From Aurantiacibacter aquimixticola (lineage in GTDB: Bacteria > Pseudomonadota > Alphaproteobacteria > Sphingomonadales > Sphingomonadaceae), in the NCBI RefSeq assembly GCF_003605475.1, contig NZ_RAHX01000001.1, forward strand, positions 2,046,001 through 2,110,000: a DNA stretch of 64,000 bases. Direction: 5' to 3'. Position 1 is the first letter of the stretch, and every line of letters starts with the position of its first letter. The notes beneath the pieces are model-generated. The model worked only from the letters and a program-made list of their open reading frames with translations, did not search any database and was not told the origin of the DNA. Positions 1-64,000 of this stretch are shown here, piece after piece. Position numbers and translations under genes: made by a program.

Positions 1-862
1 CGAACGCGAGCGCGATATCGCGCGCGGCGGCGGACTTCAGCTCCGCGAAGTCCATATCGGCGGGGGAGAGGGAGAGGCTCTGCCATTTCAGCCCGCCTTC
101 CAGCAGCATGGGCCGCCCGGCATTGCCGCCGCCCTGATAGGCTGATTGCAATTCCGCCTTCAGCCGCTCGAACTGGTCGGTCGTAAGGCCGGCCGTGTCT
201 GCGCCGCCGTCATAGACCAGCGCGCCCGATGGCCGCGCCGCATTCTCCAGCAAAGCGCGATTCCAGTGGGCGGCAGCATTGTGGATCGCGACGGCCTGCT
301 CGGCAGCGGAGAGGCACCCCGCGCCGTAGTGATCGTCTGCCGGGTGGAAGGCTTTCAGATGCACGACCGAGGGCCAGCCATGCTCATCCTCCACCGGCAA
401 TTCCAGCGTCCGCTCGCCCAGGCGATAGCGATAGGCTGCGGGCCAGCCATCCTCTCCCGGCACGATCGCAACGCGCTCGGGCCGCAGCGCGAACAGTTCG
501 ACAGGCTGGCCCGCGCCGTCCTTCGCGATCTGCACGAAGGCATTGCCGTGCAGCAGCAGATGCGCGGCGAGCGTTTCGAGCAGTGATTGCCCCGCGCTCG
601 AGGCATTTACGAGCGCCATCGCGCCATCGTCGGAGGCGCTGAGCGGCGCGCCGCCCACGCCTTCGGACACGATCCGCACCGCGCGCTGCGCCACCGGATT
701 GTCGAGAAAGGCATGGCGCACGGCGGAGCGATATTCGAACGGCGCCCGCGCCCCGCCCTGCTCGTAGGTCCACCCCCAGGGCGACTGAAACGAGCGCGCC
801 AAAGGCACGCGAGAACCCGCCCCGCCCTTGAAGGCGGAGCGTAGCGATGAGAGAAATTGCAT
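1..862 (-). CDS. HK97-family phage portal protein of a gene transfer agent cluster (partial, C-terminus outside window)
   Basis: The first 287 codons of a portal protein; the reading frame stays open to the left edge. The N-terminal part shows the usual portal pattern: an early SPWGWTYE segment, then FLDNPVAQRAVRIVSEGVG, an LLLHGNAFVQI strand and an ALRPERVAIVPG strand. Portals form the DNA entry ring of the capsid. The start at 862 is supported by AGGAG about 8 bases upstream. It follows the small and large terminase genes on the same strand, the order of orfg1-g2-g3 in Rhodobacter-type gene transfer agents, so I read it as GTA g3 rather than a prophage gene. Only the window edge truncates it. 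Confidence 0.85.
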   Translation of the reverse strand, partial: MQFLSSLRSAFKGGAGSRVPLARSFQSPWGWTYEQGGARAPFEYRSAVRHAFLDNPVAQRAVRIVSEGVGGAPLSASDDGAMALVNASSAGQSLLETLAAHLLLHGNAFVQIAKDGAGQPVELFALRPERVAIVPGEDGWPAAYRYRLGERTLELPVEDEHGWPSVVHLKAFHPADDHYGAGCLSAAEQAVAIHNAAAHWNRALLENAARPSGALVYDGGADTAGLTTDQFERLKAELQSAYQGGGNAGRPMLLEGGLKWQSLSLSPADMDFAELKSAAARDIALAF

Positions 863-880
863 GGAAATGCTCCTGAATTG

Positions 881-910
881 TTCGTCATTCCCGCGAAGGC
901 GGGAATCCAG
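881..910 (+). repeat. Left inverted repeat of the GIY-YIG unit
   Basis: Contains a self-complementary ATTCCCGCNNNNGCGGGAAT core, similar to short palindromes widespread in proteobacteria and to the neisserial dRS3 core. It pairs with 1236-1265 with a single mismatch in the loop. Confidence 0.8.
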
Positions 911-923
911 TAGCGGATGAGCG

Positions 924-1235
924 ATGCAGCGCGATTTCGCTCCAACCGTTTATCTTCTGGCCTCCGCGCGCAACGGCACACTCTATGTCGGCGTCACATC
1001 CAATTTGATGCAGCGCATTGCTCAGCACCGCGCAGGAATCGGCGGAGGATTCGCCGCCAGACATCGCGTCACGCGGCTTGTGTGGTTCGAACAGCACGGG
1101 ACTATGGAGCACGCGATTATTCGCGAGAAACGCATCAAGAAATGGAACCGCGCGTGGAAACTGAGACTGATCGAGGCTGACAATCCGGACTGGCGCGATC
1201 TTGCGGAGGAGTTCGGTTTCAAACCGCTCGGCTGA
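924..1235 (+). CDS. Small GIY-YIG nuclease-domain protein
   Basis: A 103-residue protein that is essentially one GIY-YIG domain. The two signature strands are VYLL (9-12) and LYVGVTS (20-26). They are followed by the conserved Arg at 31 and His at 35, a Glu in REKRIKKW (67) and an Asn in DNPDW (86), so the known catalytic positions look intact. This resembles the stand-alone UPF0213/YhbQ-like group, whose role is unclear; DNA cleavage is inferred from the fold. It is transcribed against the flanking GTA genes and sits inside a pair of inverted repeats. No good ribosome site is visible ahead of the ATG. Confidence 0.85.
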   Translation: MQRDFAPTVYLLASARNGTLYVGVTSNLMQRIAQHRAGIGGGFAARHRVTRLVWFEQHGTMEHAIIREKRIKKWNRAWKLRLIEADNPDWRDLAEEFGFKPLG

Positions 1236-1265
1236 CTGGATTCCCGCCTGCGCGGGAATGACGAA
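1236..1265 (+). repeat. Right inverted repeat of the GIY-YIG unit
   Basis: Inverted copy of 881-910 with one difference in the palindrome loop. It begins directly after the TGA of the GIY-YIG gene. Confidence 0.8.
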
Positions 1266-1286
1266 ATTATATTTATCGGCGTTCTA

Positions 1287-2621
1287 TCAAAATCCCCGCA
1301 CCCTCGGCACCGCGCCGCGCTTGCCCAGCATCAGTTCGGTCAGCGCCCATACCAGCGCGTCGGCCCTGTCCGGCGAGCGGCCGGGGCCTTCGTAACTGCC
1401 GCCGGTCATCAGGCCGCAGAGCTGGTCTTCGAGCCTGGCGAACTGGCCGGCATGGCGCACGCGGTCGTTTTCGTAGAGCGCGGCTACGGGCTCGGCGCGG
1501 GCCACTTTGCCGGTGCTCGCATGGACGAGCTTGATCGGCATCTGGCAATCGGCCGCGCGCAGCACGCTTTCGACCATCGCGCCGCCCTGGTTCGCCTCGG
1601 CAACCACGCGGTCCGCTTTCCAGTGCAGCGCCGATGCGGCGACCGCGCGAGCCCAGCGTTCCGGGCTGGGCCGCGCGACGCTGTCATCGGCCATCACCTT
1701 GGCCAGCCCGTCTGCGGTCAGCCCGACGACGATGATGCCGCATTCGTCACCGCGCGCCGAAGCGGGCGGATCGACGCCGATCACCACGCGAACGAAGCCT
1801 TCCACATTGAACCCTTCACGGCACCGCTCGATCAGCGAGCGGGTCCATAGCGCGCCCTCGACATCACGCAGCAGCTCGCCATCGAGTTCCTGCCGACCGA
1901 GCGCGCTGTCGCCATATTGGCGGCGCATGACATCGATGAAGCCGACCGCGAGATTGTCCTCATTCTCGTCCGAGCGCCCCCGCGTAAGCGCAATGTCCGG
2001 ATCGGTCGCATCGGCCAGCAGGCGGCGCAGCAGCGGCACGGCGCGCGGCGTGGTCGTGGCGACGATACGCGGGCGCTCGCCCATCCGCAGGCCGAACCGC
2101 AGATTGTCCCAAGCGCCAAGCGCACGTTCCGAACTGTTGTCCCATTTGGCGATCTCGTCACACCAAGCATGGCTGTGCTGCGGGCCGCGCAGGCTGTCCG
2201 GCTCGCCCGCCGAATAGAGCGTGGCGGATGCACCGTTGGGCCATGTCACCTTTCGCAGGGACGGCTCGAAATGCGGGTAATCGACATCGGTATGGCAGCC
2301 GAGCAGGCCGCTTTCGCCCTCCACCATGACGGAGCGCGCCTCCCCCAGCGATTTGCCGACCAGCGCGATATGTGCGTCCGGTTCGTTCCATGCGATATTG
2401 CGAACCCATTCGGCACCCATCCGTGTTTTCCCGAAACCGCGACCCGCGCACACCAGCCATATCAGCCAATCGCGATCGGGCGGCACCTGGTTGTCACGCG
2501 CCCAATAGGGCCAGTGCTTTTCCATGACGCACCGTTCTTCGCGCGGAAGCCGGTTCAGGAATTTGCGCCGCTCGGCCGGGTTCATGCCCGTTATGACGAG
2601 CCGCCTGTGTGCGCCGGTCAT
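1287..2621 (-). CDS. Gene transfer agent / phage terminase large subunit
   Basis: A 444-residue packaging motor. The ATPase half has a Walker A AGRGFGKT at 59-66 and a Walker B region with WCDE at 153-156. The nuclease half carries acidic motifs in GVDPPAS and, near the C-terminus, DRADALVWAL. In the GTA family this enzyme cuts and packages host DNA into capsids. Its ATG overlaps the stop of the small terminase gene by 4 bases, so the two are translationally coupled. It is full length and intact, in keeping with a functional GTA cluster, although the rest of that cluster lies outside the window. The downstream portal gene is separated from it by the GIY-YIG unit. Confidence 0.92.
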   Translation of the reverse strand: MTGAHRRLVITGMNPAERRKFLNRLPREERCVMEKHWPYWARDNQVPPDRDWLIWLVCAGRGFGKTRMGAEWVRNIAWNEPDAHIALVGKSLGEARSVMVEGESGLLGCHTDVDYPHFEPSLRKVTWPNGASATLYSAGEPDSLRGPQHSHAWCDEIAKWDNSSERALGAWDNLRFGLRMGERPRIVATTTPRAVPLLRRLLADATDPDIALTRGRSDENEDNLAVGFIDVMRRQYGDSALGRQELDGELLRDVEGALWTRSLIERCREGFNVEGFVRVVIGVDPPASARGDECGIIVVGLTADGLAKVMADDSVARPSPERWARAVAASALHWKADRVVAEANQGGAMVESVLRAADCQMPIKLVHASTGKVARAEPVAALYENDRVRHAGQFARLEDQLCGLMTGGSYEGPGRSPDRADALVWALTELMLGKRGAVPRVRGF

Positions 2622-3109
2622 GCGGCCGGGTGGTCGCCCGGATCGCCCACAGGCGCGGCAGCCTGCGCGGCGGCGGCCTTCGCCTTTCGCGCCTGCTGGC
2701 GCTCCCAGATACGGTCAAGCTTGGTGTTCAGCCTGTCGAGCACGGCATCCTTGTCGTATTTCGCTTGCCGCGCGCGCTCCTTTTCCGCGCTGGCCCGGTG
2801 CGCCGCAAGCAAGCGCAGCGCATTGGGAATATCGAACTTCGCGTCCCCCTGCGCTATGCCGAAGCGCAGCCGCTGCAGGGTTTCCATCTCCAGATGATCG
2901 TATCCCTCCAGCAGCGCGGCGGACCATCGGCGGCGGAAATCGGGATCTTCCCGGCGGTGCTTATAGACGTAGGAAAGCTGCGCGTCGCAGGCGCGCGCCG
3001 CTTCGGACACGTTGGACGTTTCGGCCAGCGTTTCGAAGAACACGAATTTCCAGTTCTGTTTCAGCCCCTGACCCTTCTGGTCCTTCCTTGCCTTTACACG
3101 CTTCTTCAC
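2618..3109 (-). CDS. Gene transfer agent small terminase-like protein (orfg1 type)
   Basis: About 163 residues. A helix-turn-helix-like segment (NVSEAARACDAQLSYVYKHR) lies near residues 30-50, followed by a charged helical middle and an Ala/Pro-rich tail. This fits the DNA-binding small subunit that partners the large terminase. I chose the GTG at 3109 because GGAGG stands 6 bases ahead of it; an earlier GTG at 3142 lies at the foot of a hairpin and has no ribosome site. It is the first gene of the minus-strand GTA operon. Confidence 0.75.
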   Translation of the reverse strand: MKKRVKARKDQKGQGLKQNWKFVFFETLAETSNVSEAARACDAQLSYVYKHRREDPDFRRRWSAALLEGYDHLEMETLQRLRFGIAQGDAKFDIPNALRLLAAHRASAEKERARQAKYDKDAVLDRLNTKLDRIWERQQARKAKAAAAQAAAPVGDPGDHPAA

Positions 3110-3144
3110 TGCATCCTCCAATCCGGCGCGACGACCGGACACGA

Positions 3145-3177
3145 AAAAGGGCGCCGCCCGGTGGGAAGCGCCCTTTT
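3145..3177 (-). terminator. Perfect 10-bp hairpin with A/T flanks ahead of the GTA operon
   Basis: A perfect 10-bp stem (3145-3154 with 3168-3177) whose arms are AAAAGGGCGC and GCGCCCTTTT around a 13-base loop. It is GC-rich in the core and AT-rich at the base, so it looks like a bidirectional Rho-independent terminator. It lies between any promoter upstream of 3180 and the small terminase start, so it could block read-through into the GTA genes or attenuate their own transcript. I cannot tell which. Confidence 0.6.
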
Positions 3178-3331
3178 CGACTCGGTCTATCGCGATCTTC
3201 CGTTTCTCTAACCAAACAGCGTCACGATGTCAACAATAAAGTGCCATATCGGTTCTTTTGTTGGACTTGCGCAGAGGACTGCGCTGGCTTAGACGCGCGC
3301 AGTCCGTCGCCATACCAAGGTCTCCACCGAC

Positions 3332-3988
3332 ATGCTGATGAAACCGCTTCGCGGTCTGTACGACTGGACGATGGAGAAGGCCGCGCATCCGCAGGCGGAG
3401 TGGTGGCTGGCGTTCTTCTGCTTCATCGAATCCAGTTTCTTCCCGATCCCGCCGCATCCGCTGCTCGGGCTGATGTGTCTGGCGGAGCCGAAAAAGGCGA
3501 TCCGATTTGCCCTGATCGCCACCATCGCCTCGGTGCTCGGCGCGTTGCTGGGCTATGCGATTGGCTATTTCCTGTACGAAGCGGTGGGCGAGTGGATGAT
3601 CGGCGCGCTGGGGCTGACCGAGAGCTTCCCCGTCGCTGCCTGCTATATCCGCGAACAGGGCGCTGCGGCGGTGTTCCTCGCGGCCGGCACGCCGATCCCG
3701 TTCAAGCTGATGACCATCACGGCGGGCTTCATCGAGATGAACCTGGTGACCTTCACCCTCGCGGCCATCGCGGGCCGGGCGCTGATCTTCATGGTGGTGG
3801 GCGTGCTGTTCCGCATTTTCGGCGCGCCGATCAAGCGGGTGATCGACGAATATCTCGGCACGGTGACGACGGTGTTCGTGGTGCTGGTGGTGGCGGGTTT
3901 CGTCGCCATCACGCAATTCGGCGGCGGGGACGAGGATACCGGCGAGCAGAGCGCCTGCGACCGGGTTACCAGCCTCGAGCAGCTGTGA
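3332..3988 (+). CDS. YqaA/DedA-like (SNARE-associated/VTT domain) membrane protein
   Basis: A 218-residue integral membrane protein with four or five hydrophobic segments. It has the DedA/VTT hallmarks: an early FIESSFFPIPPHPLLG re-entrant motif (about 33-48) and a GTPIPFKLMTITAG motif (about 119-132). DedA-family proteins maintain membrane homeostasis and some move lipid carriers; the substrate here is not deducible. It is transcribed divergently from the GTA terminase gene. It is close to the family's normal length with nothing missing. Confidence 0.8.
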   Translation: MLMKPLRGLYDWTMEKAAHPQAEWWLAFFCFIESSFFPIPPHPLLGLMCLAEPKKAIRFALIATIASVLGALLGYAIGYFLYEAVGEWMIGALGLTESFPVAACYIREQGAAAVFLAAGTPIPFKLMTITAGFIEMNLVTFTLAAIAGRALIFMVVGVLFRIFGAPIKRVIDEYLGTVTTVFVVLVVAGFVAITQFGGGDEDTGEQSACDRVTSLEQL

Positions 3989-4016
3989 GGCGAGGCACTG
4001 GGAACCCACCGGCGCA

Positions 4017-4772
4017 ATGGTGACAATCCCGTCCCCTCTGCGCCGCGCCATTCGCTCATGCCATCATACGGCCGCCGGACTGCTTGCCTTCCTCAGGCGA
4101 CCTCGGATCGAAGCGAACGAGAACCTGTCGATCGGCAACCGGTTTTCGATCGGGGCCGGGCTCTTCGCGATCTCGCTGGCCGTCACAGCCGTTTTCGGCC
4201 TTCTCGCCCTGCCGATCATATTGGCGACGGACCTGACGACCGGAGAGAGATTGAACGAGGCTCTTGCCGGTTCGGCTTGGTCGGTAATGCTGGCTGTTGT
4301 TCTGATCGGACCGTTGGTGGAGGAAATCATCTTTCGCGGCTGGCTTTCAGGCACGTGGCGTGCCGTCTTCGCTTCGGCGCTTGCCCTGGGGACGATCTAT
4401 GCCGGGTCTGCGATCGTCGATCCCTATTTTGCGGAAGGAAGCGCCGTTAAGTCTGGCCTGCTCGCGCTTGGGGCAGTCGCCATTGTACTGGGTCTGTCGC
4501 CGCTGGACCGCGGACGCCGCATCGTCGGCTTCGGGCAGGCCTTCCCGACCATTTTCTATGTGCAAGCGATCATATTCGGCGCGCTTCATTTCACGAATTA
4601 CGCAGCGACCTCGCCGGTTATCGCACTGGTCGCTACGCTGCCATTAGTCGCGTGCGGATTGATCTGGGGCTACGCCCGGATCAGGCTTGGATTCGCTTCG
4701 GCCGTAATGTTGCACGCGGCGTATAATGTGCCGGCCGCGATGGGATCGGTCTTCCTGATGCAGTCCAACTGA
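4017..4772 (+). CDS. CPBP-family intramembrane metalloprotease (CAAX/Abi type)
   Basis: A 251-residue membrane protein with the three CPBP motifs: EEIIFRGWL (Glu 102-103, Arg 107), FGALHF (His 191) and MLHAAYN (His 233). These are the Glu/His residues that form the metal site in Rce1-like proteases. Several hydrophobic helices surround them. The substrate is unknown; bacterial members process or regulate membrane proteins and peptides. The start is taken at ATG 4017 although the ribosome site is weak; a GTG directly follows. Confidence 0.85.
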   Translation: MVTIPSPLRRAIRSCHHTAAGLLAFLRRPRIEANENLSIGNRFSIGAGLFAISLAVTAVFGLLALPIILATDLTTGERLNEALAGSAWSVMLAVVLIGPLVEEIIFRGWLSGTWRAVFASALALGTIYAGSAIVDPYFAEGSAVKSGLLALGAVAIVLGLSPLDRGRRIVGFGQAFPTIFYVQAIIFGALHFTNYAATSPVIALVATLPLVACGLIWGYARIRLGFASAVMLHAAYNVPAAMGSVFLMQSN

Positions 4773-4870
4773 TCCTGCCTGCGCCGACCGGTGCCGAAGG
4801 GATATTTCGCGAAGACCGCCACACCCGCCGGAGGCCGCCCCAGAGGCGACCCCGCTGACGGGCGAATGGA

Positions 4871-4996
4871 TTACATCATCGTCTCGACCATGCCCGGCGC
4901 CATCGCGGCGGCGAGGCTGACGAGCGAGACGAAGCTCAGCACGGTGCCGCTCAGCATGGAAATGGCGCTGCGGTCGGGATTGGCGAAAAGTGTCAT
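4871..4996 (-). CDS. Small hydrophobic peptide (41 aa)
   Basis: A short gene for a 41-residue peptide with one hydrophobic stretch (about residues 12-36, rich in Ser, Leu, Val and Ala) ending in Met-Met. A strong ribosome site, GAGGAG, stands 7 bases ahead of the ATG at 4996, which is the main reason to believe it. It is probably a single-pass membrane peptide. I recognise no family, and function cannot be inferred from the neighbours (a CAAX-type protease and OsmC). Confidence 0.5.
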   Translation of the reverse strand: MTLFANPDRSAISMLSGTVLSFVSLVSLAAAMAPGMVETMM

Positions 4997-5116
4997 TGTG
5001 TTTCTCCTCATATCGTTGTCGATGGGAGGAGTTTCGCCGCGCGCCGCCAATGCGTTACATCGAACCGCGCGCGGGAAAAGCGATCACTGTGATCGCGGGA
5101 CTGTCTTCCGGGGCCG

Positions 5117-5548
5117 TCAGCCCTCGAATTCGGTCTCAAGCGTGATCTCGGTGTCGAGCAGCTTGGATATCGGGCAGCCTTCCTTCGCTTCGCCCGCCAG
5201 TTTCTCGAACGTGGCCTGGTCCATGCCGGGCACCTTGCCCTTGGCAGAGAGGGCGGACCTGGTGACGGTGAAGCCGCCATCGTCCTTTTCCAGCGTGACC
5301 GATGCCGAAGTGACGATGCTGCCATCCTCGTGCCCGGCCTCGGCCAGCTTGAAGCTCAGCGCCATGGTGAAGCAGCTGGCATGGGCCGCCGCGATCAGTT
5401 CTTCGGGATTGGTGCCCGCCTCGTCCTCGAAGCGGGTCTGGAATCCATAGGGCTGCGCGGAAAGCGCGCCGGAGCCGGTGGACACGTGCCCCTTGCCGCT
5501 CTTGCCAAGGCCCTCATAGGTCGCGCTGCCGGTATTGGTGGTTTTCAT
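5117..5548 (-). CDS. OsmC/Ohr-family peroxiredoxin
   Basis: A 143-residue OsmC-type protein. The two redox cysteines are both present: Cys59 in HASCFTMAL and Cys125 in GCPISKLL. This family reduces organic hydroperoxides with a thiol cofactor in the cytoplasm. A good ribosome site, GAAGGAG, precedes the ATG at 5548; the same frame runs further upstream but without a better start. It follows the spt gene on the same strand after a 50-base gap, so co-transcription is possible. Confidence 0.88.
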   Translation of the reverse strand: MKTTNTGSATYEGLGKSGKGHVSTGSGALSAQPYGFQTRFEDEAGTNPEELIAAAHASCFTMALSFKLAEAGHEDGSIVTSASVTLEKDDGGFTVTRSALSAKGKVPGMDQATFEKLAGEAKEGCPISKLLDTEITLETEFEG

Positions 5549-5598
5549 CGTTGGTATCTCCTTCAGGGAAAGAGACGATGGAGCCGGCGTCGGAGTTC

Positions 5599-6849
5599 CT
5601 AAACGATCCCCACAGCCTTCCCCGCGCGCTCGAACATGCCGAGGATCGTCTCGACTTCTTCGCTCGAATGCTCGGCGCATAGCGAGCAGCGCAGCAGCGT
5701 CATGTTGGCAGGTGTGGCCGGTGGGCGCGCGAGGTTGACGTAGAGCCCTTCGGTCAGCAGCGCGCTCCACATGGCCGCGCCTTTTTCGAGATCAGGCATG
5801 ATGACGGCGACGATGGCGCTTTGCGGCTCATCGGTGCCAAGCTCGAAACCGAGCCCCTTCAGGCCGGAATGCAGGCGGCGCGAATTCTGCCACAGGTGAT
5901 CCCGCTTGTCCTTGGCGCTCATCAGCTTGCGAATGCTGGTCGCCGCGGTGGCGACGACGCTGGGCGGCAGGCTGGCGGTGAAGACGTACGGGCGGCAGAC
6001 CAGCCGCATGATCTCGAATTTCGGGTGGTTGGAAACGCAGAAACCGCCCACCGTGCCGACGCTCTTTGAAAAGGTGCCTATGATGAAATCGACATCGTCC
6101 ATGACGCCCGCATCCTCGACGACGCCCCGGCCGTTCTCGCCGATGAAGCCCATCGAATGCGCTTCGTCCACCAGCACCATTGCACCGTTTTTCCTGGCGA
6201 TGCGGACCATTTCCTTCAGCGGCGCGACATCGCCCAGCATGGAATAGACGCCTTCCAGGATCACCAGCTTGCCCGCGCCTTCTGGAATGCGCTTCAGGCG
6301 CTTTTCCATCGCTTCGATATCGTTGTGCTTGAAGGGCACGACCTCGGCATTGCCCATCGCGCAGCCGTCCCAGATGCTGGCATGGCTATCGATGTCGAGC
6401 ACGATGTAATCGCCCTTGCCCGCGATGGTGGAAATGATGCCGAGATTGGCCTGGTATCCGGTCGAGAACACCATGGCATGGTCCATGCCGTAGAATTCGC
6501 GCAGCGCATCCTCGCATTCGCGGTGGCCCTGATAGGTGCCATTGAGGACGCGGCTACCGGTCGTGCCGGATCCGAAGTCGGCGAGCGCCTGCTGGCCCGC
6601 ATCGATCACATCGGGATCGAAAGTCATGCCCATGTAATTGTAGGTGCCGAGCAGGATCGTGTCGCGCCCGTTGCAAATGGCGCGGGTGGGGCTGAGCACC
6701 TTTTCCATGACGAGCGAAAACGGGTCTTCGACCCCGCTCGCCAGCAAGCCCTCACGCATCGCGATGATATCGTCGAACTTGGAGAAGAGGTCTTTCCCCT
6801 CGCCTTCCAGCACTTCGGGCTGATCGGCCTGCATCACGCCTTCGCTCAT
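5599..6849 (-). CDS. spt: Serine palmitoyltransferase (alpha-oxoamine synthase family)
   Basis: A 416-residue PLP enzyme condensing serine with palmitoyl-thioester to 3-ketosphinganine, the first step of sphingolipid synthesis; sphingomonads use glycosphingolipids in place of lipopolysaccharide. Visible motifs are DEAHS (228-232), GTFSKSVGTVGG with the PLP lysine at 262, and the conserved GSGTTGSR loop (93-100). Length matches the soluble bacterial enzymes of about 420 residues. An acyl carrier protein gene ends 5 bases upstream of its start. That pairing is typical and suggests the carrier supplies the acyl group. Other alpha-oxoamine synthases (KBL, BioF) are less likely given the partner and taxonomy. 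Confidence 0.88.
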   Translation of the reverse strand: MSEGVMQADQPEVLEGEGKDLFSKFDDIIAMREGLLASGVEDPFSLVMEKVLSPTRAICNGRDTILLGTYNYMGMTFDPDVIDAGQQALADFGSGTTGSRVLNGTYQGHRECEDALREFYGMDHAMVFSTGYQANLGIISTIAGKGDYIVLDIDSHASIWDGCAMGNAEVVPFKHNDIEAMEKRLKRIPEGAGKLVILEGVYSMLGDVAPLKEMVRIARKNGAMVLVDEAHSMGFIGENGRGVVEDAGVMDDVDFIIGTFSKSVGTVGGFCVSNHPKFEIMRLVCRPYVFTASLPPSVVATAATSIRKLMSAKDKRDHLWQNSRRLHSGLKGLGFELGTDEPQSAIVAVIMPDLEKGAAMWSALLTEGLYVNLARPPATPANMTLLRCSLCAEHSSEEVETILGMFERAGKAVGIV

Positions 6850-6854
6850 GCCGC

Positions 6855-7097
6855 TTACTCGCTCGTCATCTTGGTGACGGCATCGACAAGCTGGCCGTAG
6901 GTCTCGATCTCGGCCTGCTGGTTCATGCTGATGATGATGTCGAATTCGTCCTCGATCGCGGCGACGAAATCCATCACCGTCAGGCTGTCGAATTCGAGGT
7001 CGCCGGCAAAGGTCGTCTCGTCCTTGATTTCGACGCCCTTCTTGTTGAACGGCTCGATAATCGAACGGATGCGGGTGTCGACTTGGGCGCGGTCCAT
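6855..7097 (-). CDS. Acyl carrier protein paired with serine palmitoyltransferase
   Basis: An 80-residue acidic carrier with the phosphopantetheine site Ser38 in the sequence EFDSLTVMDFV. It is one of the specialised carriers found beside spt genes in sphingolipid producers rather than the fatty-acid AcpP. The start at 7097 has AAGG 9 bases upstream; an ATG at 7106 is also in frame but its ribosome site overlaps it. Only 5 bases separate it from spt, so the two form an operon. Confidence 0.85.
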   Translation of the reverse strand: MDRAQVDTRIRSIIEPFNKKGVEIKDETTFAGDLEFDSLTVMDFVAAIEDEFDIIISMNQQAEIETYGQLVDAVTKMTSE

Positions 7098-7107
7098 GTG
7101 GGCCATC

Positions 7108-7129
7108 CTTGCAACGTGAAAGTTGCAAG
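7108..7129 (-). promoter_or_regulatory. 8-bp stem-loop just ahead of the sphingolipid acp-spt start
   Basis: CTTGCAAC pairs perfectly with GTTGCAAG across a 6-base loop (7108-7115 with 7122-7129). On the mRNA the 3' arm runs into the AAGG ribosome site of the acp gene, so the hairpin could hide it. Regulatory meaning is inferred only. Confidence 0.4.
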
Positions 7130-7195
7130 CGGCAAACAAGTCGGCGCGGCGCTTGTCAAGCGCGCCCTTGGGCGGGGCTGGTCACACGGAAACGG

Positions 7196-7582
7196 TCAGG
7201 AGACGGTTTCGGGTGCCGGTTCCATCAGCCCTTTCACCGCGGCCATGAACGGCCCGATGCTGACAGGCTTGGCAAGATAACCCTCCGCGCCCGATTCCCG
7301 GATACGCTCTTCATCGCCCTTTCCGGCATAGGCCGTGACGGCGAGCACCGGCACCGCGGCAAGATCGCGGTCATGCTTGAGCGTGGCGATGAGGTCGAGG
7401 CCGGAGACGTCCTGCAACTGGATGTCCATCACCACGAGATTGGGGATGAAGGCACGGGCCCGCTCGATCGCCTGGTTGCCATCGGCTACCGGTTCGACTG
7501 CAAAGCCGCTGGCCTGCAAAACGTCGCAGAAAAGTTTGCGGTTCAGATCGTTGTCCTCGACAACGAGGATTCTCTTGGTCAT
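7196..7582 (-). CDS. divK: Single-domain response regulator DivK
   Basis: A 128-residue receiver domain without an output domain. Asp10, the phospho-acceptor Asp53 in VVMDIQL, and the KPVS lysine are present. The segments VLVVEDN-type start, MDIQLQDVSGLDLI and KGDEERIRESGAEGY match DivK, which in Caulobacter controls DivJ/PleC/DivL and thereby CtrA. CtrA itself is encoded in this window at 30.5-31.2 kb. It is transcribed divergently from a DUF3572 gene, an arrangement I recall as common in alphaproteobacteria. Confidence 0.88.
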   Translation of the reverse strand: MTKRILVVEDNDLNRKLFCDVLQASGFAVEPVADGNQAIERARAFIPNLVVMDIQLQDVSGLDLIATLKHDRDLAAVPVLAVTAYAGKGDEERIRESGAEGYLAKPVSIGPFMAAVKGLMEPAPETVS

Positions 7583-7619
7583 TGCGCCCCCGTCGGTCCG
7601 TCTTTTGTCAAGACCGTCA

Positions 7620-7928
7620 TTGCCCCTTTACCCCGAAACCGGGAATGGAACAATTCGCTCGGAACGTAAAGATTCGATTAAGGATGGCGCGACCCTGGCG
7701 CTTGCCGCGCTCGGCTGGATCCTCGCGGATGAGAGCCGTGCGCAGCGTCTGCTCGACCTGACGGGACTGACGCCGGACGGACTGCGCGCGGCACTGGACA
7801 AGCCCGCCACCCACCGCGCTATCCTCGATTTCCTCGCCGCACACGAGCCTGACCTGATTGGTGCGGCTGACGCGCTGGATGTGCCACCAGAGGATTTTAT
7901 CGCCGCGCGCAGGGAGCTTGCCCGATGA
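7620..7928 (+). CDS. DUF3572 family protein (start uncertain)
   Basis: A small helical protein of about 90-100 residues with the family pattern ALAALGWILADESRAQRLLDLTGLTPDGLRAAL. There is no ATG or GTG in frame ahead of the conserved part; TTG at 7620 is the only conventional candidate, and it puts about 15 extra residues before the homologous region. Its stop overlaps the next gene's ATG by 4 bases, so it heads a small operon with the HAD, RidA, phosphodiesterase and acetyltransferase genes. Function of the family is unknown. Confidence 0.7.
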   Translation: MPLYPETGNGTIRSERKDSIKDGATLALAALGWILADESRAQRLLDLTGLTPDGLRAALDKPATHRAILDFLAAHEPDLIGAADALDVPPEDFIAARRELAR

Positions 7929-8551
7929 GCCGCCCGCTCCTTGTCACCGATTGCGATGAAGTGCTGCTGCACATGGTGCGCCCGTTCAGCGAATGGCTGG
8001 ACCGGCGGCACGACATCGCCTTTGCGCTGGAGGGCAATCCCTTTGTCCAGTCGATGACGCGGCGCGGCAGCGACGAAGCGATTGCCGAAGAAGAGGTCTG
8101 GGCGCTGCTCGGCGGGTTCTTCGATACCGAGATGGACAGCCAGCAGCCCATTGTGGGCGCGCTCGAGGCGATGGCCGAAATCCAGCGCGATGCCGATGTG
8201 GTCGTGCTGACCAATCTTACCGACGAGCGTAATGAGGCGCGAACCGAGCAGCTGCGCAAACTGGGGTTCGAAGCGCCGGTCTATACCAATCAGGGGCCGA
8301 AGGGTGGGGCGCTCAAAAGCATTGTCGAAGAGCACGGCGCCAGCCACGTCCTTTTCATCGACGACCTCGCCCAGCACCACAAATCGGCCAAGGCCGAAGT
8401 GCCGCATGTCCATCGGCTGCATCTGTGCGGAGAGCCGAGTATCGCGCCGCATATTCCTTGCGCGCACGAAAAGGGCCACGCCCATGCGCGGATAGACAGC
8501 TGGGACGAGGCGCTGCCATACATCCTCGCAAACCTTCATTCCGGAGAATAA
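7925..8551 (+). CDS. HAD-superfamily hydrolase-like protein
   Basis: A 208-residue protein with recognisable HAD motifs: TDCDEV (Asp9, Asp11), VVLTNLTD as motif II, the Lys in GPKGGA as motif III, and LFIDDLAQHH as motif IV. These suggest a phosphohydrolase of unknown substrate. The C-terminal third is His-rich (HVHRLHLCGE, HIPCAHEKGHAHA), which may bind metal; that is inference. It overlaps the DUF3572 stop by 4 bases and is 4 bases from the RidA gene. Confidence 0.75.
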   Translation: MSRPLLVTDCDEVLLHMVRPFSEWLDRRHDIAFALEGNPFVQSMTRRGSDEAIAEEEVWALLGGFFDTEMDSQQPIVGALEAMAEIQRDADVVVLTNLTDERNEARTEQLRKLGFEAPVYTNQGPKGGALKSIVEEHGASHVLFIDDLAQHHKSAKAEVPHVHRLHLCGEPSIAPHIPCAHEKGHAHARIDSWDEALPYILANLHSGE

Positions 8552-8555
8552 TCGC

Positions 8556-9017
8556 ATGTCCATCAAGGCTCGCCTCGACGAACTCGGCATCACGCTGCCC
8601 GAAACTTCGCCCGCGCTGGCAAGCTACCTGCCGGTGATGCGGCACGGCGATACGATCTTCGTGTCCGGCCAGCTGCCGTTTCGCGATGGCGTGGTTATCA
8701 CCGGCACGCTCGGCAAGGATGTCTCGCTGGAGGATGCGCAGGAAGCCGCGCGCGCCTGCGGACTGATGATCCTGGCGCAGCTGAAGGCGGAGCTCGGCTC
8801 GCTCGACAAGGTGGCGCGGATCGTGAAGCTGGGCGGCTTCGTCGCCTCCACGCCCGATTTCACCGATCAGCACAAGGTGGTGAACGGCGCGTCGGACCTG
8901 ATGTTCGAAGTGTTCGGCGATATCGGCCGCCACGCGCGTGCCGCGGTTGGCGTTCCGAGCCTGCCGGTCGGCGCCTGTGTCGAAGTGGACGCGATCGTGG
9001 CCGTCTCCGATGGCTGA
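8556..9017 (+). CDS. RidA/YjgF/YER057c-family protein
   Basis: A 153-residue RidA-type protein, longer than the 130-residue RidA proper, with the typical FVSGQLPF, GLMILAQLKAELGSLDKVARIVKL and ARAAVGVPSLPVGACVEVDAIVAV segments. Known members hydrolyse reactive enamine/imine intermediates. The GRHARAAVG arginine that contacts substrate carboxylates is present. It overlaps the following phosphodiesterase gene by 8 bases. Confidence 0.88.
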   Translation: MSIKARLDELGITLPETSPALASYLPVMRHGDTIFVSGQLPFRDGVVITGTLGKDVSLEDAQEAARACGLMILAQLKAELGSLDKVARIVKLGGFVASTPDFTDQHKVVNGASDLMFEVFGDIGRHARAAVGVPSLPVGACVEVDAIVAVSDG

Positions 9018-9750
9018 CGCGCCCGCCTGGCTCGACGCCTGGGCCTTTGCCCATCGCGGGCTGCACGATGCGGATGCGCCGGAAAACTCGATGGCCGCCT
9101 TTCGCGCCGCCATCGCCCGCGGCTTCGGAATCGAATGCGATCTTCGGGTCAGTGCGGATGGCCGGGCGATGGTGTTCCACGATGCCGATCTGGAGCGGCT
9201 GACCGGCGGTCCGGGTGTGACGGGCGAGCATACGGTCGGCGAGCTCACTGCGATGGCGCTGACGGGCAGCGAGGAGCGCATCCCGACGCTGCGCGACATG
9301 CTGGAGCTGGTCGCCGGGCAAGTGCCTGTTCTGCTGGAACTGAAAAGCGATGGCCGCGACAGCGTGCACAAGCTCTGCCGCGCGGTGCGTCGCGATCTGG
9401 AAGGATATGCGGGCGATATCGCGGTGATGAGCTTCGATCCTCGGATCCCCGCCTGGTTCGGGGAGCGTGTGCCCGATCTGCCGCGCGGTCTTGTCGTGAC
9501 CGAGCAGAATGCCCGCACGCTGACGGGCGCGTTCAGGCGGCGGCTGGCAATGCGACATTCGCGCCCCGATTTCCTCGCCTACGACATTCGCGACCTGCCG
9601 AGCCGCTTCGCCGTGCGCTCCGCCAAATCGGGCCGCCCGCTGCTGACCTGGACGGTGAAAACCTCCGCGCAGCTCGAAACGGCGCTAGCCTGCGGCGCCG
9701 CGCCGATCCTGGAGGGTGCAGGGGTGGCGGCGTGGGAGGAGCATCCCTAG
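9010..9750 (+). CDS. Glycerophosphodiester phosphodiesterase family protein
   Basis: A 246-residue GDPD-fold enzyme. Catalytic and metal residues are visible: His15-Arg16 (AHRGLHD), Glu26-Asn27, Glu42 and Asp44 (IECDLRV), His57 (VFHDADLERLTGG) and a later LLELK strand. It should cleave glycerophosphodiesters to glycerol-3-phosphate and an alcohol, probably in the cytoplasm since no signal peptide is seen. The ATG at 9010 lies inside the end of the RidA gene. Confidence 0.88.
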   Translation: MADAPAWLDAWAFAHRGLHDADAPENSMAAFRAAIARGFGIECDLRVSADGRAMVFHDADLERLTGGPGVTGEHTVGELTAMALTGSEERIPTLRDMLELVAGQVPVLLELKSDGRDSVHKLCRAVRRDLEGYAGDIAVMSFDPRIPAWFGERVPDLPRGLVVTEQNARTLTGAFRRRLAMRHSRPDFLAYDIRDLPSRFAVRSAKSGRPLLTWTVKTSAQLETALACGAAPILEGAGVAAWEEHP

Positions 9751-9759
9751 ATTGCGTGC

Positions 9760-10899
9760 ATGGCCGATGGCGAGCTGACCGCGCAGATACACTCCGCCAT
9801 TGGCGAAATCCCGAAAGACGCTTGGGACGCGCTCGCGGGCGCTGGCAATCCGTTCGTCTCGCACGACTTTCTGACGATCCTCGAGGAGTCCGGCAGCGTC
9901 GGGCCGGGTACGGGCTGGCAAAGCGCGCCGCTGACGCTCACCGATGGCGAGGGGCGCCTGCTCGCCGCCATGCCCAGCTATCTCAAATCGCATAGCCAGG
10001 GCGAATATGTTTTCGATCATGCCTGGGCCGATGCGTGGCACCGCGCGGGCGGCGACTACTATCCGAAGTTGCAGATCAGCGCGCCCTTCACCCCCGCCAC
10101 CGGCCCGCGCCTGCTGCTGGCGGAGCACGCCTATGCGGAGCCGCTCCTGCGCTCTGCCGAAAGCCTGGTCGCGCAGAACGGCTGGTCGAGCGCGCACGCG
10201 ACATTCGTGGAGCCGGAGCAGGTGCCGCTGTTCGAAGGGGCAGGCTGGATGCGGCGCGAGGACATCCAGTTTCATTGGACCAATCGCGGTTACGAAAGCT
10301 TCAGCGATTTTCTTGCCACGCTCACCTCCCGCAGGCGCAAGGATCTGCGCAAGGAGCGGGCCCGTGCGGTCGAGGGTATCGAGGTGTGCGCGCTGAGCGG
10401 CGACGACATTCGGCCCGAGCACTGGGACGCCTTCTGGCTGTTCTATCAGGACACCGGCGCGCGCAAATGGGGCACGCCATATCTGACGCGCCAGGCTTTC
10501 GACCTGTTCGGAGAGCGGATGGGCGAAAAGGTGCTGCTGCTGATGGCGTTCGAGGACGATATGCCGATCGCCGGTGCGCTCAATTTCATCGGCGGCGATG
10601 CGCTTTACGGTCGATATTGGGGCTGCCTCGTCGACAAGCCCTTCCTGCATTTCGAGCTTTGTTATTATCGCGCCATCGACGAAGCGATCGCGCGTGGCCT
10701 GTCACGGGTGGAAGCGGGCGCGCAGGGCGGCCACAAGATGGCGCGCGGCTACGAGCCGGTGGCGACCACCTCCATGCATTACATCCCGCACCAAGGGTTC
10801 AGAGAAGCGGTCGAGGGTTTCCTCCAAGCCGAACGCCGCGGTGTGGCGATGGACCGCGAAATGCTGGCGCGGCGGATGCCGTTCAAAGCGTTCGATTAG
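9760..10899 (+). CDS. GNAT-like acyltransferase of the COG3146 family
   Basis: A 379-residue protein recognisable by GNPFVSHDFL near the N-terminus, the YFPKLQ-like YYPKLQISAPFTPATG block, and the late SRVEAGAQGGHKMARGYEP segment, all characteristic of this peptidogalycan-synthesis/FemAB-like family. The substrate is not established. It follows the phosphodiesterase gene by 9 bases in the same operon. Its stop overlaps the stop of the opposing Sel1-like gene. Confidence 0.82.
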   Translation: MADGELTAQIHSAIGEIPKDAWDALAGAGNPFVSHDFLTILEESGSVGPGTGWQSAPLTLTDGEGRLLAAMPSYLKSHSQGEYVFDHAWADAWHRAGGDYYPKLQISAPFTPATGPRLLLAEHAYAEPLLRSAESLVAQNGWSSAHATFVEPEQVPLFEGAGWMRREDIQFHWTNRGYESFSDFLATLTSRRRKDLRKERARAVEGIEVCALSGDDIRPEHWDAFWLFYQDTGARKWGTPYLTRQAFDLFGERMGEKVLLLMAFEDDMPIAGALNFIGGDALYGRYWGCLVDKPFLHFELCYYRAIDEAIARGLSRVEAGAQGGHKMARGYEPVATTSMHYIPHQGFREAVEGFLQAERRGVAMDREMLARRMPFKAFD

Positions 10900-11228
10900 G
10901 CCGCTCGCGCATTCCCTGTCCGCAGCCATTCGCGGGCGCGGCGCTGGGCTTCGCTGATCTCGCGCGCGGTCATCTCGTCCGAGATATCGGCGCGGCACCA
11001 GCTGGCGGCTTCGTGGCCTTGCGCGGCGGCCAGATTGAACCATTTGTGCGCCTCGATCATGTCGCAGTTCACGCCGTGGCTACCGGTCGAGTAAGCGACG
11101 CCGAGGTCGTAGCAGGCGTCGATGTCCCCATCTGCGGCGGCAGCGAGGCAGCGTGCCACCAACATGTCCGCGCCGCCAATGTCGGCAGGCTGGACCTTCA
11201 CGAACGTTTCGATCCTGGCAAGTTCCAT
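10896..11228 (-). CDS. Sel1-repeat-like small protein
   Basis: A protein of about 110 residues containing one Sel1/TPR-like unit: DACYDLGVAYSTG followed by IEAHKWFNLAAAQGHEAA. Sel1 repeats are protein-binding helices; with only one unit the partner and role are unclear. ATG 11228 is preferred because GAGG stands 4 bases ahead; ATG 11237 is an alternative. The gene faces the acetyltransferase gene tail to tail with a 4-base overlap. Confidence 0.7.
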   Translation of the reverse strand: MELARIETFVKVQPADIGGADMLVARCLAAAADGDIDACYDLGVAYSTGSHGVNCDMIEAHKWFNLAAAQGHEAASWCRADISDEMTAREISEAQRRAREWLRTGNARAA

Positions 11229-11378
11229 GATCCTCATCCCCTGTTTTCGGCCGGCGCCCCTGTTGCCCGGCATCTGATGAACCCCGGTTTTGAGGATCGT
11301 GGTCAATATATGGTTAACGCGAACCCTGCTTTTTGCGCCGTTGGAAACCGGCGCGCCGGCATGGCGGGACATTGCCGC

Positions 11379-11407
11379 TTGTGCCTCCGGAAGCCTCACC
11401 CTATAGG
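11379..11407 (+). promoter_or_regulatory. Candidate sigma-70 promoter of dksA
   Basis: TTGTGC, a 17-base spacer and TATAGG stand about 85 bases upstream of the dksA start. This is inferred from match and spacing only. Confidence 0.4.
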
Positions 11408-11489
11408 CGCGCCCGACCGAAAACGCCTTTGCGGCCGCATCAGTCGGCCGGGAGCGGGGAAGGCCCGGGGAAAGGGATTCGAAGCACCG

Positions 11490-11948
11490 ATGGCAACGGC
11501 CACGCATGACGATATCGATGTCCTCGCCAAGGCGAAGCGCGCGCTTCCGCACGATTACACGCCGTCCGATCAGGACGAATACATGTCGGATGCGCAGCTC
11601 AACTATTTTCGCGTGCTGCTGCTCGAATGGAAGAAGTCCATCGTCGCTGCGTCCGAAGGCACTTTGCAGAGCTTGCAGGACGGCCCGATCCGCGATCCGG
11701 ACCCCAATGATCGCGCCTCGAGCGAAACCGATTGGGGGATCGAACTGCGCACTCGCGACCGCCAGCGCAAGCTGATCGCCAAGATCGATTCCGCCATGCG
11801 CCGCATCGACGAAGGCGAATATGGCTGGTGCGAAAAGACCGGCGAACCGATCGGTATCAACCGCCTGATCGCCCGCCCCATCGCCACGATGACAGTCGAA
11901 GCGCAAGCCGCGCATGAACGGCGTGAGAAGATCTCGCGCGATAACTGA
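11490..11948 (+). CDS. dksA: RNA polymerase-binding transcription factor DksA
   Basis: A 152-residue DksA/TraR protein that binds RNA polymerase through its secondary channel and works with ppGpp. The coiled-coil region is followed by AMRRIDEGEYGWCEKTGEPI, then RLIARPIATMTVEAQAAHERREK. Only one cysteine of the classical four-cysteine zinc site remains; that is the usual state for alphaproteobacterial DksA and not a sign of decay. A promoter-like TTGTGC-N17-TATAGG lies upstream. Confidence 0.92.
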   Translation: MATATHDDIDVLAKAKRALPHDYTPSDQDEYMSDAQLNYFRVLLLEWKKSIVAASEGTLQSLQDGPIRDPDPNDRASSETDWGIELRTRDRQRKLIAKIDSAMRRIDEGEYGWCEKTGEPIGINRLIARPIATMTVEAQAAHERREKISRDN

Positions 11949-11984
11949 CCCGTTTTGGGACAGGTGGGCCGCTCACCTGCTGCG

Positions 11985-11999
11985 TTAACGCCTGTTTAG
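11985..11999 (+). promoter_or_regulatory. Candidate CtrA binding site upstream of the PilZ gene
   Basis: TTAA, 7 bases, TTAG: the CtrA consensus TTAA-N7-TTAA with one mismatch. It lies about 75-90 bases upstream of the PilZ-domain gene. CtrA is encoded in the window, and motility/c-di-GMP genes are typical targets in this group. Occupancy is inferred. Confidence 0.35.
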
Positions 12000-12075
12000 C
12001 CATTTGCCAGCCAACCCGCACGCACGATAAGGCGCAAGATAACGAAGGCTCGCAGTGACGTTTCTGAGGATGGAA

Positions 12076-12447
12076 ATGGACCCGATCAACAATGTCGATA
12101 CCCGCCAGGTCGGCCGGGACAGCCTGTTCCTTCTGGCGCAGGTCCGGATCGCCGGTCGGGATGAGCCGGTGCGCGTCAAGGTGCGCAATCTCTCCGCCGG
12201 CGGCATGATGGCCGAAGGCGATGCCCGTGTTGCCCGCGGCGCGCTCGTCACCGTGGAATTGCGCAATATCGGCGATGTCGAAGGGTCGGTGGCTTGGGTT
12301 CAGGGCAATCGGTTCGGCATCGCATTCGTCGATGAGATCGATCCCAAGCTGGCCCGTGCTTCGGGTGTCGCTGGCAATTCGGACTTCTCCGCCCGCAACC
12401 CGATCCCCGCCAAGGCGCACGACAAGGGTACGCCCCGCAAGATCTGA
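12076..12447 (+). CDS. PilZ domain protein
   Basis: About 123 residues holding one PilZ domain, recognised by the NLSAGGMM motif (the D/NxSxxG c-di-GMP site) and the following ARGALVTVELRNIG and GSVAWVQGNRFGIAF strands. The upstream RxxxR-type arginines are not clear, so nucleotide binding is plausible but not certain. ATG 12076 has GAGG 6 bases ahead; GTG 12055 with GAAGG upstream is an alternative start. A CtrA-like site lies upstream. Confidence 0.85.
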   Translation: MDPINNVDTRQVGRDSLFLLAQVRIAGRDEPVRVKVRNLSAGGMMAEGDARVARGALVTVELRNIGDVEGSVAWVQGNRFGIAFVDEIDPKLARASGVAGNSDFSARNPIPAKAHDKGTPRKI

Positions 12448-12496
12448 TACGAAGCACAGTTGAAGCGCGCCGGGCGCAGGCCTATCGCCGTCGACT

Positions 12497-13939
12497 ATGC
12501 CGTGCACCCGCCATCTGATTGCCCTCGCCGCCCTCATGCTGGCCGGTTGCGGCGCGGGCGATGACGGCGCGCTCGATGTCGCGCTGATCGGCAATGAAGA
12601 CACCGTCTTCACCCGCGGCATTCTCCTTTCCGACAGCGCCCAGACGCTGCGCGCGGCAACCGAAAGCGGCCTGCTGGAGCTGAATGCGCAGGGCGAAGTT
12701 GTCCCCGCTCTCGCCGAGACATGGCTGCCGACCGAGGACGGCCTCAGCTACATTTTCCGCCTGCGCGACACGACCTGGCCGGACGGCACGCCCATCTCCG
12801 CCCAATCAGCGCGGGCGGCGCTGGTGGCGGCCATGGCGCGGCTGGAGGGCACGTCGCTCGGACGCGATTTGGCGCCGGTTGAGGAGGTGCGCGCGATGGC
12901 CGGTCGAGTCATCGAAATTCGCCTGTCCGCGCCCGAACCCTATTTCCTGCAGCTGCTCGCCCAGCCGGAACTCGCCCTGCGGTACGAGGATGGCGGAACC
13001 GGCCCGATGAGCTTCTCGCGCGCAGAGGGCTATGCCGCGCAACTGGCGTTCAAGCCGCCGGAAGAGCGCGGCCTGCCCGCCAGCGAGGATTGGCGCGAGC
13101 GGGTCCGCGATATCGATCTGGTGGTGGTCGATGCGCAAACCGCGATCGAACTGTTCGACGATGGCGCGGTCGAAGTGGTGCTCGGCGGCGATCTCGGCAC
13201 CTTGCCGCTGGTCGATGTCGGGCCGCTTTCCACCGGCACGTTGCGCGTGGATGCGACGATCGGATTGTTCGGCTTGCTACCCCGGCGCGCGGACGGCGTG
13301 CTGGCCGACGCTGTGACGCGAGAGGCGCTGGCCATGGCGATAGACCGGGAAGCGCTGATCGGGCGGTTCAATATCGGCGGCTGGCCGCCCGCCACGCGCA
13401 TCGTGCCCGCTTTGGTGCCAGGCGTCAGTGCGAGCGCGCCGCGCTGGGGCGACGACATCGAGCTGCGCCGCGCGGAAGCCCGCTCCCGCATCGGCGGCAG
13501 TGCGCCCGCATTGTCGCTTGCCCTTCCGGAAGGCACGGGCTGGGACATGCTGCTGGACGAGCTGGCGCAGCAGTGGTCCAGCATCGGCGTAACGCTGCGC
13601 CGGGCGGAAAGCACAGCGGCGGCCGACCTCGTGCTGGTGGACAGGATTGCCCGCTATCCCTCACGCCGCTGGTTTCTCGACCAGTTCAATTGCGAATTGC
13701 GGCGCGGCCTTTGCAGTGGGGAGACCGACGCCCTGATCGCCCAGGCGCTCGGCGAAAGCGATCCGGAGCGCCGCGCCGCACTCACCGCGCAGGCGGAAGC
13801 CGAATTCACCGAGCGCAATATCTTCATTCCCATCGCCGCGCCGCTGCGCTGGTCGCTCGTGCGCGGCAGCGTGACCGGGTTCGAGCCGAACCCCTGGGCC
13901 TTCCATCCCTTGCCGCCGATGGCGCAAATCCCCAGATAG
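12497..13939 (+). CDS. ABC-transporter solute-binding lipoprotein, family 5 (peptide/nickel type)
   Basis: A 480-residue protein with a lipoprotein signal ending in LMLAGC (Cys18) and the family-5 features VVPALAETW, YIFRLRDTTWPDGTPISAQSARAAL and later EALAMAIDREALIGRFN. Such proteins bind oligopeptides or similar solutes in the periplasm. No permease or ATPase gene is adjacent, so this is an orphan binding protein whose transporter lies elsewhere or which has another role. The next gene starts 6 bases after its stop. Confidence 0.85.
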   Translation: MPCTRHLIALAALMLAGCGAGDDGALDVALIGNEDTVFTRGILLSDSAQTLRAATESGLLELNAQGEVVPALAETWLPTEDGLSYIFRLRDTTWPDGTPISAQSARAALVAAMARLEGTSLGRDLAPVEEVRAMAGRVIEIRLSAPEPYFLQLLAQPELALRYEDGGTGPMSFSRAEGYAAQLAFKPPEERGLPASEDWRERVRDIDLVVVDAQTAIELFDDGAVEVVLGGDLGTLPLVDVGPLSTGTLRVDATIGLFGLLPRRADGVLADAVTREALAMAIDREALIGRFNIGGWPPATRIVPALVPGVSASAPRWGDDIELRRAEARSRIGGSAPALSLALPEGTGWDMLLDELAQQWSSIGVTLRRAESTAAADLVLVDRIARYPSRRWFLDQFNCELRRGLCSGETDALIAQALGESDPERRAALTAQAEAEFTERNIFIPIAAPLRWSLVRGSVTGFEPNPWAFHPLPPMAQIPR

Positions 13940-13945
13940 AGACGC

Positions 13946-14422
13946 ATGGACGACAGCCGCAAACCCGTGCCCATAGACCCCGATCCGCTGCGTGCGGATA
14001 CGATCCGGCCCGAGCGTATCCGCCCGAACCCGGTCGGCCTCGATCTGCCGCTGGGCAACGATCCGCAATCGGTACGCCGACGGATCGAGGCGATGGAAAT
14101 GGTGCTGGAGCGCAGCTTCGTCATCCCCGGCACCAATCGCCCGGTGGGCCTCGACGCGATCATCGGCCTCATCCCCGTGGTGGGCGACATCATCGCCATG
14201 GGCCTGGGCGCCTATATCGTGTGGGAAGCGCGCAATCTGAACATGCCGAAGTGGAAGCTTCTGCGCATGGCGGGCAATGTCGCCTTCGACAGCGCAGTTG
14301 GCGCGGTGCCGTTGGCGGGTGACGTGTTCGACTTCCTTTTCCGTTCCAACAGCCGCAATCTGCGGATCGTGAAAAAGCATCTCGACAAGCACCACCCCGA
14401 AAGCCGCGTGATCGATCAGTGA
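13946..14422 (+). CDS. DUF4112 domain protein
   Basis: A 158-residue protein with the DUF4112 pattern: GLDAIIGLIPVVGDIIAMGLGAYIVWEAR, then LLRMAGNVAFDSAVGAVPLAGDVFDFLFRSNSRNLRIVKKHL. Two hydrophobic segments suggest a membrane association. The function of the family is unknown. It lies 6 bases after the binding lipoprotein gene and 20 bases before kynA. Confidence 0.85.
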   Translation: MDDSRKPVPIDPDPLRADTIRPERIRPNPVGLDLPLGNDPQSVRRRIEAMEMVLERSFVIPGTNRPVGLDAIIGLIPVVGDIIAMGLGAYIVWEARNLNMPKWKLLRMAGNVAFDSAVGAVPLAGDVFDFLFRSNSRNLRIVKKHLDKHHPESRVIDQ

Positions 14423-14442
14423 TTTCGCGCTAGGGCCACGCC

Positions 14443-15237
14443 ATGGCCACTCGCGACGTCACCTATTCCAGCTATCTCGATCTCGAGCGCATCCTGTCGG
14501 CGCAGCATCCGGCATCGGACGCGCATGACGAGTTTCTGTTCATCATCGTTCACCAGGCCAGCGAGCTGTGGCTCAAGCTCTGCCTGCACGAGCTGGAGGC
14601 GGCGCGCGAGCTGATCGTGGCCGATAACCTTTCGCCCGCTTTCAAGATGCTGTCCCGCGTGGCGCAGGCGCAGCGCCAGCTGATTTCGAGCTGGGACGTG
14701 CTCAGCACGATGACGCCGCACGACTATTCGCTCATCCGCCCGCATCTCGGCACGTCGAGCGGGTTTCAGAGCGCGCAGTACCGGCTGATGGAATTCATCA
14801 TGGGAGGGCGCAATCCCGACCATGTGACGATGCATGAGGCGGTGCCGGATGTAGCGAAGAAGCTGCGCGCCGAACTCGACAGGCCGAGCCTTTACGGCGA
14901 AGTGCTGCGCCTGCTGCAGCGGCGAGGCTTCGCCATTCCCGAGGAACTGTTCGCGCGCGATTTGCAGGCCCCGCACGAGCCGGTCGACGCGGTGACGCGG
15001 GCCTGGGCCGAGGTCTATCGCCATCCGAACCGCTACTGGGATCTTTACGAATTGGCCGAGAAGCTGGTCGATCTGGAATACCATTTCCAGCGCTGGCGCT
15101 TCGGCCATCTGAAAACCGTGGAGCGGATCATCGGCTTCAAGAAAGGCACGGGCGGCACGGCTGGCGTGCCTTATCTTGAAAGCGTGCTGAAGCTCGGCTT
15201 TTTCCCCGAACTGCTGGCAGTGAGGACCGAGATTTGA
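14443..15237 (+). CDS. kynA: Tryptophan 2,3-dioxygenase
   Basis: A 264-residue haem enzyme opening the indole ring of tryptophan to give N-formylkynurenine. The FIIVHQASELWLKL motif contains the active-site His37, and FQRWRFGHLKTVERIIG holds the likely haem-ligand His222. Length is normal for bacterial TDO. Its TGA overlaps the TTG start of kynU, so the two steps of tryptophan degradation are translationally coupled. No formamidase gene is seen nearby. Confidence 0.93.
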   Translation: MATRDVTYSSYLDLERILSAQHPASDAHDEFLFIIVHQASELWLKLCLHELEAARELIVADNLSPAFKMLSRVAQAQRQLISSWDVLSTMTPHDYSLIRPHLGTSSGFQSAQYRLMEFIMGGRNPDHVTMHEAVPDVAKKLRAELDRPSLYGEVLRLLQRRGFAIPEELFARDLQAPHEPVDAVTRAWAEVYRHPNRYWDLYELAEKLVDLEYHFQRWRFGHLKTVERIIGFKKGTGGTAGVPYLESVLKLGFFPELLAVRTEI

Positions 15238-16460
15238 ACGCGCTGATTGACAGGGCGGCAAAGCTCGACGCCGAAGATCCGCTCGCCGAGCGCCGCGACC
15301 TGTTCGCCATTGCGGATGACGTCGCCTATCTCGACGGCAATTCGCTCGGCCCGCTGCCCAAGGCAACCCGCGCCCGACTTGGCGAAGTGGTCGACAAGGA
15401 ATGGGGTGAAGATCTCATCGCCAGCTGGAACACCGCCGACTGGATTCACCTGCCCCAGCGCATCGGCGCGAAGATCGCCCCGCTGATCGGCGCGCGCCCT
15501 TATGAGGTAATCGCGGCGGACAGCGTTTCGGTGAACATCTTCAAGCTCGTCAGCGCCGCGCTGGCGATGCGGCCCGGCAGAAAGGTCGTGCTGAGCGAGC
15601 CGGGCAATTTCCCAACCGATCTCTACATGATCCAAGGGCTGGAATCGCAGGATTTGGCGGAGCAGCGGCTGGCGGAACGCGGGGAGATCGAGGCAGCGCT
15701 GGACGAGGATGTGGCCGTGCTGCTGCTCACCCATGTCCATTACAAGACCGGCGAAATGTTCGACATGGCGGCTCTGACGAAGGCGGCGCACGATGCGGGC
15801 GCGCTGGTGCTGTGGGACCTGTCGCATTCGACCGGCGCGGTGCCGGTGGACCTGAACGGCGCGGGCGCGGATTTCGCGGTCGGTTGCGGCTACAAATATC
15901 TGAATGGCGGCCCCGGTGCACCCGCCTTCGCCTATGTTGCCGAGCGGCACCATGAGGCACTCCGGCAACCGCTCAGCGGCTGGATGGGCCATGCGCAGCC
16001 TTTCGCCTTCACCGACGATTATGCCCCCGCGCCGGGCGTCGACCGCCTGCTTTGCGGCACCGCGCCGATCCTCAGCATGAGCGCGATGGAGGAAGGCGTC
16101 GACCTGATGGCAGCCATCGGCATCGCTCCGCTGGTCGAGAAGAGTCGCAGCCTCTCCGAATTTACGCGTGCGGCCATGGAACGCCACGTGCCCGAACTCG
16201 AATGCGTATCGCCCGAAAATCCGGCGCGCCGCGGCAGCCAGCTTTCCTGGCGGCACGAGCACGCCTACGAATTATGCCAGGCACTGATCGCCCGCAAGAT
16301 CACCGGAGACTTCCGCGCGCCAGACGTGCTGCGCGTAGGCTTCGCCCCCGCCTATGTCCGCTACGCCGACTGCGCGCGGCTGGTGAGCGAACTACGCGAC
16401 ATTCTCGACACGGGCGAATGGCAGAAGCCCGAATATGCGGAGCGCGGGGCGGTCACCTAG
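15234..16460 (+). CDS. kynU: Kynureninase
   Basis: A 408-residue PLP enzyme cleaving kynurenine (or 3-hydroxykynurenine) to anthranilate (or 3-hydroxyanthranilate) and alanine. Motifs visible: YLDGNSLGPLP, LWDLSHSTGAVPVDL and the PLP lysine 221 in GCGYKYLNGGPGAP. The start is a TTG overlapping the kynA stop, with GAGG 8 bases upstream; no ATG lies near. It is coupled with kynA in a tryptophan catabolic operon. Confidence 0.92.
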   Translation: MNALIDRAAKLDAEDPLAERRDLFAIADDVAYLDGNSLGPLPKATRARLGEVVDKEWGEDLIASWNTADWIHLPQRIGAKIAPLIGARPYEVIAADSVSVNIFKLVSAALAMRPGRKVVLSEPGNFPTDLYMIQGLESQDLAEQRLAERGEIEAALDEDVAVLLLTHVHYKTGEMFDMAALTKAAHDAGALVLWDLSHSTGAVPVDLNGAGADFAVGCGYKYLNGGPGAPAFAYVAERHHEALRQPLSGWMGHAQPFAFTDDYAPAPGVDRLLCGTAPILSMSAMEEGVDLMAAIGIAPLVEKSRSLSEFTRAAMERHVPELECVSPENPARRGSQLSWRHEHAYELCQALIARKITGDFRAPDVLRVGFAPAYVRYADCARLVSELRDILDTGEWQKPEYAERGAVT

Positions 16461-16471
16461 CATCCTCGTCT

Positions 16472-16571
16472 GCCCGGACCTGATCCGGGCGTGGTGCTTC
16501 CTTCGGCACGGTCGAAGGAAGAAAGCACTGCCCCGGAACAGGTGTGCTTTGCACAGCTTCGCTTTCCGGGG
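16472..16571. repeat. REP-like palindrome cluster after kynU
   Basis: Three hairpins in a row between convergent genes. The first (16472-16490) pairs GCCCGGA with TCCGGGC. The second (16495-16527) pairs TTCCTTC with GAAGGAA. The third (16531-16571) has CCCCGGAA/TTCCGGGG around an inner TGTGC/GCACA. The first shares the CCCGG...TTGAT-like...CCGGG core with palindromes at 33532, 38978 and 57286. No gene is seen here. Confidence 0.65.
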
Positions 16572-16663
16572 TGACTCGACGGGAGCGGGTTTGTCTTTCC
16601 TACAGGCGTATTGGCATGCTTGCTTGCGGATATGCCGAGCCTGTCGATCATCGCGCACAACCG

Positions 16664-16866
16664 GGTGACAGATCCCCGAAAAAGGGTGACACTTCGGGTG
16701 CCGGAAGGTCACGCATTTTTGCGCAGACGGGTTACGCCTACCCCGCGAAAGGTCACGCTTTCACCGCCGAAAGTGACGGTTTTCGGACGAAAGGTCACAC
16801 CATGCGCCGCAAAAGGTCACAAATGCCGGTTTTCGCCCCTGGACACTGTAACACTTGTCACACCCC
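16664..16866 (+). repeat. Array of degenerate 21-22 bp repeats with GGTCAC/GGTGAC core, copy 1
   Basis: Eight units begin at 16664, 16685, 16707, 16730, 16751, 16772, 16793 and 16815, so the spacing is 21-23 bases. Each starts GGTGAC, GGTCAC or a one-base variant and most end in (C)GAAA or similar. The last unit runs into a conserved block (about 16826-16866) ending in CACTTGTCACACC. A second, inverted copy lies at 49195-49365. The array sits between convergent kynU and HNH genes. It has no separate spacers and no fixed reading frame, so it is neither CRISPR nor coding. A period of two helical turns suggests an iterated protein-binding site; this is inference. Confidence 0.75.
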
Positions 16867-16883
16867 TGCAGGAGCGGCACCGC

Positions 16884-17492
16884 TCACTCTTCGAGTTCGA
16901 TGTCCCAATACAGCCAGTCCCGCCAAGTCTCGTGGAGGAAGTTGGGCGGGAAGCTCTTGCCGTGTTGCTGCAGCTGCCAGCTGGTCGGGCGGATGGGCTC
17001 GTATTGCAGGCGCATGCCTGCCTGCTTGGGCGTGCGGCCGCCCTTCTTCATGTTGCACGGGGCGCAGGCGGTGGCGATGTTCTCCCATGTCGTCTTCCCG
17101 CCAAGCCGGCGCGGCATGACATGGTCGTAGGTCAGGTCCTTCTGGCTGCCGCAATACTGGCAGGCGAAGCGATCGCGCAGGAACAGGTTGAAGCGGGTGA
17201 AGGCGGGAAACTGGCTCGGCTTAACATACTGGCGCAGCGCGATGACGCTGGGCACCTTCATGTCGAGGCTCTGCGAGTGCACTGCGCGGTCGTAGGTCGC
17301 GACGATGTCGACCCGTTCGAGGAACACAGCCTTGATCGCGGTCTGCCACGGCCACAGGCTGAGCGGATAGTAGGAAAGCGGCGTGTAATCGGCGTTGAGC
17401 ACCAGCGCCGGGCAGCTTTCCAACTTCCGTGTGGGATCCTCCTCCGCGCTGCGGAAGGTCGCGGCCCTCTCGATCAATTCGGTCTTGAACAC
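16884..17492 (-). CDS. HNH endonuclease family protein
   Basis: About 202 residues. A PALVLNADYTPLSYYPLSLWPWQ segment is followed by the HNH core: CQYCG, then LTYDHVMPRRLGGKTTWENIATACAPCNMKKG, giving two Cys pairs for structural zinc plus the His/Asn/His metal site. It is the chromosomal HNH protein common in alphaproteobacteria and not tied to a restriction system here; its cellular role is not settled. GTG 17492 is preferred because GGAGG lies 9 bases ahead; an in-frame ATG at 17528 lacks a ribosome site. Confidence 0.85.
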   Translation of the reverse strand: MFKTELIERAATFRSAEEDPTRKLESCPALVLNADYTPLSYYPLSLWPWQTAIKAVFLERVDIVATYDRAVHSQSLDMKVPSVIALRQYVKPSQFPAFTRFNLFLRDRFACQYCGSQKDLTYDHVMPRRLGGKTTWENIATACAPCNMKKGGRTPKQAGMRLQYEPIRPTSWQLQQHGKSFPPNFLHETWRDWLYWDIELEE

Positions 17493-17614
17493 GTTCGGTG
17501 TCCTCCGTCTTGCCGTGGAAGATGCCATTGCAGGACAAACCGTCAACCCTGTTACGGACAGGCTATCCACAGGGTTGTCCTCACGCGGCCCCTTCTGCCA
17601 AGGCCGTTGGCGGC

Positions 17615-18472
17615 ATGATCGTCACCCGCTTCGCCCCAAGCCCGAATGGCTCGCTGCATCTCGGCCACGCCTACAGCGCCATCGTGTCACACGATCTGGC
17701 GAAGGAGGCCGGGGGCCGCTTCCTGCTGAGGATCGAGGACATAGACGGCGCGCGCTCCCGCCCAAAGCTGGCCGACGAATTCAGGCGCGATCTGGAATGG
17801 CTGGGGCTGGAATGGGACGAAGTGCCTGCTCAATCCACGCGGCTCGCCAGCTACGACGCGGCGGCTCGGCGATTGCTGGAGGACGGCTTCCTCTACCCCT
17901 GCACCTGCACGCGGGCGGAGATCGAGGCGCTGGAGCCGCGCATCGGGCCGCAGGGCATGGTCTATCCCGGAACATGCAAGGGCGCGGCCTACGATCCGGA
18001 GCGCCCGGCGGCGATGCGGCTGGACATGGACCGCGCGCTGGACGCCGTCGGCAGGCTCGAATGGGACGATGCCGAAGCTGGCGCGCAGATGGCCGATCCG
18101 CGCCAGTTCGGCGATGTCGTGCTGGTGAGGAAGGACGCGCCCGCCAGCTACCACCTGGCTGCAACGCTCGACGATGCGGCGGATGGGGTGACGCTGGTGA
18201 CGCGCGGGGCGGACCTGTTCCACGCCAGCCATATCCACCGCGTGCTGCAGGCGTTGCTCGGCGTGCCGGTGCCACGCTGGCACCACCACACGCTGTTGCT
18301 GGACGCGAGCGGCAGGAAGCTCGCGAAGACACGCGGCTCGGGTGAGCTCGGCTACGGGCTTGCAGGCAGGCGCGAAAGCGGCGAAGACGGGCGCGAACTT
18401 GCCGACACATTGCGCATGGGCCAAATGCCGTGTGGCATCACGCTCTCGCGCTTCCCACATGGTGGAACATGA
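17615..18472 (+). CDS. gluQ: Glutamyl-queuosine tRNA(Asp) synthetase
   Basis: A 285-residue GluRS paralogue lacking the anticodon-binding domain. It has the class I FAPSPNGSLHLGHAYSA start (HIGH motif as LHLGH), LLRIEDIDGARS, the CTCT zinc ligands with a later YPGTCKG, and KLAKT as the KMSKS equivalent. It attaches glutamate to queuosine at position 34 of tRNA(Asp). The C-terminus (about residues 250-285) is complete. The following gene overlaps its stop by 4 bases. Confidence 0.88.
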   Translation: MIVTRFAPSPNGSLHLGHAYSAIVSHDLAKEAGGRFLLRIEDIDGARSRPKLADEFRRDLEWLGLEWDEVPAQSTRLASYDAAARRLLEDGFLYPCTCTRAEIEALEPRIGPQGMVYPGTCKGAAYDPERPAAMRLDMDRALDAVGRLEWDDAEAGAQMADPRQFGDVVLVRKDAPASYHLAATLDDAADGVTLVTRGADLFHASHIHRVLQALLGVPVPRWHHHTLLLDASGRKLAKTRGSGELGYGLAGRRESGEDGRELADTLRMGQMPCGITLSRFPHGGT

Positions 18473-18696
18473 ACACATTCCTCGTCATCGTCATTGTCCT
18501 GCTGGCCGTCATGGTGGTCGTTTCGCTGGTGCGCGGCATCATCGCCTTCCTCCAGACGACCAAGATCGACCTCGAACAGGGCGGCGCGAATTCGCAGGAG
18601 CTGATGGCGCGCCAGAACAAGGCGATGTTCGATCGCATCAAGTATCAGGCGCTGGCGATCGTGGTCGTGGCGGTGTTGCTCGCCGTCAACAGCTGA
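18469..18696 (+). CDS. HIG1-like twin-transmembrane small protein
   Basis: A 75-residue protein with two hydrophobic helices (about 2-24 and 58-74) separated by a polar loop containing ARQNKAMFDRIKYQALAI, the pattern of bacterial HIG1/twin-transmembrane proteins. Mitochondrial HIG1 relatives act in respiratory complex assembly; the bacterial role is unproven. It overlaps gluQ by 4 bases and shares its last base with the next start. Confidence 0.8.
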   Translation: MNTFLVIVIVLLAVMVVVSLVRGIIAFLQTTKIDLEQGGANSQELMARQNKAMFDRIKYQALAIVVVAVLLAVNS

Positions 18697-19262
18697 TGGT
18701 CAAGCTCAACAAGATTTACACGCGCACGGGGGATGACGGGACCACCGGCCTCGTCGACGGATCGCGTCTGCCCAAGCACGCAGCCCGCATGGAAGCGGTG
18801 GGCGCGGTGGACGAGGCGAATGCTGCGCTCGGGCTGGCAGTGCAGAGCCTGAAGGGTGCGCCTCGCGACGACTGTGTGCGCTTGCAGAACGACCTGTTCG
18901 ATCTCGGCGCCGATCTCGCCACGCCGGGCGAGGACTTCGAGCCTTCGGACATGGTGCTGCGCATCGTGCCTGCGCAGGTCGATTGGCTGGAACAGCGCAT
19001 CGATGCGGTGAATGCCGATCTGGAGCCACTGACCAGCTTCATCCTGCCCGGCGGCAGCGAAGCGGCGGCGCGGCTGCACCTTGCCCGCACGTCCGTGCGG
19101 CGGGCCGAGCGGGCGGTATCGGCGCTGGCAGCGCAGGAGCCGGTCAATCCGGCAGCTGCGGCCTTCATCAATCGCCTTTCCGATTACCTGTTCGTGCTCT
19201 GCCGCGCGGTGAACGATGGCGGCGCCGGCGACGTGCTCTGGACACCGGGCGCGAACCGCTGA
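18696..19262 (+). CDS. PduO-type cob(I)alamin adenosyltransferase
   Basis: A 188-residue helical enzyme transferring adenosyl from ATP to cob(I)alamin. The N-terminal KIYTRTGDDGTTGL motif binds ATP, and the SFILPGGSEAAARLHLARTSVRRAERAV and NRLSDYLFVLCRAVN helices are diagnostic of this family. TGATG coupling with the preceding gene places it in the gluQ operon. No other cobalamin gene is nearby. Confidence 0.92.
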   Translation: MVKLNKIYTRTGDDGTTGLVDGSRLPKHAARMEAVGAVDEANAALGLAVQSLKGAPRDDCVRLQNDLFDLGADLATPGEDFEPSDMVLRIVPAQVDWLEQRIDAVNADLEPLTSFILPGGSEAAARLHLARTSVRRAERAVSALAAQEPVNPAAAAFINRLSDYLFVLCRAVNDGGAGDVLWTPGANR

Positions 19263-19316
19263 TTGCGGGAACGGGCAAGGGGGCCTCTCCGTTGAGGAGG
19301 CAAAGGAGAATACTCC

Positions 19317-19658
19317 GTGACCGACAAGCCAGAAAGCCAGGAAGCCCGTCAGGCGAGCCTCGCCCCCGAAACGCACAACGATGAGCAGGACGACCACCGC
19401 ATGCAGGCGCAGGAAGTGTCGGAGCAAGCGCGAAAGCTGACGCCGCAGACCGGCAGCCCGACCGAAAGCGAAAAGAGCGACAACGAGTCCGGGCTGATGA
19501 ACGATTCGACGCAGGACACGATCGACCACATGCGCGACATGGAAAGCTCGGGCCGGATCGACATGGGGGCTTACGAAGGTGAGCCGAACCATGACGACAA
19601 TGTCGACAAATACGGCAAGGACAAGAAGCCGGACGGCTTACGCGGTGACGGGACCTAG
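19317..19658 (+). CDS. Hypothetical acidic hydrophilic protein
   Basis: A 113-residue protein very rich in Asp, Glu, Gln, Ser and Lys, with no hydrophobic segment and no cysteine, so probably disordered. GTG 19317 has GGAG 8 bases upstream, which supports translation. I recognise no family. It is followed tail to tail, with a 4-base overlap, by the DUF202 gene on the other strand. Confidence 0.6.
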   Translation: MTDKPESQEARQASLAPETHNDEQDDHRMQAQEVSEQARKLTPQTGSPTESEKSDNESGLMNDSTQDTIDHMRDMESSGRIDMGAYEGEPNHDDNVDKYGKDKKPDGLRGDGT

Positions 19659-20068
19659 ACTTTCGCGAGAGAGCTGTCGTCGAGCACCCAGAGCGCGATG
19701 ATAAGAAGGGCCGCGCCCGCCGCTATGGACCAGGCCACCAGCCTGATATTGGGCAACTTTGGCGAGTCCACCGCGTGAGATGACAGCCTCTCGAACGCCT
19801 TGCAGGCGCGGCGCTCCGCGCTGATGGCGAAGATAACGGCCAGCGCGATGAACATCGTTGCGATTACGCGCGCAAGCCAAGGCGGGTCGAACTCACCGAA
19901 TAGCGCGCGAAAGCCGATGCCGATCGCGATGGCGGCGAAAGCGGTGCGCATCCAGCCCGCAAAGGTACGCTCAAGGGCCATGATGGTGCGGTCTTCGGCC
20001 CAGTTGGTCCGGTTCTCGGCCCATTTGGTACTCTTGTCCTGCTCTTCATGGATGTCGTGGTCCGCCAT
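19655..20068 (-). CDS. DUF202 family membrane protein
   Basis: A 137-residue protein with the DUF202 signature RTIMALERTFAGWMRTAFAAIAIGIGF and three hydrophobic helices (about 37-55, 66-83 and 112-130). The polar N-terminus repeats an ENRTNWAEDRT motif. Function of the family is not known. It lies 44 bases after mutS on the same strand. Confidence 0.82.
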   Translation of the reverse strand: MADHDIHEEQDKSTKWAENRTNWAEDRTIMALERTFAGWMRTAFAAIAIGIGFRALFGEFDPPWLARVIATMFIALAVIFAISAERRACKAFERLSSHAVDSPKLPNIRLVAWSIAAGAALLIIALWVLDDSSLAKV

Positions 20069-20112
20069 GAGGCGATGCTAGCGGCCCGAGGCATAAACGC
20101 AATCGCCGCGCG

Positions 20113-22731
20113 TTAATCTTCGCCGGCTTCGCGCTTCAGCTCATACAGCAGGTCCAGTGCTTCCCTCGGAGCAAGCGCATCGATGTCGAGTGCCTGGAGG
20201 CGTTCGCGCAGCGCGTCGCATTGCTCCCCCTCCGCCTCTGCGGCGGCAGCGAAGAGCGGTAACTCGCCCAGCCCTGCGGCGAGCCCGCCGGTTTCCGCGC
20301 GACCCTTCTCCAGCCTGTCGAGCACCGAACGTGCACGCCTTACCACGGGCGGTGGCACGCCTGCCAGCTTTGCGACTGCGAGGCCGTAGGAGCGATCCGC
20401 CCCGCCCTCCGCCAATTCGTGTAGCAGGACGAGATCGCCCTTCCACTCCTTGGCGCGCACATGGTGCAGGCTGAGCGCATCGCAGGTCTCGGCCAGCCGC
20501 GCCATCTCGTGATAGTGCGTGGCGAAAAGGCACCGGCAGCGGTTCGTTTCATGAATCGCTTCGGCGACTGCCCATGCCAGCGCCAAGCCATCATAGGTCG
20601 AGGTGCCGCGCCCGACCTCGTCCAGGATCACGAAGCTGTGCTCGGTAGCCTGGCTGAGGATGGCGGCGGTTTCGACCATCTCGACCATAAAGGTGGATCG
20701 CCCGCGCGCGAGATTGTCCGACGCGCCGACGCGGCTGAAGAGCTGGTCCACCAGGCCGATCCGCGCGGCTTCGGCCGGGACGAAGCTGCCCGCCTGCGCC
20801 AGCAGCACGATCAGCGCGTTCTGGCGCAGGAAGGTGGACTTGCCACCCATATTCGGACCGCCGACGAGCCAGACCCGATCGTCCTTGCCCAGAGCGCAAT
20901 CGTTCGCGACGAAGCGTTCTTTCCCGTTTGCCAGCGCCGCTTCGACCACGGGGTGGCGGCCTGCCGTGATATCGATACAGGCATCGTCGATAATTTCTGG
21001 CCGACACCATACGCCCTCCGAAGCGCGTTCCGCATGGCTTGCCGATACGTCCAGCCGGGCCAGTGCGGCGGCGGTTGCGGCGATGGCCTCGCGGCGGTCC
21101 GCAACCTTGCTCACCAATTCTTCGAAATGCGCTTCCTCAGCGGCCAAAGCGCGGCCACCTGCCTCCGCGATTCGACCCGCCTCTTCGTGTAAAGTCAGCG
21201 AATTGAACCGCACCGCATTCGCCATCGTCTGTCGGTGGGTGAAGCCGCTTTCGGCTGCCATCAGCTTGTCGGCGTGCTTGCTCGGCACTTCGATGAAATA
21301 GCCGAGCACCCCATTGTGCTTGATCTTGAGCGAGGGCGTTTCCGTTTCCTCGCGATAGCGCGCTTCCATTGCCGCGATGGCGCGCCGGGCATTGCCGGAG
21401 ACTTCTCGCAACTCGTCAAGCGCGTGGTCGTAGCCGCCAGCGATGAAACCGCCATTCGCCCGCTCCGTAGGCGGGGCAGGTACGAGCGCGCGGGAAAGCA
21501 GGTCGGTCAGTTGGGCATGGCCGGTAACGGCGGGAAGCAGCCGTTCCAGAAGCGTAGGACGATCCGACTGGCTCTTGAGCAGGTCATGGATGCGCCGCGC
21601 CTCCAGCAGCCCGTCGCGGATCTGCCCGAGATCGCGCGGGGAGCCCCTATCCGCTCCCAGCCTGCCCAGAGCGCGGCCGATATCAGGCACTGCGCGCAGC
21701 ATATCGCGAAGGTCGGCGCGCAGGATCGGGTCTTGGTGCAGTCGCTCCACGACCTGCAACCGTTCGGCGATGGCCGTGCCGTCGGCGAGCGGCGATGACA
21801 GATCCTCTGCCAGCAATCTGCCACCGGCGCCGGTCGAACAGCGATCGACCGCATCGATCAGCGAATGGGCGCGGCCTCCCTGCTGGCTGGAGAGGATTTC
21901 GAGGCTGGCGCGCGTCGCCTCGTCCATCGCCATATGGCCGCCGCTCGTGCGGACCACCGGCGGAAGCAGCAGTGGCAGCGATCCACGCCCGACGTGGTCG
22001 AGATAGGCTATTAGCCCGCCCGCCGCCGCCAGCATGGCGCGTGAAAACTGGCCGAAGCCATCGAGCGTTGCGACACCATGCACTTTCTTAAGCCGCGCTT
22101 CGCCCGCATCGCTGCCGAAGTCGCCGCGCGGCCTTGGCACGGCACCGAGCGGTGGCGTGCTCCAGTCCTCCGGGGCGACGATTTCGCGTGCGCCGACCCG
22201 CGCCAGCACCGCACCCACTCGCTCGGGCGGGCATTCCTCTAGCACCATCGCGCCGGTCGAGATATCGCAGGCGGCCACGCCGCAGCTCCCGCGCATTTCG
22301 CACACCGCCGCCAGCATGTTCGCCCGGCGCGGTTCGAGCAGCGCTTCCTCGGTCAGCGTGCCTGCGGTGACTAAGCGTACGATATCGCGGGCGACCAGCG
22401 CTTTCGACGTTGGCGTCCCCTCGCGCTTGGCTCGGGCCTTCGCCTCCTCCGGCGTTTCCACCTGTTCGGCAATCGCGACTTGGCACCCGGCCTTGATCAA
22501 CCGCGCGAGATAGCCTTCCGCCGAATGCACTGGCACGCCGCACATCGGCACCGGCGCACCGTTATGTTCGCCGCGCGTAGTGAGGGCAATGTCGAGCACG
22601 TTCGCGGCGCGCTTCGCGTCATCGAAAAACAGCTCGAAGAAATCGCCCATGCGATAGAACAGCAGGCTCTCTCCGGCCTCGGCCTTGAGGTCGAGATATT
22701 GCCTCATCATCGGAGTTGCGGAGCCAGCCAT
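20113..22731 (-). CDS. mutS: DNA mismatch repair protein MutS
   Basis: An 872-residue mismatch-recognition ATPase. The N-terminal domain has the [15 protein letters not shown] segment containing the Phe-x-Glu mismatch wedge and [10 protein letters not shown]. The C-terminal ATPase has Walker [11 protein letters not shown], the [22 protein letters not shown] signature, and [18 protein letters not shown]. It is full length (E. coli 853). It starts divergently from the malic enzyme gene. Confidence 0.97.
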
Positions 22732-22847
22732 TGCCTTTCCAGCGGTAGCGGCGCGTGCGGCGATTCGGGAAGGGCGCGGCGTTCAGCTTTCCCCTATCGC
22801 CGCGCGGCGCATCGCTCTATGCGGTTGGGCAAACAGGAGAGAACGAC

Positions 22848-25109
22848 TTGGACGAGCAGGAAAATACCAGTTTCACCGCGCGCGAAGCGCTGTTCTACCA
22901 CGAGACGATCCGCCCTGGTAAGATCGAGATCATCGCGTCCAAGCCGATGACCACACAGCGCGATCTGAGCCTCGCCTACTCTCCCGGCGTCGCCGTCCCG
23001 GTTGAGGCGATTGCCGAGAACCCGGCGCTCGCGGCGAAATATACGGCGCGCTCCAATCTCGTCGCAGTGATTTCCAACGGCACGGCCATTCTCGGTCTCG
23101 GCAATCTCGGCGCGCTCGCGTCCAAGCCGGTGATGGAAGGCAAGGCAGTGCTGTTCAAGCGGTTCGCCGATGTCGATTCCATCGATATCGAGCTGGCCAC
23201 CGAAGATCCCGACGCCTTCATCGAGGCCGTCGCGCTGATGGAGCCGACTTTCGGCGGCATCAACCTGGAAGACATCGCCGCGCCGGAATGTTTCATCATC
23301 GAACAGGCCCTGCGCGAACGGATGAAGATTCCGGTCATGCATGACGATCAGCACGGCACCGCGATCATCGCTGCCGCCGGTCTGCTGAACGCCGCGCATC
23401 TCACGGGGCGCGAGCTCAAGGATTGCAAGATGGTGGTGAACGGCGCGGGTGCCTCCGCGCTCGCCTGCACCGCCCTGATAAAGGCAATGGGTGTGCCGCA
23501 CGAGAACGTGATCGTGTGCGACCGCTCCGGCCCGATCTATCCCGGCCGCGAGAATGTGGACCAGTGGAAAAGCGCGCACGCGGTCGACACGCCGCATCGC
23601 ACTCTGGAAGAAGCGTTGGACGGCGCCGATATCTTCCTCGGCCTATCCGCCGCTGGTGCGCTGAAGCCCGAATGGGTCGCCAAGATGGCCGAACAGCCGA
23701 TCATCTTCGCGATGGCCAATCCGGTGCCGGAGATCATGCCGGATGTCGCCAAGGCCGCGCGGCCCGATGCGATCATCGCCACCGGGCGCAGCGACTTTCC
23801 CAACCAGGTCAACAACGTGCTCGGTTTCCCCTTCATCTTTCGCGGTGCGCTCGATGTGCGGGCTACTGCCATCAACGAGGAAATGAAAGTCGCTGCGGCA
23901 AGGGCGATCGCGGAGCTGGCGCGTGAACGCGTGCCTGAGGAAGTGGCGGCGGCTTACGGCACGAATCAGCAATTCGGCCGCGAATACATCATCCCCGCGC
24001 CCTTCGATCCCCGACTGATGGAGCGGGTTTCCTGCGCCGTAGCCAAGGCGGCCATGGATTCCGGCGTGGCGCAGGACATGATCGAGGATTTCGACGCTTA
24101 CGCGCTTGCCCTTCGCAGCCGTCTGAACCCGACCACTTCCGCGCTCACCCGCGTCTACGAGGATGCCAAGGCGAACCCGAAGCGAATGGTTTTCGCCGAA
24201 GCGGAAGAGGATGTCGCTCTGCGCGCGGCGATCCAGTTCCGCGACTTCGGCTATGGCACGCCAATCCTGGTGGGCCGCACGGAAAAGGTGCTGGAAAAGC
24301 TGGAAGAGCTCGCGGTCGACGACCCGGAAAGCTTCATCATCGAGAACTCGAACACGTCCGAGCATATCGAGCCGATGGTCACCTATCTCTACAAGCGGTT
24401 GCAGCGGCGCGGCTATACCGAGCGCGACGTGCGCCGGATGGTAAACCAGGAGCGCAACGTGTTCGCCGCGCTGCTGGTGGCGCTGGGCGAGGGGGACGGA
24501 ATGATTTCCGGCCTGACGCGAACCTTCAGCCAGACCGCACGGGAAATCAATCGCGTGCTGGACGAGAAGCCAGGCGCAACGCCGTTCGGCATTCACATGG
24601 TGATCGGCAAGAACCACACGACCTTCCTCGCCGATACGACGATCAACGAACGGCCCGACGCGGCGCAGCTGGCGCATATCGCCAAGGAAACCGCCGCCGT
24701 GGCGCGGCGTATGGGGCATGAACCGCGCGTCGCTTTCCTGTCCTATTCGACCTTCGGCAATCCGTCGGGCCAGTGGCTTGGCAATATCCGTGAAGCCGTG
24801 GCAATCCTCGACAAGGAAGATCCCGGCTTCGAGTACGAAGGCGAGATGGCACCCGATGCCGCGCTGAACCCTAAGGTGATGGCGCTCTATCCTTTCAGCC
24901 GCCTGTCCGGCCCCGCCAATGTGCTCATCATGCCGGGCCTGCAATCGGCGAATCTTTCGGCCAAGCTGCTGCGAGAGCTTTCCGGCGATGCCACAATCGG
25001 CCCGCTGCTGATCGGGACGGAAAAGCCCGTCCAGATCGCGCCCATGACCGCGATCGCGCCGGAAGTGCTGACCTTGGCCGTGCTCGCAAGCGCGGGGGTC
25101 GTCGGCTAG
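22848..25109 (+). CDS. maeB: NADP-dependent malic enzyme with phosphotransacetylase-like domain
   Basis: A 753-residue fusion-type malic enzyme converting malate to pyruvate and CO2. The malic half (about 1-430) shows [32 protein letters not shown] and [11 protein letters not shown] (Rossmann). The C-terminal half (about 440-750) is a PTA-like domain that in known MaeB proteins is regulatory rather than catalytic. The start is TTG 22848, with AGGAG 9 bases ahead; no ATG fits the family start. A normal length. Confidence 0.92.
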
Positions 25110-25164
25110 CCGCGATCGTTTGCGACAATTCGGTACGCTGGCGTTCAGCCGAACATGCTATGCC

Positions 25165-25874
25165 CGTGCACTGAGCAGCGAACGAACGATAGCGACCGAT
25201 CGTTTCGGCCTTGGTTCGCGGGCGGGTGAGGACATACCAGGCGATGTGTGCGGCTGGCTGCGCAGCCAGCTGCGAGGGTTCGATGCATTCCCCGCCGCGC
25301 TCGGGACCGATGCGATCTCGCCGTCCATCCAGCGACCGCACGCCACCTTGCTACCAAGCTTGCGCGCCATTTCATCGCCGACGATCCGCCCGCCGCTTCG
25401 GTTGACAGGCTCAGCGCGGCATACAGCGATAGCGGCGGGGAGCTGCGCGCAGTCTACGAAGCGCTGATTGCCGAACCCGAAGTGTGGAACGCGCCGCGCA
25501 TCAAGTTTCGCAGCGGATGGGATTGGCTTGTCGCCGCAGGACGTGCGCTCGGCAATTCGGCCATGCCGCGCCGACCCGGTGAGGCGAGGCGACTTCTGCA
25601 AATGCTCAGCCAGCCGACGTGGAACCCGAACAGTCCGGCAGGCTGGGGCGATGCGGCGAGCGATTGGGCTGCACCCCAGGCGCTCATGACTCGCGTCGAG
25701 ATTGCCAATCGGCTTGCCCGACGTGCGGGCGACCGGTTCGATCCGCGACTTCTGGCCGAAGACGTCCTCGGCGCTGCTTTGCGACCCGCCGCGCGCGATG
25801 CCATCGCTGCTGCGGAGCAACCGCCGATGGCCATCGCCCTGATGATCGCCAGTCCCGAATTCCTGCGGAGGTAG
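25165..25874 (+). pseudogene. DUF1800 protein gene, internally deleted
   Basis: A remnant. The first part reads ALSSERTIATDRFGLGSR...GDVCGWLRSQLRGFDAFPAALG, the DUF1800 N-terminus. The frame then jumps near 25310 to the C-terminal part, HPATARHLATKLARHFIADDPP through SPEFLRR, in a different frame. About 200 or more residues of the middle are missing, so no working protein can be made. DUF1800 proteins are usually secreted and encoded next to DUF1501, as here. Confidence 0.8.
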
Positions 25875-25875
25875 C

Positions 25876-26986
25876 ATGACCGATCTTGCCATCACACGCC
25901 GCCACATGCTCGCCGGATCGCTGGCAACAGGCGCTGTGCTCGCCATGCCGGGGCACGCCTGGGGCAGCCGATACGCGCCGTAAATTCGTGTTCGTGATCC
26001 AGCGCGGCGCGGCGGATGGACTGGCCATGGTTCAGCCGCATGGAGACCCCGCGCTGCGCAGCCTTCGCGCCCGGCTCGTCGATGACGATGCGCGTGATCT
26101 CGACGGCTTTTTCGCATTGCATCCGGCAATGGAGCAGATTGCTACCCTGTTTCGCGATGGTGAGGCGCGGGCGCATCATGCCGTCGCCACCACCTATCGT
26201 GAGCGGTCGCATTTCGATGCGCAGAACGTGCTCGAGAGCGGCGGTTCGCGCGCTTACGAAGTGCGGACGGGTTGGCTGGGTCGGATGTTGCCGCTGATCG
26301 GCGCTCGGCCTTCCGCGCTCGCACTGGCGCCCACCGTGCCACTCGCGCTGCGCGGCGATCTGCCCGTGGGCACCTATGCGCCGAACGGTCTGCCCGATGC
26401 CAATGACGACCTGATCCAGCGCCTCTCCACGCTGTATTAGGAAGACACTCAGCTCGCCCCTTTGTGGGACGAAGCGCTGCGGACAGAGGCGCTGACCGGG
26501 GACATTGTCGGGAATGGCGGCCGCAATGGAGAGCGCGTCGGCGAACTCGCCGCCACTCTACTGACGGGCGAAGGCGGCCCGAGCGTGCTTATGCTCGAGA
26601 CGGGTGGATGGGACACCCATCGCAACCAGTCGGGGTGCATGGCCAACCAACTTGGCGGGCTCGACGCGCTGCTCGGTTCGCTCAAGGCCGGGCTTGGTCC
26701 GGTCTGGCGTGACACGCTGGTGCTGGTCGCTACCGAATTCGGGCGCACCGCCGCGATCAACGGCACCGGCGGGACCGATCACGGCACCGGTTCGGCTGCA
26801 CTCCTGCTTGGCGGCGCGCTGCCCGCGGGCGATCCGGTGGTGGCGGACTGGCCCGGCCTGTCGCGCCTGTATGAAGATCGTGATTTGGCCCCGACCGGTG
26901 ACTTGCTCGCCATCGCGACCCGGGCGCTGGCGGGCCATTTCGGAGTGGATGAGGACCGCGCGCTCGCCGCGTTGTCGCCCGGCTAG
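25876..26986 (+). pseudogene. DUF1501 secreted protein gene with frameshift and nonsense mutation
   Basis: The gene begins with a Tat-type signal (TRRHMLAGS, then Ala-rich) ending AMPGHAWG, with a frameshift near 25970 just before RRKFVFVIQRGAADGLAMV. The new frame is broken by an in-frame TAG at 26438-26440 and then continues in the same frame through LMLETGGWDTH, VLVATEFGRTAAINGTGGTDHGTGSAALLLGG to a normal end. At least two independent lesions, together with the ruined DUF1800 partner, show the whole pair is decaying. Confidence 0.85.
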
Positions 26987-28770
26987 TAGAACCAGACGAT
27001 TGCGGTGCAGACCGCCGCGCCCACCGCCAGGTTCATCGGCACGCCGATCTTCAGGAAATCCGTGAAGCGGTAATTCGCCGCACCGTAGACCAGCGTGTTC
27101 GTCTGATAGCCGATGGGGGTTGCAAAGCTGGCGCTGGCACCGATCATCACCGCCACCACCAGTTGGCGCGGATCCATGCCCGCAGCCTGTGCGAGGCCGA
27201 TGGCAATCGGCGTCATGATGACCGCGACCGCATTGTTGGTGACCGTCTCCGTCATCAGGCTCGTCACGGCGTAAAGCAGTACCAGCACCAGCAGCGGCGA
27301 TCCATCGACGATCAACGGCCGCAGCCAGTCGACGATCAGCTGCATCGTGCCCGCATTGCCGAGCCCCTGCCCGAAAGCGAGCATGGCGAAGATCAGCACG
27401 AGCGTGCTCCCATCCAGGCTCGACCATGCCTCATCGGGTTCGAGGCAATGAGTCAGCAATACGAACGCCACGCCCATGATGGCCATCGCCTCGATCGGGA
27501 AGCCGAATACCGCTGCGCCGATGACGACGGCAGCAAGCGTGGCGATGGCGATGGGCGCTTTTTCGCGTCGGAAAGAGCGGATGCCGCTTTCGGCAACATG
27601 GGTCAGCTGGACATTAGCCTGCAGCGCGGCGGCGGCATCGCCCGTCGCGGCAACCAGCAGGCGGTCGCCCGCGCGCACACGGACATCGGCCAGTGTCGGC
27701 CCGGCAAGGTGGCGCGGGCGCGACAGGCCGAGCACCCGTACTTGCAAACGGGACAACAGAGGGATCTCCGCCAGTCTGCGCCCGACCACGGGATGCGATG
27801 CGGACACCACCGCCTCGACGATCCGCAAGTCGTCCGGCTTCTCGTCCTTGCGCGTCGCCACTCCACCGCCGAGGCCGACAAGCCCGGTGCGGAAATCGGT
27901 GGCTTCGGCGAGCGAGGCGAGTTCTTCGGGCGTTGCGGAAATAACGAATTGGTCGCCCGCGGAAAGAGGCAGATGCTCGACCTCCGAACGATTGAGATCG
28001 CGCCCCTCCTGCCGAGCGAGGATGGACAGCCCCGGCCGGCGCACGAAACTCGTCTGCTCGAGTGGCTTGTCGATCAGCGCGCTCTCGGCAGCAACGGTGA
28101 GGTGGGACAGATAGACGTCGCTTTCGCGCTCCTCGTCATCGGCGCGTGATCCGCGCTTCGGCAGCAGCAGCGGGCCAAGCAAAGCCATGACCAATACGCC
28201 CGCGCCCGCTGCGGCGAGGCCCGCCACGGTGATTTCGAAAATGCCGAACGGCTCGAGCCCGGCATCTTGCGCAACGCCATCCACCAGCAGGTTGGTGGAG
28301 GTACCGATCAATGTGAGCGTGCCGCCGAAGATCGAGAGGTAACTCAGCGGGATCAGCAAGCGCGTGGCCGACATCTTCAGCACACGTGCCAGGCGCTTCA
28401 TGATGGGGATCATCACGATGACGACCGGCGTGTTGTTCATAAAAGCCGAGGCGATAACCGTGCCGCCCGCAATCTCGGCCAGCGCCAGCCTCGGCTTGCG
28501 CAAGGTGCGACGGATGACCCAGCCGGAGACTGCTTCCAGCGCGCCGGTTCTGAGCAGGGCACCGGACAGGATGAACATGGCCGCAATGGTGATCGGTGCA
28601 GGGTTGCCGAACACGGCCAGCATCTCGTCCGACGGAAGAAAGCCGAGCACCCACATCGCCGCCGCGCCGATGATCGCGATCACCACCGGCGGCCTGCGCT
28701 CCATCGCGAATGCCGTGAACATGGAAACGAGGATCGCCAGCCCGATCAGGGCCGAATATTCGTTCAGCAT
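26983..28770 (-). CDS. SLC13/DASS-type anion permease with two TrkA-C domains
   Basis: A 595-residue membrane transporter. The N-terminal membrane half contains SAFMNNTPVVIVMIP and GGTLTLIGTSTNLLVDG, the signature loops of the divalent anion:Na+ symporter group. Two RCK_C/TrkA-C domains follow (about 210-375), then a second membrane half with TETVTNNAVAVIMTPIA and ATPIGYQTNTLVYG. Substrate could be sulfate or dicarboxylates; sequence alone does not decide. Tail-to-tail 4-base overlap with the DUF1501 remnant. Confidence 0.88.
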   Translation of the reverse strand: MLNEYSALIGLAILVSMFTAFAMERRPPVVIAIIGAAAMWVLGFLPSDEMLAVFGNPAPITIAAMFILSGALLRTGALEAVSGWVIRRTLRKPRLALAEIAGGTVIASAFMNNTPVVIVMIPIMKRLARVLKMSATRLLIPLSYLSIFGGTLTLIGTSTNLLVDGVAQDAGLEPFGIFEITVAGLAAAGAGVLVMALLGPLLLPKRGSRADDEERESDVYLSHLTVAAESALIDKPLEQTSFVRRPGLSILARQEGRDLNRSEVEHLPLSAGDQFVISATPEELASLAEATDFRTGLVGLGGGVATRKDEKPDDLRIVEAVVSASHPVVGRRLAEIPLLSRLQVRVLGLSRPRHLAGPTLADVRVRAGDRLLVAATGDAAAALQANVQLTHVAESGIRSFRREKAPIAIATLAAVVIGAAVFGFPIEAMAIMGVAFVLLTHCLEPDEAWSSLDGSTLVLIFAMLAFGQGLGNAGTMQLIVDWLRPLIVDGSPLLVLVLLYAVTSLMTETVTNNAVAVIMTPIAIGLAQAAGMDPRQLVVAVMIGASASFATPIGYQTNTLVYGAANYRFTDFLKIGVPMNLAVGAAVCTAIVWFY

Positions 28771-28840
28771 CGAAAGTCAGGTGCAGCCGTCACAGCCGCG
28801 CATTTCGGACAATTCGCGCGGCCTGTCCAACGCTTTCGCT

Positions 28841-29527
28841 CTACCAGGGAACGGTCGAGCCATCGTAAGCGAGGAAGATGTGGCGCGGCTCGCTTTCAGC
28901 TTCGAGGAGGTCGAGCATGCCGATGACGCTGGTCTTTACGTCGAGCATGGCGTTCGGGCCGCCCATATCTGTCTGCACCCAGCCGGGGTGAAGAGAGATA
29001 ACGCCTACGCCGCGCGCTTTCGCGTGGTTTTCGAACAAAGAGCGTGACAGCATGTTCTGCGAGACCTTGGACAGGCGATAGAGGTTCACGCCGCCGGAAC
29101 TGTCGTCGATCGATCCCATCTTGCTGCTCATCATGCCGATCGTCCCGCCGTCCTTGACCAGCGGCAGCAGCGCGAGCGCCGCCTGTGCCGGGCCGACAGC
29201 ATTGGTTTCCAGGATGTCGGCGACGCTTTCGCGCGTCAGGTCGTCCAGCGCCTGGTCGTCGCCGCCATAGATACCGGCATTGACGATAAGCAGGTCGACC
29301 GAGCCTTCGTCGCATTTACCCGTGAGCCCGGCGACACTGTCCTTCTCGGTCACATCGCAGGTGGCGATTTCGATCTGCGGTTCATACTTCGCAGCGGCGT
29401 CGCGCAGCCCTTCGCTCTGGCTACGTTCGGTGGCGATCACCTTGTATCCGCGATCCGCCAGTTCGCGAGCCAGGCCGAGGCCGATCCCACGCGATGCGCC
29501 TATGACGATGGCAGTCTTCCCGCTCAT
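28841..29527 (-). CDS. Short-chain dehydrogenase/reductase
   Basis: A 228-residue Rossmann enzyme with GASRGIGLG (about 10-18), LLIVNAGIYGG, the catalytic Ser in SSKMGSI and YRLSK as the Tyr-x-x-x-Lys pair. It belongs to the C-factor-like SDR group. Substrate is unknown. It lies 57 bases from trmB on the same strand and may share a transcript with it. Confidence 0.88.
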   Translation of the reverse strand: MSGKTAIVIGASRGIGLGLARELADRGYKVIATERSQSEGLRDAAAKYEPQIEIATCDVTEKDSVAGLTGKCDEGSVDLLIVNAGIYGGDDQALDDLTRESVADILETNAVGPAQAALALLPLVKDGGTIGMMSSKMGSIDDSSGGVNLYRLSKVSQNMLSRSLFENHAKARGVGVISLHPGWVQTDMGGPNAMLDVKTSVIGMLDLLEAESEPRHIFLAYDGSTVPW

Positions 29528-29584
29528 GCTATGCTCCTGTTCGTGTCTGCCCGATCAGCGAGCAGGAGCGGCGGCGGTTCCACT

Positions 29585-30286
29585 TCAGCGGCGGCGGAAG
29601 CGAAAATACCAGACTTCGTGCCCGAAAGTGTGCCGCGCCTTGTGCTCGTAGCGCGTTTCCGGCCAGCCCAAGGGGCGGTTGCGGAAGTCGTCCGGCCCCT
29701 CGATCACCCATTCGAAATCACCGGTGAAGCGGCGCATCACCATCAGCGCGTGGCGGACATAGATCGGATGATCCGTGCCGAAGCGAAATTCGCCGCCGGG
29801 CTTCAGCTTGTCGGCGATCATCCGCACCGGGCCGTCATTCATCATCCGCCGCTTGGCGTGGCGGTTCTTCGGCCACGGGTCGGGATGGAGGAGATAGGCC
29901 ATGGTCAGCGCGCCGTCGGGGATGCGGTTCAGCACCTGAAGCGCGTCGCCGTGATGGATACGCACGTTGGCGAGCGTCTGGCTCTTCACATGGCCGAGCG
30001 CCTGCGCCACCCCGTTTAGGAAAGGCTCCGCACCGATCAGGCCGTGGTTCGGCAGAAGGTCGGCGCGATAGGCCAGGTGTTCCCCGCCGCCGAAGCCGAT
30101 CTCGAAATGCAGCGGGCAATCCTCACCGAACAACCGCTCCGCCGTCACCGGGCCGTCTTCGGGCACTGCAATGCGGGGCAGCAGGGTATCGACCAATTCC
30201 TGCTGAGCGGCGCGCAGCGGCTTGCCCTGGCTGCGGCCGTAAAGCCGGTTGATCGTGGTCGGATCGCCATCCTTATGCGCTGTCAT
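29585..30286 (-). CDS. trmB: tRNA (guanine-N7)-methyltransferase
   Basis: A 233-residue SAM enzyme making m7G46 in tRNA. FEIGFGGGEHLAY is the SAM-binding loop, and LLHPDPWPKNRHAKRR carries the diagnostic DPWPKxRH motif. The C-terminal TRYEHKA segment is also typical. Full length. Confidence 0.93.
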   Translation of the reverse strand: MTAHKDGDPTTINRLYGRSQGKPLRAAQQELVDTLLPRIAVPEDGPVTAERLFGEDCPLHFEIGFGGGEHLAYRADLLPNHGLIGAEPFLNGVAQALGHVKSQTLANVRIHHGDALQVLNRIPDGALTMAYLLHPDPWPKNRHAKRRMMNDGPVRMIADKLKPGGEFRFGTDHPIYVRHALMVMRRFTGDFEWVIEGPDDFRNRPLGWPETRYEHKARHTFGHEVWYFRFRRR

Positions 30287-30464
30287 GGCGCGCGATTAGA
30301 ATAATGCGCCCCGGAAGCCAACCGGCTGCCGAGGCGCATCGTATCCCGCCCAGGAGAATTAGATTTCCGGGTCGCATGACGACCCGGCAAGGCCGACCGG
30401 CCGCCGCGCGTTTCACGCGTTAGGCAAACGGGCGGATGCCCGCGCGGGCGCTTGAGGCCAAAAA

Positions 30465-31160
30465 TTAGGCGGCCTCTTGCTCGGCCTCGGGATCGCGTAG
30501 CACGTAGCCGCGGCCCCATACCGTCTCGATATAATTATCCCCGCCGCATGCGCCCGAAAGCTTCTTGCGCAGCTTGCAGATGAATACGTCGATGATTTTG
30601 AGCTCAGGCTCGTCCATGCCGCCATAAAGGTGGTTCAGGAACATTTCCTTGGTGAGCGTGGTGCCCTTGCGAAGCGAGAGCAGCTCCAGCATCGCATATT
30701 CCTTGCCGGTCAGGTGAACGCGGGCGCCGTCGACTTCGACGGTTTTCGCATCCAGGTTCACCGCCAGCTTGCCGGTGCGGATGACGCTCTGCGAGTGGCC
30801 TTTGGAGCGGCGCACCACGGCGTGGATGCGGGCGACCAGTTCGTCCCGGTGGAACGGCTTGGTCACGTAATCGTCCGCGCCGAAACCGAAACTGCGGATC
30901 TTGGAGTCCATCTCGGCAATGCCGGAAAGGATCAGCACCGGCGTCTGCACCTTGGCGACGCGCAGCTTCTTCAGCACATCGTAGCCGTGCATGTCCGGCA
31001 GGTTCAGGTCGAGCAGAATGATATCGTAATCATACAGCTTGCCAAGGTCCAAGCCTTCCTCGCCGAGGTCGGTGGAATAGACGTTGAAGCCTTCGGTGGT
31101 GAGCATGAGCTCGATCGCCTTGGCGGTTGTCGGCTCGTCTTCGATCAGCAGAACGCGCAT
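30465..31160 (-). CDS. ctrA: Cell-cycle master response regulator CtrA
   Basis: A 231-residue OmpR-type regulator. The receiver holds the phospho-acceptor Asp51 in [15 protein letters not shown], and the DNA-binding domain contains [17 protein letters not shown] and [16 protein letters not shown]. The sequence is very close to known CtrA proteins, which control division, motility and, in several alphaproteobacteria, gene transfer agent expression. DivK, its upstream regulator, is at 7.2 kb. The upstream region has a GAGTC (CcrM-type GANTC) site and several TTAA half sites. Confidence 0.95.
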
Positions 31161-31235
31161 TGATGGTCCCCTTTGAACCCCGATGGTAACCCTCCCGTAA
31201 GAGGTGTTGCCGTGAATTAACCACGAGCCTTCTCA

Positions 31236-31285
31236 CCAAAAAAGGTTAACAATGTGTTTCGCACGTTAAGACTTTTTGGTGAGTC
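31236..31285 (-). promoter_or_regulatory. ctrA upstream region with GANTC and TTAA elements
   Basis: TTAA at 31245 and 31266 and a GAGTC at 31281-31285 lie 75-125 bases upstream of the ctrA start. In Caulobacter a GANTC methylation site and CtrA half sites govern the ctrA promoters. The same logic is plausible here, but no perfect TTAA-N7-TTAA is present. The remaining stretch to 31585 shows no gene. Confidence 0.4.
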
Positions 31286-31585
31286 CTTTTGGTGACACCC
31301 TTTAGTCTTGCGCTCGCGCCTCCGCGCGAGCGTCGTCTGTGCAGGTCTCCACGCCTTGCCGAGAACGTGCCGGGCAATCTTAAGGATTGTGCGTCGATGC
31401 ATTAATATCCTGATTTTGCAGTGCAGCAAAATATCGCGGGCTATCGGGCGCGTTTGCCGCTATGCCGGCATGCGTCGGCGTTGCCGCAGCTTCTGCCCAC
31501 CAAATGCCGCGTCCGAGCTGAATGCGCATTTCTCTTTTCCCTCCCCCGTCGCGACCCGGCGTGGCGTCTTCCTATGTGAGTTTGC

Positions 31586-33352
31586 ATGTCCTTTGAAAAT
31601 CTGCCGCCGATCCTTGGCGAAGCCTTGTCCGATCGCGGCTATTCCGCCCTCACGCCGGTACAGGCCGCCGTCACTGCCGCCGACGCAAAAGGGCGCGACC
31701 TGATTGTTTCGGCGCAGACCGGGTCGGGCAAGACGGTGGCCTTCGGTCTGGCGCTTGCGGACGAATTTCTGGGAGAATTGCGCGGCACCCCGCTGGTCGA
31801 TAAGCCCCTGGCGCTGGTCGTCGCGCCCACGCGCGAACTGGCGTTGCAGGTCAGCCGCGAACTTGGCTGGCTGTATGCCAAGGCGGGTTTGCGGATCGCG
31901 ACCTGCGTCGGCGGAATGGATGCGAGCAAGGAACGGCGCGCGCTGCGCGGTGGCCCGGCCGTGATCGTCGGCACGCCCGGCCGCCTGCGCGATCACCTGG
32001 AGCGCGGTGCGCTCGACCTGTCGGGCCTCGTCGGCGTGGTTCTCGACGAAGCGGACGAAATGCTCGATATGGGTTTTCGCGACGATCTGGAGGAAATCCT
32101 CGACGCCGCGCCGGATGGGCGGCGTACCCTGCTGTTCTCCGCCACTTTGCCCAAGCCCATCGTGCGGCTGGCCGAACGCTACCAGACCAACGCGCTGCGC
32201 CTCTCGCTTGCGGGCGAGAACCGCGGGCATGGCGATATCGCCTACCAGGCGATCACCGTCGCCCCGTCCGAGATCGAGAACGCGGTGGTAAACCTGCTGC
32301 GTTTTCACGAGGCGGAGACCGCGATCTGTTTCTGCGCCACGCGCGACAGCGTGCGGCGGCTGCACGCGACCTTGCAAAATCGCGGCTTCGGCGTGGTGGC
32401 GCTGTCCGGCGAGCATTCCCAGTCTGAGCGCAACCAGGCGCTGCAGGCCCTGCGGGACAGGCGCGCCCGCGTGTGCGTCGCCACCGATGTGGCCGCGCGC
32501 GGGCTCGACCTGCCGACGCTCAGCCTGGTGATCCATGTCGAGATTCCGCGCGATGCCGAAACGCTGCAGCATCGTTCCGGCCGCACCGGGCGAGCGGGCA
32601 AGAAAGGCACCGCCGCGATCGTGGTGCCGTATAACCGCCGCAAGCGCGTCGAGAGCATGCTGCGCGGCGCGAAGATTTCCGCCGAGTGGATGGACGCGCC
32701 CTCTGCCGAGGCGATCCGCGAGCAGGACCATGTCCGCCTGATGGAAAAGCTTACCGAGCCTGCCGAATACGACGAGGCCGACCGCAAAGTGGCGAGCGAG
32801 CTGATGAACCGCATGTCGCCCGAAGACATCGCCGCCGCGCTCGTGCAGGCGCACCGGGCAAAAATGCCGCAGCCCGAGGAATTGCTCGCCAACACGCCCG
32901 AAGCGCGCGAGAAGAGCAAGGCCGAGCGGCATCGCCCCGGTTTCGAGGATACGGTGTGGTTCAAGATGGGCATTGGTCGCCGCCAGAATGCCGAACCGCG
33001 CTGGCTGCTGCCGCTCATCTGCCGCCGGGGCCACATCACTCGCAACGAAATCGGCGCGATCCGCATCGGCCAGCACGAAAGCTGGTTCCAGGTGCCGCGC
33101 GCCGTCGCCCCCAAATTCGTCGACGCGGTTGCCCGCACCGCCTCCCCCGATGACGAGCAGGATGCGATCGCCATCGAGGAATCCGCCGAAGGCCCGCGCG
33201 TCGAAGCCCGCCAGAACCGCAAGCACGGCGGCCCGAAGGTCGCCGCCAAACCCCATCGCAAGGGCCCGGGCGGCAAATCCGGCAAGCCCGACAGGTTCAA
33301 ACGCAAGCCGGGCAAGTTCAAGGGCAAACCAGCGCGTCCCGCAAAGCGATAG
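31586..33352 (+). CDS. DEAD-box RNA helicase with DbpA-type RNA-binding domain
   Basis: A 588-residue ATP-dependent RNA helicase. Motifs in order: Q-motif region LTPVQAAV, AQTGSGKT (I), PTRELALQ (Ia), DEADEMLDMGF (II), FSATLP (III), ATDVAARGLDL (V) and HRSGRTGRAG (VI). After about residue 450, WFKMGIGRRQNAEPRWLLPLICRRGHITRNEIGAIRI matches a DbpA RNA-binding domain. The tail is Lys/Arg/Gly/Pro-rich. Such enzymes act in ribosome assembly or RNA decay; which one is not deducible. Confidence 0.92.
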   Translation: MSFENLPPILGEALSDRGYSALTPVQAAVTAADAKGRDLIVSAQTGSGKTVAFGLALADEFLGELRGTPLVDKPLALVVAPTRELALQVSRELGWLYAKAGLRIATCVGGMDASKERRALRGGPAVIVGTPGRLRDHLERGALDLSGLVGVVLDEADEMLDMGFRDDLEEILDAAPDGRRTLLFSATLPKPIVRLAERYQTNALRLSLAGENRGHGDIAYQAITVAPSEIENAVVNLLRFHEAETAICFCATRDSVRRLHATLQNRGFGVVALSGEHSQSERNQALQALRDRRARVCVATDVAARGLDLPTLSLVIHVEIPRDAETLQHRSGRTGRAGKKGTAAIVVPYNRRKRVESMLRGAKISAEWMDAPSAEAIREQDHVRLMEKLTEPAEYDEADRKVASELMNRMSPEDIAAALVQAHRAKMPQPEELLANTPEAREKSKAERHRPGFEDTVWFKMGIGRRQNAEPRWLLPLICRRGHITRNEIGAIRIGQHESWFQVPRAVAPKFVDAVARTASPDDEQDAIAIEESAEGPRVEARQNRKHGGPKVAAKPHRKGPGGKSGKPDRFKRKPGKFKGKPARPAKR

Positions 33353-33531
33353 GTGGTCTGCGGCGGGGTTTTGTTGATGAAACACATTCGCGTCTGCGCA
33401 TTGCAATAAGCGAACGAAAGTGGAGTGGGTGGCACGCGCCTCGCGCCGGGGATGGTTGAAAGATGCGGTGCCATGCCGGGGAGTGAGGCATATCGCGGGG
33501 TGTGTAGGAAAGGGGTTTTCCCATTCACGTT

Positions 33532-33552
33532 ATCCCGGGCTTGATCCGGGAT
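33532..33552. repeat. REP-like palindrome between helicase and ParE genes
   Basis: ATCCCGG pairs with CCGGGAT across a 7-base GCTTGAT loop. It shares its core with the palindromes at 16472, 38978 and 57286. It lies in a 287-bp gap between convergent genes; nothing else is recognisable in the gap. Confidence 0.6.
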
Positions 33553-33639
33553 CGCGCTTCACTTCCGCAATGAAGGAAACGCCACACCCGGTACAAGGCC
33601 AGGGTGGCGTCGTCAGTTCTGAGGCCCAGTGCGTCCAGT

Positions 33640-33930
33640 TCAAAACCGCCGCTCGAAATCCATGCTGGCATGCAGCACGCGCACGATCAGTACGGCATCG
33701 TCGCTCGGCAGGTAGAACACGACATGTGCCTGCTGGCGAATTCGGCGCAGTCCGGGAGCGAGCTCCTCCGCGCTGCGACCCAGATGCGGATTGTCCAGCA
33801 GCGAGCGGAAGCAAGCCTGAAAGTCATCGCGACATTTGCGCGCCTGCCGTTCGCCGAATTCGCGCGTCGTATATTCGGCTATCGAGACAATGTCGCGGTC
33901 GGCTGGACCGCTGACGCGCAATTCACGCAT
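33640..33930 (-). CDS. parE: ParE/RelE-family toxin
   Basis: A 96-residue toxin with the ParE pattern RELRVSGPADRDIVSIAEYT at the N-terminus, LGRSAEELAPGLRRI in the middle and HVVFYLPSDDAVLIVRVLHASMD near the end. ParE toxins poison DNA gyrase; RelE relatives cleave mRNA. I favour ParE because of the ParD-like antitoxin. The ATG at 33930 lies inside the end of the antitoxin gene (8-base overlap). Confidence 0.88.
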   Translation of the reverse strand: MRELRVSGPADRDIVSIAEYTTREFGERQARKCRDDFQACFRSLLDNPHLGRSAEELAPGLRRIRQQAHVVFYLPSDDAVLIVRVLHASMDFERRF

Positions 33931-34177
33931 CGGCCTGGTGCGCGCGCGCTTCCCCTTCTGCCCAGATGTCATCGAGCGAGCGGTCGCTCAGCCCGCCCGC
34001 AAGACCTTCGGCAATGGCCGCGCGCAGATTGGCGAGCTTGTCCTGCGCTTCCTGATCCCGCCGGACGAGATCGCGGATATATTCACTGTCATTGGTGAAC
34101 GCCCCGCGCCTGATCTGCGCTTTGATCCAGGCGTCCTGCGTGTCGCTTAGCGTGATGGTTTTTCGGATTGTCGCCAT
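33923..34177 (-). CDS. parD: ParD-like ribbon-helix-helix antitoxin
   Basis: An 84-residue antitoxin. The N-terminal RKTITLSDTQDAWIKAQI and FTNDSEYIRDLVRRD segments form the ribbon-helix-helix DNA-binding fold; the acidic C-terminal part would wrap the toxin. Its gene precedes and overlaps the toxin gene, the usual order. An inverted repeat 10-20 bases upstream of the start is a likely autoregulatory operator. Confidence 0.88.
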   Translation of the reverse strand: MATIRKTITLSDTQDAWIKAQIRRGAFTNDSEYIRDLVRRDQEAQDKLANLRAAIAEGLAGGLSDRSLDDIWAEGEARAHQADA

Positions 34178-34186
34178 GGGCGTGCA

Positions 34187-34197
34187 AGTATCATACT
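34187..34197 (-). promoter_or_regulatory. Candidate ParD operator over the -10 region
   Basis: A perfect inverted repeat AGTAT-C-ATACT lies 10-20 bases upstream of the parD start. On the minus strand it contains TATGAT, a plausible -10 box. Ribbon-helix-helix antitoxins bind such short palindromes. Inferred. Confidence 0.45.
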
Positions 34198-34271
34198 ATT
34201 GGTGCAATCGCAATCCGGCCTTCTTTGCCAGCGTCTTCGTCGGCGCTTTGGCGGTTCGCGGCTTTTCAGTG

Positions 34272-34481
34272 TCAGTCGCTGGCTTCTTCCTCGCGGAGAA
34301 CACCTATGTAGTAGGCCGGAAAGAGATACGGTAGCCCGACAGTTATGACCATCAGCACTCTTTCCTGAACGGATAAGGGGTCTTCGCTGCCGAATGGGAA
34401 GAAGTGCGCCTGCGCGAAAATAAAGAGCCATAACAATGCGAGCTGCATCGCCATTTTCTTGCCGTCATATCTGTCCAACAT
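34272..34481 (-). CDS. Small membrane protein downstream of rpoN
   Basis: A 69-residue protein with two hydrophobic segments (about 10-29 and 42-62) and a charged C-terminus (REEEASD). It starts 8 bases after the rpoN stop on the same strand, so it would be co-transcribed. Base composition is less GC-rich than the neighbours. I recognise no family; moderate confidence that it is translated. Confidence 0.5.
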   Translation of the reverse strand: MLDRYDGKKMAMQLALLWLFIFAQAHFFPFGSEDPLSVQERVLMVITVGLPYLFPAYYIGVLREEEASD

Positions 34482-34489
34482 CTAGCCCC

Positions 34490-35920
34490 TCACATCCCCG
34501 CCAGCTTCTTCGCCCGCCGCCTCTGTACGCTCGAGCCGATTCCGATAGCTTCGCGGTATTTGGCCACCGTCCGCCGGGCGAGATCGAACCCCTCGTCCTT
34601 CAGCAGCGCCACCAGCGCATCATCCGATAGCACCTTCTTCGGGTCTTCGGCGTCGGTCAGCGCCTTGATCCTCGCCTTTACCGCCTCTGCGCTCGCGCCC
34701 TCGCCGTCGGCGGACGCGACGCCGCTGGAGAAAAAGTATTTCAGCTCGAACGTGCCCCGTTCGCAGTGGAGGAACTTGTTGCTGGTGACGCGGCTGACGG
34801 TGCTTTCGTGCATCTCGATGGCGTCCGCCACCTTGGCGAGCGTCAGCGGTTTCAGCTCGCTCACGCCGCGGCGGAAGAAGCCGTCCTGCTGCTTCACGAT
34901 TTCGGCGGCGGTTTTCAGGATGGTCTTCTGCCGCTGGTCCAGCGCCTTGATCAGCCAGTTGGCGTCGGCCAGCTTTTCGCTCAGCCAGCCTTTCGCATCC
35001 TTGCCGGTGCTGCCTTCGCGCAGTTCCAGGTAATATTCGCGGTTGATGACGAGGCGGGGCAGTGTTTCGCGGTTGAGCTTGATGTCCCAGCCATCCCTCT
35101 TGGCCGAGATCAGCACGTCCGGCACCACGGCTGCGCTGGTGCTACCGCCGAAGCGCAGGCCGGGCTTGGGATCGTAGCTGCGCAGCTCGGACAGCATCTC
35201 GGCGAGGTCTTCCTCGTCCACATCGCAGATGCGGCGGATATGCGCGAAGGCCCCCTTGGCGACGAGTTCGAGATTGTCGATCATCACCTCCATGCACGGA
35301 TCGTAGCGGTCCGCCTCCTTCGCCTGCAGCGCGAGGCATTCCGAAAGCGAGCGTGCGCCCACACCGGTGGGATCGAGCGATTGCACGCATTCCAGCGCGC
35401 CCTCGACCTCGGCCAGCGGGACGTTCAGCGCACCGGCAATGTCGCGCAAGGGCGTGGCGAGGTATCCGGCCTCGTCCAGCAGGCCGATAATGTGGCGGGC
35501 GATGAAAGCGGTCTGCGTGTCGCGGGCGCATGCGCCGACCTGGGCGTTCAGATGGTCGGCGAGGGAGAGATCGGCGTCCTCGCGGTTTTCGAAGTCGAAC
35601 CCTTCGCCGCTGCCACCGCCCGACATCGCCTGCGACCAGTCACCAGTGTCCCGGTCCCGGTCGATTGCGCTTTCATCGATATCGAGCGCGCGTTCGCCTT
35701 CGGCAGAGGTGGCGTCGCGCGGTTCGGCCTCGGCGGGCGCTTCGCGGTCTTCGGCGCGCATCTCGCCCGCCTCGAGCAGCGGATTGTTCTCCAGCGCATC
35801 GCCGATGAAGGTCTCGATCTCGAGATTGGACGCCGCCAGCAGCTTGATCGCCTGCTGCAATTGCGGCGTCATCACCAGCGATTGCGATTGCCTGAGGTCT
35901 AAGCGTGGCCCCAGTGCCAT
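34490..35920 (-). CDS. rpoN: RNA polymerase sigma-54 factor
   Basis: A 476-residue sigma-54. The Gln-rich activator-contact region (QSLVMTPQLQQAIKLL) is at the N-terminus, followed by an acidic linker, the core-binding domain, the HTH (ESTVSRVTSNKFL) and the near-C-terminal RpoN box ARRTVAKYRE, which reads the -24 element. It lies 20 bases after lptB, the conserved lptB-rpoN order of proteobacteria. Confidence 0.96.
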   Translation of the reverse strand: MALGPRLDLRQSQSLVMTPQLQQAIKLLAASNLEIETFIGDALENNPLLEAGEMRAEDREAPAEAEPRDATSAEGERALDIDESAIDRDRDTGDWSQAMSGGGSGEGFDFENREDADLSLADHLNAQVGACARDTQTAFIARHIIGLLDEAGYLATPLRDIAGALNVPLAEVEGALECVQSLDPTGVGARSLSECLALQAKEADRYDPCMEVMIDNLELVAKGAFAHIRRICDVDEEDLAEMLSELRSYDPKPGLRFGGSTSAAVVPDVLISAKRDGWDIKLNRETLPRLVINREYYLELREGSTGKDAKGWLSEKLADANWLIKALDQRQKTILKTAAEIVKQQDGFFRRGVSELKPLTLAKVADAIEMHESTVSRVTSNKFLHCERGTFELKYFFSSGVASADGEGASAEAVKARIKALTDAEDPKKVLSDDALVALLKDEGFDLARRTVAKYREAIGIGSSVQRRRAKKLAGM

Positions 35921-35940
35921 GAGCTATCCCCCGCGTTCCA

Positions 35941-36771
35941 TCACAGGGTGAAGTCATCGCCCAGATACAGGCGGCGCACATTTTCGTCGGCGACCAGCTC
36001 CTGCGGGCTGCCCGCGAACAGCACCTGACCGCCATAGATGATGCAGGCCCGGTCCACGATATCGAGCGTTTCGCGGACATTATGATCGGTGATGAGCACT
36101 CCGATCCCGCGGCCCTTCAGGTCCTTCACCAGATCGCGAATGTCACTGATGGAAAGCGGATCGATCCCGGCAAATGGCTCGTCCAGCAGCATGATGGAAG
36201 GCTTGGCGGCCAGCGCGCGGGCGATTTCGCAGCGGCGGCGCTCGCCGCCCGAAAGCGCCATGGCCGGGCTGGTGCGAAGGCGGGTGAGGCCGAATTCGTC
36301 GAGCAGGCGTTCAAGCTCGCTGGCGCGGACCTGCTTGTCTGGCTCCACCATTTCCAGCACGCAGGAAATATTCTGTTCCACCGTCATGCCGCGAAAGATG
36401 CTGGTTTCCTGCGGCAGATAGCCGAGGCCGAGAATGGCGCGGCGATACATGGGCAGGCGCGTCACATCGACACCGTCCATCAGGATGCGGCCGCTATCGG
36501 GCTTCACCAGTCCCATGATAGAATAGAAGCAGGTCGTCTTGCCCGCGCCATTGGGGCCGAGCAGGCCGAGCACTTCGCCCTTGGCCACGCTTAGCGAGAT
36601 ATCGGACAGCACGCTGCGCTTGTCGTAGCTCTTGGCGATGGAGACGACTTCGAGCCCGCCTTCGGGCGGCAGTTCCGGCGCGGCGGAGGCCGGGGCCTGC
36701 GCAATGCTTTCGGCAAGGGCTTCCTCGTCCAGGAATTCCCCGCCCAATGCTTCGTTATCCTGCGCGCTCAT
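35941..36771 (-). CDS. lptB: LPS export ABC transporter ATPase
   Basis: A 276-residue ABC ATPase: Walker A GPNGAGKTT, Q-loop LGYLPQE, signature LSGGERRR, Walker B IMLLDEPFAG and switch His in TDHN. The rpoN neighbour identifies it as LptB, which powers transport of lipopolysaccharide or, in sphingolipid-containing members, perhaps other outer-leaflet lipids. An N-terminal extension of about 30 acidic residues is not part of the ABC core. Start at ATG 36771. Confidence 0.92.
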   Translation of the reverse strand: MSAQDNEALGGEFLDEEALAESIAQAPASAAPELPPEGGLEVVSIAKSYDKRSVLSDISLSVAKGEVLGLLGPNGAGKTTCFYSIMGLVKPDSGRILMDGVDVTRLPMYRRAILGLGYLPQETSIFRGMTVEQNISCVLEMVEPDKQVRASELERLLDEFGLTRLRTSPAMALSGGERRRCEIARALAAKPSIMLLDEPFAGIDPLSISDIRDLVKDLKGRGIGVLITDHNVRETLDIVDRACIIYGGQVLFAGSPQELVADENVRRLYLGDDFTL

Positions 36772-36925
36772 ATTCCCGGCTCTAGCACGCCGCGCGCGGC
36801 TTTGAAGGGTGTTTGGCAAGAAACCTGCATGGTCGGCCCGCCCTGTGCCTTTTCCGACCTTTCCCGTTCATCGGCTTGAAAGAATCGCGAGGCTCTGAAA
36901 TACCGATGTTCGGGATTGGAGAGGA

Positions 36926-37321
36926 ATGGCGATGACAGACGCTACTTCGCACCATCCGCATGCGCAAAAGCGCAGCGGTGCGCACGACACCACCGGCCTG
37001 GACTGGCGCAAGAAGGTGAGCGACCACGTCGCCTTCGCGCTGCTCGTCTATACCGGCCTGCACATCTTCTGGACGATGACCCAGCTGAAATCGGGCAATG
37101 GCTCCGTCATGCCCTATTTCGCGCTGATCGTACTGGTGGCGGCGATCATTCCCGCCTGCCGCTGGATCGAAAAGCGCTGGGAAGGGCTGACCGCTGCGGA
37201 TATCGGTGCTCCATCGCTGGCTCCGCTGTTCCGCCGCGAAATGGCGCTGCTGTGGCTCGCCGCCGTCGGCCTGCCCATCGCCCTGACCCTGGCGTTCAAG
37301 ACGCTGGCGTCCGTTTTCTGA
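36926..37321 (+). CDS. Hypothetical membrane protein
   Basis: A 131-residue protein with a His-rich polar N-terminus (TDATSHHPHAQKRSGAHD) and three hydrophobic segments (about 34-52, 64-80 and 104-126). I recognise no family. It lies 12 bases upstream of the MscS-like channel gene and is probably co-transcribed with it. Confidence 0.65.
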   Translation: MAMTDATSHHPHAQKRSGAHDTTGLDWRKKVSDHVAFALLVYTGLHIFWTMTQLKSGNGSVMPYFALIVLVAAIIPACRWIEKRWEGLTAADIGAPSLAPLFRREMALLWLAAVGLPIALTLAFKTLASVF

Positions 37322-37332
37322 AAGCTCTTTCC

Positions 37333-38739
37333 ATGACAATTCCGGCGCGCTGGCTCGCCCTTCTTCTGCTGGGCGTGGCGAGCGTGCCTGCCGCCGCGAC
37401 CATTCCCGGGCTCGACGCGCCTGCCGAAGAGCAGGCGGCGGACAATTCGCCCGAGCCCGGCTCCATCGATGTCGAGCAGACGAGCGGGCAGGACGAGCGC
37501 ATCGCCGTCCGCCTCGACGAGATTTTCGCCGCCGTCCCCAGCCTGGCCGAGGTGCGCGCGCGCGTGTCCGAAGGGGTGGTTACGCTGGAAGGTGTCGCGC
37601 CCGATCAGGCCGCCGTCGACCGCGCGGAGGCCATCGCCGCCGGTGTGGACGGCGTGGTGACTGTAGAGAACGGGATCGAGCGCGACGTTTCCATCGATGT
37701 TGGCGAGAGCATTGGCGGACTCGAGAGCCGGGTGAAGGATCTGCTGCGCGTGCTGCCGCTGGCAGGCTTCGCATTGCTGGTGGCGCTCCTGATCGGTGCG
37801 TTCGGCTATCTGCTCGCATCCTTCACCGGTTTCTGGCGTCGCGTCGCGCCCAACGGTTTCCTGGCCGAGCTGATGATTGGCGCGATCAAGGGCGTGTTCG
37901 TCATCATCGGCATCGTCATCGCCCTCGACATGATCGGGGCGGGCGCGCTGATGGGCGCGGTGCTGGGCGGCGCGGGCGTCATCGGCTTGGCGCTGGGTTT
38001 TGCCATGCGCGACACGGTGGAGAACTACGTCGCCTCGCTGATGCTGAGCCTGCGCCAGCCTTTCCGCGCCAACGATCATGTCATCATCGACACGCATGAA
38101 GGCCGCGTCATCCGCCTCACCAGTCGCGCCACGGTGCTGATGACGCTGGACGGCAACCACCTGCGTATTCCGAACTCGATGGTGTTTAAGGCGGTGATCC
38201 TGAACTTCACCCGCAACCCGCAGCGCCGCTTTGAGTTCGTGCTCGGCGTGGATGCGGATGACGATGCGGAGGCCGCGCGCAAGCTGGGCAAGAAAACGCT
38301 GGCGCAGATGCCCTTCGTGCTGGACGATCCCGCCCCCGAAGTCCGCATCACCGAGGTTGGCGACTCCAACGTGGTGCTGCAATTTCTCGGCTGGATCGAT
38401 CAGGGCGAGACCAACTGGTTCAAGGCCAAGACCCACGCGATCGCGCTGGCGAAAGAGGCGCTGGAGGATGCAGGCTTCGCCTTGCCCGAGCCGATCTATC
38501 GCCTCCGCTTCGACCAGCGCACCGCATCCCTGCCGTTCGAGAATGTGGGCGAGGTTAAGGGCGAGCGGGACGGCGCCCCAACCCCGACACCCGCGCCGTC
38601 ACCGAAGAAGCCGAAGCGCACCGCCGTCGAAGCCGATGTCTCCACCGACGACGAAATCGCCCGCATGGTCGAGAAAGAACGCGCGAGCGACGGGGAGCAG
38701 GAAAAGGACCTGCTCGATAGCGGTAGGCCGGTGGAGTGA
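37333..38739 (+). CDS. BON-domain mechanosensitive channel (MscS family)
   Basis: A 468-residue channel. After a signal peptide ending near AAAT, a BON domain (about 50-115, VRARVSEGVVTLEGVAPDQAAVDRAEAIAAGVDGV) precedes three membrane helices and the MscS core: GAGVIGLALGFAMRDTVENYVASLML with QPFRANDHVIID. Such channels release solutes under hypo-osmotic stress; the periplasmic BON domain may touch the envelope. The tail is Pro/Lys-rich and charged. Full length. Confidence 0.88.
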   Translation: MTIPARWLALLLLGVASVPAAATIPGLDAPAEEQAADNSPEPGSIDVEQTSGQDERIAVRLDEIFAAVPSLAEVRARVSEGVVTLEGVAPDQAAVDRAEAIAAGVDGVVTVENGIERDVSIDVGESIGGLESRVKDLLRVLPLAGFALLVALLIGAFGYLLASFTGFWRRVAPNGFLAELMIGAIKGVFVIIGIVIALDMIGAGALMGAVLGGAGVIGLALGFAMRDTVENYVASLMLSLRQPFRANDHVIIDTHEGRVIRLTSRATVLMTLDGNHLRIPNSMVFKAVILNFTRNPQRRFEFVLGVDADDDAEAARKLGKKTLAQMPFVLDDPAPEVRITEVGDSNVVLQFLGWIDQGETNWFKAKTHAIALAKEALEDAGFALPEPIYRLRFDQRTASLPFENVGEVKGERDGAPTPTPAPSPKKPKRTAVEADVSTDDEIARMVEKERASDGEQEKDLLDSGRPVE

Positions 38740-38756
38740 GGGCTGTTGTTTGCTTT

Positions 38757-39040
38757 CCGATCCGACCTCCGTCGGATCGTCCTCGCTAGACGCGCAGCAA
38801 GCTGCGCCCGCTGCGGGCGGGCGGGCAGTTGGCCTTTGGCCATCTCCGCCTTCGGCTCCGATTCCGCCCTTGCCTCGCTTTGCTCTGATCTCCGCAGAGC
38901 CTCTGCAAGCTAGCGCTGGGATCGGGGCGCGATCAGCGAACGACAGAGCGCGAACGCGCGACGGTAGGCGCCCCGCACCCCGGACTTGATCCGGGGGAAG
39001 GGAGCAGCGCCGAGGACGAAGCCGCGGAGGCGGCTTCGCA
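38757..39040. repeat. Multi-hairpin intergenic repeat, copy A
   Basis: A repeat of about 285 bp between convergent genes, sharing long near-identical blocks with 57105-57346. It holds a perfect 9-bp hairpin at its left end (38758-38779), GCGCAGC/GCTGCGC, CCCGC/GCGGG, the REP-like CCCCGGA/TCCGGGG (38978-38996) and a terminal 9-bp hairpin (39017-39038). Compared with copy B it carries an extra segment of about 40 bases after the CCCGC hairpin. Frames stay open on the minus strand, but codon content and the hairpins argue against a protein. Confidence 0.75.
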
Positions 39041-39043
39041 TAA

Positions 39044-39571
39044 CTAAGATTTCGCCCGCTCGATACTCTCCAGCACGATGCGCTTCGCCTCTGCCGCATC
39101 GCCCCAGTTCCCGATCCGCACCCACTTCTCGGCTTCCAGATCCTTGTAGTGGGTGAAGAAGTGCTCGATCTGCTGGAAGATGATGCTCGGCAGGTCCTTC
39201 GTCTCACCGACATCGGAATAATACGGGAAGGTCGTGTCCACCGGCACGCAGATCAGCTTCTCGTCCCCGCCATGCTCGTCTTCCAGGTTGAGCACGCCGA
39301 TGGGCCGCGCGCGCACCACGCAGCCGGCGATGAAGGGGGAACGGGCGATCACCAGCGCGTCCAGCGGGTCGCCATCGGGTGAAAGCGTGTGCGGGATGAA
39401 GCCGTAATTGCAGGGATAGCGCATCGGCGTGTGCAGGATGCGATCGACGAACAGCGCGCCCGACTGCTTGTCGAACTCGTACTTCACCGGCTCGCCGCCC
39501 GTTGGGACTTCGATGATGACGTTCAGGCTCTCCGGCGGATTGTCGCCCGTCGGGATATGTTCGATACGCAT
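39044..39571 (-). CDS. ppa: Inorganic pyrophosphatase
   Basis: A 175-residue soluble family I pyrophosphatase. Motifs: [39 protein letters not shown] with the DxDPxD metal signature, and FEHYKDLE-like [14 protein letters not shown]. It hydrolyses PPi to drive biosynthesis. The length is normal. Confidence 0.95.
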
Positions 39572-39687
39572 GGGGTATTTCGTTCCCTTTTTGGAATCTG
39601 AAAGGCACCCCCTCCCAAAACTGCGGCGCGCCTAGCGTAGTCGCGCGGGCATTGCCAGTGCCGAGCGCGAACCTTACAGGCACCGCC

Positions 39688-40968
39688 ATGGCAAAGGGCA
39701 ACACACCGCAGGCGATCCGCGGCACGCAGGACATTTTCGGACCCGAGGCGGAGGCCTTCGCCTTCGTGGTCGAGACGTTCGAGCGGGTGCGAAAGCTCTA
39801 CCGCTTCCGCCGCGTCGAAATGCCGGTGTTCGAGCGGACCGAAGTGTTCAGCCGTGCGATCGGCGAGACGACCGATGTTGTCTCAAAAGAGATGTATTCC
39901 TTCGAGGATCGGGGTGGGGACTCGCTCACTCTGCGACCCGAATTCACCGCCGGGATCGCCCGCGCCTACCTCTCCAATGGCTGGCAGCAGCACGCGCCTT
40001 TGAAGGTGGCGACGCATGGCCCGCTGTTTCGCTACGAGCGCCCGCAAAAGGGCCGCTATCGCCAGTTCCACCAGATCGACGCCGAGATCATCGGTGCGGC
40101 GGAGCCGCAGGCCGATGTCGAGCTGCTGGCAATGGCCGACCAGGTGATCCGCGAGCTGGGCATCGAGGGCGTGACGCTGCACCTCAACACGCTCGGCGAT
40201 GGCGACAGCCGCGAGGCGTGGCGCGCGGCGCTGGTCGAGTATTTCGGGGCTGTTCGCGGGGAGTTGTCGGAGGACTCGCAGGAGCGGCTGGAGAAAAACC
40301 CGCTACGCATTCTGGACTCGAAAGACCTGCGTGATCGCAAATTCGTCGCCGATGCGCCGAAGATCGATGCTTTCCTGTCGGACGAGGCGAAGGCGTTTTT
40401 CGACGCGGTGACGAGCGGGCTGGATGCGGCAGGCGTGAAATGGGTGCGGGCGGAGAGCCTTGTGCGTGGGCTGGATTATTATCGGCACACGGCGTTCGAG
40501 TTCATCCCGGACGAAGGCTCGGCGGCGGCGGACGCGCTCGGTTCGCAGAGCACGATCCTTGGCGGGGGGCGCTACGATGGGCTGATGGAGTCGCTGGGTG
40601 GTGCGCCGACGCCTGCGGTTGGCTGGGCTGCGGGGATTGAGCGTCTGGCGATGTTGATGGGAGGCAAGAGCCTGATCGACCAGCCGGACTGCGTAGCGGT
40701 AGCCGACGACGATGAGGTCATACCAGCAATGTTGACTGCGGTGCAGGCTCTCAGGATGAGCGGTGTAAGCGTTCAGATCATTGCGACTGGATCGACAAAG
40801 AAACGCCGCGACAAAGCTGTGAAGATGGACCCGAAGGCCATCGCTACTTTTAGGACGCCATCAAATGGCTTAGCGCGCGGACCTGCGTGGGGCGTCAGTG
40901 GCGGCGATGTAGAATTGCATGACCGCATTGATGCAGTATTGAGCCGGATCACCTTCGGTTCTGCTTGA
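39688..40968 (+). CDS. hisS: Histidyl-tRNA synthetase with atypical C-terminal domain
   Basis: A 426-residue class II synthetase. [10 protein letters not shown] at the start, [12 protein letters not shown] (motif 2 region), [15 protein letters not shown] and [14 protein letters not shown] are the HisRS signatures. The last 95 residues, the anticodon-binding domain, look unusual: the typical MKKRMQRA-type and GDDE segments are replaced by [26 protein letters not shown], and the DNA from about 40690 is visibly less GC-rich than the rest of the gene. Catalytic residues appear intact. Its TGA overlaps the prfA start. Confidence 0.92.
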
Positions 40969-42035
40969 TGACCATCCCCGCCGAACGTCTCCACCAGATC
41001 GCCAATCGCTTCGCCGAGCTCGAGGCGCGGATGGCGTCTGGGCAGTTGGAGGGCGAGGCCTTTGTCCAGGCGTCCCGCGACTATGCCGAGCTGGAGCCGG
41101 TGGCGAAGTCGGCGGCCGACGTGCAGGCCATGCGCGAGGAGATCGCAGGGCTGGAGGAGATGCTTGCCGATCCCGAAATGAAGGCGATGGCGGAGGAGGA
41201 GCTGGCGCAGCTTCGCAAGCGCCTGCCCGAGGCCGAGCGCGCGCTTGCGCTTGCCATGCTGCCGCGCGATGCGGCGGACCAGCGGCCCGCCATGCTCGAA
41301 ATCCGCGCGGGCACCGGCGGGGACGAGGCGGCGCTGTTCGCCGGCGATCTTTACCGCATGTATGAAAAGTTCGCTGCCGAGCAGGGCTGGAAAGTCGAGC
41401 CCGTCAGCATGAATGCGGCAGAGGTCGGCGGCTTCAAAGAAATCGTCGCCAACGTCACCGGGCAAGGCGTGTTCGCCAAGATGAAGTTCGAAAGCGGCGT
41501 TCACCGCGTGCAGCGTGTGCCTGTCACCGAAAGCGGTGGGCGCATCCACACCAGCGCGGCCACGGTGGCGGTGCTGCCCGAGCCTACCGAAGTCGACGTC
41601 TCCATCGACGACAACGACCTTCGCATCGACATCTATCGCTCCAGCGGCGCAGGCGGCCAGCATGTGAACACAACGGACAGCGCCGTGCGGATCACTCACG
41701 TGCCGACGGGCATCGTCGTCGCGATGCAGGACGAGCGCAGCCAGCACAAGAACCGCGACAAGGCGATGAAAGTGCTACGCGCGCGGCTCTACGAACAGCG
41801 GCGCGAGGAGGCCCATGGCGCGGAAGCGGAGGCGCGCAAGGCGATGGTCGGCAGCGGCGACCGCTCCGAACGCATCCGCACCTACAATTTCCCGCAAGGC
41901 CGCGTGACCGATCACCGCATCGGGCTGACGCTGCACAAGCTCGACGAAGTGCTTGCCGGCCCGGGGCTGGGTGAACTTACTTCCGCGCTGATCGCCGAGG
42001 ACGAAGCCAAGCGGTTGGCGGCGATGGAATCGTGA
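40968..42035 (+). CDS. prfA: Peptide chain release factor 1
   Basis: A 355-residue release factor for UAA/UAG. The GGQ catalytic loop is in [46 protein letters not shown] and the C-terminal [20 protein letters not shown] confirm RF1. It overlaps hisS by one base and prmC by four, giving a tight hisS-prfA-prmC operon; PrmC methylates this factor's GGQ glutamine. Confidence 0.96.
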
Positions 42036-42856
42036 CGGTTGCCGAGGCGCTGCGCGCGGCGGCGGCGCGCCTGGCCACCACTTCCGACACTGCGCGGCTC
42101 GATGCGGAATTGCTGATGGCGCATGCGCTCGGCGTATCGCGGTCCGACATGCTGCTGCGGCATCCCGCTGACTCCGTGCCCGAGGCATTTGCCCCGCTGA
42201 TCATGCGTCGCGCCGCGCATGAACCGATCGCGCACATCATCGGCCATCAGGAGTTTTACGGTCGCGAATTTATCGTGACGCCGGATGTCCTCATCCCCCG
42301 CGCCGACAGCGAAAGCGTGGTCGAGGCGGCGCTGGCAGCAGCCCCGCGAGCGCAGCGCGTGCTCGATCTCGGCACGGGGTCGGGCGCGCTGATGCTCACC
42401 CTGCTTGCCGAAATGCCGATGACCACAGGCGTCGGCGTCGAACGCTCGGGCAAGGCGCGCGTCGTGGCGCAGAACAACGCCGCCTCGCTCGGCCTGGCGG
42501 GCCGGGCGGAAATCCGCGCCGGAGACTGGACGGCGCGGGGCTGGGCGGATGATCTCGGCACCTTCGACCTCGTCATCGCCAATCCGCCCTATGTCGAGAC
42601 AGGAGCCGATCTCGCGCCCGATGTGCGCGATTTCGAGCCTGCCGAGGCGCTGTTCGCCGGGGCGGAGGGGCTGGACGATTACCGCATTATCGCACCGCAA
42701 TTGCCCGGTCTGTTGACAGATCAGGGGATAGCCGTGCTCGAAATCGGCGCATCGCAAGGCGATGCCGTCACGAAAATCGCTGAAGATCAGGGCTTTGCGA
42801 CCCAAATCGTTAAGGATCTTGCTGGACGCGACCGCGCGGTCGTGTTGCGACATTAA
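42032..42856 (+). CDS. prmC: Release factor glutamine methyltransferase
   Basis: A 274-residue SAM enzyme that methylates the GGQ glutamine of release factors. It has the N-terminal helical domain, the SAM loop [13 protein letters not shown], and the NPPY motif in [10 protein letters not shown] that holds the target amide. The start is GTG overlapping the prfA stop by 4 bases. The partner gene prfA lies immediately upstream. Confidence 0.95.
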
Positions 42857-42899
42857 GGCTTGGCAAAGGCGAATCGAGTAGCTACCTCTGAATGCAGGC

Positions 42900-42966
42900 C
42901 CCGGTTGCGGAGGAACGCCCGGGTCCACCACTCCTACATTTGCCTGGCAGGAGGCGGCTCGCCGCC
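42900..42966 (+). other. Structured leader ahead of the DUF4167 gene
   Basis: Two hairpins precede the gene. One (42900-42923) pairs CCCGG with CCGGG and GCG with CGC, with GAGGAA in the loop. The other (42953-42966) is GGCGGC-TC-GCCGCC. A GGA exposed in a loop is the kind of site CsrA-type proteins bind. It could equally be an unrelated transcript end; no U-tract is seen. Confidence 0.35.
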
Positions 42967-43085
42967 CCCGCAATACGCAGATGCTGGAAGAGAAGCATTC
43001 GCATGAAGCGGTGCTTTCGATGAGGGGTCATGGATCGCGAAGCGCCATCAACGGCGTGCGATCGAAGCAAGGAAGCGAAGTTCCT

Positions 43086-43769
43086 TTGAACAGCAATCGA
43101 AACAACAATCGTCGCCGTGGTGGTGGTCGCAACAACAATCGTGGCGGCGGCAATCCGATGCAGAACAACCGGATCGACAGCCGGGCCCGTGGCAATGCGC
43201 CGCAGATGCTCGACAAGTACAAGAAGCTGGCGCACGAAGCCCAGCTGAACGACGACCGGGTGCAGACCGAATACTACCTGCAATTCGCCGATCACTATTT
43301 CCGCGTTCTCGCCGATGCGAAGGCGCAGAAGGAAGAGGCGCAGGCCAAGCGCGCCGCCGAACGCGGCGATCAGTCGGACGACAGTTCCGGTGACGATGAA
43401 GACGACAATCGCGGGCAGGACGGGCGCGGTCAGGATGGGCGCGGCCGCCAGCCGCGCCGGAATACGCGCCAGCGCCGGGATGAACCGCAGATCGCCGAAG
43501 GGGCCGAGGGCGAGAGCGGCGACCAGCAGGACGAGGACAATCCCTTCACCCGCGATGCGCCCAAGCCGAAAGCTGCGCGCAAGCCGCGCAAGAAGAGCGG
43601 CCCGTCCGACGCGGTGGAAAACGACGGCAGCCTCGATCCCGACATGCTTCCGCCTGCCATCGCGCGCGCCAATGATGGCGATGACGATGGCGAAAAGAAG
43701 CCGGCGAAGCCCCGCGCCCGTCGCCGCCCGAAGGATGACGGTGAAGAGGCGCTCGAAGCCGTCGGCTGA
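43086..43769 (+). CDS. DUF4167 domain RNA-binding-like protein
   Basis: About 227 residues. The N-terminus is an Asn/Arg/Gly-rich stretch (NRNNNRRRGGGRNNN), then the conserved core ARGNAPQMLDKYKKLAHEAQLNDDRVQTEYYLQFADHYFRVLAD, then a long disordered Asp/Arg/Lys-rich tail. DUF4167 is an alphaproteobacterial family of unknown, presumably nucleic-acid-related, function. TTG 43086 is chosen because GGAAG lies about 11 bases ahead and the family starts at this position; ATGs further up (42981, 43020) add unrelated residues. Confidence 0.82.
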   Translation: MNSNRNNNRRRGGGRNNNRGGGNPMQNNRIDSRARGNAPQMLDKYKKLAHEAQLNDDRVQTEYYLQFADHYFRVLADAKAQKEEAQAKRAAERGDQSDDSSGDDEDDNRGQDGRGQDGRGRQPRRNTRQRRDEPQIAEGAEGESGDQQDEDNPFTRDAPKPKAARKPRKKSGPSDAVENDGSLDPDMLPPAIARANDGDDDGEKKPAKPRARRRPKDDGEEALEAVG

Positions 43770-43817
43770 GCAACGGACACGGGATTGCAGGGCATGGCGC
43801 GCGGCGGAGCATCCACG

Positions 43818-45419
43818 ATGTCTGACACGCGCGATCTGCCGATAATCGATACCACGCCGGGCAAGCCATGGCTCTGGGCGCTCGCGCTCGGCCTGCTTTC
43901 CGCCACCGGCTTCGAACCGCTCGGGCTGTGGCCCGTGGCGCTGCTCGCCGCCGGTCTGTTCGTCGTGCTTGCCGCGAGAGCGCCGAGCTGGAAACGCGCC
44001 GCCTGGCTCGGCTGGCTATTCGGCTGGGCGCATTTCACGCTCGCCAATTACTGGATTGCGACGGCTTTCACCTATCAGGCGGAAATGCCTGCCGTGCTCG
44101 GCTGGATCGCCGTGCCGCTGCTCGCCATCTATCTCGCGGTCTACCCGGCGCTCGCGTCGTTGGGGGCGCGCTTGGTTGTTCGGAAGGGAGCCGACTGGGC
44201 CTTCGCACTGGTTTTCGCAGGAGCCTTCGTCGTTACCGAATGGATGCGCGGCTGGGTCTTCACCGGCTACGCATGGAATCCCTTCGCAATGACGCTGCTC
44301 GGCCCTTTCGACCGGCCGGGCCTCGCCGCGCTTTCGCCCTTGCTCGGCACTTACGCGCTGTCGGGTCTCGCCATCCTCCTCGGCAGCGCAATCGCTTTGC
44401 TGGCGATGGAGCGGCGCTGGCGCGTAGGCGTGCTTGTCGCCGTGCTGATCGCCGCGGGGATGTACTGGCCCGGCACCGCACCGCGCGAGGGCGAGATCGC
44501 GGTCACGCTGGTGCAGCCCGACATCTTCCAGGAAACACTCAACGACCCTCGCGAATTCGCGAACAACTACCAGAAGCTCGCGCGCCTGTCCCCGCGCGTG
44601 CCGGCGAATGGCGATGGGCCGCGCCTTGTCCTGTGGCCCGAAAGCGGCATGGTCTTCTATCTGCGCGATGGCTATCCGCAGCGCTATTACGACCGCACGA
44701 CGGCGATGGGCAGCCCCGATTTCGCGCGCCGCCTGCTCGGCGCGACGGTCGGCGAGGACAGCGTCCTGCTGACCGGCGCGGTGGACCTCGAAGTGGGCGC
44801 TGACGAAACCGGCCTGGTCCGCGCTCTTGGCGCACGAAATTCGGTGACGGCGCTTGCCGCCGATGGAGAAATCCTCGGTGGATACTCCAAGGCCGAGCTC
44901 GTGCCCTATGGCGAGTATCTGCCGATGCGCGGCTTGCTCGAACCCCTCGGTCTTTCGCGGCTGGTGGCCGGAAGCATCGATTTCTGGCCCGGCCCTGGTC
45001 CGCAGACGCTCGATCTCGGCGCGCAAGGCAAGGTGAGCGTGCAGATCTGTTACGAGATCATTTTTGCCGGCCAGGTCACCGACCGCGGCGCGCGGCCTGA
45101 CTATATCTTCAATCCCTCCAATGAGGACTGGTTCGACGCTTCGGCCAAGCCGCAATTCCTCGCCCAGTCGCGTATGCGCGCTATCGAGGAAGGCCTGCCG
45201 GTCCTGCGCGCTACCACCACCGGGATCAGCGCGGTGATCGATGCGCGCGGCGTAGTTCGAGAATATCTCGCCGATCACGTTCCGGGCCGCATCGATACCC
45301 GCATTCCGCCCGCCGCTTCGCCTACCCTGTTCGCGCAGCTGGGCAATATCCTGTCCCTGATCTGGGCGGCGCTGTTCGCCATCGCCGGTGTCGTTGCCAT
45401 GCGCCGCGCCGAGCGTTAG
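43818..45419 (+). CDS. lnt: Apolipoprotein N-acyltransferase
   Basis: A 533-residue membrane enzyme adding the third acyl chain to lipoproteins. Six or so N-terminal membrane helices are followed by a periplasmic nitrilase-like domain with the Glu in LWPESG, the Lys in [14 protein letters not shown] and the Cys in VQICYEIIF, the catalytic triad. One C-terminal helix closes it. ATG 43818 is the probable start; an earlier ATG at 43785 exists. Confidence 0.92.
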
Positions 45420-45466
45420 GGCCGCCCTTCGTTTTCAAAGAGTTTCACGAGAAGGCAATCTCTAAC

Positions 45467-46675
45467 ATGCGCCAATTCTACCTGTTCACGTCAGAAAGCG
45501 TTTCCGAGGGGCACCCGGACAAGGTTTCCGATCAGATTTCCGATGCCGTGGTCGACATGATGCTGCGCAAGGATCCAGAAGCGCGCGTCGCCTGCGAAAC
45601 GCTCACCGCCACGCAGCGCGTGGTTCTGGCGGGCGAGATCCGCTGCAAGGGCGTGTACGAGGACGGCAAATGGGCCGACGGTGCGCTTGCGGAGATCGAG
45701 CGCACCGCGCGCGAAGTGGTGAAGGACATCGGCTACGCGCAGGACGGCTTTCATTGGGAAACGCTGATTTTCGAGAACCACCTGCACGGCCAGAGCCCGC
45801 ATATCGCGCAGGGCGTCGATGCCAGCGGCAACAAGGACGAAGGCGCGGGCGATCAGGGCATCATGTTCGGCTTTGCCTGCGACGAGACGCCCGACCTGAT
45901 GCCGGCGACGCTGGATTACAGCCACAAGATCCTCGAACGCATGGCCGCCGACCGCAAGAGCGGCGCGGCGCCTTTCCTCGAGCCCGACAGCAAGAGCCAG
46001 GTCACGCTGCGCTACGAGAACGGCAAGCCGGTCGCCTGCACGGCGGTGGTCGTCTCGACCCAGCATGCCGAGGGCTATGACGAGGGTGAGAAGGAAGCCG
46101 AACTGCACGCCTATGTGAAAGGCGTGGTGGGCGACATTCTTCCGGCTGGCTTCATCTCGGACGAGACCGTCTGGCACATCAACCCGACCGGCAGCTTCGT
46201 GATCGGCGGGCCGGATGGCGATGCCGGGCTGACGGGCCGCAAGATCATCGTCGACACCTATGGCGGCGCATCGCCGCATGGTGGCGGCGCTTTCAGCGGC
46301 AAGGATCCGACCAAGGTGGATCGCAGCGCGGCCTATATCACGCGATATCTTGCCAAGAACATCGTCGCGGCTGGTCTCGCCACACGCTGCACGATCCAGC
46401 TTGCCTACGCCATCGGCGTATCGAAGCCGCTGTCGCTCTATGTCGATACGCACGGCACGGGCGGCGGCGACGATGCGAGGCTGGAGGATGCGATCCGCTC
46501 GATCGAGAAGCTGGGCGGACTTACTCCGCGCGGCATTCGCACGCATCTGGGCCTCAACAAGCCGATCTATCGCAAGAGCGCGGCATACGGCCATTTTGGC
46601 CGAAAGGCGGAAGGCGACCACTTCCCGTGGGAGCGGACGGACCTCGTCGATGACTTGAAGGCGGCACTCGGCTGA
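45467..46675 (+). CDS. metK: S-adenosylmethionine synthase
   Basis: A 402-residue enzyme making SAM from methionine and ATP. Signatures: [41 protein letters not shown] and [19 protein letters not shown]. The 47-base gap upstream is too short for the known large SAM riboswitches, and I see no convincing SAM-II or SAM/SAH fold in it. Confidence 0.97.
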
Positions 46676-46697
46676 CTGGGCGGGGCGCTCTCACGCG

Positions 46698-47900
46698 ATG
46701 AGCGCGCCTGGCACCTCGCTGTCTCCATCGTCGCGCATTCCCGCGCTCGATGCGCTGCGCGGCTTGGCCGTGATCGGGATCGTCCCGATGAACGTCATCG
46801 CCTTTTCCATGCCGCCGGCCGCTTACATTAACCCGCGCGCCTATGGCGGGGACGGGCCGGTAGAGGTGGCGCTGTGGGCGGTGAGCTTCGTGCTTATCGA
46901 GGACAAGTTCCGCGCGCTCTTCGCGATGATGTTCGGCGCGGGCGTGGCGATCCTGCTCGGCAAGGAGACCGCGCATTCCCTGCGCGGCCACTATCGCCGG
47001 ATGATGGTGCTGCTGGTGATCGCCATGCTGCATGCGATCCTGCTGGCGAATAACGACGTGCTTCGCAGTTATGCGCTTGCGGGGCTCCTCTTGCCGATCG
47101 TCGTGCGATGGCGGGTGCGCACGCTGCTCTGGAGCGCGGCAGCGGTCATGGCCGTGCAACTGGCTTTCAGCGCGTGGTATACCTGGGGCTGGCTGACTTC
47201 GCTCGACAACCCGGCGGCGCAGGCAGTGGCGGAGAGCCTGTATGGCAACAGCCCGCAGGCTCTCGCCGATGCGACGGCCCGGGCCGAGGAGGGGCTGGGC
47301 GAGCGCGTGGTGCGCCGCTTCGCCGGTATCGCGCAGCAGGCGCGGTTCGTGATCGCTTCCCTGCCGAGCGCGCTCGCCGCGATGCTTGCAGGCATTGCAC
47401 TCTGGCGCTCCGGCCTGCTGGCCGCGCAGTGGGAGCGAGGCCGTGCGCTGCGCCTCGCCGCCATCTGTGCGGTCGTGGCGCTGCCGGTGCTGGCTGGCCT
47501 CGCCGCGTGGTCGATCGCCAGTGGCTTCGATCCCATCGTGACCACCGCCAATGCGCTGGTGTGGAGCGCGCCCTTCGACCTGCTGCTCGGCGTTGGCTGG
47601 GCGGCGCTCGCCATAGCGCTTCTGGCAGGCAGACCGGCGGGCAGGCTGGCGGCGGCGGGGCGGATGGCGCTCACCAACTACCTTGCCACCAGTCTGGTCT
47701 TCGCCGCGCTGTTCTTCGGCTGGGGCTTAGGCCTGTACGGCGTCTCGCGGGTGGAGGCACTGCTCCTCGCTCTCATCCCCATCGCGGCGATGCTGACCTG
47801 GTCCCCGCTCTGGCTCGCCCGCTTCCGGCAGGGTCCGGCGGAGTGGCTCTGGCGCAGCGCATCGCAAGGGCGCATCCTGTCCCTCATACGCCGACCCTGA
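46698..47900 (+). CDS. DUF418 domain membrane protein
   Basis: A 400-residue integral membrane protein with the family start RIPALDALRGLAVIGIVPMNVIAFSMP, a KFRALFAMMFGAG segment and a C-terminal MALTNYLATSLVFAALFFGWGLGLYG block. About ten hydrophobic helices. Function is not established; relatives are often called YeiB. It overlaps the MFS gene tail to tail by 17 bases. Confidence 0.85.
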   Translation: MSAPGTSLSPSSRIPALDALRGLAVIGIVPMNVIAFSMPPAAYINPRAYGGDGPVEVALWAVSFVLIEDKFRALFAMMFGAGVAILLGKETAHSLRGHYRRMMVLLVIAMLHAILLANNDVLRSYALAGLLLPIVVRWRVRTLLWSAAAVMAVQLAFSAWYTWGWLTSLDNPAAQAVAESLYGNSPQALADATARAEEGLGERVVRRFAGIAQQARFVIASLPSALAAMLAGIALWRSGLLAAQWERGRALRLAAICAVVALPVLAGLAAWSIASGFDPIVTTANALVWSAPFDLLLGVGWAALAIALLAGRPAGRLAAAGRMALTNYLATSLVFAALFFGWGLGLYGVSRVEALLLALIPIAAMLTWSPLWLARFRQGPAEWLWRSASQGRILSLIRRP

Positions 47901-49158
47901 CGCCTGCCCGAATCTTGGCGAGATCGCTCCCCATGTGCCGCGCGGCAAGGCCGTAATGCACCGCCGCCCAGACATAGACCGCGCCCGCCGCCGCCATCGC
48001 CAGCGCGAGGCCCTGCGCAGCGCCGTAAGTGGGTGCCAGCGTATCGCTCAGCGCGCCAAGCAGCGAGGGGCCGAGCCCGCCCGCGACGGTGTAGACGCCG
48101 GACAGAAGCGCCGAAGCGGTCGCCCGCATGCGTGGATGCATGAGGTTCTGCACGCTCGCATAGGTGATGCCGAGATAGCCGAGCGTCAGGAAGGTCGCGA
48201 CGCTGACCAACGCCAGGAGGAGCCACAGTTCGGTCTGCAACAGGCCGATGGCGTAGAGGGGGCCGCCCGCCAGTAGCATCGCGCCGGGGATCAGCGCGTA
48301 GGCGGCGGGGCGTCGCTCGCCAAGCCTGTCTCCCAACCAGCCAGCTCCGAGGATGGAAAGCGCGGCGGGCAGGCTCGCCAGCAGCCCCGCATAGAGGCCC
48401 GCTTCGCCGAGAGAGATGCCGAAGCGGCGTATCAGCAGCGAAGCTATGAAGAAGTTCATGGCGTAGCTGAGGCCCGAGGCGAGGAAGCTGCCGATCACGA
48501 GGTTGCGCGCGCTCGGCATGCGGAAGAGGCGCGAGAGGACGGCGGAGAACGGGGGCACGTCCTCGCCTGCGCCGGGGTCGAACTGGCCGCGCGGCGGCTC
48601 TTTCACACAGAACCAGGCGACGAAGCCGAGCAGGAAGCCCGGTATCGCGGCGATGAGGAAGGTCGCCTGCCAGCCCAGCTCCTGTGCGATCCAGCCACCA
48701 CCGACGAAGCCGATGAAGGCGCCCAGCGGTGGGGAGAGGAGCAGGATGGAGATGGCGAAGCCGCGCCGGTTTGCGGGGAAGTAGTCGGAGATGACCGACT
48801 GGTTGGAGGGCAGTCCGATCGCCTCGCCCAGCCCCACGCCCATGCGCGCGGCGAGCAGCTGCCCCCAGCTCGCCGCCGCGCCGCACAGCGCCGTCGCCAG
48901 CGACCACAGCACCACGCCGGCCGAGATGAGCGTCAATCGCCGCACCCGCTCGGCAAAGCGCGCGGTGACGAGGCCGCCCACCACGTTGAGGAGCGCGAAG
49001 GCCCAAGCCATCAACGAGACCTGCAGGTCGGTCAGCCCGAACTCGGCCTTCACCGGTTCGACCAGCACATTGACCACGATCCGGTCGATGAAGCCGACCG
49101 TCGCGATGCTCGCCAGCACGGCGAGCGCGAACCACGGTGACCGGCTGCGTGACCTCAT
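47884..49158 (-). CDS. MFS transporter (spinster-like)
   Basis: A 424-residue major facilitator with 12 hydrophobic helices. Marker segments are GFIDRIVVNVLVEPVKAEFGLTDLQVSL, GLGEAIGLPSNQSVISDYFPANRRG and LGYLGITYASVQNLMHPRMRATASAL. The resemblance is to the spinster-type branch; the substrate is unknown. The frame is open far upstream, but the start at 49158 is fixed by GGGAGG 5 bases ahead; upstream lies repeat array copy 2. Confidence 0.88.
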   Translation of the reverse strand: MRSRSRSPWFALAVLASIATVGFIDRIVVNVLVEPVKAEFGLTDLQVSLMAWAFALLNVVGGLVTARFAERVRRLTLISAGVVLWSLATALCGAAASWGQLLAARMGVGLGEAIGLPSNQSVISDYFPANRRGFAISILLLSPPLGAFIGFVGGGWIAQELGWQATFLIAAIPGFLLGFVAWFCVKEPPRGQFDPGAGEDVPPFSAVLSRLFRMPSARNLVIGSFLASGLSYAMNFFIASLLIRRFGISLGEAGLYAGLLASLPAALSILGAGWLGDRLGERRPAAYALIPGAMLLAGGPLYAIGLLQTELWLLLALVSVATFLTLGYLGITYASVQNLMHPRMRATASALLSGVYTVAGGLGPSLLGALSDTLAPTYGAAQGLALAMAAAGAVYVWAAVHYGLAARHMGSDLAKIRAGVRVGV

Positions 49159-49194
49159 CGAACCTCCCTTGCCGCCAGCTTGCACGAGAGGGGG

Positions 49195-49365
49195 GGTGTG
49201 ACAAGTGTGACAGTGTTCAGGAGCAAAACCGGCCGTCTGTGACCTCTGGCGCGGCAAAGTGTGACCTTGCGACCCGATCCCGTGACCTTTGGCCGTAAAT
49301 GCGTGACCTTTCCCGGCCCGATCCGTGACGTCACGGGTGTCACCTAGCGAAGCGAAAGTGTCACC
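49195..49365 (-). repeat. Array of degenerate 21-22 bp repeats with GGTCAC/GGTGAC core, copy 2
   Basis: On the minus strand, cores lie at plus positions 49360, 49339, 49325, 49303, 49282, 49261 and 49239: spacing 21, 14, 22, 21, 21 and 22. It ends in the same conserved block as copy 1 (49195-49238), including the CACTTGTCACACC end. Unit by unit it can be lined up with copy 1; the last two units before the block correspond best. It lies just upstream of the MFS gene start, with the conserved block nearest the gene. Confidence 0.75.
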
Positions 49366-49493
49366 CGGGGATGCCGGAGCGATGGAGAACGGTAAGCCGA
49401 TCATGCGCGCGGACGAAGCACATCGCCGCGCCTGTAGGACAGCGAAACGGCGGCCTCCCGAAGGACGCCGCCGCTTGCTGGTTAGAGCGGATG

Positions 49494-49868
49494 TCAGGCT
49501 TGCGTCGCCAGCTTGTTCTCCCGCACCCAGTGTCCGACCTTTCGGCCGTAAAGCGCGATGGCGCGCATGTTGAAGAAGTGCCAGCAGCCCAGCACCAGCA
49601 CGGCAAGGCCGACCTTGGTCGCAACGAAGCGGATGGCCTCGGTCAGCGTGGTCGGTTCGGTGCCGAGGCTGATGGTCAGCAGGATGAAGCCGATATTGAC
49701 GAGGTAGAAGCCCACCACCAGCAGGTGGTTGGTGCTGCGCGCCAGCACCTCGTCATGGCCGAAACAGTCGATCAGGAACACCTCGCCACTGCGGCTGAGC
49801 GTGCGCGCCACCCATGCGGTGATGGCGATGGCGATGATGAGATAGGCGAAATAGCTGGCTTCGGTCAT
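49494..49868 (-). CDS. Hypothetical integral membrane protein
   Basis: A 124-residue protein with three hydrophobic segments (about 6-22, 47-67 and 82-100). I recognise no named family. It is the last of three genes read from the GbsR-type regulator (51.0 kb) down, with a 25-base gap to the gene above, so they probably form an operon. Confidence 0.7.
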   Translation of the reverse strand: MTEASYFAYLIIAIAITAWVARTLSRSGEVFLIDCFGHDEVLARSTNHLLVVGFYLVNIGFILLTISLGTEPTTLTEAIRFVATKVGLAVLVLGCWHFFNMRAIALYGRKVGHWVRENKLATQA

Positions 49869-49893
49869 TGGTCTTCTCCTTCTTTCCTTCGGT

Positions 49894-50442
49894 TCAGTGC
49901 AGGAGCTCGTGAATTTCGTTTGGGGTTCGCGGGGGCCGACGATCGCGATACTCGCGGTAAGGGCAGATGCGCTCGACCCTATTGTCGCAGCGCCACGTGC
50001 CCCATGAACTTCCAGCGGACAGCCCAGCCACTCCGCCGAAGAAGGCGAAAAAAATGCTAAAGCCCGGCGGCAGCGCGATGAGCTGGCAGAATACCGGTGG
50101 GATTATCAGGCCGCCGACCAGCCCGATACATTCGTAAACGCCTCTGCTCTCGACCTTGCAGGCGGTGAGCAGGACCGTCGCTGGAAGCATGATCGTGAAC
50201 ATGAGAATGACGGTGCCGATAAATGCGATGAAAAGCGGCACGAAGCTGATGACGAACATAGCGCCATCGCCAACGAGCAATCCGATCAGGCCAAGCGGTA
50301 TGAGCAAAATCGCAACCGGACCGCCTGCCCAAAGTCCGCCTGCGCGGATAGCCGCGTCGATCTGCTCCGCAGCTTCCTCGTCTCGCCAAAACTGTCCTTT
50401 CGGTAATAACAGAAATCGCTTGTCATGAGTGCGGCCGGTCAT
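49894..50442 (-). CDS. Hypothetical membrane protein
   Basis: A 182-residue protein with a polar N-terminus (about 1-30) and four hydrophobic segments between about 38 and 140. The C-terminal 40 residues are charged (RVERICPYREYRDRRPPRTPNE). I recognise no family. It lies 23 bases downstream of the GbsR-type regulator gene. Confidence 0.65.
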   Translation of the reverse strand: MTGRTHDKRFLLLPKGQFWRDEEAAEQIDAAIRAGGLWAGGPVAILLIPLGLIGLLVGDGAMFVISFVPLFIAFIGTVILMFTIMLPATVLLTACKVESRGVYECIGLVGGLIIPPVFCQLIALPPGFSIFFAFFGGVAGLSAGSSWGTWRCDNRVERICPYREYRDRRPPRTPNEIHELLH

Positions 50443-50465
50443 CGTATCGTCCTTTCTGCGGGAGC

Positions 50466-51014
50466 CTAGTGCTTGGTCGCCTTGCCGCCCGGCACGAAGC
50501 GGGCGACTTTACCGCCGAGCTTCATCAGCGCGACCAGCGTGCCTTTGGGCAGGCGGCGCACGTCATCGTACCAGCCGCCCAGCGTGCCGAGGAATTCGTG
50601 CATCCGCCCGATCCGCTCTCGCACATGGGCGGGAACGTCCTTGCGGCCTTCCAGCCGCTCGGTGAGTTCGCGCAGAGTGGCGATGGTGGGGTCGATCTCG
50701 CGCTTCTTGCGCTCGACCGCGATCTTCATCAGCATGTCCCACAGATCGGTTTCGGCGACGAAGTGATCGCGCCGGTCGCCGATCACATGGGTGCGCTTGA
50801 CGATGCCATAACTCTGCAATTCCTTGAGCGCGGTGGAGATATTGGAGCGGGCAAGGCCCAGCGTGTCGCAGATCTCCTCCGCATGCAGCGGCCTGTCACT
50901 CAGATAGAGCAGCGCATGCACCTGGCTGACCGAGCGGTTCACCCCCCAATGGCTCCCCATCTCCCCCCAGTGGAGGATAAAGGCTTCGGCCTCGGGGATA
51001 TCGATGATTTTCAC
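50466..51014 (-). CDS. GbsR/MarR-type transcriptional regulator
   Basis: A 182-residue winged-helix regulator. Conserved segments are GSHWGVNRSVSQVHALLYLSDRPLHAEEICDTL and GLARSNISTALKELQSYGIV (recognition helix), as in GbsR, the glycine-betaine synthesis repressor of Bacillus. Effector is unknown here. The start is GTG 51014. A 20-bp inverted repeat lies just upstream, between it and the divergent START-like gene, suggesting that it controls itself and perhaps that neighbour. Confidence 0.85.
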   Translation of the reverse strand: MKIIDIPEAEAFILHWGEMGSHWGVNRSVSQVHALLYLSDRPLHAEEICDTLGLARSNISTALKELQSYGIVKRTHVIGDRRDHFVAETDLWDMLMKIAVERKKREIDPTIATLRELTERLEGRKDVPAHVRERIGRMHEFLGTLGGWYDDVRRLPKGTLVALMKLGGKVARFVPGGKATKH

Positions 51015-51026
51015 GCGATGCCTTTC

Positions 51027-51046
51027 ATTTCTGTAAAAACTGAAAT
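51027..51046. promoter_or_regulatory. Candidate operator of the GbsR-type regulator
   Basis: ATTTC-T-GT and AC-T-GAAAT form a 20-bp inverted repeat 13-32 bases upstream of the regulator start, in the divergent promoter region. Typical position and size for a MarR/GbsR dimer site; binding is inferred. Confidence 0.5.
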
Positions 51047-51127
51047 AGAGGAAATCAGCGAGTCGGTCAAGCGCGTTTGCGCGGCGCGGCTCGAACCAAG
51101 GATTGGCCCGCGAAGAGGGGACACGAC

Positions 51128-52114
51128 ATGGCGACGGACATGCAGATCGAGGCCGGCTGGCGCATCGCTCGCGCGTGCCTGGTGGCAGCGGGGTGGGCGA
51201 TTGCCTGCTTCTTCTTCGTCGAATGGGCGCGGCCCGATAGCGGCGTCGTTTCGGTGAGCTTCGCGATCATCCAGCCCGCCGCGATCAATGCCTTTCTCGC
51301 CTGTGTGGCCGACCCGATGCGGCGTCGTCCCTTGCGCTTCTACCTGCTGATTCCGGTGGTGAGCGCCATCGGCATGGTGCTCGTCTCGATTTTCGTCTTG
51401 CAGGAAGGCGCGGTGTGCATCGCCATGCTCTCGCCGTTGTGGATCGGTTTCGGCATGATCGGCGCATGGCTTGCCTACACGCTTCGCCCGCGCGCCGAGC
51501 GGGAGGCGGACCTCCGCGATACCTTCGCCGTCCACGGCCTGCTCGTGCTGCCGATGCTCGCGCTGATCTTGGAAGGCCTGGTGCCCGTGCCGATAGACAC
51601 GCGCACGGTGACGCGCGAAGTGGTGATCGCTGCGCCTGCAGAGGACATCTGGCCGCTGATGCAGGGCATGGGCGACGTGCCCGACAATGCAGGCCACTGG
51701 ACGGTTTCTCACAGCATTATCGGCCTGCCGCGCCCTGCTCTGGCAAAGCTCGATGGCAAGGGCATCGGCGCGCGTCGCCACGCCCGCTGGCAGCACGGCG
51801 TCCGCTTCGACGAAGTGGTTGACGGCTGGCAGGAGGGCCGCGCCATTCATTGGCAATTCGATTTCGCCCAGAGCGCCGGGTGGGAAATCACCGATCCGCA
51901 TCTGCGGCCCGACGGCCCGTATATGCGCATCCTTTCGGGCGGCTACGATCTGGAGCCGCTCGGCGATGGCCGCCATCTCTTGTCGCTGCACACCACTTAC
52001 GAGGCGCAGACTCATTTCAATGGCTACGCCTCGCTATGGGGTGAGCTGTTCCTCGGCGACATTCACGACAATGTGCTGGCCGTGATCCGCCAGCGCGCCG
52101 AGGGCGCAATCTAG
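51128..52114 (+). CDS. Membrane protein with SRPBCC/START-like C-terminal domain
   Basis: A 328-residue protein. Four hydrophobic helices occupy about residues 10-150; from about 165, REVVIAAPAEDIWPLMQGMGDV begins an SRPBCC-type lipid- or ligand-binding fold ending with GRHLLSLHTTYEAQTHFNGYASLWGELFLGDIHDNVLAVI. Ligand and role are unknown. Start at ATG 51128 with GAGGGG upstream. Transcribed divergently from the GbsR-type regulator. Confidence 0.75.
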   Translation: MATDMQIEAGWRIARACLVAAGWAIACFFFVEWARPDSGVVSVSFAIIQPAAINAFLACVADPMRRRPLRFYLLIPVVSAIGMVLVSIFVLQEGAVCIAMLSPLWIGFGMIGAWLAYTLRPRAEREADLRDTFAVHGLLVLPMLALILEGLVPVPIDTRTVTREVVIAAPAEDIWPLMQGMGDVPDNAGHWTVSHSIIGLPRPALAKLDGKGIGARRHARWQHGVRFDEVVDGWQEGRAIHWQFDFAQSAGWEITDPHLRPDGPYMRILSGGYDLEPLGDGRHLLSLHTTYEAQTHFNGYASLWGELFLGDIHDNVLAVIRQRAEGAI

Positions 52115-52154
52115 GCGCGAAGGTTTTCCAGACGAAATGCGCGGTTCGCTGCAC

Positions 52155-52811
52155 CTAAAGCGCGACCTCGTACTTCGCGCTCGTCTTTTCCGCCACCTCG
52201 TCCGCCGTCACGCCCGGCGCCAGTTCGATCAGGCGGAAGGGGCTGTCATGGTCCGCCCGGTGGAACACGGCGAGATTGGTGACGATCATGTCGACCACAT
52301 TCGTGCCCGTCAGCGGCAGCGTGCATTCGGGGATGAACTTCGGATCGCCGTGCTTGGAGGTGTGATCCATCACCACGATGATCTTCTTGACGCCCGCGAC
52401 CAGATCCATCGCGCCGCCCATGCCCTTCACCATCTTGCCGGGGATCATCCAGTTGGCGATGTCGCCATTCTCGGCCACTTCCATCGCGCCCAGCACGGTA
52501 AGGTCGATATGCCCGCCGCGGATCATGGAGAAGCTGGTGGCGCTGTCGAAATAGGCGCTGTGCGGCAGTTCGCTGATGGTCTGCTTGCCCGCATTGATCA
52601 GGTCCGCGTCGACCTCGTCCGGATAAGGGAAGGGGCCGATGCCGAGCATCCCGTTCTCGCTCTGCAGCGTCACCTGCATGCCCTCGGGAATGTGGTTGGC
52701 GACGAGCGTCGGAATGCCGATGCCAAGATTGACGTAATAGCCGTCCTCCAGCTCCTTGGCGGCGCGGGCGGCCATTTCGTCTCGCGACCAACCGGCGGGT
52801 TTATCGGACAT
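52155..52811 (-). CDS. scoB: 3-oxoacid CoA-transferase subunit B
   Basis: A 218-residue beta subunit of succinyl-CoA:3-ketoacid CoA-transferase, which activates acetoacetate. The catalytic Glu52 is in the QSENGMLG motif; [13 protein letters not shown] and the [27 protein letters not shown] segment are typical. AAGGA precedes the ATG at 52811. It is separated from the alpha-subunit gene by an unrelated lipoprotein gene, which is unusual. Confidence 0.92.
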
Positions 52812-52822
52812 GGGCTGTTCCT

Positions 52823-53632
52823 TCAGTCGATGGGATTGGGGATGAGAAACCACCCCTCGCCGATCATCGCTTCAAGCGCGGCGGCGGCATCGGGATAGCG
52901 GAGATGAAGATAGACGTCGTCGAAATCGGCGCGCGTGTCGCCGGCGATGGCAATGGGGCAATGCGTTTCGAGCAGGGCACGCCGGCGGACCTGCTTCTCC
53001 TCGCCCGGGAAACGTTGGACAAATAGAGGATCGCGGCCGGTGGGGTCGAGCCCGCTTTCGCGAAGTATCGTGCGGATGCGCCCGGCATCGCCCGGTTCGC
53101 GGTCGGTCATCCAGGCGACGGCGATTTCGCTCTGGCGCAGCGCACCGAGTGCGGTGACGAGCTGCCCGTCGACCTGCGTACCAGGCTCGAGCGGCATGAG
53201 CCGGCCTTCGGGATCAAGATCGACCAGCACGACCGGCGTCGGTGCTTCGCATTGCGCCCGGTCGGGCTGCAGATCCGTCGGCTTGGCGAGCATGGCGGAC
53301 GCGGGCAGGATTGGCGTTTCCACACCGCGATCGGACACGGCAGCGAGCGTATGATCGCGCAGCGCGGCATAGGCGCTTCCGGCCAGCAGAGGCGTGGCGG
53401 GCGCGGGCAGCTCGCTCATGTCGAGCACGACGAAATCGCCAAGCGCTTCCAGATCGACATCCTCCGCCTCGAACGGATTGCCTTCCGCTATCGCTTCGCG
53501 CGTGCGCTCTCCCGACAGGCCCGAATAGGCCATCGCCCCCGTGCTCGCGACGATCGGCACCGCGGCGAGCGCGATGCAGCCCTGCAGCAGCAGGGTCGCG
53601 AGAATGAGGGGGAGGGCGCGGGCGATAGTCAT
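52823..53632 (-). CDS. HAD-like (acid phosphatase type) lipoprotein between the two CoA-transferase genes
   Basis: A 269-residue protein with a lipoprotein signal ending LLLQGC. Downstream are recognisable HAD elements: [10 protein letters not shown] (motif I, both Asp), [16 protein letters not shown] (motif II), the Lys in GEEKQVRR (motif III) and [16 protein letters not shown] (motif IV). This resembles class B/C acid phosphatase lipoproteins. Substrate is unknown. It starts 13 bases after the scoA stop and ends 11 bases before the scoB start, so it is embedded in that operon. Confidence 0.7.
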
Positions 53633-53645
53633 GCCGGAGAAGAAG

Positions 53646-54368
53646 CTAGGCCGCTTCCCGCTCGCGCGTCGTGGTGAATTCGATCTTCTTGTCGTAGGGC
53701 GCGCCAACAACCATGCGGTTCACGAACACGCCGGGCAGGTGGATGCTGTCGGGATCGAGCTCGCCCGCTTTCACCACTTCTTCCACCTCGACCACGCAGA
53801 TCTTGCCGCAGGTCGCGGCGGGCTGATTGAAATTTCGCGCGGTCTTGCGGAAGACGAGATTGCCGGTCTCGTCCGCTTTCCATGCCTTGACGATGGAAAG
53901 GTCGGCAAAGATGCCGCGTTCGAGGATGTAGTCCTCGACCACGCCGTCGCGATTGGGAAACTGCTTCACTTCCTTGCCTTCGGCCACTTGCGTGCCGACG
54001 CCCGTCTTGGTGTAGAAGCCGGGAATGCCCGCGCCGCCTGCGCGCATCCGCTCCGCCAGCGTGCCCTGCGGGCAGAACTCCACTTCCAGCTCGCCCGAAA
54101 GAAACTGCCGCTCGAATTCCTTGTTCTCGCCGACATAGCTGGAGATCATCTTGGAGACCTGCTTGGTGCGCAGCAGCTTGCCGATGCCTTCATTGTCGAT
54201 CCCGGCATTGTTGCTGGCGAAGGTCAGGTTCTTCACGCCGCTATCCTGGATCGCGACCAGCAGCCGTTCGGGAATGCCGCACAGGCCGAAGCCGCCCGCC
54301 GCAATCAGCATGTCGTCGCGCAGCAGCCCGTCGAGAGCGGCGGCGGCATCGGGATAGAGTTTCTGCAT
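53646..54368 (-). CDS. scoA: 3-oxoacid CoA-transferase subunit A
   Basis: A 240-residue alpha subunit. IAAGGFGLCGIPERLL, LTFASNNAGIDNEGIGKLL and FCPQGTLAERMRAGGAGIPGFYT are the family signatures. It would pair with the ScoB product encoded 835 bases downstream. Start at ATG 54368; the open frame upstream adds unrelated residues. Confidence 0.93.
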   Translation of the reverse strand: MQKLYPDAAAALDGLLRDDMLIAAGGFGLCGIPERLLVAIQDSGVKNLTFASNNAGIDNEGIGKLLRTKQVSKMISSYVGENKEFERQFLSGELEVEFCPQGTLAERMRAGGAGIPGFYTKTGVGTQVAEGKEVKQFPNRDGVVEDYILERGIFADLSIVKAWKADETGNLVFRKTARNFNQPAATCGKICVVEVEEVVKAGELDPDSIHLPGVFVNRMVVGAPYDKKIEFTTTREREAA

Positions 54369-54509
54369 CGGGCAAGTCCTTCCGGGCGCGAGAAGTTTCG
54401 GGTGCCGGATAGATGCAAGCGGCGGCGATGTCACCCCGGCAGCACTATGTTGCGGTGCAGCGAAAATGTCCCGTCAAAGATCGCGCATACGCATGCGCAG
54501 CATGGATGA

Positions 54510-54689
54510 CTGGAGAGATAACGCCCTCTTCTCAGACGGATATAGCCAGGTTGCATCTCACGCAACGCAGCTTGCCCTTTTCGCACTTGCGAAATGCTGC
54601 CCGCCCCAGCATATGTCTCCCTGCCTTTCAGGCATCCTCTCCCAAAACTTTTCAGGCCCGGTCGGTTTCGACCGGGCCTTTTCTTTTGT
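54510..54689 (+). ncRNA. Candidate structured RNA, rod-like with central bubble (6S-like), with its own terminator
   Basis: No good gene occupies this stretch. The plus strand folds into a rod: a closing stem GGAGAG (54512-54517) with CTCTCC (54637-54642), then GCC/GGC, then an open region whose 3' side forms a small CCTG/CAGG hairpin, then AGAC..ATAT with ATATGTCT. The apical hairpins are GTTGC/GCAAC and GCAGC...TTTCGC/GCGAAA...GCTGC. A strong terminator follows directly. This layout resembles 6S RNA, but I recognise no diagnostic sequence, so the identity is tentative. Confidence 0.4.
54654..54689 (+). terminator. Rho-independent terminator
   Basis: GGCCCGGTC pairs with GACCGGGCC (54655-54663 with 54670-54678) across a 6-base loop, followed by TTTTCTTTT. 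The U-tract is on the plus strand, so it ends a transcript coming from the candidate RNA region and lies 94 bases before the AAA ATPase gene. Confidence 0.85.
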
Positions 54690-54783
54690 CCGCTCGGCAC
54701 CATCGCGCAGCTGGCCTGTTTGCAAAGTGGCGGGGGCGCTCCTAGCTCCTCTATCGACACGAAATGCAGGACAAGGGCGGCGC

Positions 54784-57090
54784 ATGGCTGAAAGTGATGC
54801 AGCGGTAATCGAAGAAGGCACGGTCAGGTTGCAGGTGGCGGCCGCCCGGCAGGAAGAATCGGGACGCGGTGTGGTGCGCATGCCGCGTAGCGCGTTCCAG
54901 GCGCTCGGCATCACCGAAGGCGATCCGGTCGAAATCGAAGGCAAGCGCGCCACTGTCGCCATCGCCGCTGCGGCCTATAATGAGGACGAGGCGCTCGACG
55001 TCATCCGGCTGGACGGCCTCCAGCGCGGCAATGCCGAAACCGCATCGGGCGAGCACGTGATGGTGAAGCGCGCCGAAAGCCAGCCCGCCACTCGCGTGGT
55101 GTTCGCACCCGCACGCCGCGAAATGCGTCTGCAGGGCCCGACCGAGGCGCTGAAACGCGTCTTCTTCAAGAAGCCTGTGGTTGCCGGCGATCTCGTCGCC
55201 ACGCATGGCCAGCAGCCCGTGCAGAACGTGCCGCCCGAAGTGCGCCGAATGTTCAACGCGCCCGCTTATGCGCTGACGCAGATCCGCCTGCAGGTCGTCT
55301 CCACCACGCCCAAGGGCATCGTCCATATCGACGAGAACACCGAAGTCGAGCTGCGCGCCGAGTTCGAGGAGCCGCGCGATGCGCGCGGCATGATCAATTA
55401 CGACGATGTCGGCGGGATGGAAGAGACCATCAAGGCGCTGCGCGAAATGGTCGAGCTGCCGCTGCGTTATCCGGAGCTGTTCACCCGGCTCGGCGTCGAT
55501 CCGCCCAAGGGCGTGCTGCTCCACGGCCCGCCCGGCACTGGCAAGACGCGGCTGGCGCAGGCCGTCGCCAACGAGTCCGATGCAGAATTCTTCACCATCA
55601 ACGGGCCGGAGATCATGGGCAGCGCCTATGGCGAGAGCGAGAAACGCCTGCGCGAAGTGTTCGAGGAAGCCGAGCGCAGCCAACCCGCCATCGTCTTCAT
55701 CGACGAGATCGATTCCATCGCGCCCAAGCGCCAGAACGTGCAGGGCGAGGCGGAGAAGCGGCTGGTCGCCCAGCTGCTGACGCTGATGGACGGATTGCAG
55801 GCGCGCGCCAATCTTGTCGTGATCGCTGCCACCAATCGCCCGGATGCGATCGACGAGGCGCTGCGCCGCCCCGGCCGGTTCGATCGGGAAATCGTGATCG
55901 GCGTGCCGGACGATAACGGCCGGCGCGAGATACTGGCGATCCATACGCGCGGCATGCCGCTTGGCGAGGGCGTGGACCTCGCCGAGCTTTCGCGCTCCAC
56001 GCATGGTTTCGTCGGCGCGGACCTTGCTGCGCTAACCCGGGAAGCGGCGATCGAGGCGGTCCGGCGGATCATGCCAAAGCTCGACCTCGACGCGCGCGAA
56101 ATTCCTGCACAGGTTCTCGAGGAATTGTGCGTCGAGAAGAACGATTTCCGCGAGGCGCTCAAACGCGTGCAGCCATCGGCCATGCGCGAAGTGCTGGTGC
56201 AGGCGCCGACCGTCGGCTGGGACGATCTCGGCGGATTGCAGGACGCAATCGACAAGCTGAAGGAGGGCGTGGAGCTGCCGCTCAAGAACCCGCAGGCGTT
56301 CGACCGGTTGGGCATTCGCCCGGCCAAGGGCTTCCTGCTTTATGGCCCGCCTGGCACCGGCAAGACCTTGCTCGCCAAGGCGGTGGCCAAGGAAGCCGAG
56401 GCCAATTTCATCTCGATGAAGAGCTCGGATTTGCTGTCCAAATGGTATGGCGAGAGCGAGCAGCAGATCGCCCGCATGTTCGCCCGCGCCCGCGCGGTTG
56501 CACCCTGCGTCGTCTTCATCGACGAGATCGACAGTCTCGTACCCGCCCGCGGCTCCGGTGCAGGCGAGCCGCAGGTGACGGCGCGCGTGGTGAACACGAT
56601 CCTGGCCGAAATGGACGGGATGGAGGAGTTGTCCTCCATCGTCGTGATCGGCGCGACCAACCGCCCGACGCTTGTCGATCCTGCCTTGCTGCGCCCCGGC
56701 CGGTTCGACGAGCTCGTCTATGTCGGCGCGCCGGACGAGGAAGGCCGCAAGCATATCCTCAAGATCCATACGGCGAATATGCCTCTGGCGGACGATGTCG
56801 ATCTCGGCGCGGTGGCCAAGCAGGCGGAGCGCTTCACGGGTGCCGATCTGGAGGACGTGGTCCGCCGCGCCGGCCTTGTCGCCATCCGCCGCGCGGACGG
56901 TGCTCCCGACCAGGTGACGAAGGCCGATTTCGACGAAGCGATGGAAGACAGCCGCGCCACCGTCACCGCGAAGATGGAGCAGGAATATGCGAAGATGAAA
57001 GGCGAGCTGAAAAAGCGCGCCGCATCGCCGCAGCCCATCGGCTTCATCACCGAGGGCATGGTGGAGAGCACGCGGGATAGTAAGCATTAG
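54784..57090 (+). CDS. CDC48/VAT-like double AAA+ ATPase
   Basis: A 768-residue protein with the full CDC48 layout: an N-terminal double-psi barrel region (about 10-190, GVVRMPRSAFQALGITEGDPVEIEG), then D1 with GPPGTGKTRLAQA, VFIDEIDSIAPKR and RRPGRFD, then D2 with GPPGTGKTLLAKA, VFIDEIDSLVPARGS and RPGRFDELVYVG. CDC48 unfoldases extract or unfold proteins in archaea and eukaryotes; bacterial homologues are less common and their substrates are unknown. Start ATG 54784; a longer open frame upstream runs through the terminator and is not credible. Confidence 0.9.
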   Translation: MAESDAAVIEEGTVRLQVAAARQEESGRGVVRMPRSAFQALGITEGDPVEIEGKRATVAIAAAAYNEDEALDVIRLDGLQRGNAETASGEHVMVKRAESQPATRVVFAPARREMRLQGPTEALKRVFFKKPVVAGDLVATHGQQPVQNVPPEVRRMFNAPAYALTQIRLQVVSTTPKGIVHIDENTEVELRAEFEEPRDARGMINYDDVGGMEETIKALREMVELPLRYPELFTRLGVDPPKGVLLHGPPGTGKTRLAQAVANESDAEFFTINGPEIMGSAYGESEKRLREVFEEAERSQPAIVFIDEIDSIAPKRQNVQGEAEKRLVAQLLTLMDGLQARANLVVIAATNRPDAIDEALRRPGRFDREIVIGVPDDNGRREILAIHTRGMPLGEGVDLAELSRSTHGFVGADLAALTREAAIEAVRRIMPKLDLDAREIPAQVLEELCVEKNDFREALKRVQPSAMREVLVQAPTVGWDDLGGLQDAIDKLKEGVELPLKNPQAFDRLGIRPAKGFLLYGPPGTGKTLLAKAVAKEAEANFISMKSSDLLSKWYGESEQQIARMFARARAVAPCVVFIDEIDSLVPARGSGAGEPQVTARVVNTILAEMDGMEELSSIVVIGATNRPTLVDPALLRPGRFDELVYVGAPDEEGRKHILKIHTANMPLADDVDLGAVAKQAERFTGADLEDVVRRAGLVAIRRADGAPDQVTKADFDEAMEDSRATVTAKMEQEYAKMKGELKKRAASPQPIGFITEGMVESTRDSKH

Positions 57091-57104
57091 GCTCGCTTGT
57101 TTTT

Positions 57105-57346
57105 CGATCCGACATCCGTCGGTTCGTCCTCGCTAGAGGCGCGGCAAGCTGCGCCCGCTGCGGGCGGGAGTTCGCCCTTGCCTCGCTTTGCTCGGAGCTC
57201 CGCGACCAGCCATCTTGGAAAGCGCAAGCATCGGGCGCGATCAGCGCTCGACAGAGCGCGAACGCGCGACTGCGGGCGCCCCGCACCCCGGACTTGATCC
57301 GGGGGAAGGGAACAGCACCGAGGACGCACCCGTGGATGTGGGTGCA
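57105..57346. repeat. Multi-hairpin intergenic repeat, copy B
   Basis: Second copy of the element at 38757-39040, again starting 14-18 bases after a plus-strand gene and ending before a convergent minus-strand gene. The left hairpin has one mismatch; GCGCGGC/GCTGCGC keeps pairing by a G-T change; the CCCCGGA/TCCGGGG palindrome (57286-57304) is identical. The terminal hairpin is GCACCC/GGGTGC (57326-57345), unrelated in sequence to copy A's but in the same place. Confidence 0.75.
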
Positions 57347-57379
57347 TGAAACAAAAAATCTACGCCACGTATGTTAGCA

Positions 57380-58456
57380 TTATTTCGCAACCCGCGCATT
57401 CGCCGATTCGACTTCCAGCCGGTGTCGGATCAGCGCACCGGGCATTTCGCGGCGCAACCAATCGAGCATGTGTTCCCGCACCGCGCAGCGCAGGTTCCAG
57501 ACGTCGGGAATGGTCGCGGCGCTGACCGAAATGCGCAGCTCCATGCTTTCGGGATAGGCTTCGGTCATCAGCACGGCGGCGGTGCGTCCGTCCCACAATT
57601 CGTGCTGGCCGACGAAACGCTCCAGCTCGGCGCGGATTGGCGCGACTTCGGTGGCTGGGTCGAGATGCAGGAACACCGGCCCGGTCAGTATCTCGCTCTT
57701 GCGCGACCAGTTCTCGAAGCTGGAATCGAGCACGGAGGCGGTGGGCACCACCACGGCGCGCTCGTCCCAGGTGCGCACGATGATGAAGGCCATGTGGATT
57801 TCCTCCACCCGGCCGGTATGCCCTTCGATCACCACCATGTCGCCTAGCCGCAGCGGCTCGGTGATGGCGATCTGTAATCCCGCGATCAGCGATTTGAGCG
57901 CAGGTTGCGCGGCGGCACCGACCGCCAGCGCGGCAAGACCTGCGGAGGCGAGCAGCGTCGCGCCGATGTTCTTTACGGCCGGGATGGTGAACAGCATCAG
58001 ACCGACGGTGATGAAGATGATCGCGAAGGTCGCCGTGCGCGACAGGATGGAAATGCGCGTGCGGCGACTGCGCACGGCAACGGGATCGGTCGCCGCATCC
58101 AGCCGCAGCTCCATCGCCCCGGTAAAGGCCTTCACTAGCGAATAAACGATCCAGCCGAGCAGGGCGGGGCGCAGGAACTGGCCGAGCGGCTCCCACACGG
58201 CGGCAAGGGAGGAATCGACCTGCGCCGCCAGCGTGATGGCGATGGCGATGAGCGACCATTTGATCGGCGATGCAATCTTGCGCAGCACCAGGTCGTCGAT
58301 TTCTGAGTCGGACTTGCTGGCAATCTTCATCACCACGGCGAAAGAGACGCGGTAGATCAGCCACGCGATCAGGATGGCGGCCACGAGCACCACCAGCGCC
58401 TCGCTCACCTCAAGCCACTGGACTTCGAAATTGTGCGGATCGTATTTGTCGAACAT
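57380..58456 (-). CDS. MscS-family mechanosensitive channel
   Basis: A 358-residue channel protein with four hydrophobic segments. The pore-lining and beta-domain region is GLAALAVGAAAQPALKSLIAGLQIAITEPLRLGDMVVIEG, then GRVEEIHMAFIIVRTWDERAVVVPTASVLDSSFENWSR. It is the second MscS-like protein in the window and differs in having no BON domain. Start at ATG 58456. Confidence 0.88.
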   Translation of the reverse strand: MFDKYDPHNFEVQWLEVSEALVVLVAAILIAWLIYRVSFAVVMKIASKSDSEIDDLVLRKIASPIKWSLIAIAITLAAQVDSSLAAVWEPLGQFLRPALLGWIVYSLVKAFTGAMELRLDAATDPVAVRSRRTRISILSRTATFAIIFITVGLMLFTIPAVKNIGATLLASAGLAALAVGAAAQPALKSLIAGLQIAITEPLRLGDMVVIEGHTGRVEEIHMAFIIVRTWDERAVVVPTASVLDSSFENWSRKSEILTGPVFLHLDPATEVAPIRAELERFVGQHELWDGRTAAVLMTEAYPESMELRISVSAATIPDVWNLRCAVREHMLDWLRREMPGALIRHRLEVESANARVAK

Positions 58457-58510
58457 GCCGCGCGCCCTAATGGTGCGGCGCGGCAAATTCAACGAAAGTC
58501 GGCTGCTGAC

Positions 58511-61393
<2,883 letters not shown>

Positions 61394-61486
61394 GCGCGCC
61401 TGCTAGCACGCGTTTCGGGCCCGGTCAGCCAAGAAAAATGATGGCGAAAAAATGGCGGAATTGCGCGGTTTGTGCCGCAATCGCGC

Positions 61487-61536
61487 CCAATTGTGGCCAC
61501 ATTTGGCTTGCGCCGCCCCAATTGTGGCATTATTTA
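61487..61536 (+). promoter_or_regulatory. Promoter with tandem CCCAATTGTGGC motifs ahead of the small lipoprotein
   Basis: TTGCGC, a 17-base spacer and TATTTA (61508-61536) form a good sigma-70 promoter. A 12-bp motif occurs twice, 61487-61498 and 61517-61528, exactly 30 bases apart, with the second copy inside the spacer. Two sites on one DNA face overlapping a promoter suggest a regulator site; no regulator is identified. Confidence 0.45.
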
Positions 61537-61617
61537 GGCAATCGAGCCGGTCATCAGACTGGCTTCGGGCCGGAACGTTTCCAGCCCTGAATGTTCGCAG
61601 ATTAAGGGGTTTATCCT

Positions 61618-61890
61618 ATGCGTAAGATCGTTCTCGCCGCTGCCGTCGCCGGCGCCGCTCTCTCCCTCTCGGCTTGCTCCGAGCAGACCGAAGCCGATGC
61701 CGAAGGTGCCGTTGAAGGCGCCATGGCCGACACCGAAGCCAATGCCGACGCCATGGGCGACGACATCGACGCGGCCGCTGCCGACGCCGAAGTCGCCATG
61801 GACGACGCTGCCGCCGACGTCGACGGCGAAATGACCGAAATGGAAGCCGAAGTCGAAGGCGAAACCATGACGGAAGCCGAAGAAGACTGA
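61618..61890 (+). CDS. Small acidic Ala/Glu-rich lipoprotein
   Basis: A 90-residue protein. A signal peptide with lipobox LSAC (Cys20) is followed by an almost wholly Ala/Asp/Glu/Met mature part with a repeating AxAD/EAD pattern, probably a flexible or helical envelope tether. The composition is extreme, but the promoter, start and terminator are all well formed, so it is a genuine monocistronic gene. I recognise no family. Confidence 0.8.
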   Translation: MRKIVLAAAVAGAALSLSACSEQTEADAEGAVEGAMADTEANADAMGDDIDAAAADAEVAMDDAAADVDGEMTEMEAEVEGETMTEAEED

Positions 61891-61914
61891 TTTCAGTCCT
61901 TCGACTACACGAAC

Positions 61915-61953
61915 AAAGAAGGGCGTGGCCAGCGATGGCCGCGCCCTTTCTTT
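61915..61953 (+). terminator. Rho-independent terminator of the small lipoprotein gene
   Basis: AAGGGCGTGGCC pairs with GGCCGCGCCCTT around a 6-base loop, followed by TCTTT. It lies 25 bases after the lipoprotein stop codon. Confidence 0.8.
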
Positions 61954-61989
61954 ATGCGCTGGTGATGGGAGCCGCGCTGGCGCTCGGCT

Positions 61990-63054
61990 TTACCGAACAG
62001 CGTTGTATTGCGCGTTGGCGTAATTGCGACGCGAGGCCTCTTCGGCGAAACCGTCATAGATGCCGCGTGCGATGGAGGCGATACGCGCATCGCGGCGTAG
62101 GCGGGAGCGAGTCTTGTTCGCATTCTCATCCGCCTGGTTGGCGCTTTGACCGGTGACGTAGATCGCCATGGCAATGGCTCGCCCATCGGGCATTTCGATG
62201 ATCCCGATATCGCTCGCCGTGCGATTGAGCGTGCCGGTCTTGTGCGCGACATTCACGTAGCTGGGCATCTGCGCCGGAATACGCCGCGTCCCGGTGCGAC
62301 AGCGTTCCATCGCGGAAATGATCACATTGCGGCTCGTCCCGCTGAGCCAGCGCCCCTGATAGATACCGGCAAGCATCTGCACCATCGTATTGGGCGTCGC
62401 GCTATCGCGACGGTCGATATAGGTCACCGGGTCATGCTCGCCATCGTCGCGCACCAGCGTGGCGATGTCGCGATCCAGGCTGAAATCTTCGAGGCCGGCG
62501 CGGCGCGCCCAGTCGTTCACGGCCTGCGGGCCGCCGACGGCGGCAAGCAGAGCATCGGTGGCCGGGTTGGAACTGCGCGTGATCATCAGGTCGATCAGGC
62601 GATGCGCGGTCATGTATTCGCCTTGGCGAACCGGCGCCGCGGCGCTGGAGAAGCGGCGGGAACGTACGGCCCACAGAAGCGGAAACTCGCTCGTCAGGCT
62701 CCACCGGCCCTGATCGACACCTTCGAGGAAAGTCGCGGCGATTGCGATCTTGCTGGTGCTGGCCATCGGGAAGCGCTGATCGCCCAGGATCGAGATCGAT
62801 TCCCCGGTCGTCAGGTCGATCGCGGCGACGCCGATACGGCCCTGGCTGCCTTCCGCAAGTTGCGAGATGCGCTGCTGGACGGCGCTGTTGGTGCTGGCGG
62901 AATTGGTGGCGAAGTCGCGCGGCGCGCGGACCTCGGTGCCGAAGGCGTTGTCGAAAGCGTTTTCGAACCCCGCTTCCTGAGCATTTGCAGGGGCCAGTGG
63001 CGCAAGTGCAAGCGCCACCAGTGAAACGAAACGACCGATCCGTGATACCTTCAT
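61990..63054 (-). CDS. Class A beta-lactamase-related serine hydrolase
   Basis: A 354-residue exported protein (signal ending APANAQ). Active-site motifs: STSK (99-102), SSN (161-163) as the SxN motif, and HKTGT (Lys272-Thr-Gly). The omega-loop glutamate is not obvious; a Glu in RDDGEHDP or the nearby RRDSATP segment occupies that zone. It could be a true penicillinase or a related peptidoglycan-active hydrolase; I cannot decide from sequence. ATG 63054 has AGGTGAG 6 bases ahead. Confidence 0.82.
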   Translation of the reverse strand: MKVSRIGRFVSLVALALAPLAPANAQEAGFENAFDNAFGTEVRAPRDFATNSASTNSAVQQRISQLAEGSQGRIGVAAIDLTTGESISILGDQRFPMASTSKIAIAATFLEGVDQGRWSLTSEFPLLWAVRSRRFSSAAAPVRQGEYMTAHRLIDLMITRSSNPATDALLAAVGGPQAVNDWARRAGLEDFSLDRDIATLVRDDGEHDPVTYIDRRDSATPNTMVQMLAGIYQGRWLSGTSRNVIISAMERCRTGTRRIPAQMPSYVNVAHKTGTLNRTASDIGIIEMPDGRAIAMAIYVTGQSANQADENANKTRSRLRRDARIASIARGIYDGFAEEASRRNYANAQYNAVR

Positions 63055-63177
63055 TTCACTCACCTGCCCGAAACATGCTTTGCAAATGCTTAACATGTTT
63101 CACGCTGGCGATAAGAGCGCGACGAAGCGCGCGGATTTGTAGCCGGACCGAGTCGTTTCGTGGGTTTTCGTTGAAAA

Positions 63178-63585
63178 TCAGGCGGCAATGAGCGCCTGCT
63201 CGATCTTGTCGAGAGGCTCGCTGGTCAGCGTCTTGTCGAGTTCGCCGACCACGCGCTTTTCCAGTTCCTGATGATAATGGCGGCGCATTTCGCCGAGCGT
63301 CTTGGGATCGGCGATGATCACGATGTCGTCGATTTCGCCCTTCATCGCCTTGTCGTTGAGGTATTCCGTCACCGCTGCGCCGTGCGCCAGTTCCTCGAGA
63401 TCGGTATTGCCCTTCAGCTTGCTGGCGGCATCCTGGTGCTTGACCCCGGCGCTGTAATTGCTCGGGTCGAGATTCGGCTCGCTCACCTTGCTCAGCTTGG
63501 GCTCGAAGATCTGTCCGTCATTGCGCAGCAGGACGAAACGCTCTCCATCGACCAGGGCGACGTGGGCTTTGTGCGGGACTTTCAC
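63178..63585 (-). CDS. Host attachment protein family (baeRF-like)
   Basis: A 135-residue protein with KVPHKAHVALVDGERFVLLRNDG near the start and DDIVIIADPKTLGEMRRHYHQELEKRVVGELDKTLT towards the end, the pattern of the so-called host attachment family, related to the release-factor-like baeRF domains. The name comes from an Agrobacterium phenotype; the actual role is uncertain. GTG 63585 has AAGGAG 9 bases ahead. Confidence 0.8.
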   Translation of the reverse strand: MKVPHKAHVALVDGERFVLLRNDGQIFEPKLSKVSEPNLDPSNYSAGVKHQDAASKLKGNTDLEELAHGAAVTEYLNDKAMKGEIDDIVIIADPKTLGEMRRHYHQELEKRVVGELDKTLTSEPLDKIEQALIAA

Positions 63586-63658
63586 TCTCGTATTCTCCTT
63601 GGATGTGTCTGTTGCACAACCAACACGCGAGGAGGGCGATGGTGCCGCGCGGCTGCGC

Positions 63659-64000
63659 CTATTCAGGTTTGCGCAGACGCCAGGCGAACTGGTCCGTCCG
63701 GCCACGGATTTCATCATCGAACACATTGGCAGTGCGCGGATCGCCTGGCCGGGCATAGAGATCGCTCTCGGCCTCCAGCTCGAAGCCGGCATCGGTCAGC
63801 AGGCGCATAGCCATTTCGCGGTCCATTCGGTGCAGCGTGTTCGCCGCTTCCGCGCCGCCCCCTTCCGCCGCCAGGTGATCGACCACGACCAGCGTACCGC
63901 CGGGCTTCAGCGCGTCGAAGAGCATGCGCGCAGTGCGTTCGGGAGTGTCCTCGGGGAATTGCTCGAGCCAAAGATCGTGCAGGTTCATCACCGTGACGAT
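63659..64000 (-). CDS. Class I SAM-dependent methyltransferase, COG4798-like (partial, N-terminus outside window)
   Basis: The C-terminal 113 residues of a methyltransferase; the frame is open to the right edge. MNLHDLWLEQFPEDTPERTARMLFDALKPGGTLVVVDHLA is the late part of a Rossmann methylase fold, followed by LLTDAGFELEAESDLY. The SAM-binding loop lies outside the window, so the substrate cannot be judged. Confidence 0.75.
   Translation of the reverse strand: MVTVMNLHDLWLEQFPEDTPERTARMLFDALKPGGTLVVVDHLAAEGGGAEAANTLHRMDREMAMRLLTDAGFELEAESDLYARPGDPRTANVFDDEIRGRTDQFAWRLRKPE

Follow-up and report, generated by a model that had tools for sequence, protein, structure and literature searches.

Within a 64,000-nucleotide stretch (the window) of the chromosome of Aurantiacibacter, a marine bacterium, a series of short repeats lies between a kynureninase-like gene (15234–16460, plus strand) and a convergent gene with an HNH endonuclease domain (16884–17570, minus strand), which raises the question of what such an array is for and which protein might read it. 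On the basis of a core search, the array consists of eight RRGTNACR units on the plus strand (16663–16821), with core starts at 16663, 16684, 16706, 16729, 16750, 16771, 16792 and 16814 and steps of 21, 22, 23, 21, 21, 21 and 22 bp. The start of the last core is followed about 26 bp on by the start of a conserved end block. Counterparts of the array were found in other copies and at a locus, L452, that bears a gene (terS) for a terminase-small-subunit-like (TerS) protein. In 200 dinucleotide-preserving shuffles of the window, searched on both strands, the longest chain had two units (reached in 3 of 200); the repeat array described in the earlier note is thus real, with eight units far above the shuffle maximum. 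The direct repeats and their 21–23-bp step also hold, but simple tandem repetition does not describe the array: all five copies in the same genome that have the full eight units follow one uneven step pattern (about 22, 22, 23, 22, 21, 21 and 22 bp, then 26 bp from the start of the last core to the block), and between copies, units with the same number resemble each other more than units with different numbers do (12.1 versus 10.9 of 20 bases, permutation p = 0.0005). A tandem-repeat view detected only a two-copy row at 16730–16773. There is good support for a helically phased array that serves as the target of a DNA-binding protein.

The array is part of a larger cassette. A typical cassette starts with a promoter-like box (CTTTCCTACA; 16595–16604 in the window, plus strand), which comparison across copies showed to be common to terS-like and spike genes, and continues with an ATG 35–38 bp on, an open frame, zero to eight array units and the block, which is composed of two 9-bp direct repeats. 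In the window copy the conserved ATG (16632–16634, plus strand) lies 36 bp after the start of TTTCCTACA and opens a frame that runs to 17618 through both array and block, so that the earlier statement that the array has no reading frame is incorrect. The block of this copy (GGACACTGTAACACTTGTCACACC, 16841–16864, plus strand) belongs to the C type, a type matched to the protein TerS-A discussed below. We compared the anatomy of 135 cassettes (32 from the same genome, 23 from G002, 60 from a named collection and 20 from G014). A box was present within 300 bp in 108 of them, and 95 of these had an ATG at +33 to +40, mostly at 36–37. The frame from this ATG was stop-free as far as the block in 91 of 95 cases, compared with 55 and 49 of 95 for the other two frames (Fisher p = 2e-10 and 9e-13, calculated over related copies that are not independent). 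Most copies without an array had a box-to-block span of about 110 bp, and most with one a span of 200–260 bp. The intervening sequence was not alike among copies, and the frame was open although its sequence is free to vary. Two other explanations of the anatomy were considered and dropped: a conserved mini-peptide, because the block occupies all three frames relative to the ATG (37, 28 and 30 cases) and the peptides did not appear conserved by eye; and a core promoter within the block (AGGACA-N17-CATTAG), because this fits T-type blocks and not the C-rich end of C-type blocks. No Rfam family matched over a cassette in 12 loci; outside the cassettes there were six weak hits below the gathering score, to eukaryotic or archaeal families.

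Cassettes of this kind are dispersed over the chromosome. BLAST of the window region against its own genome gave 27 matches, and the block pattern with up to two mismatches occurred 33 times (18 plus, 15 minus), compared with none for the reversed control. The scan proposed in the earlier note thus recovered the end block many times over, and in 12 instances it was accompanied by six to eight units at the same period. Two of the 33 copies were located inside coding sequences. With respect to parS, 19 of 33 copies point away, which is no orientation bias, and their spacing was no more regular than random; among the 12 array copies, a small set, 9 point away and the median distance was 364 kb versus 628 kb expected, the window copy lying about 154 kb from parS. 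Of 118 genomes examined, 12 contained the block pattern, all in the genus of the window (12 of 40 versus 0 of 78 others). The exact pattern was found at 59 loci of the named collection, in Aurantiacibacter species or MAGs labelled Erythrobacter sp. or Alphaproteobacteria bacterium, and no viral contig in IMG/VR contained the block pattern. Most of the 40 genomes of the genus showed enrichment of the box (34 versus 0 in G015 and 33 versus 0 in G004, for example), with a few exceptions (5 versus 9 in G033, 7 versus 10 in G029 and 3 versus 4 in G036). Two additional cassettes are present in the window. One, already named in the earlier note, is of the same kind (49195–49441, minus strand; L010), with its block at 49195–49218, an array and a box near 49441. 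The other (33373–33511, minus strand) has the same left box (33503–33511) and a different right block, ATGTGTTTCATCAAC (33373–33387). There are six sites of the ATGTGTTTCATCAAC kind in this genome, two of which, by eye, precede relA/spoT-like and aldolase-like genes.

The same box directly precedes the genes of three TerS-like proteins in this genome. TerS-A, TerS-B, TerS-C, two S-group proteins and the L452 protein all matched PHROG 4044, a phage-type TerS family. Pfam gave no family for the TerS-like proteins except a sub-threshold HTH_23 for TerS-C; Foldseek against the PDB yielded no significant match (E above 0.6), PDB sequence search only a chance hit, and INPHARED no match to TerS-B, the sole protein tried. 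TerS-A had a match in 39 of 40 genus genomes, some to paralogues only. Among the 30 best terS-A loci, 25 carried one block, none was found in G009, G010, G021 and G027, and the hit in G028 was poor. Of the 25 blocks, 23 were inside the reading frame and two start at the stop (G034 and G036). The block in terS-A was that lineage's own type, and its reading frame differs among most lineages: the encoded peptide is QxxVTPVTP or nearly so in C-type genes and GQCSMCS in most T-type genes. Such differing peptides indicate that the DNA rather than the peptide has been kept. In G036 the single block of the genome is at its interrupted terS-A, and in G021 yet another repeat follows right after the terS-A stop (L412).

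Block type also varied with the protein. In the predicted recognition helix, the position that precedes QTAYRAR was R in 10 of 10 C-type genes, P (5) or A (6) in 11 of 11 T-type genes and S in 2 of 2 G-type genes, a covariation that is confounded by ancestry. The helix site reads SRQA in G036, which has a C-like block, and ARMT in G022 (AACAGGTGTAACA). This comparison covers genes that are readable and aligned at the helix and have a typed block, which omits G027 (unreadable), G009 (unaligned there) and G010, G021 and G028 (no typed block). A two-gene species tree of 24 genomes was unconvincing and was not used for the counts. It appears from these sequences that the DNA preference of the TerS proteins and their target sites changed together between species.

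Block types were further investigated across lineages. A second lineage has GGACAGTGTTCCATGTGTTCCA at places corresponding to C-type blocks, and G003, G010 and G038 have a G-type block (GTGCTCCA). Types were nearly uniform within each genome, the exceptions being one hybrid in G025 and one deviant block in G008; G038 contained both G-type and GTGTCAACTT-type cassettes. With a broader pattern, at least one match was found in 38 of 118 genomes (29 of the 40 within the genus, 9 of the 78 outside it), and the genomes outside the genus mostly had one match each. Higher numbers were observed in G045, from another genus of the family (37 matches), as well as in G064 (6) and G056 (4). In the T-type genome G014, 16 of 20 blocks adjoin genes that flank a C-type block elsewhere, and thus the sites seem to have been recoded in place. 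Flank identity at switched sites was slightly raised (7.7 versus 7.1 of 14, p = 0.018); it was dropped as proof of in-place switching since the increase is only slight, and the argument therefore rests on the shared neighbours. Array-type units were present at three or four of the 20 G014 sites, one of which, on the ruvA side, is also arrayed in the genome of the window. We also inspected 30 box sites in four genomes with no or one broad-pattern match (G010, G015, G026 and G038): downstream of many lay repeats resembling GTGTCAACTT or GTGTCACTT, or genes of phage type, and at some nothing was recognised. As a separate observation, a lysozyme gene carried a block inside its coding sequence, with the type varying by species (L031, L339 and L432).

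In addition to terS-A, other orphan terS genes were examined. A TerS-like ORF was present in 18 of 20 further loci, with the box 35–38 bp before the ATG in 11 of 18. A recognised repeat followed the gene in five (L395, L399, L405, L408 and L412), and for the remaining 13 ORFs, TerS-B-like ones among them, no such repeat was recognised either within the gene or behind it. GTGTCA-type repeats followed the genes whose helix reads RQSAY (L395, L399, L405, L408 and L451) and are dispersed in the genomes of these genes; in G035 one of them is upstream of arsC. A single locus, L452, links the array to TerS group C: this orphan terS, from G035, leads into eight units (steps of 22, 22, 24, 22, 20, 21 and 21 bp), and a C-type block follows 26 bp after the start of the last one. 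In its layout L452 matches the window cassette, with a gene still in place. Its array overlaps the 3' end of the terS gene, and to this extent the condition that the earlier note gave as refuting its reading, an array derived from the end of a known gene, does apply. Nine other group-C genes contained one to three scattered units without an array, and one more contained none; a unit that recurs at the same position within TerS-C genes was set aside since it may simply reflect KVT codons. In the 1.5–4-kb loci viewed, orphan terS genes had neighbours other than a large terminase, which followed only a box-less TerS group (L442 and L453, Pfam Terminase_6N; L449, by eye). The box-less TerS of L442 and L453 matched PHROG 4044 from near the N-terminus, unlike the R. 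capsulatus GTA TerS.

Several genes associated with gene transfer agents (GTAs) were linked to the same elements. In the genome of the window the box precedes a GTA-type spike base (NF048002), and a phage lysozyme gene lies behind a diverged box, TGTCCTACA. By eye, the box also stands before a gene of GTA-holin type in G026 and G015; the holin gene of the window's genome (PF11351) has a block 6 bp after its stop and no exact TTTCCTACA near. A search of this genome for PF13547, a GTA marker family, gave no match, and packaging may therefore not occur there. Head spike and lysis genes are late GTA genes, triggered by GafA with CtrA, according to the available part of one report (PMC9638019). No literature report of such dispersed TerS-type sites was found, nor any paper joining Aurantiacibacter with repeat and intergenic; the accessible portion of an account of Caulobacter GTA control, which involves GafY, IHF and GafZ, names no such sites (PMC11150451).

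Taken together, array and block are very probably recognition sites of domesticated orphan TerS-like proteins. This is preferred because of the type matching, the site within the gene and the covariation of the recognition helix. TerS-A would recognise the block; for the eight-unit array the reader is perhaps another orphan TerS, of group C, as a single locus suggests. A cassette, with its promoter-like box, start codon, open frame and sites, could then be regarded as the equivalent, minus the gene, of an orphan terS with its own site in or behind the coding sequence. That these sites are used in a pac-like manner linked to the GTA is more tentative, in our judgment somewhat less probable than its opposite, and is favored by the box common to lysozyme and spike genes and by the site inside terS. 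In that case, orphan TerS would be switched on with the GTA genes through the common box, dock at the sites and hand DNA to the GTA large terminase; chosen chromosomal regions would be preferentially packaged, and sites matching the resident TerS retained. For the complete statement, comprising TerS recognition sites, gene-less terS counterparts and pac-like use in packaging, the balance leans slightly against. The anatomy, the dispersal and the match between block type and TerS-A are established by the sequences, whereas physical binding by TerS and a start of packaging at these sites are inferred. As in the TerS/pac system of headful-packaging phages, the candidate proteins have a putative HTH and a short repeated, presumably cognate site in or at the end of terS, and site and recognition helix vary together at the sequence level; unlike in phages, the genes are orphans without an adjacent large terminase in the loci viewed, and there are dozens of chromosomal sites in small box-ATG-ORF cassettes. 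The R. capsulatus GTA (gp1/gp2, scattered loci) is similar in that spike base, lysozyme and GTA-holin families are present, the box is tied to spike base and lysozyme, and a separate terS-terL pair occurs in some relatives. It differs in that its TerS, as described in the portion of a 2019 study available, lacks an HTH, whereas here putative HTH proteins have type-matched sites; the same portion indicates that no GTA binding sites were known at that time (PMC6854486). Satellites of the SaPI type bring their own TerS and pac, and a TerS with its own site could likewise redirect the packaging of another element; in contrast to SaPIs, no satellite genome was seen around the cassettes and the sites are spread over the host chromosome.

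The main rival is that TerS-like proteins were co-opted as transcription regulators, with box and ATG forming a leaderless promoter and the block serving as operator or roadblock for lysozyme, terS-A and about thirty downstream genes. We consider it rather unlikely, although it is close behind pac-like GTA docking owing to the orientation bias, the open frame and the absence of PF13547. The right neighbour was co-oriented in 26 of 31 non-coding copies in the window's genome (26 of 30 with a stricter pattern that drops one copy), and the gene downstream in 26/30, 15/21 and 42/54 cases of three sets; blocks were upstream of co-oriented genes above chance (83 of 105, p = 2e-9), which fits a transcriptional role. 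The ATG at +35 to +38 in most cassettes, as well as in the 11 boxed orphan terS genes, and the same neighbours of T-type and C-type blocks are also in its favor, and a frame open through the block is left unexplained by a pure pac site. However, some copies, the window copy among them, lie between convergent genes, and the downstream genes have no clear common pathway by eye. Moreover, a site deep within a coding sequence, as in terS-A, is usual for pac and unusual for an operator.

It is less probable still, and in our view improbable, that the cassettes are REPIN-like, that is, non-autonomous internal-deletion derivatives of mobile terS units spread by copying, with a TerS-like protein in the part of the RAYT. 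In REPIN/RAYT systems, dispersed intergenic repeats belong to a cognate gene that carries the repeat, which is also the case here. Both ends are common to gene-bearing, gene-less and apparently decayed units, whole units are present or absent at arsC and lpd between otherwise abutting genes, and there is nearly one type per genome. The decayed unit, L009 (G000:C1:2364232-2364768), combines a box, a terS-like remnant (45% identity to TerS-A residues 123–195) and a block, and is apparently an intermediate between gene-bearing and gene-less units. On the other hand, the positions of the 16 corresponding sites are kept while the type changes, box-to-block sequences are not alike between copies, and the linked proteins are TerS-like with no nuclease gene of their own: no transposase or nuclease was seen beside the copies in this genome, the HNH-domain neighbour of the window copy apart. 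No inverted repeat or palindromic pair was found in the window at 16000–17600. Finally, an iteron, partition or chromosome-structuring array, as proposed in the earlier note, is very unlikely, since the two-turn phasing, the many dispersed intergenic copies and the array copies nearer parS than expected, most pointing away, are outweighed by the chromosome-wide distribution of the 33 copies rather than one near oriC or a replication or partition gene, the lack of orientation bias or regular spacing over all of them, the two copies inside coding sequences and the tie to TerS-like genes, whose products are not of the replication or partition kind.

The prevailing view is that sequence has no influence on which host DNA a GTA packages. 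A TerS-like family whose chromosomal sites are dispersed and matched by type would open directed packaging to direct testing. A bolder version, which we offer as speculative and doubtful, is that Aurantiacibacter GTAs are sequence-selective: orphan TerS, produced together with the GTA lysis and spike proteins, would load the GTA terminase at dozens of pac-like cassettes, matching cassettes would be over-transferred and maintained by drive, and a change in the helix would be followed by recoding of sites in place, so that every lineage would have a packaging code of its own. Should the sites turn out to be operators, a viral packaging protein would have become a regulator of wide reach. The block types and the matching recognition-helix residues provide a natural series for the study of protein–DNA recognition.
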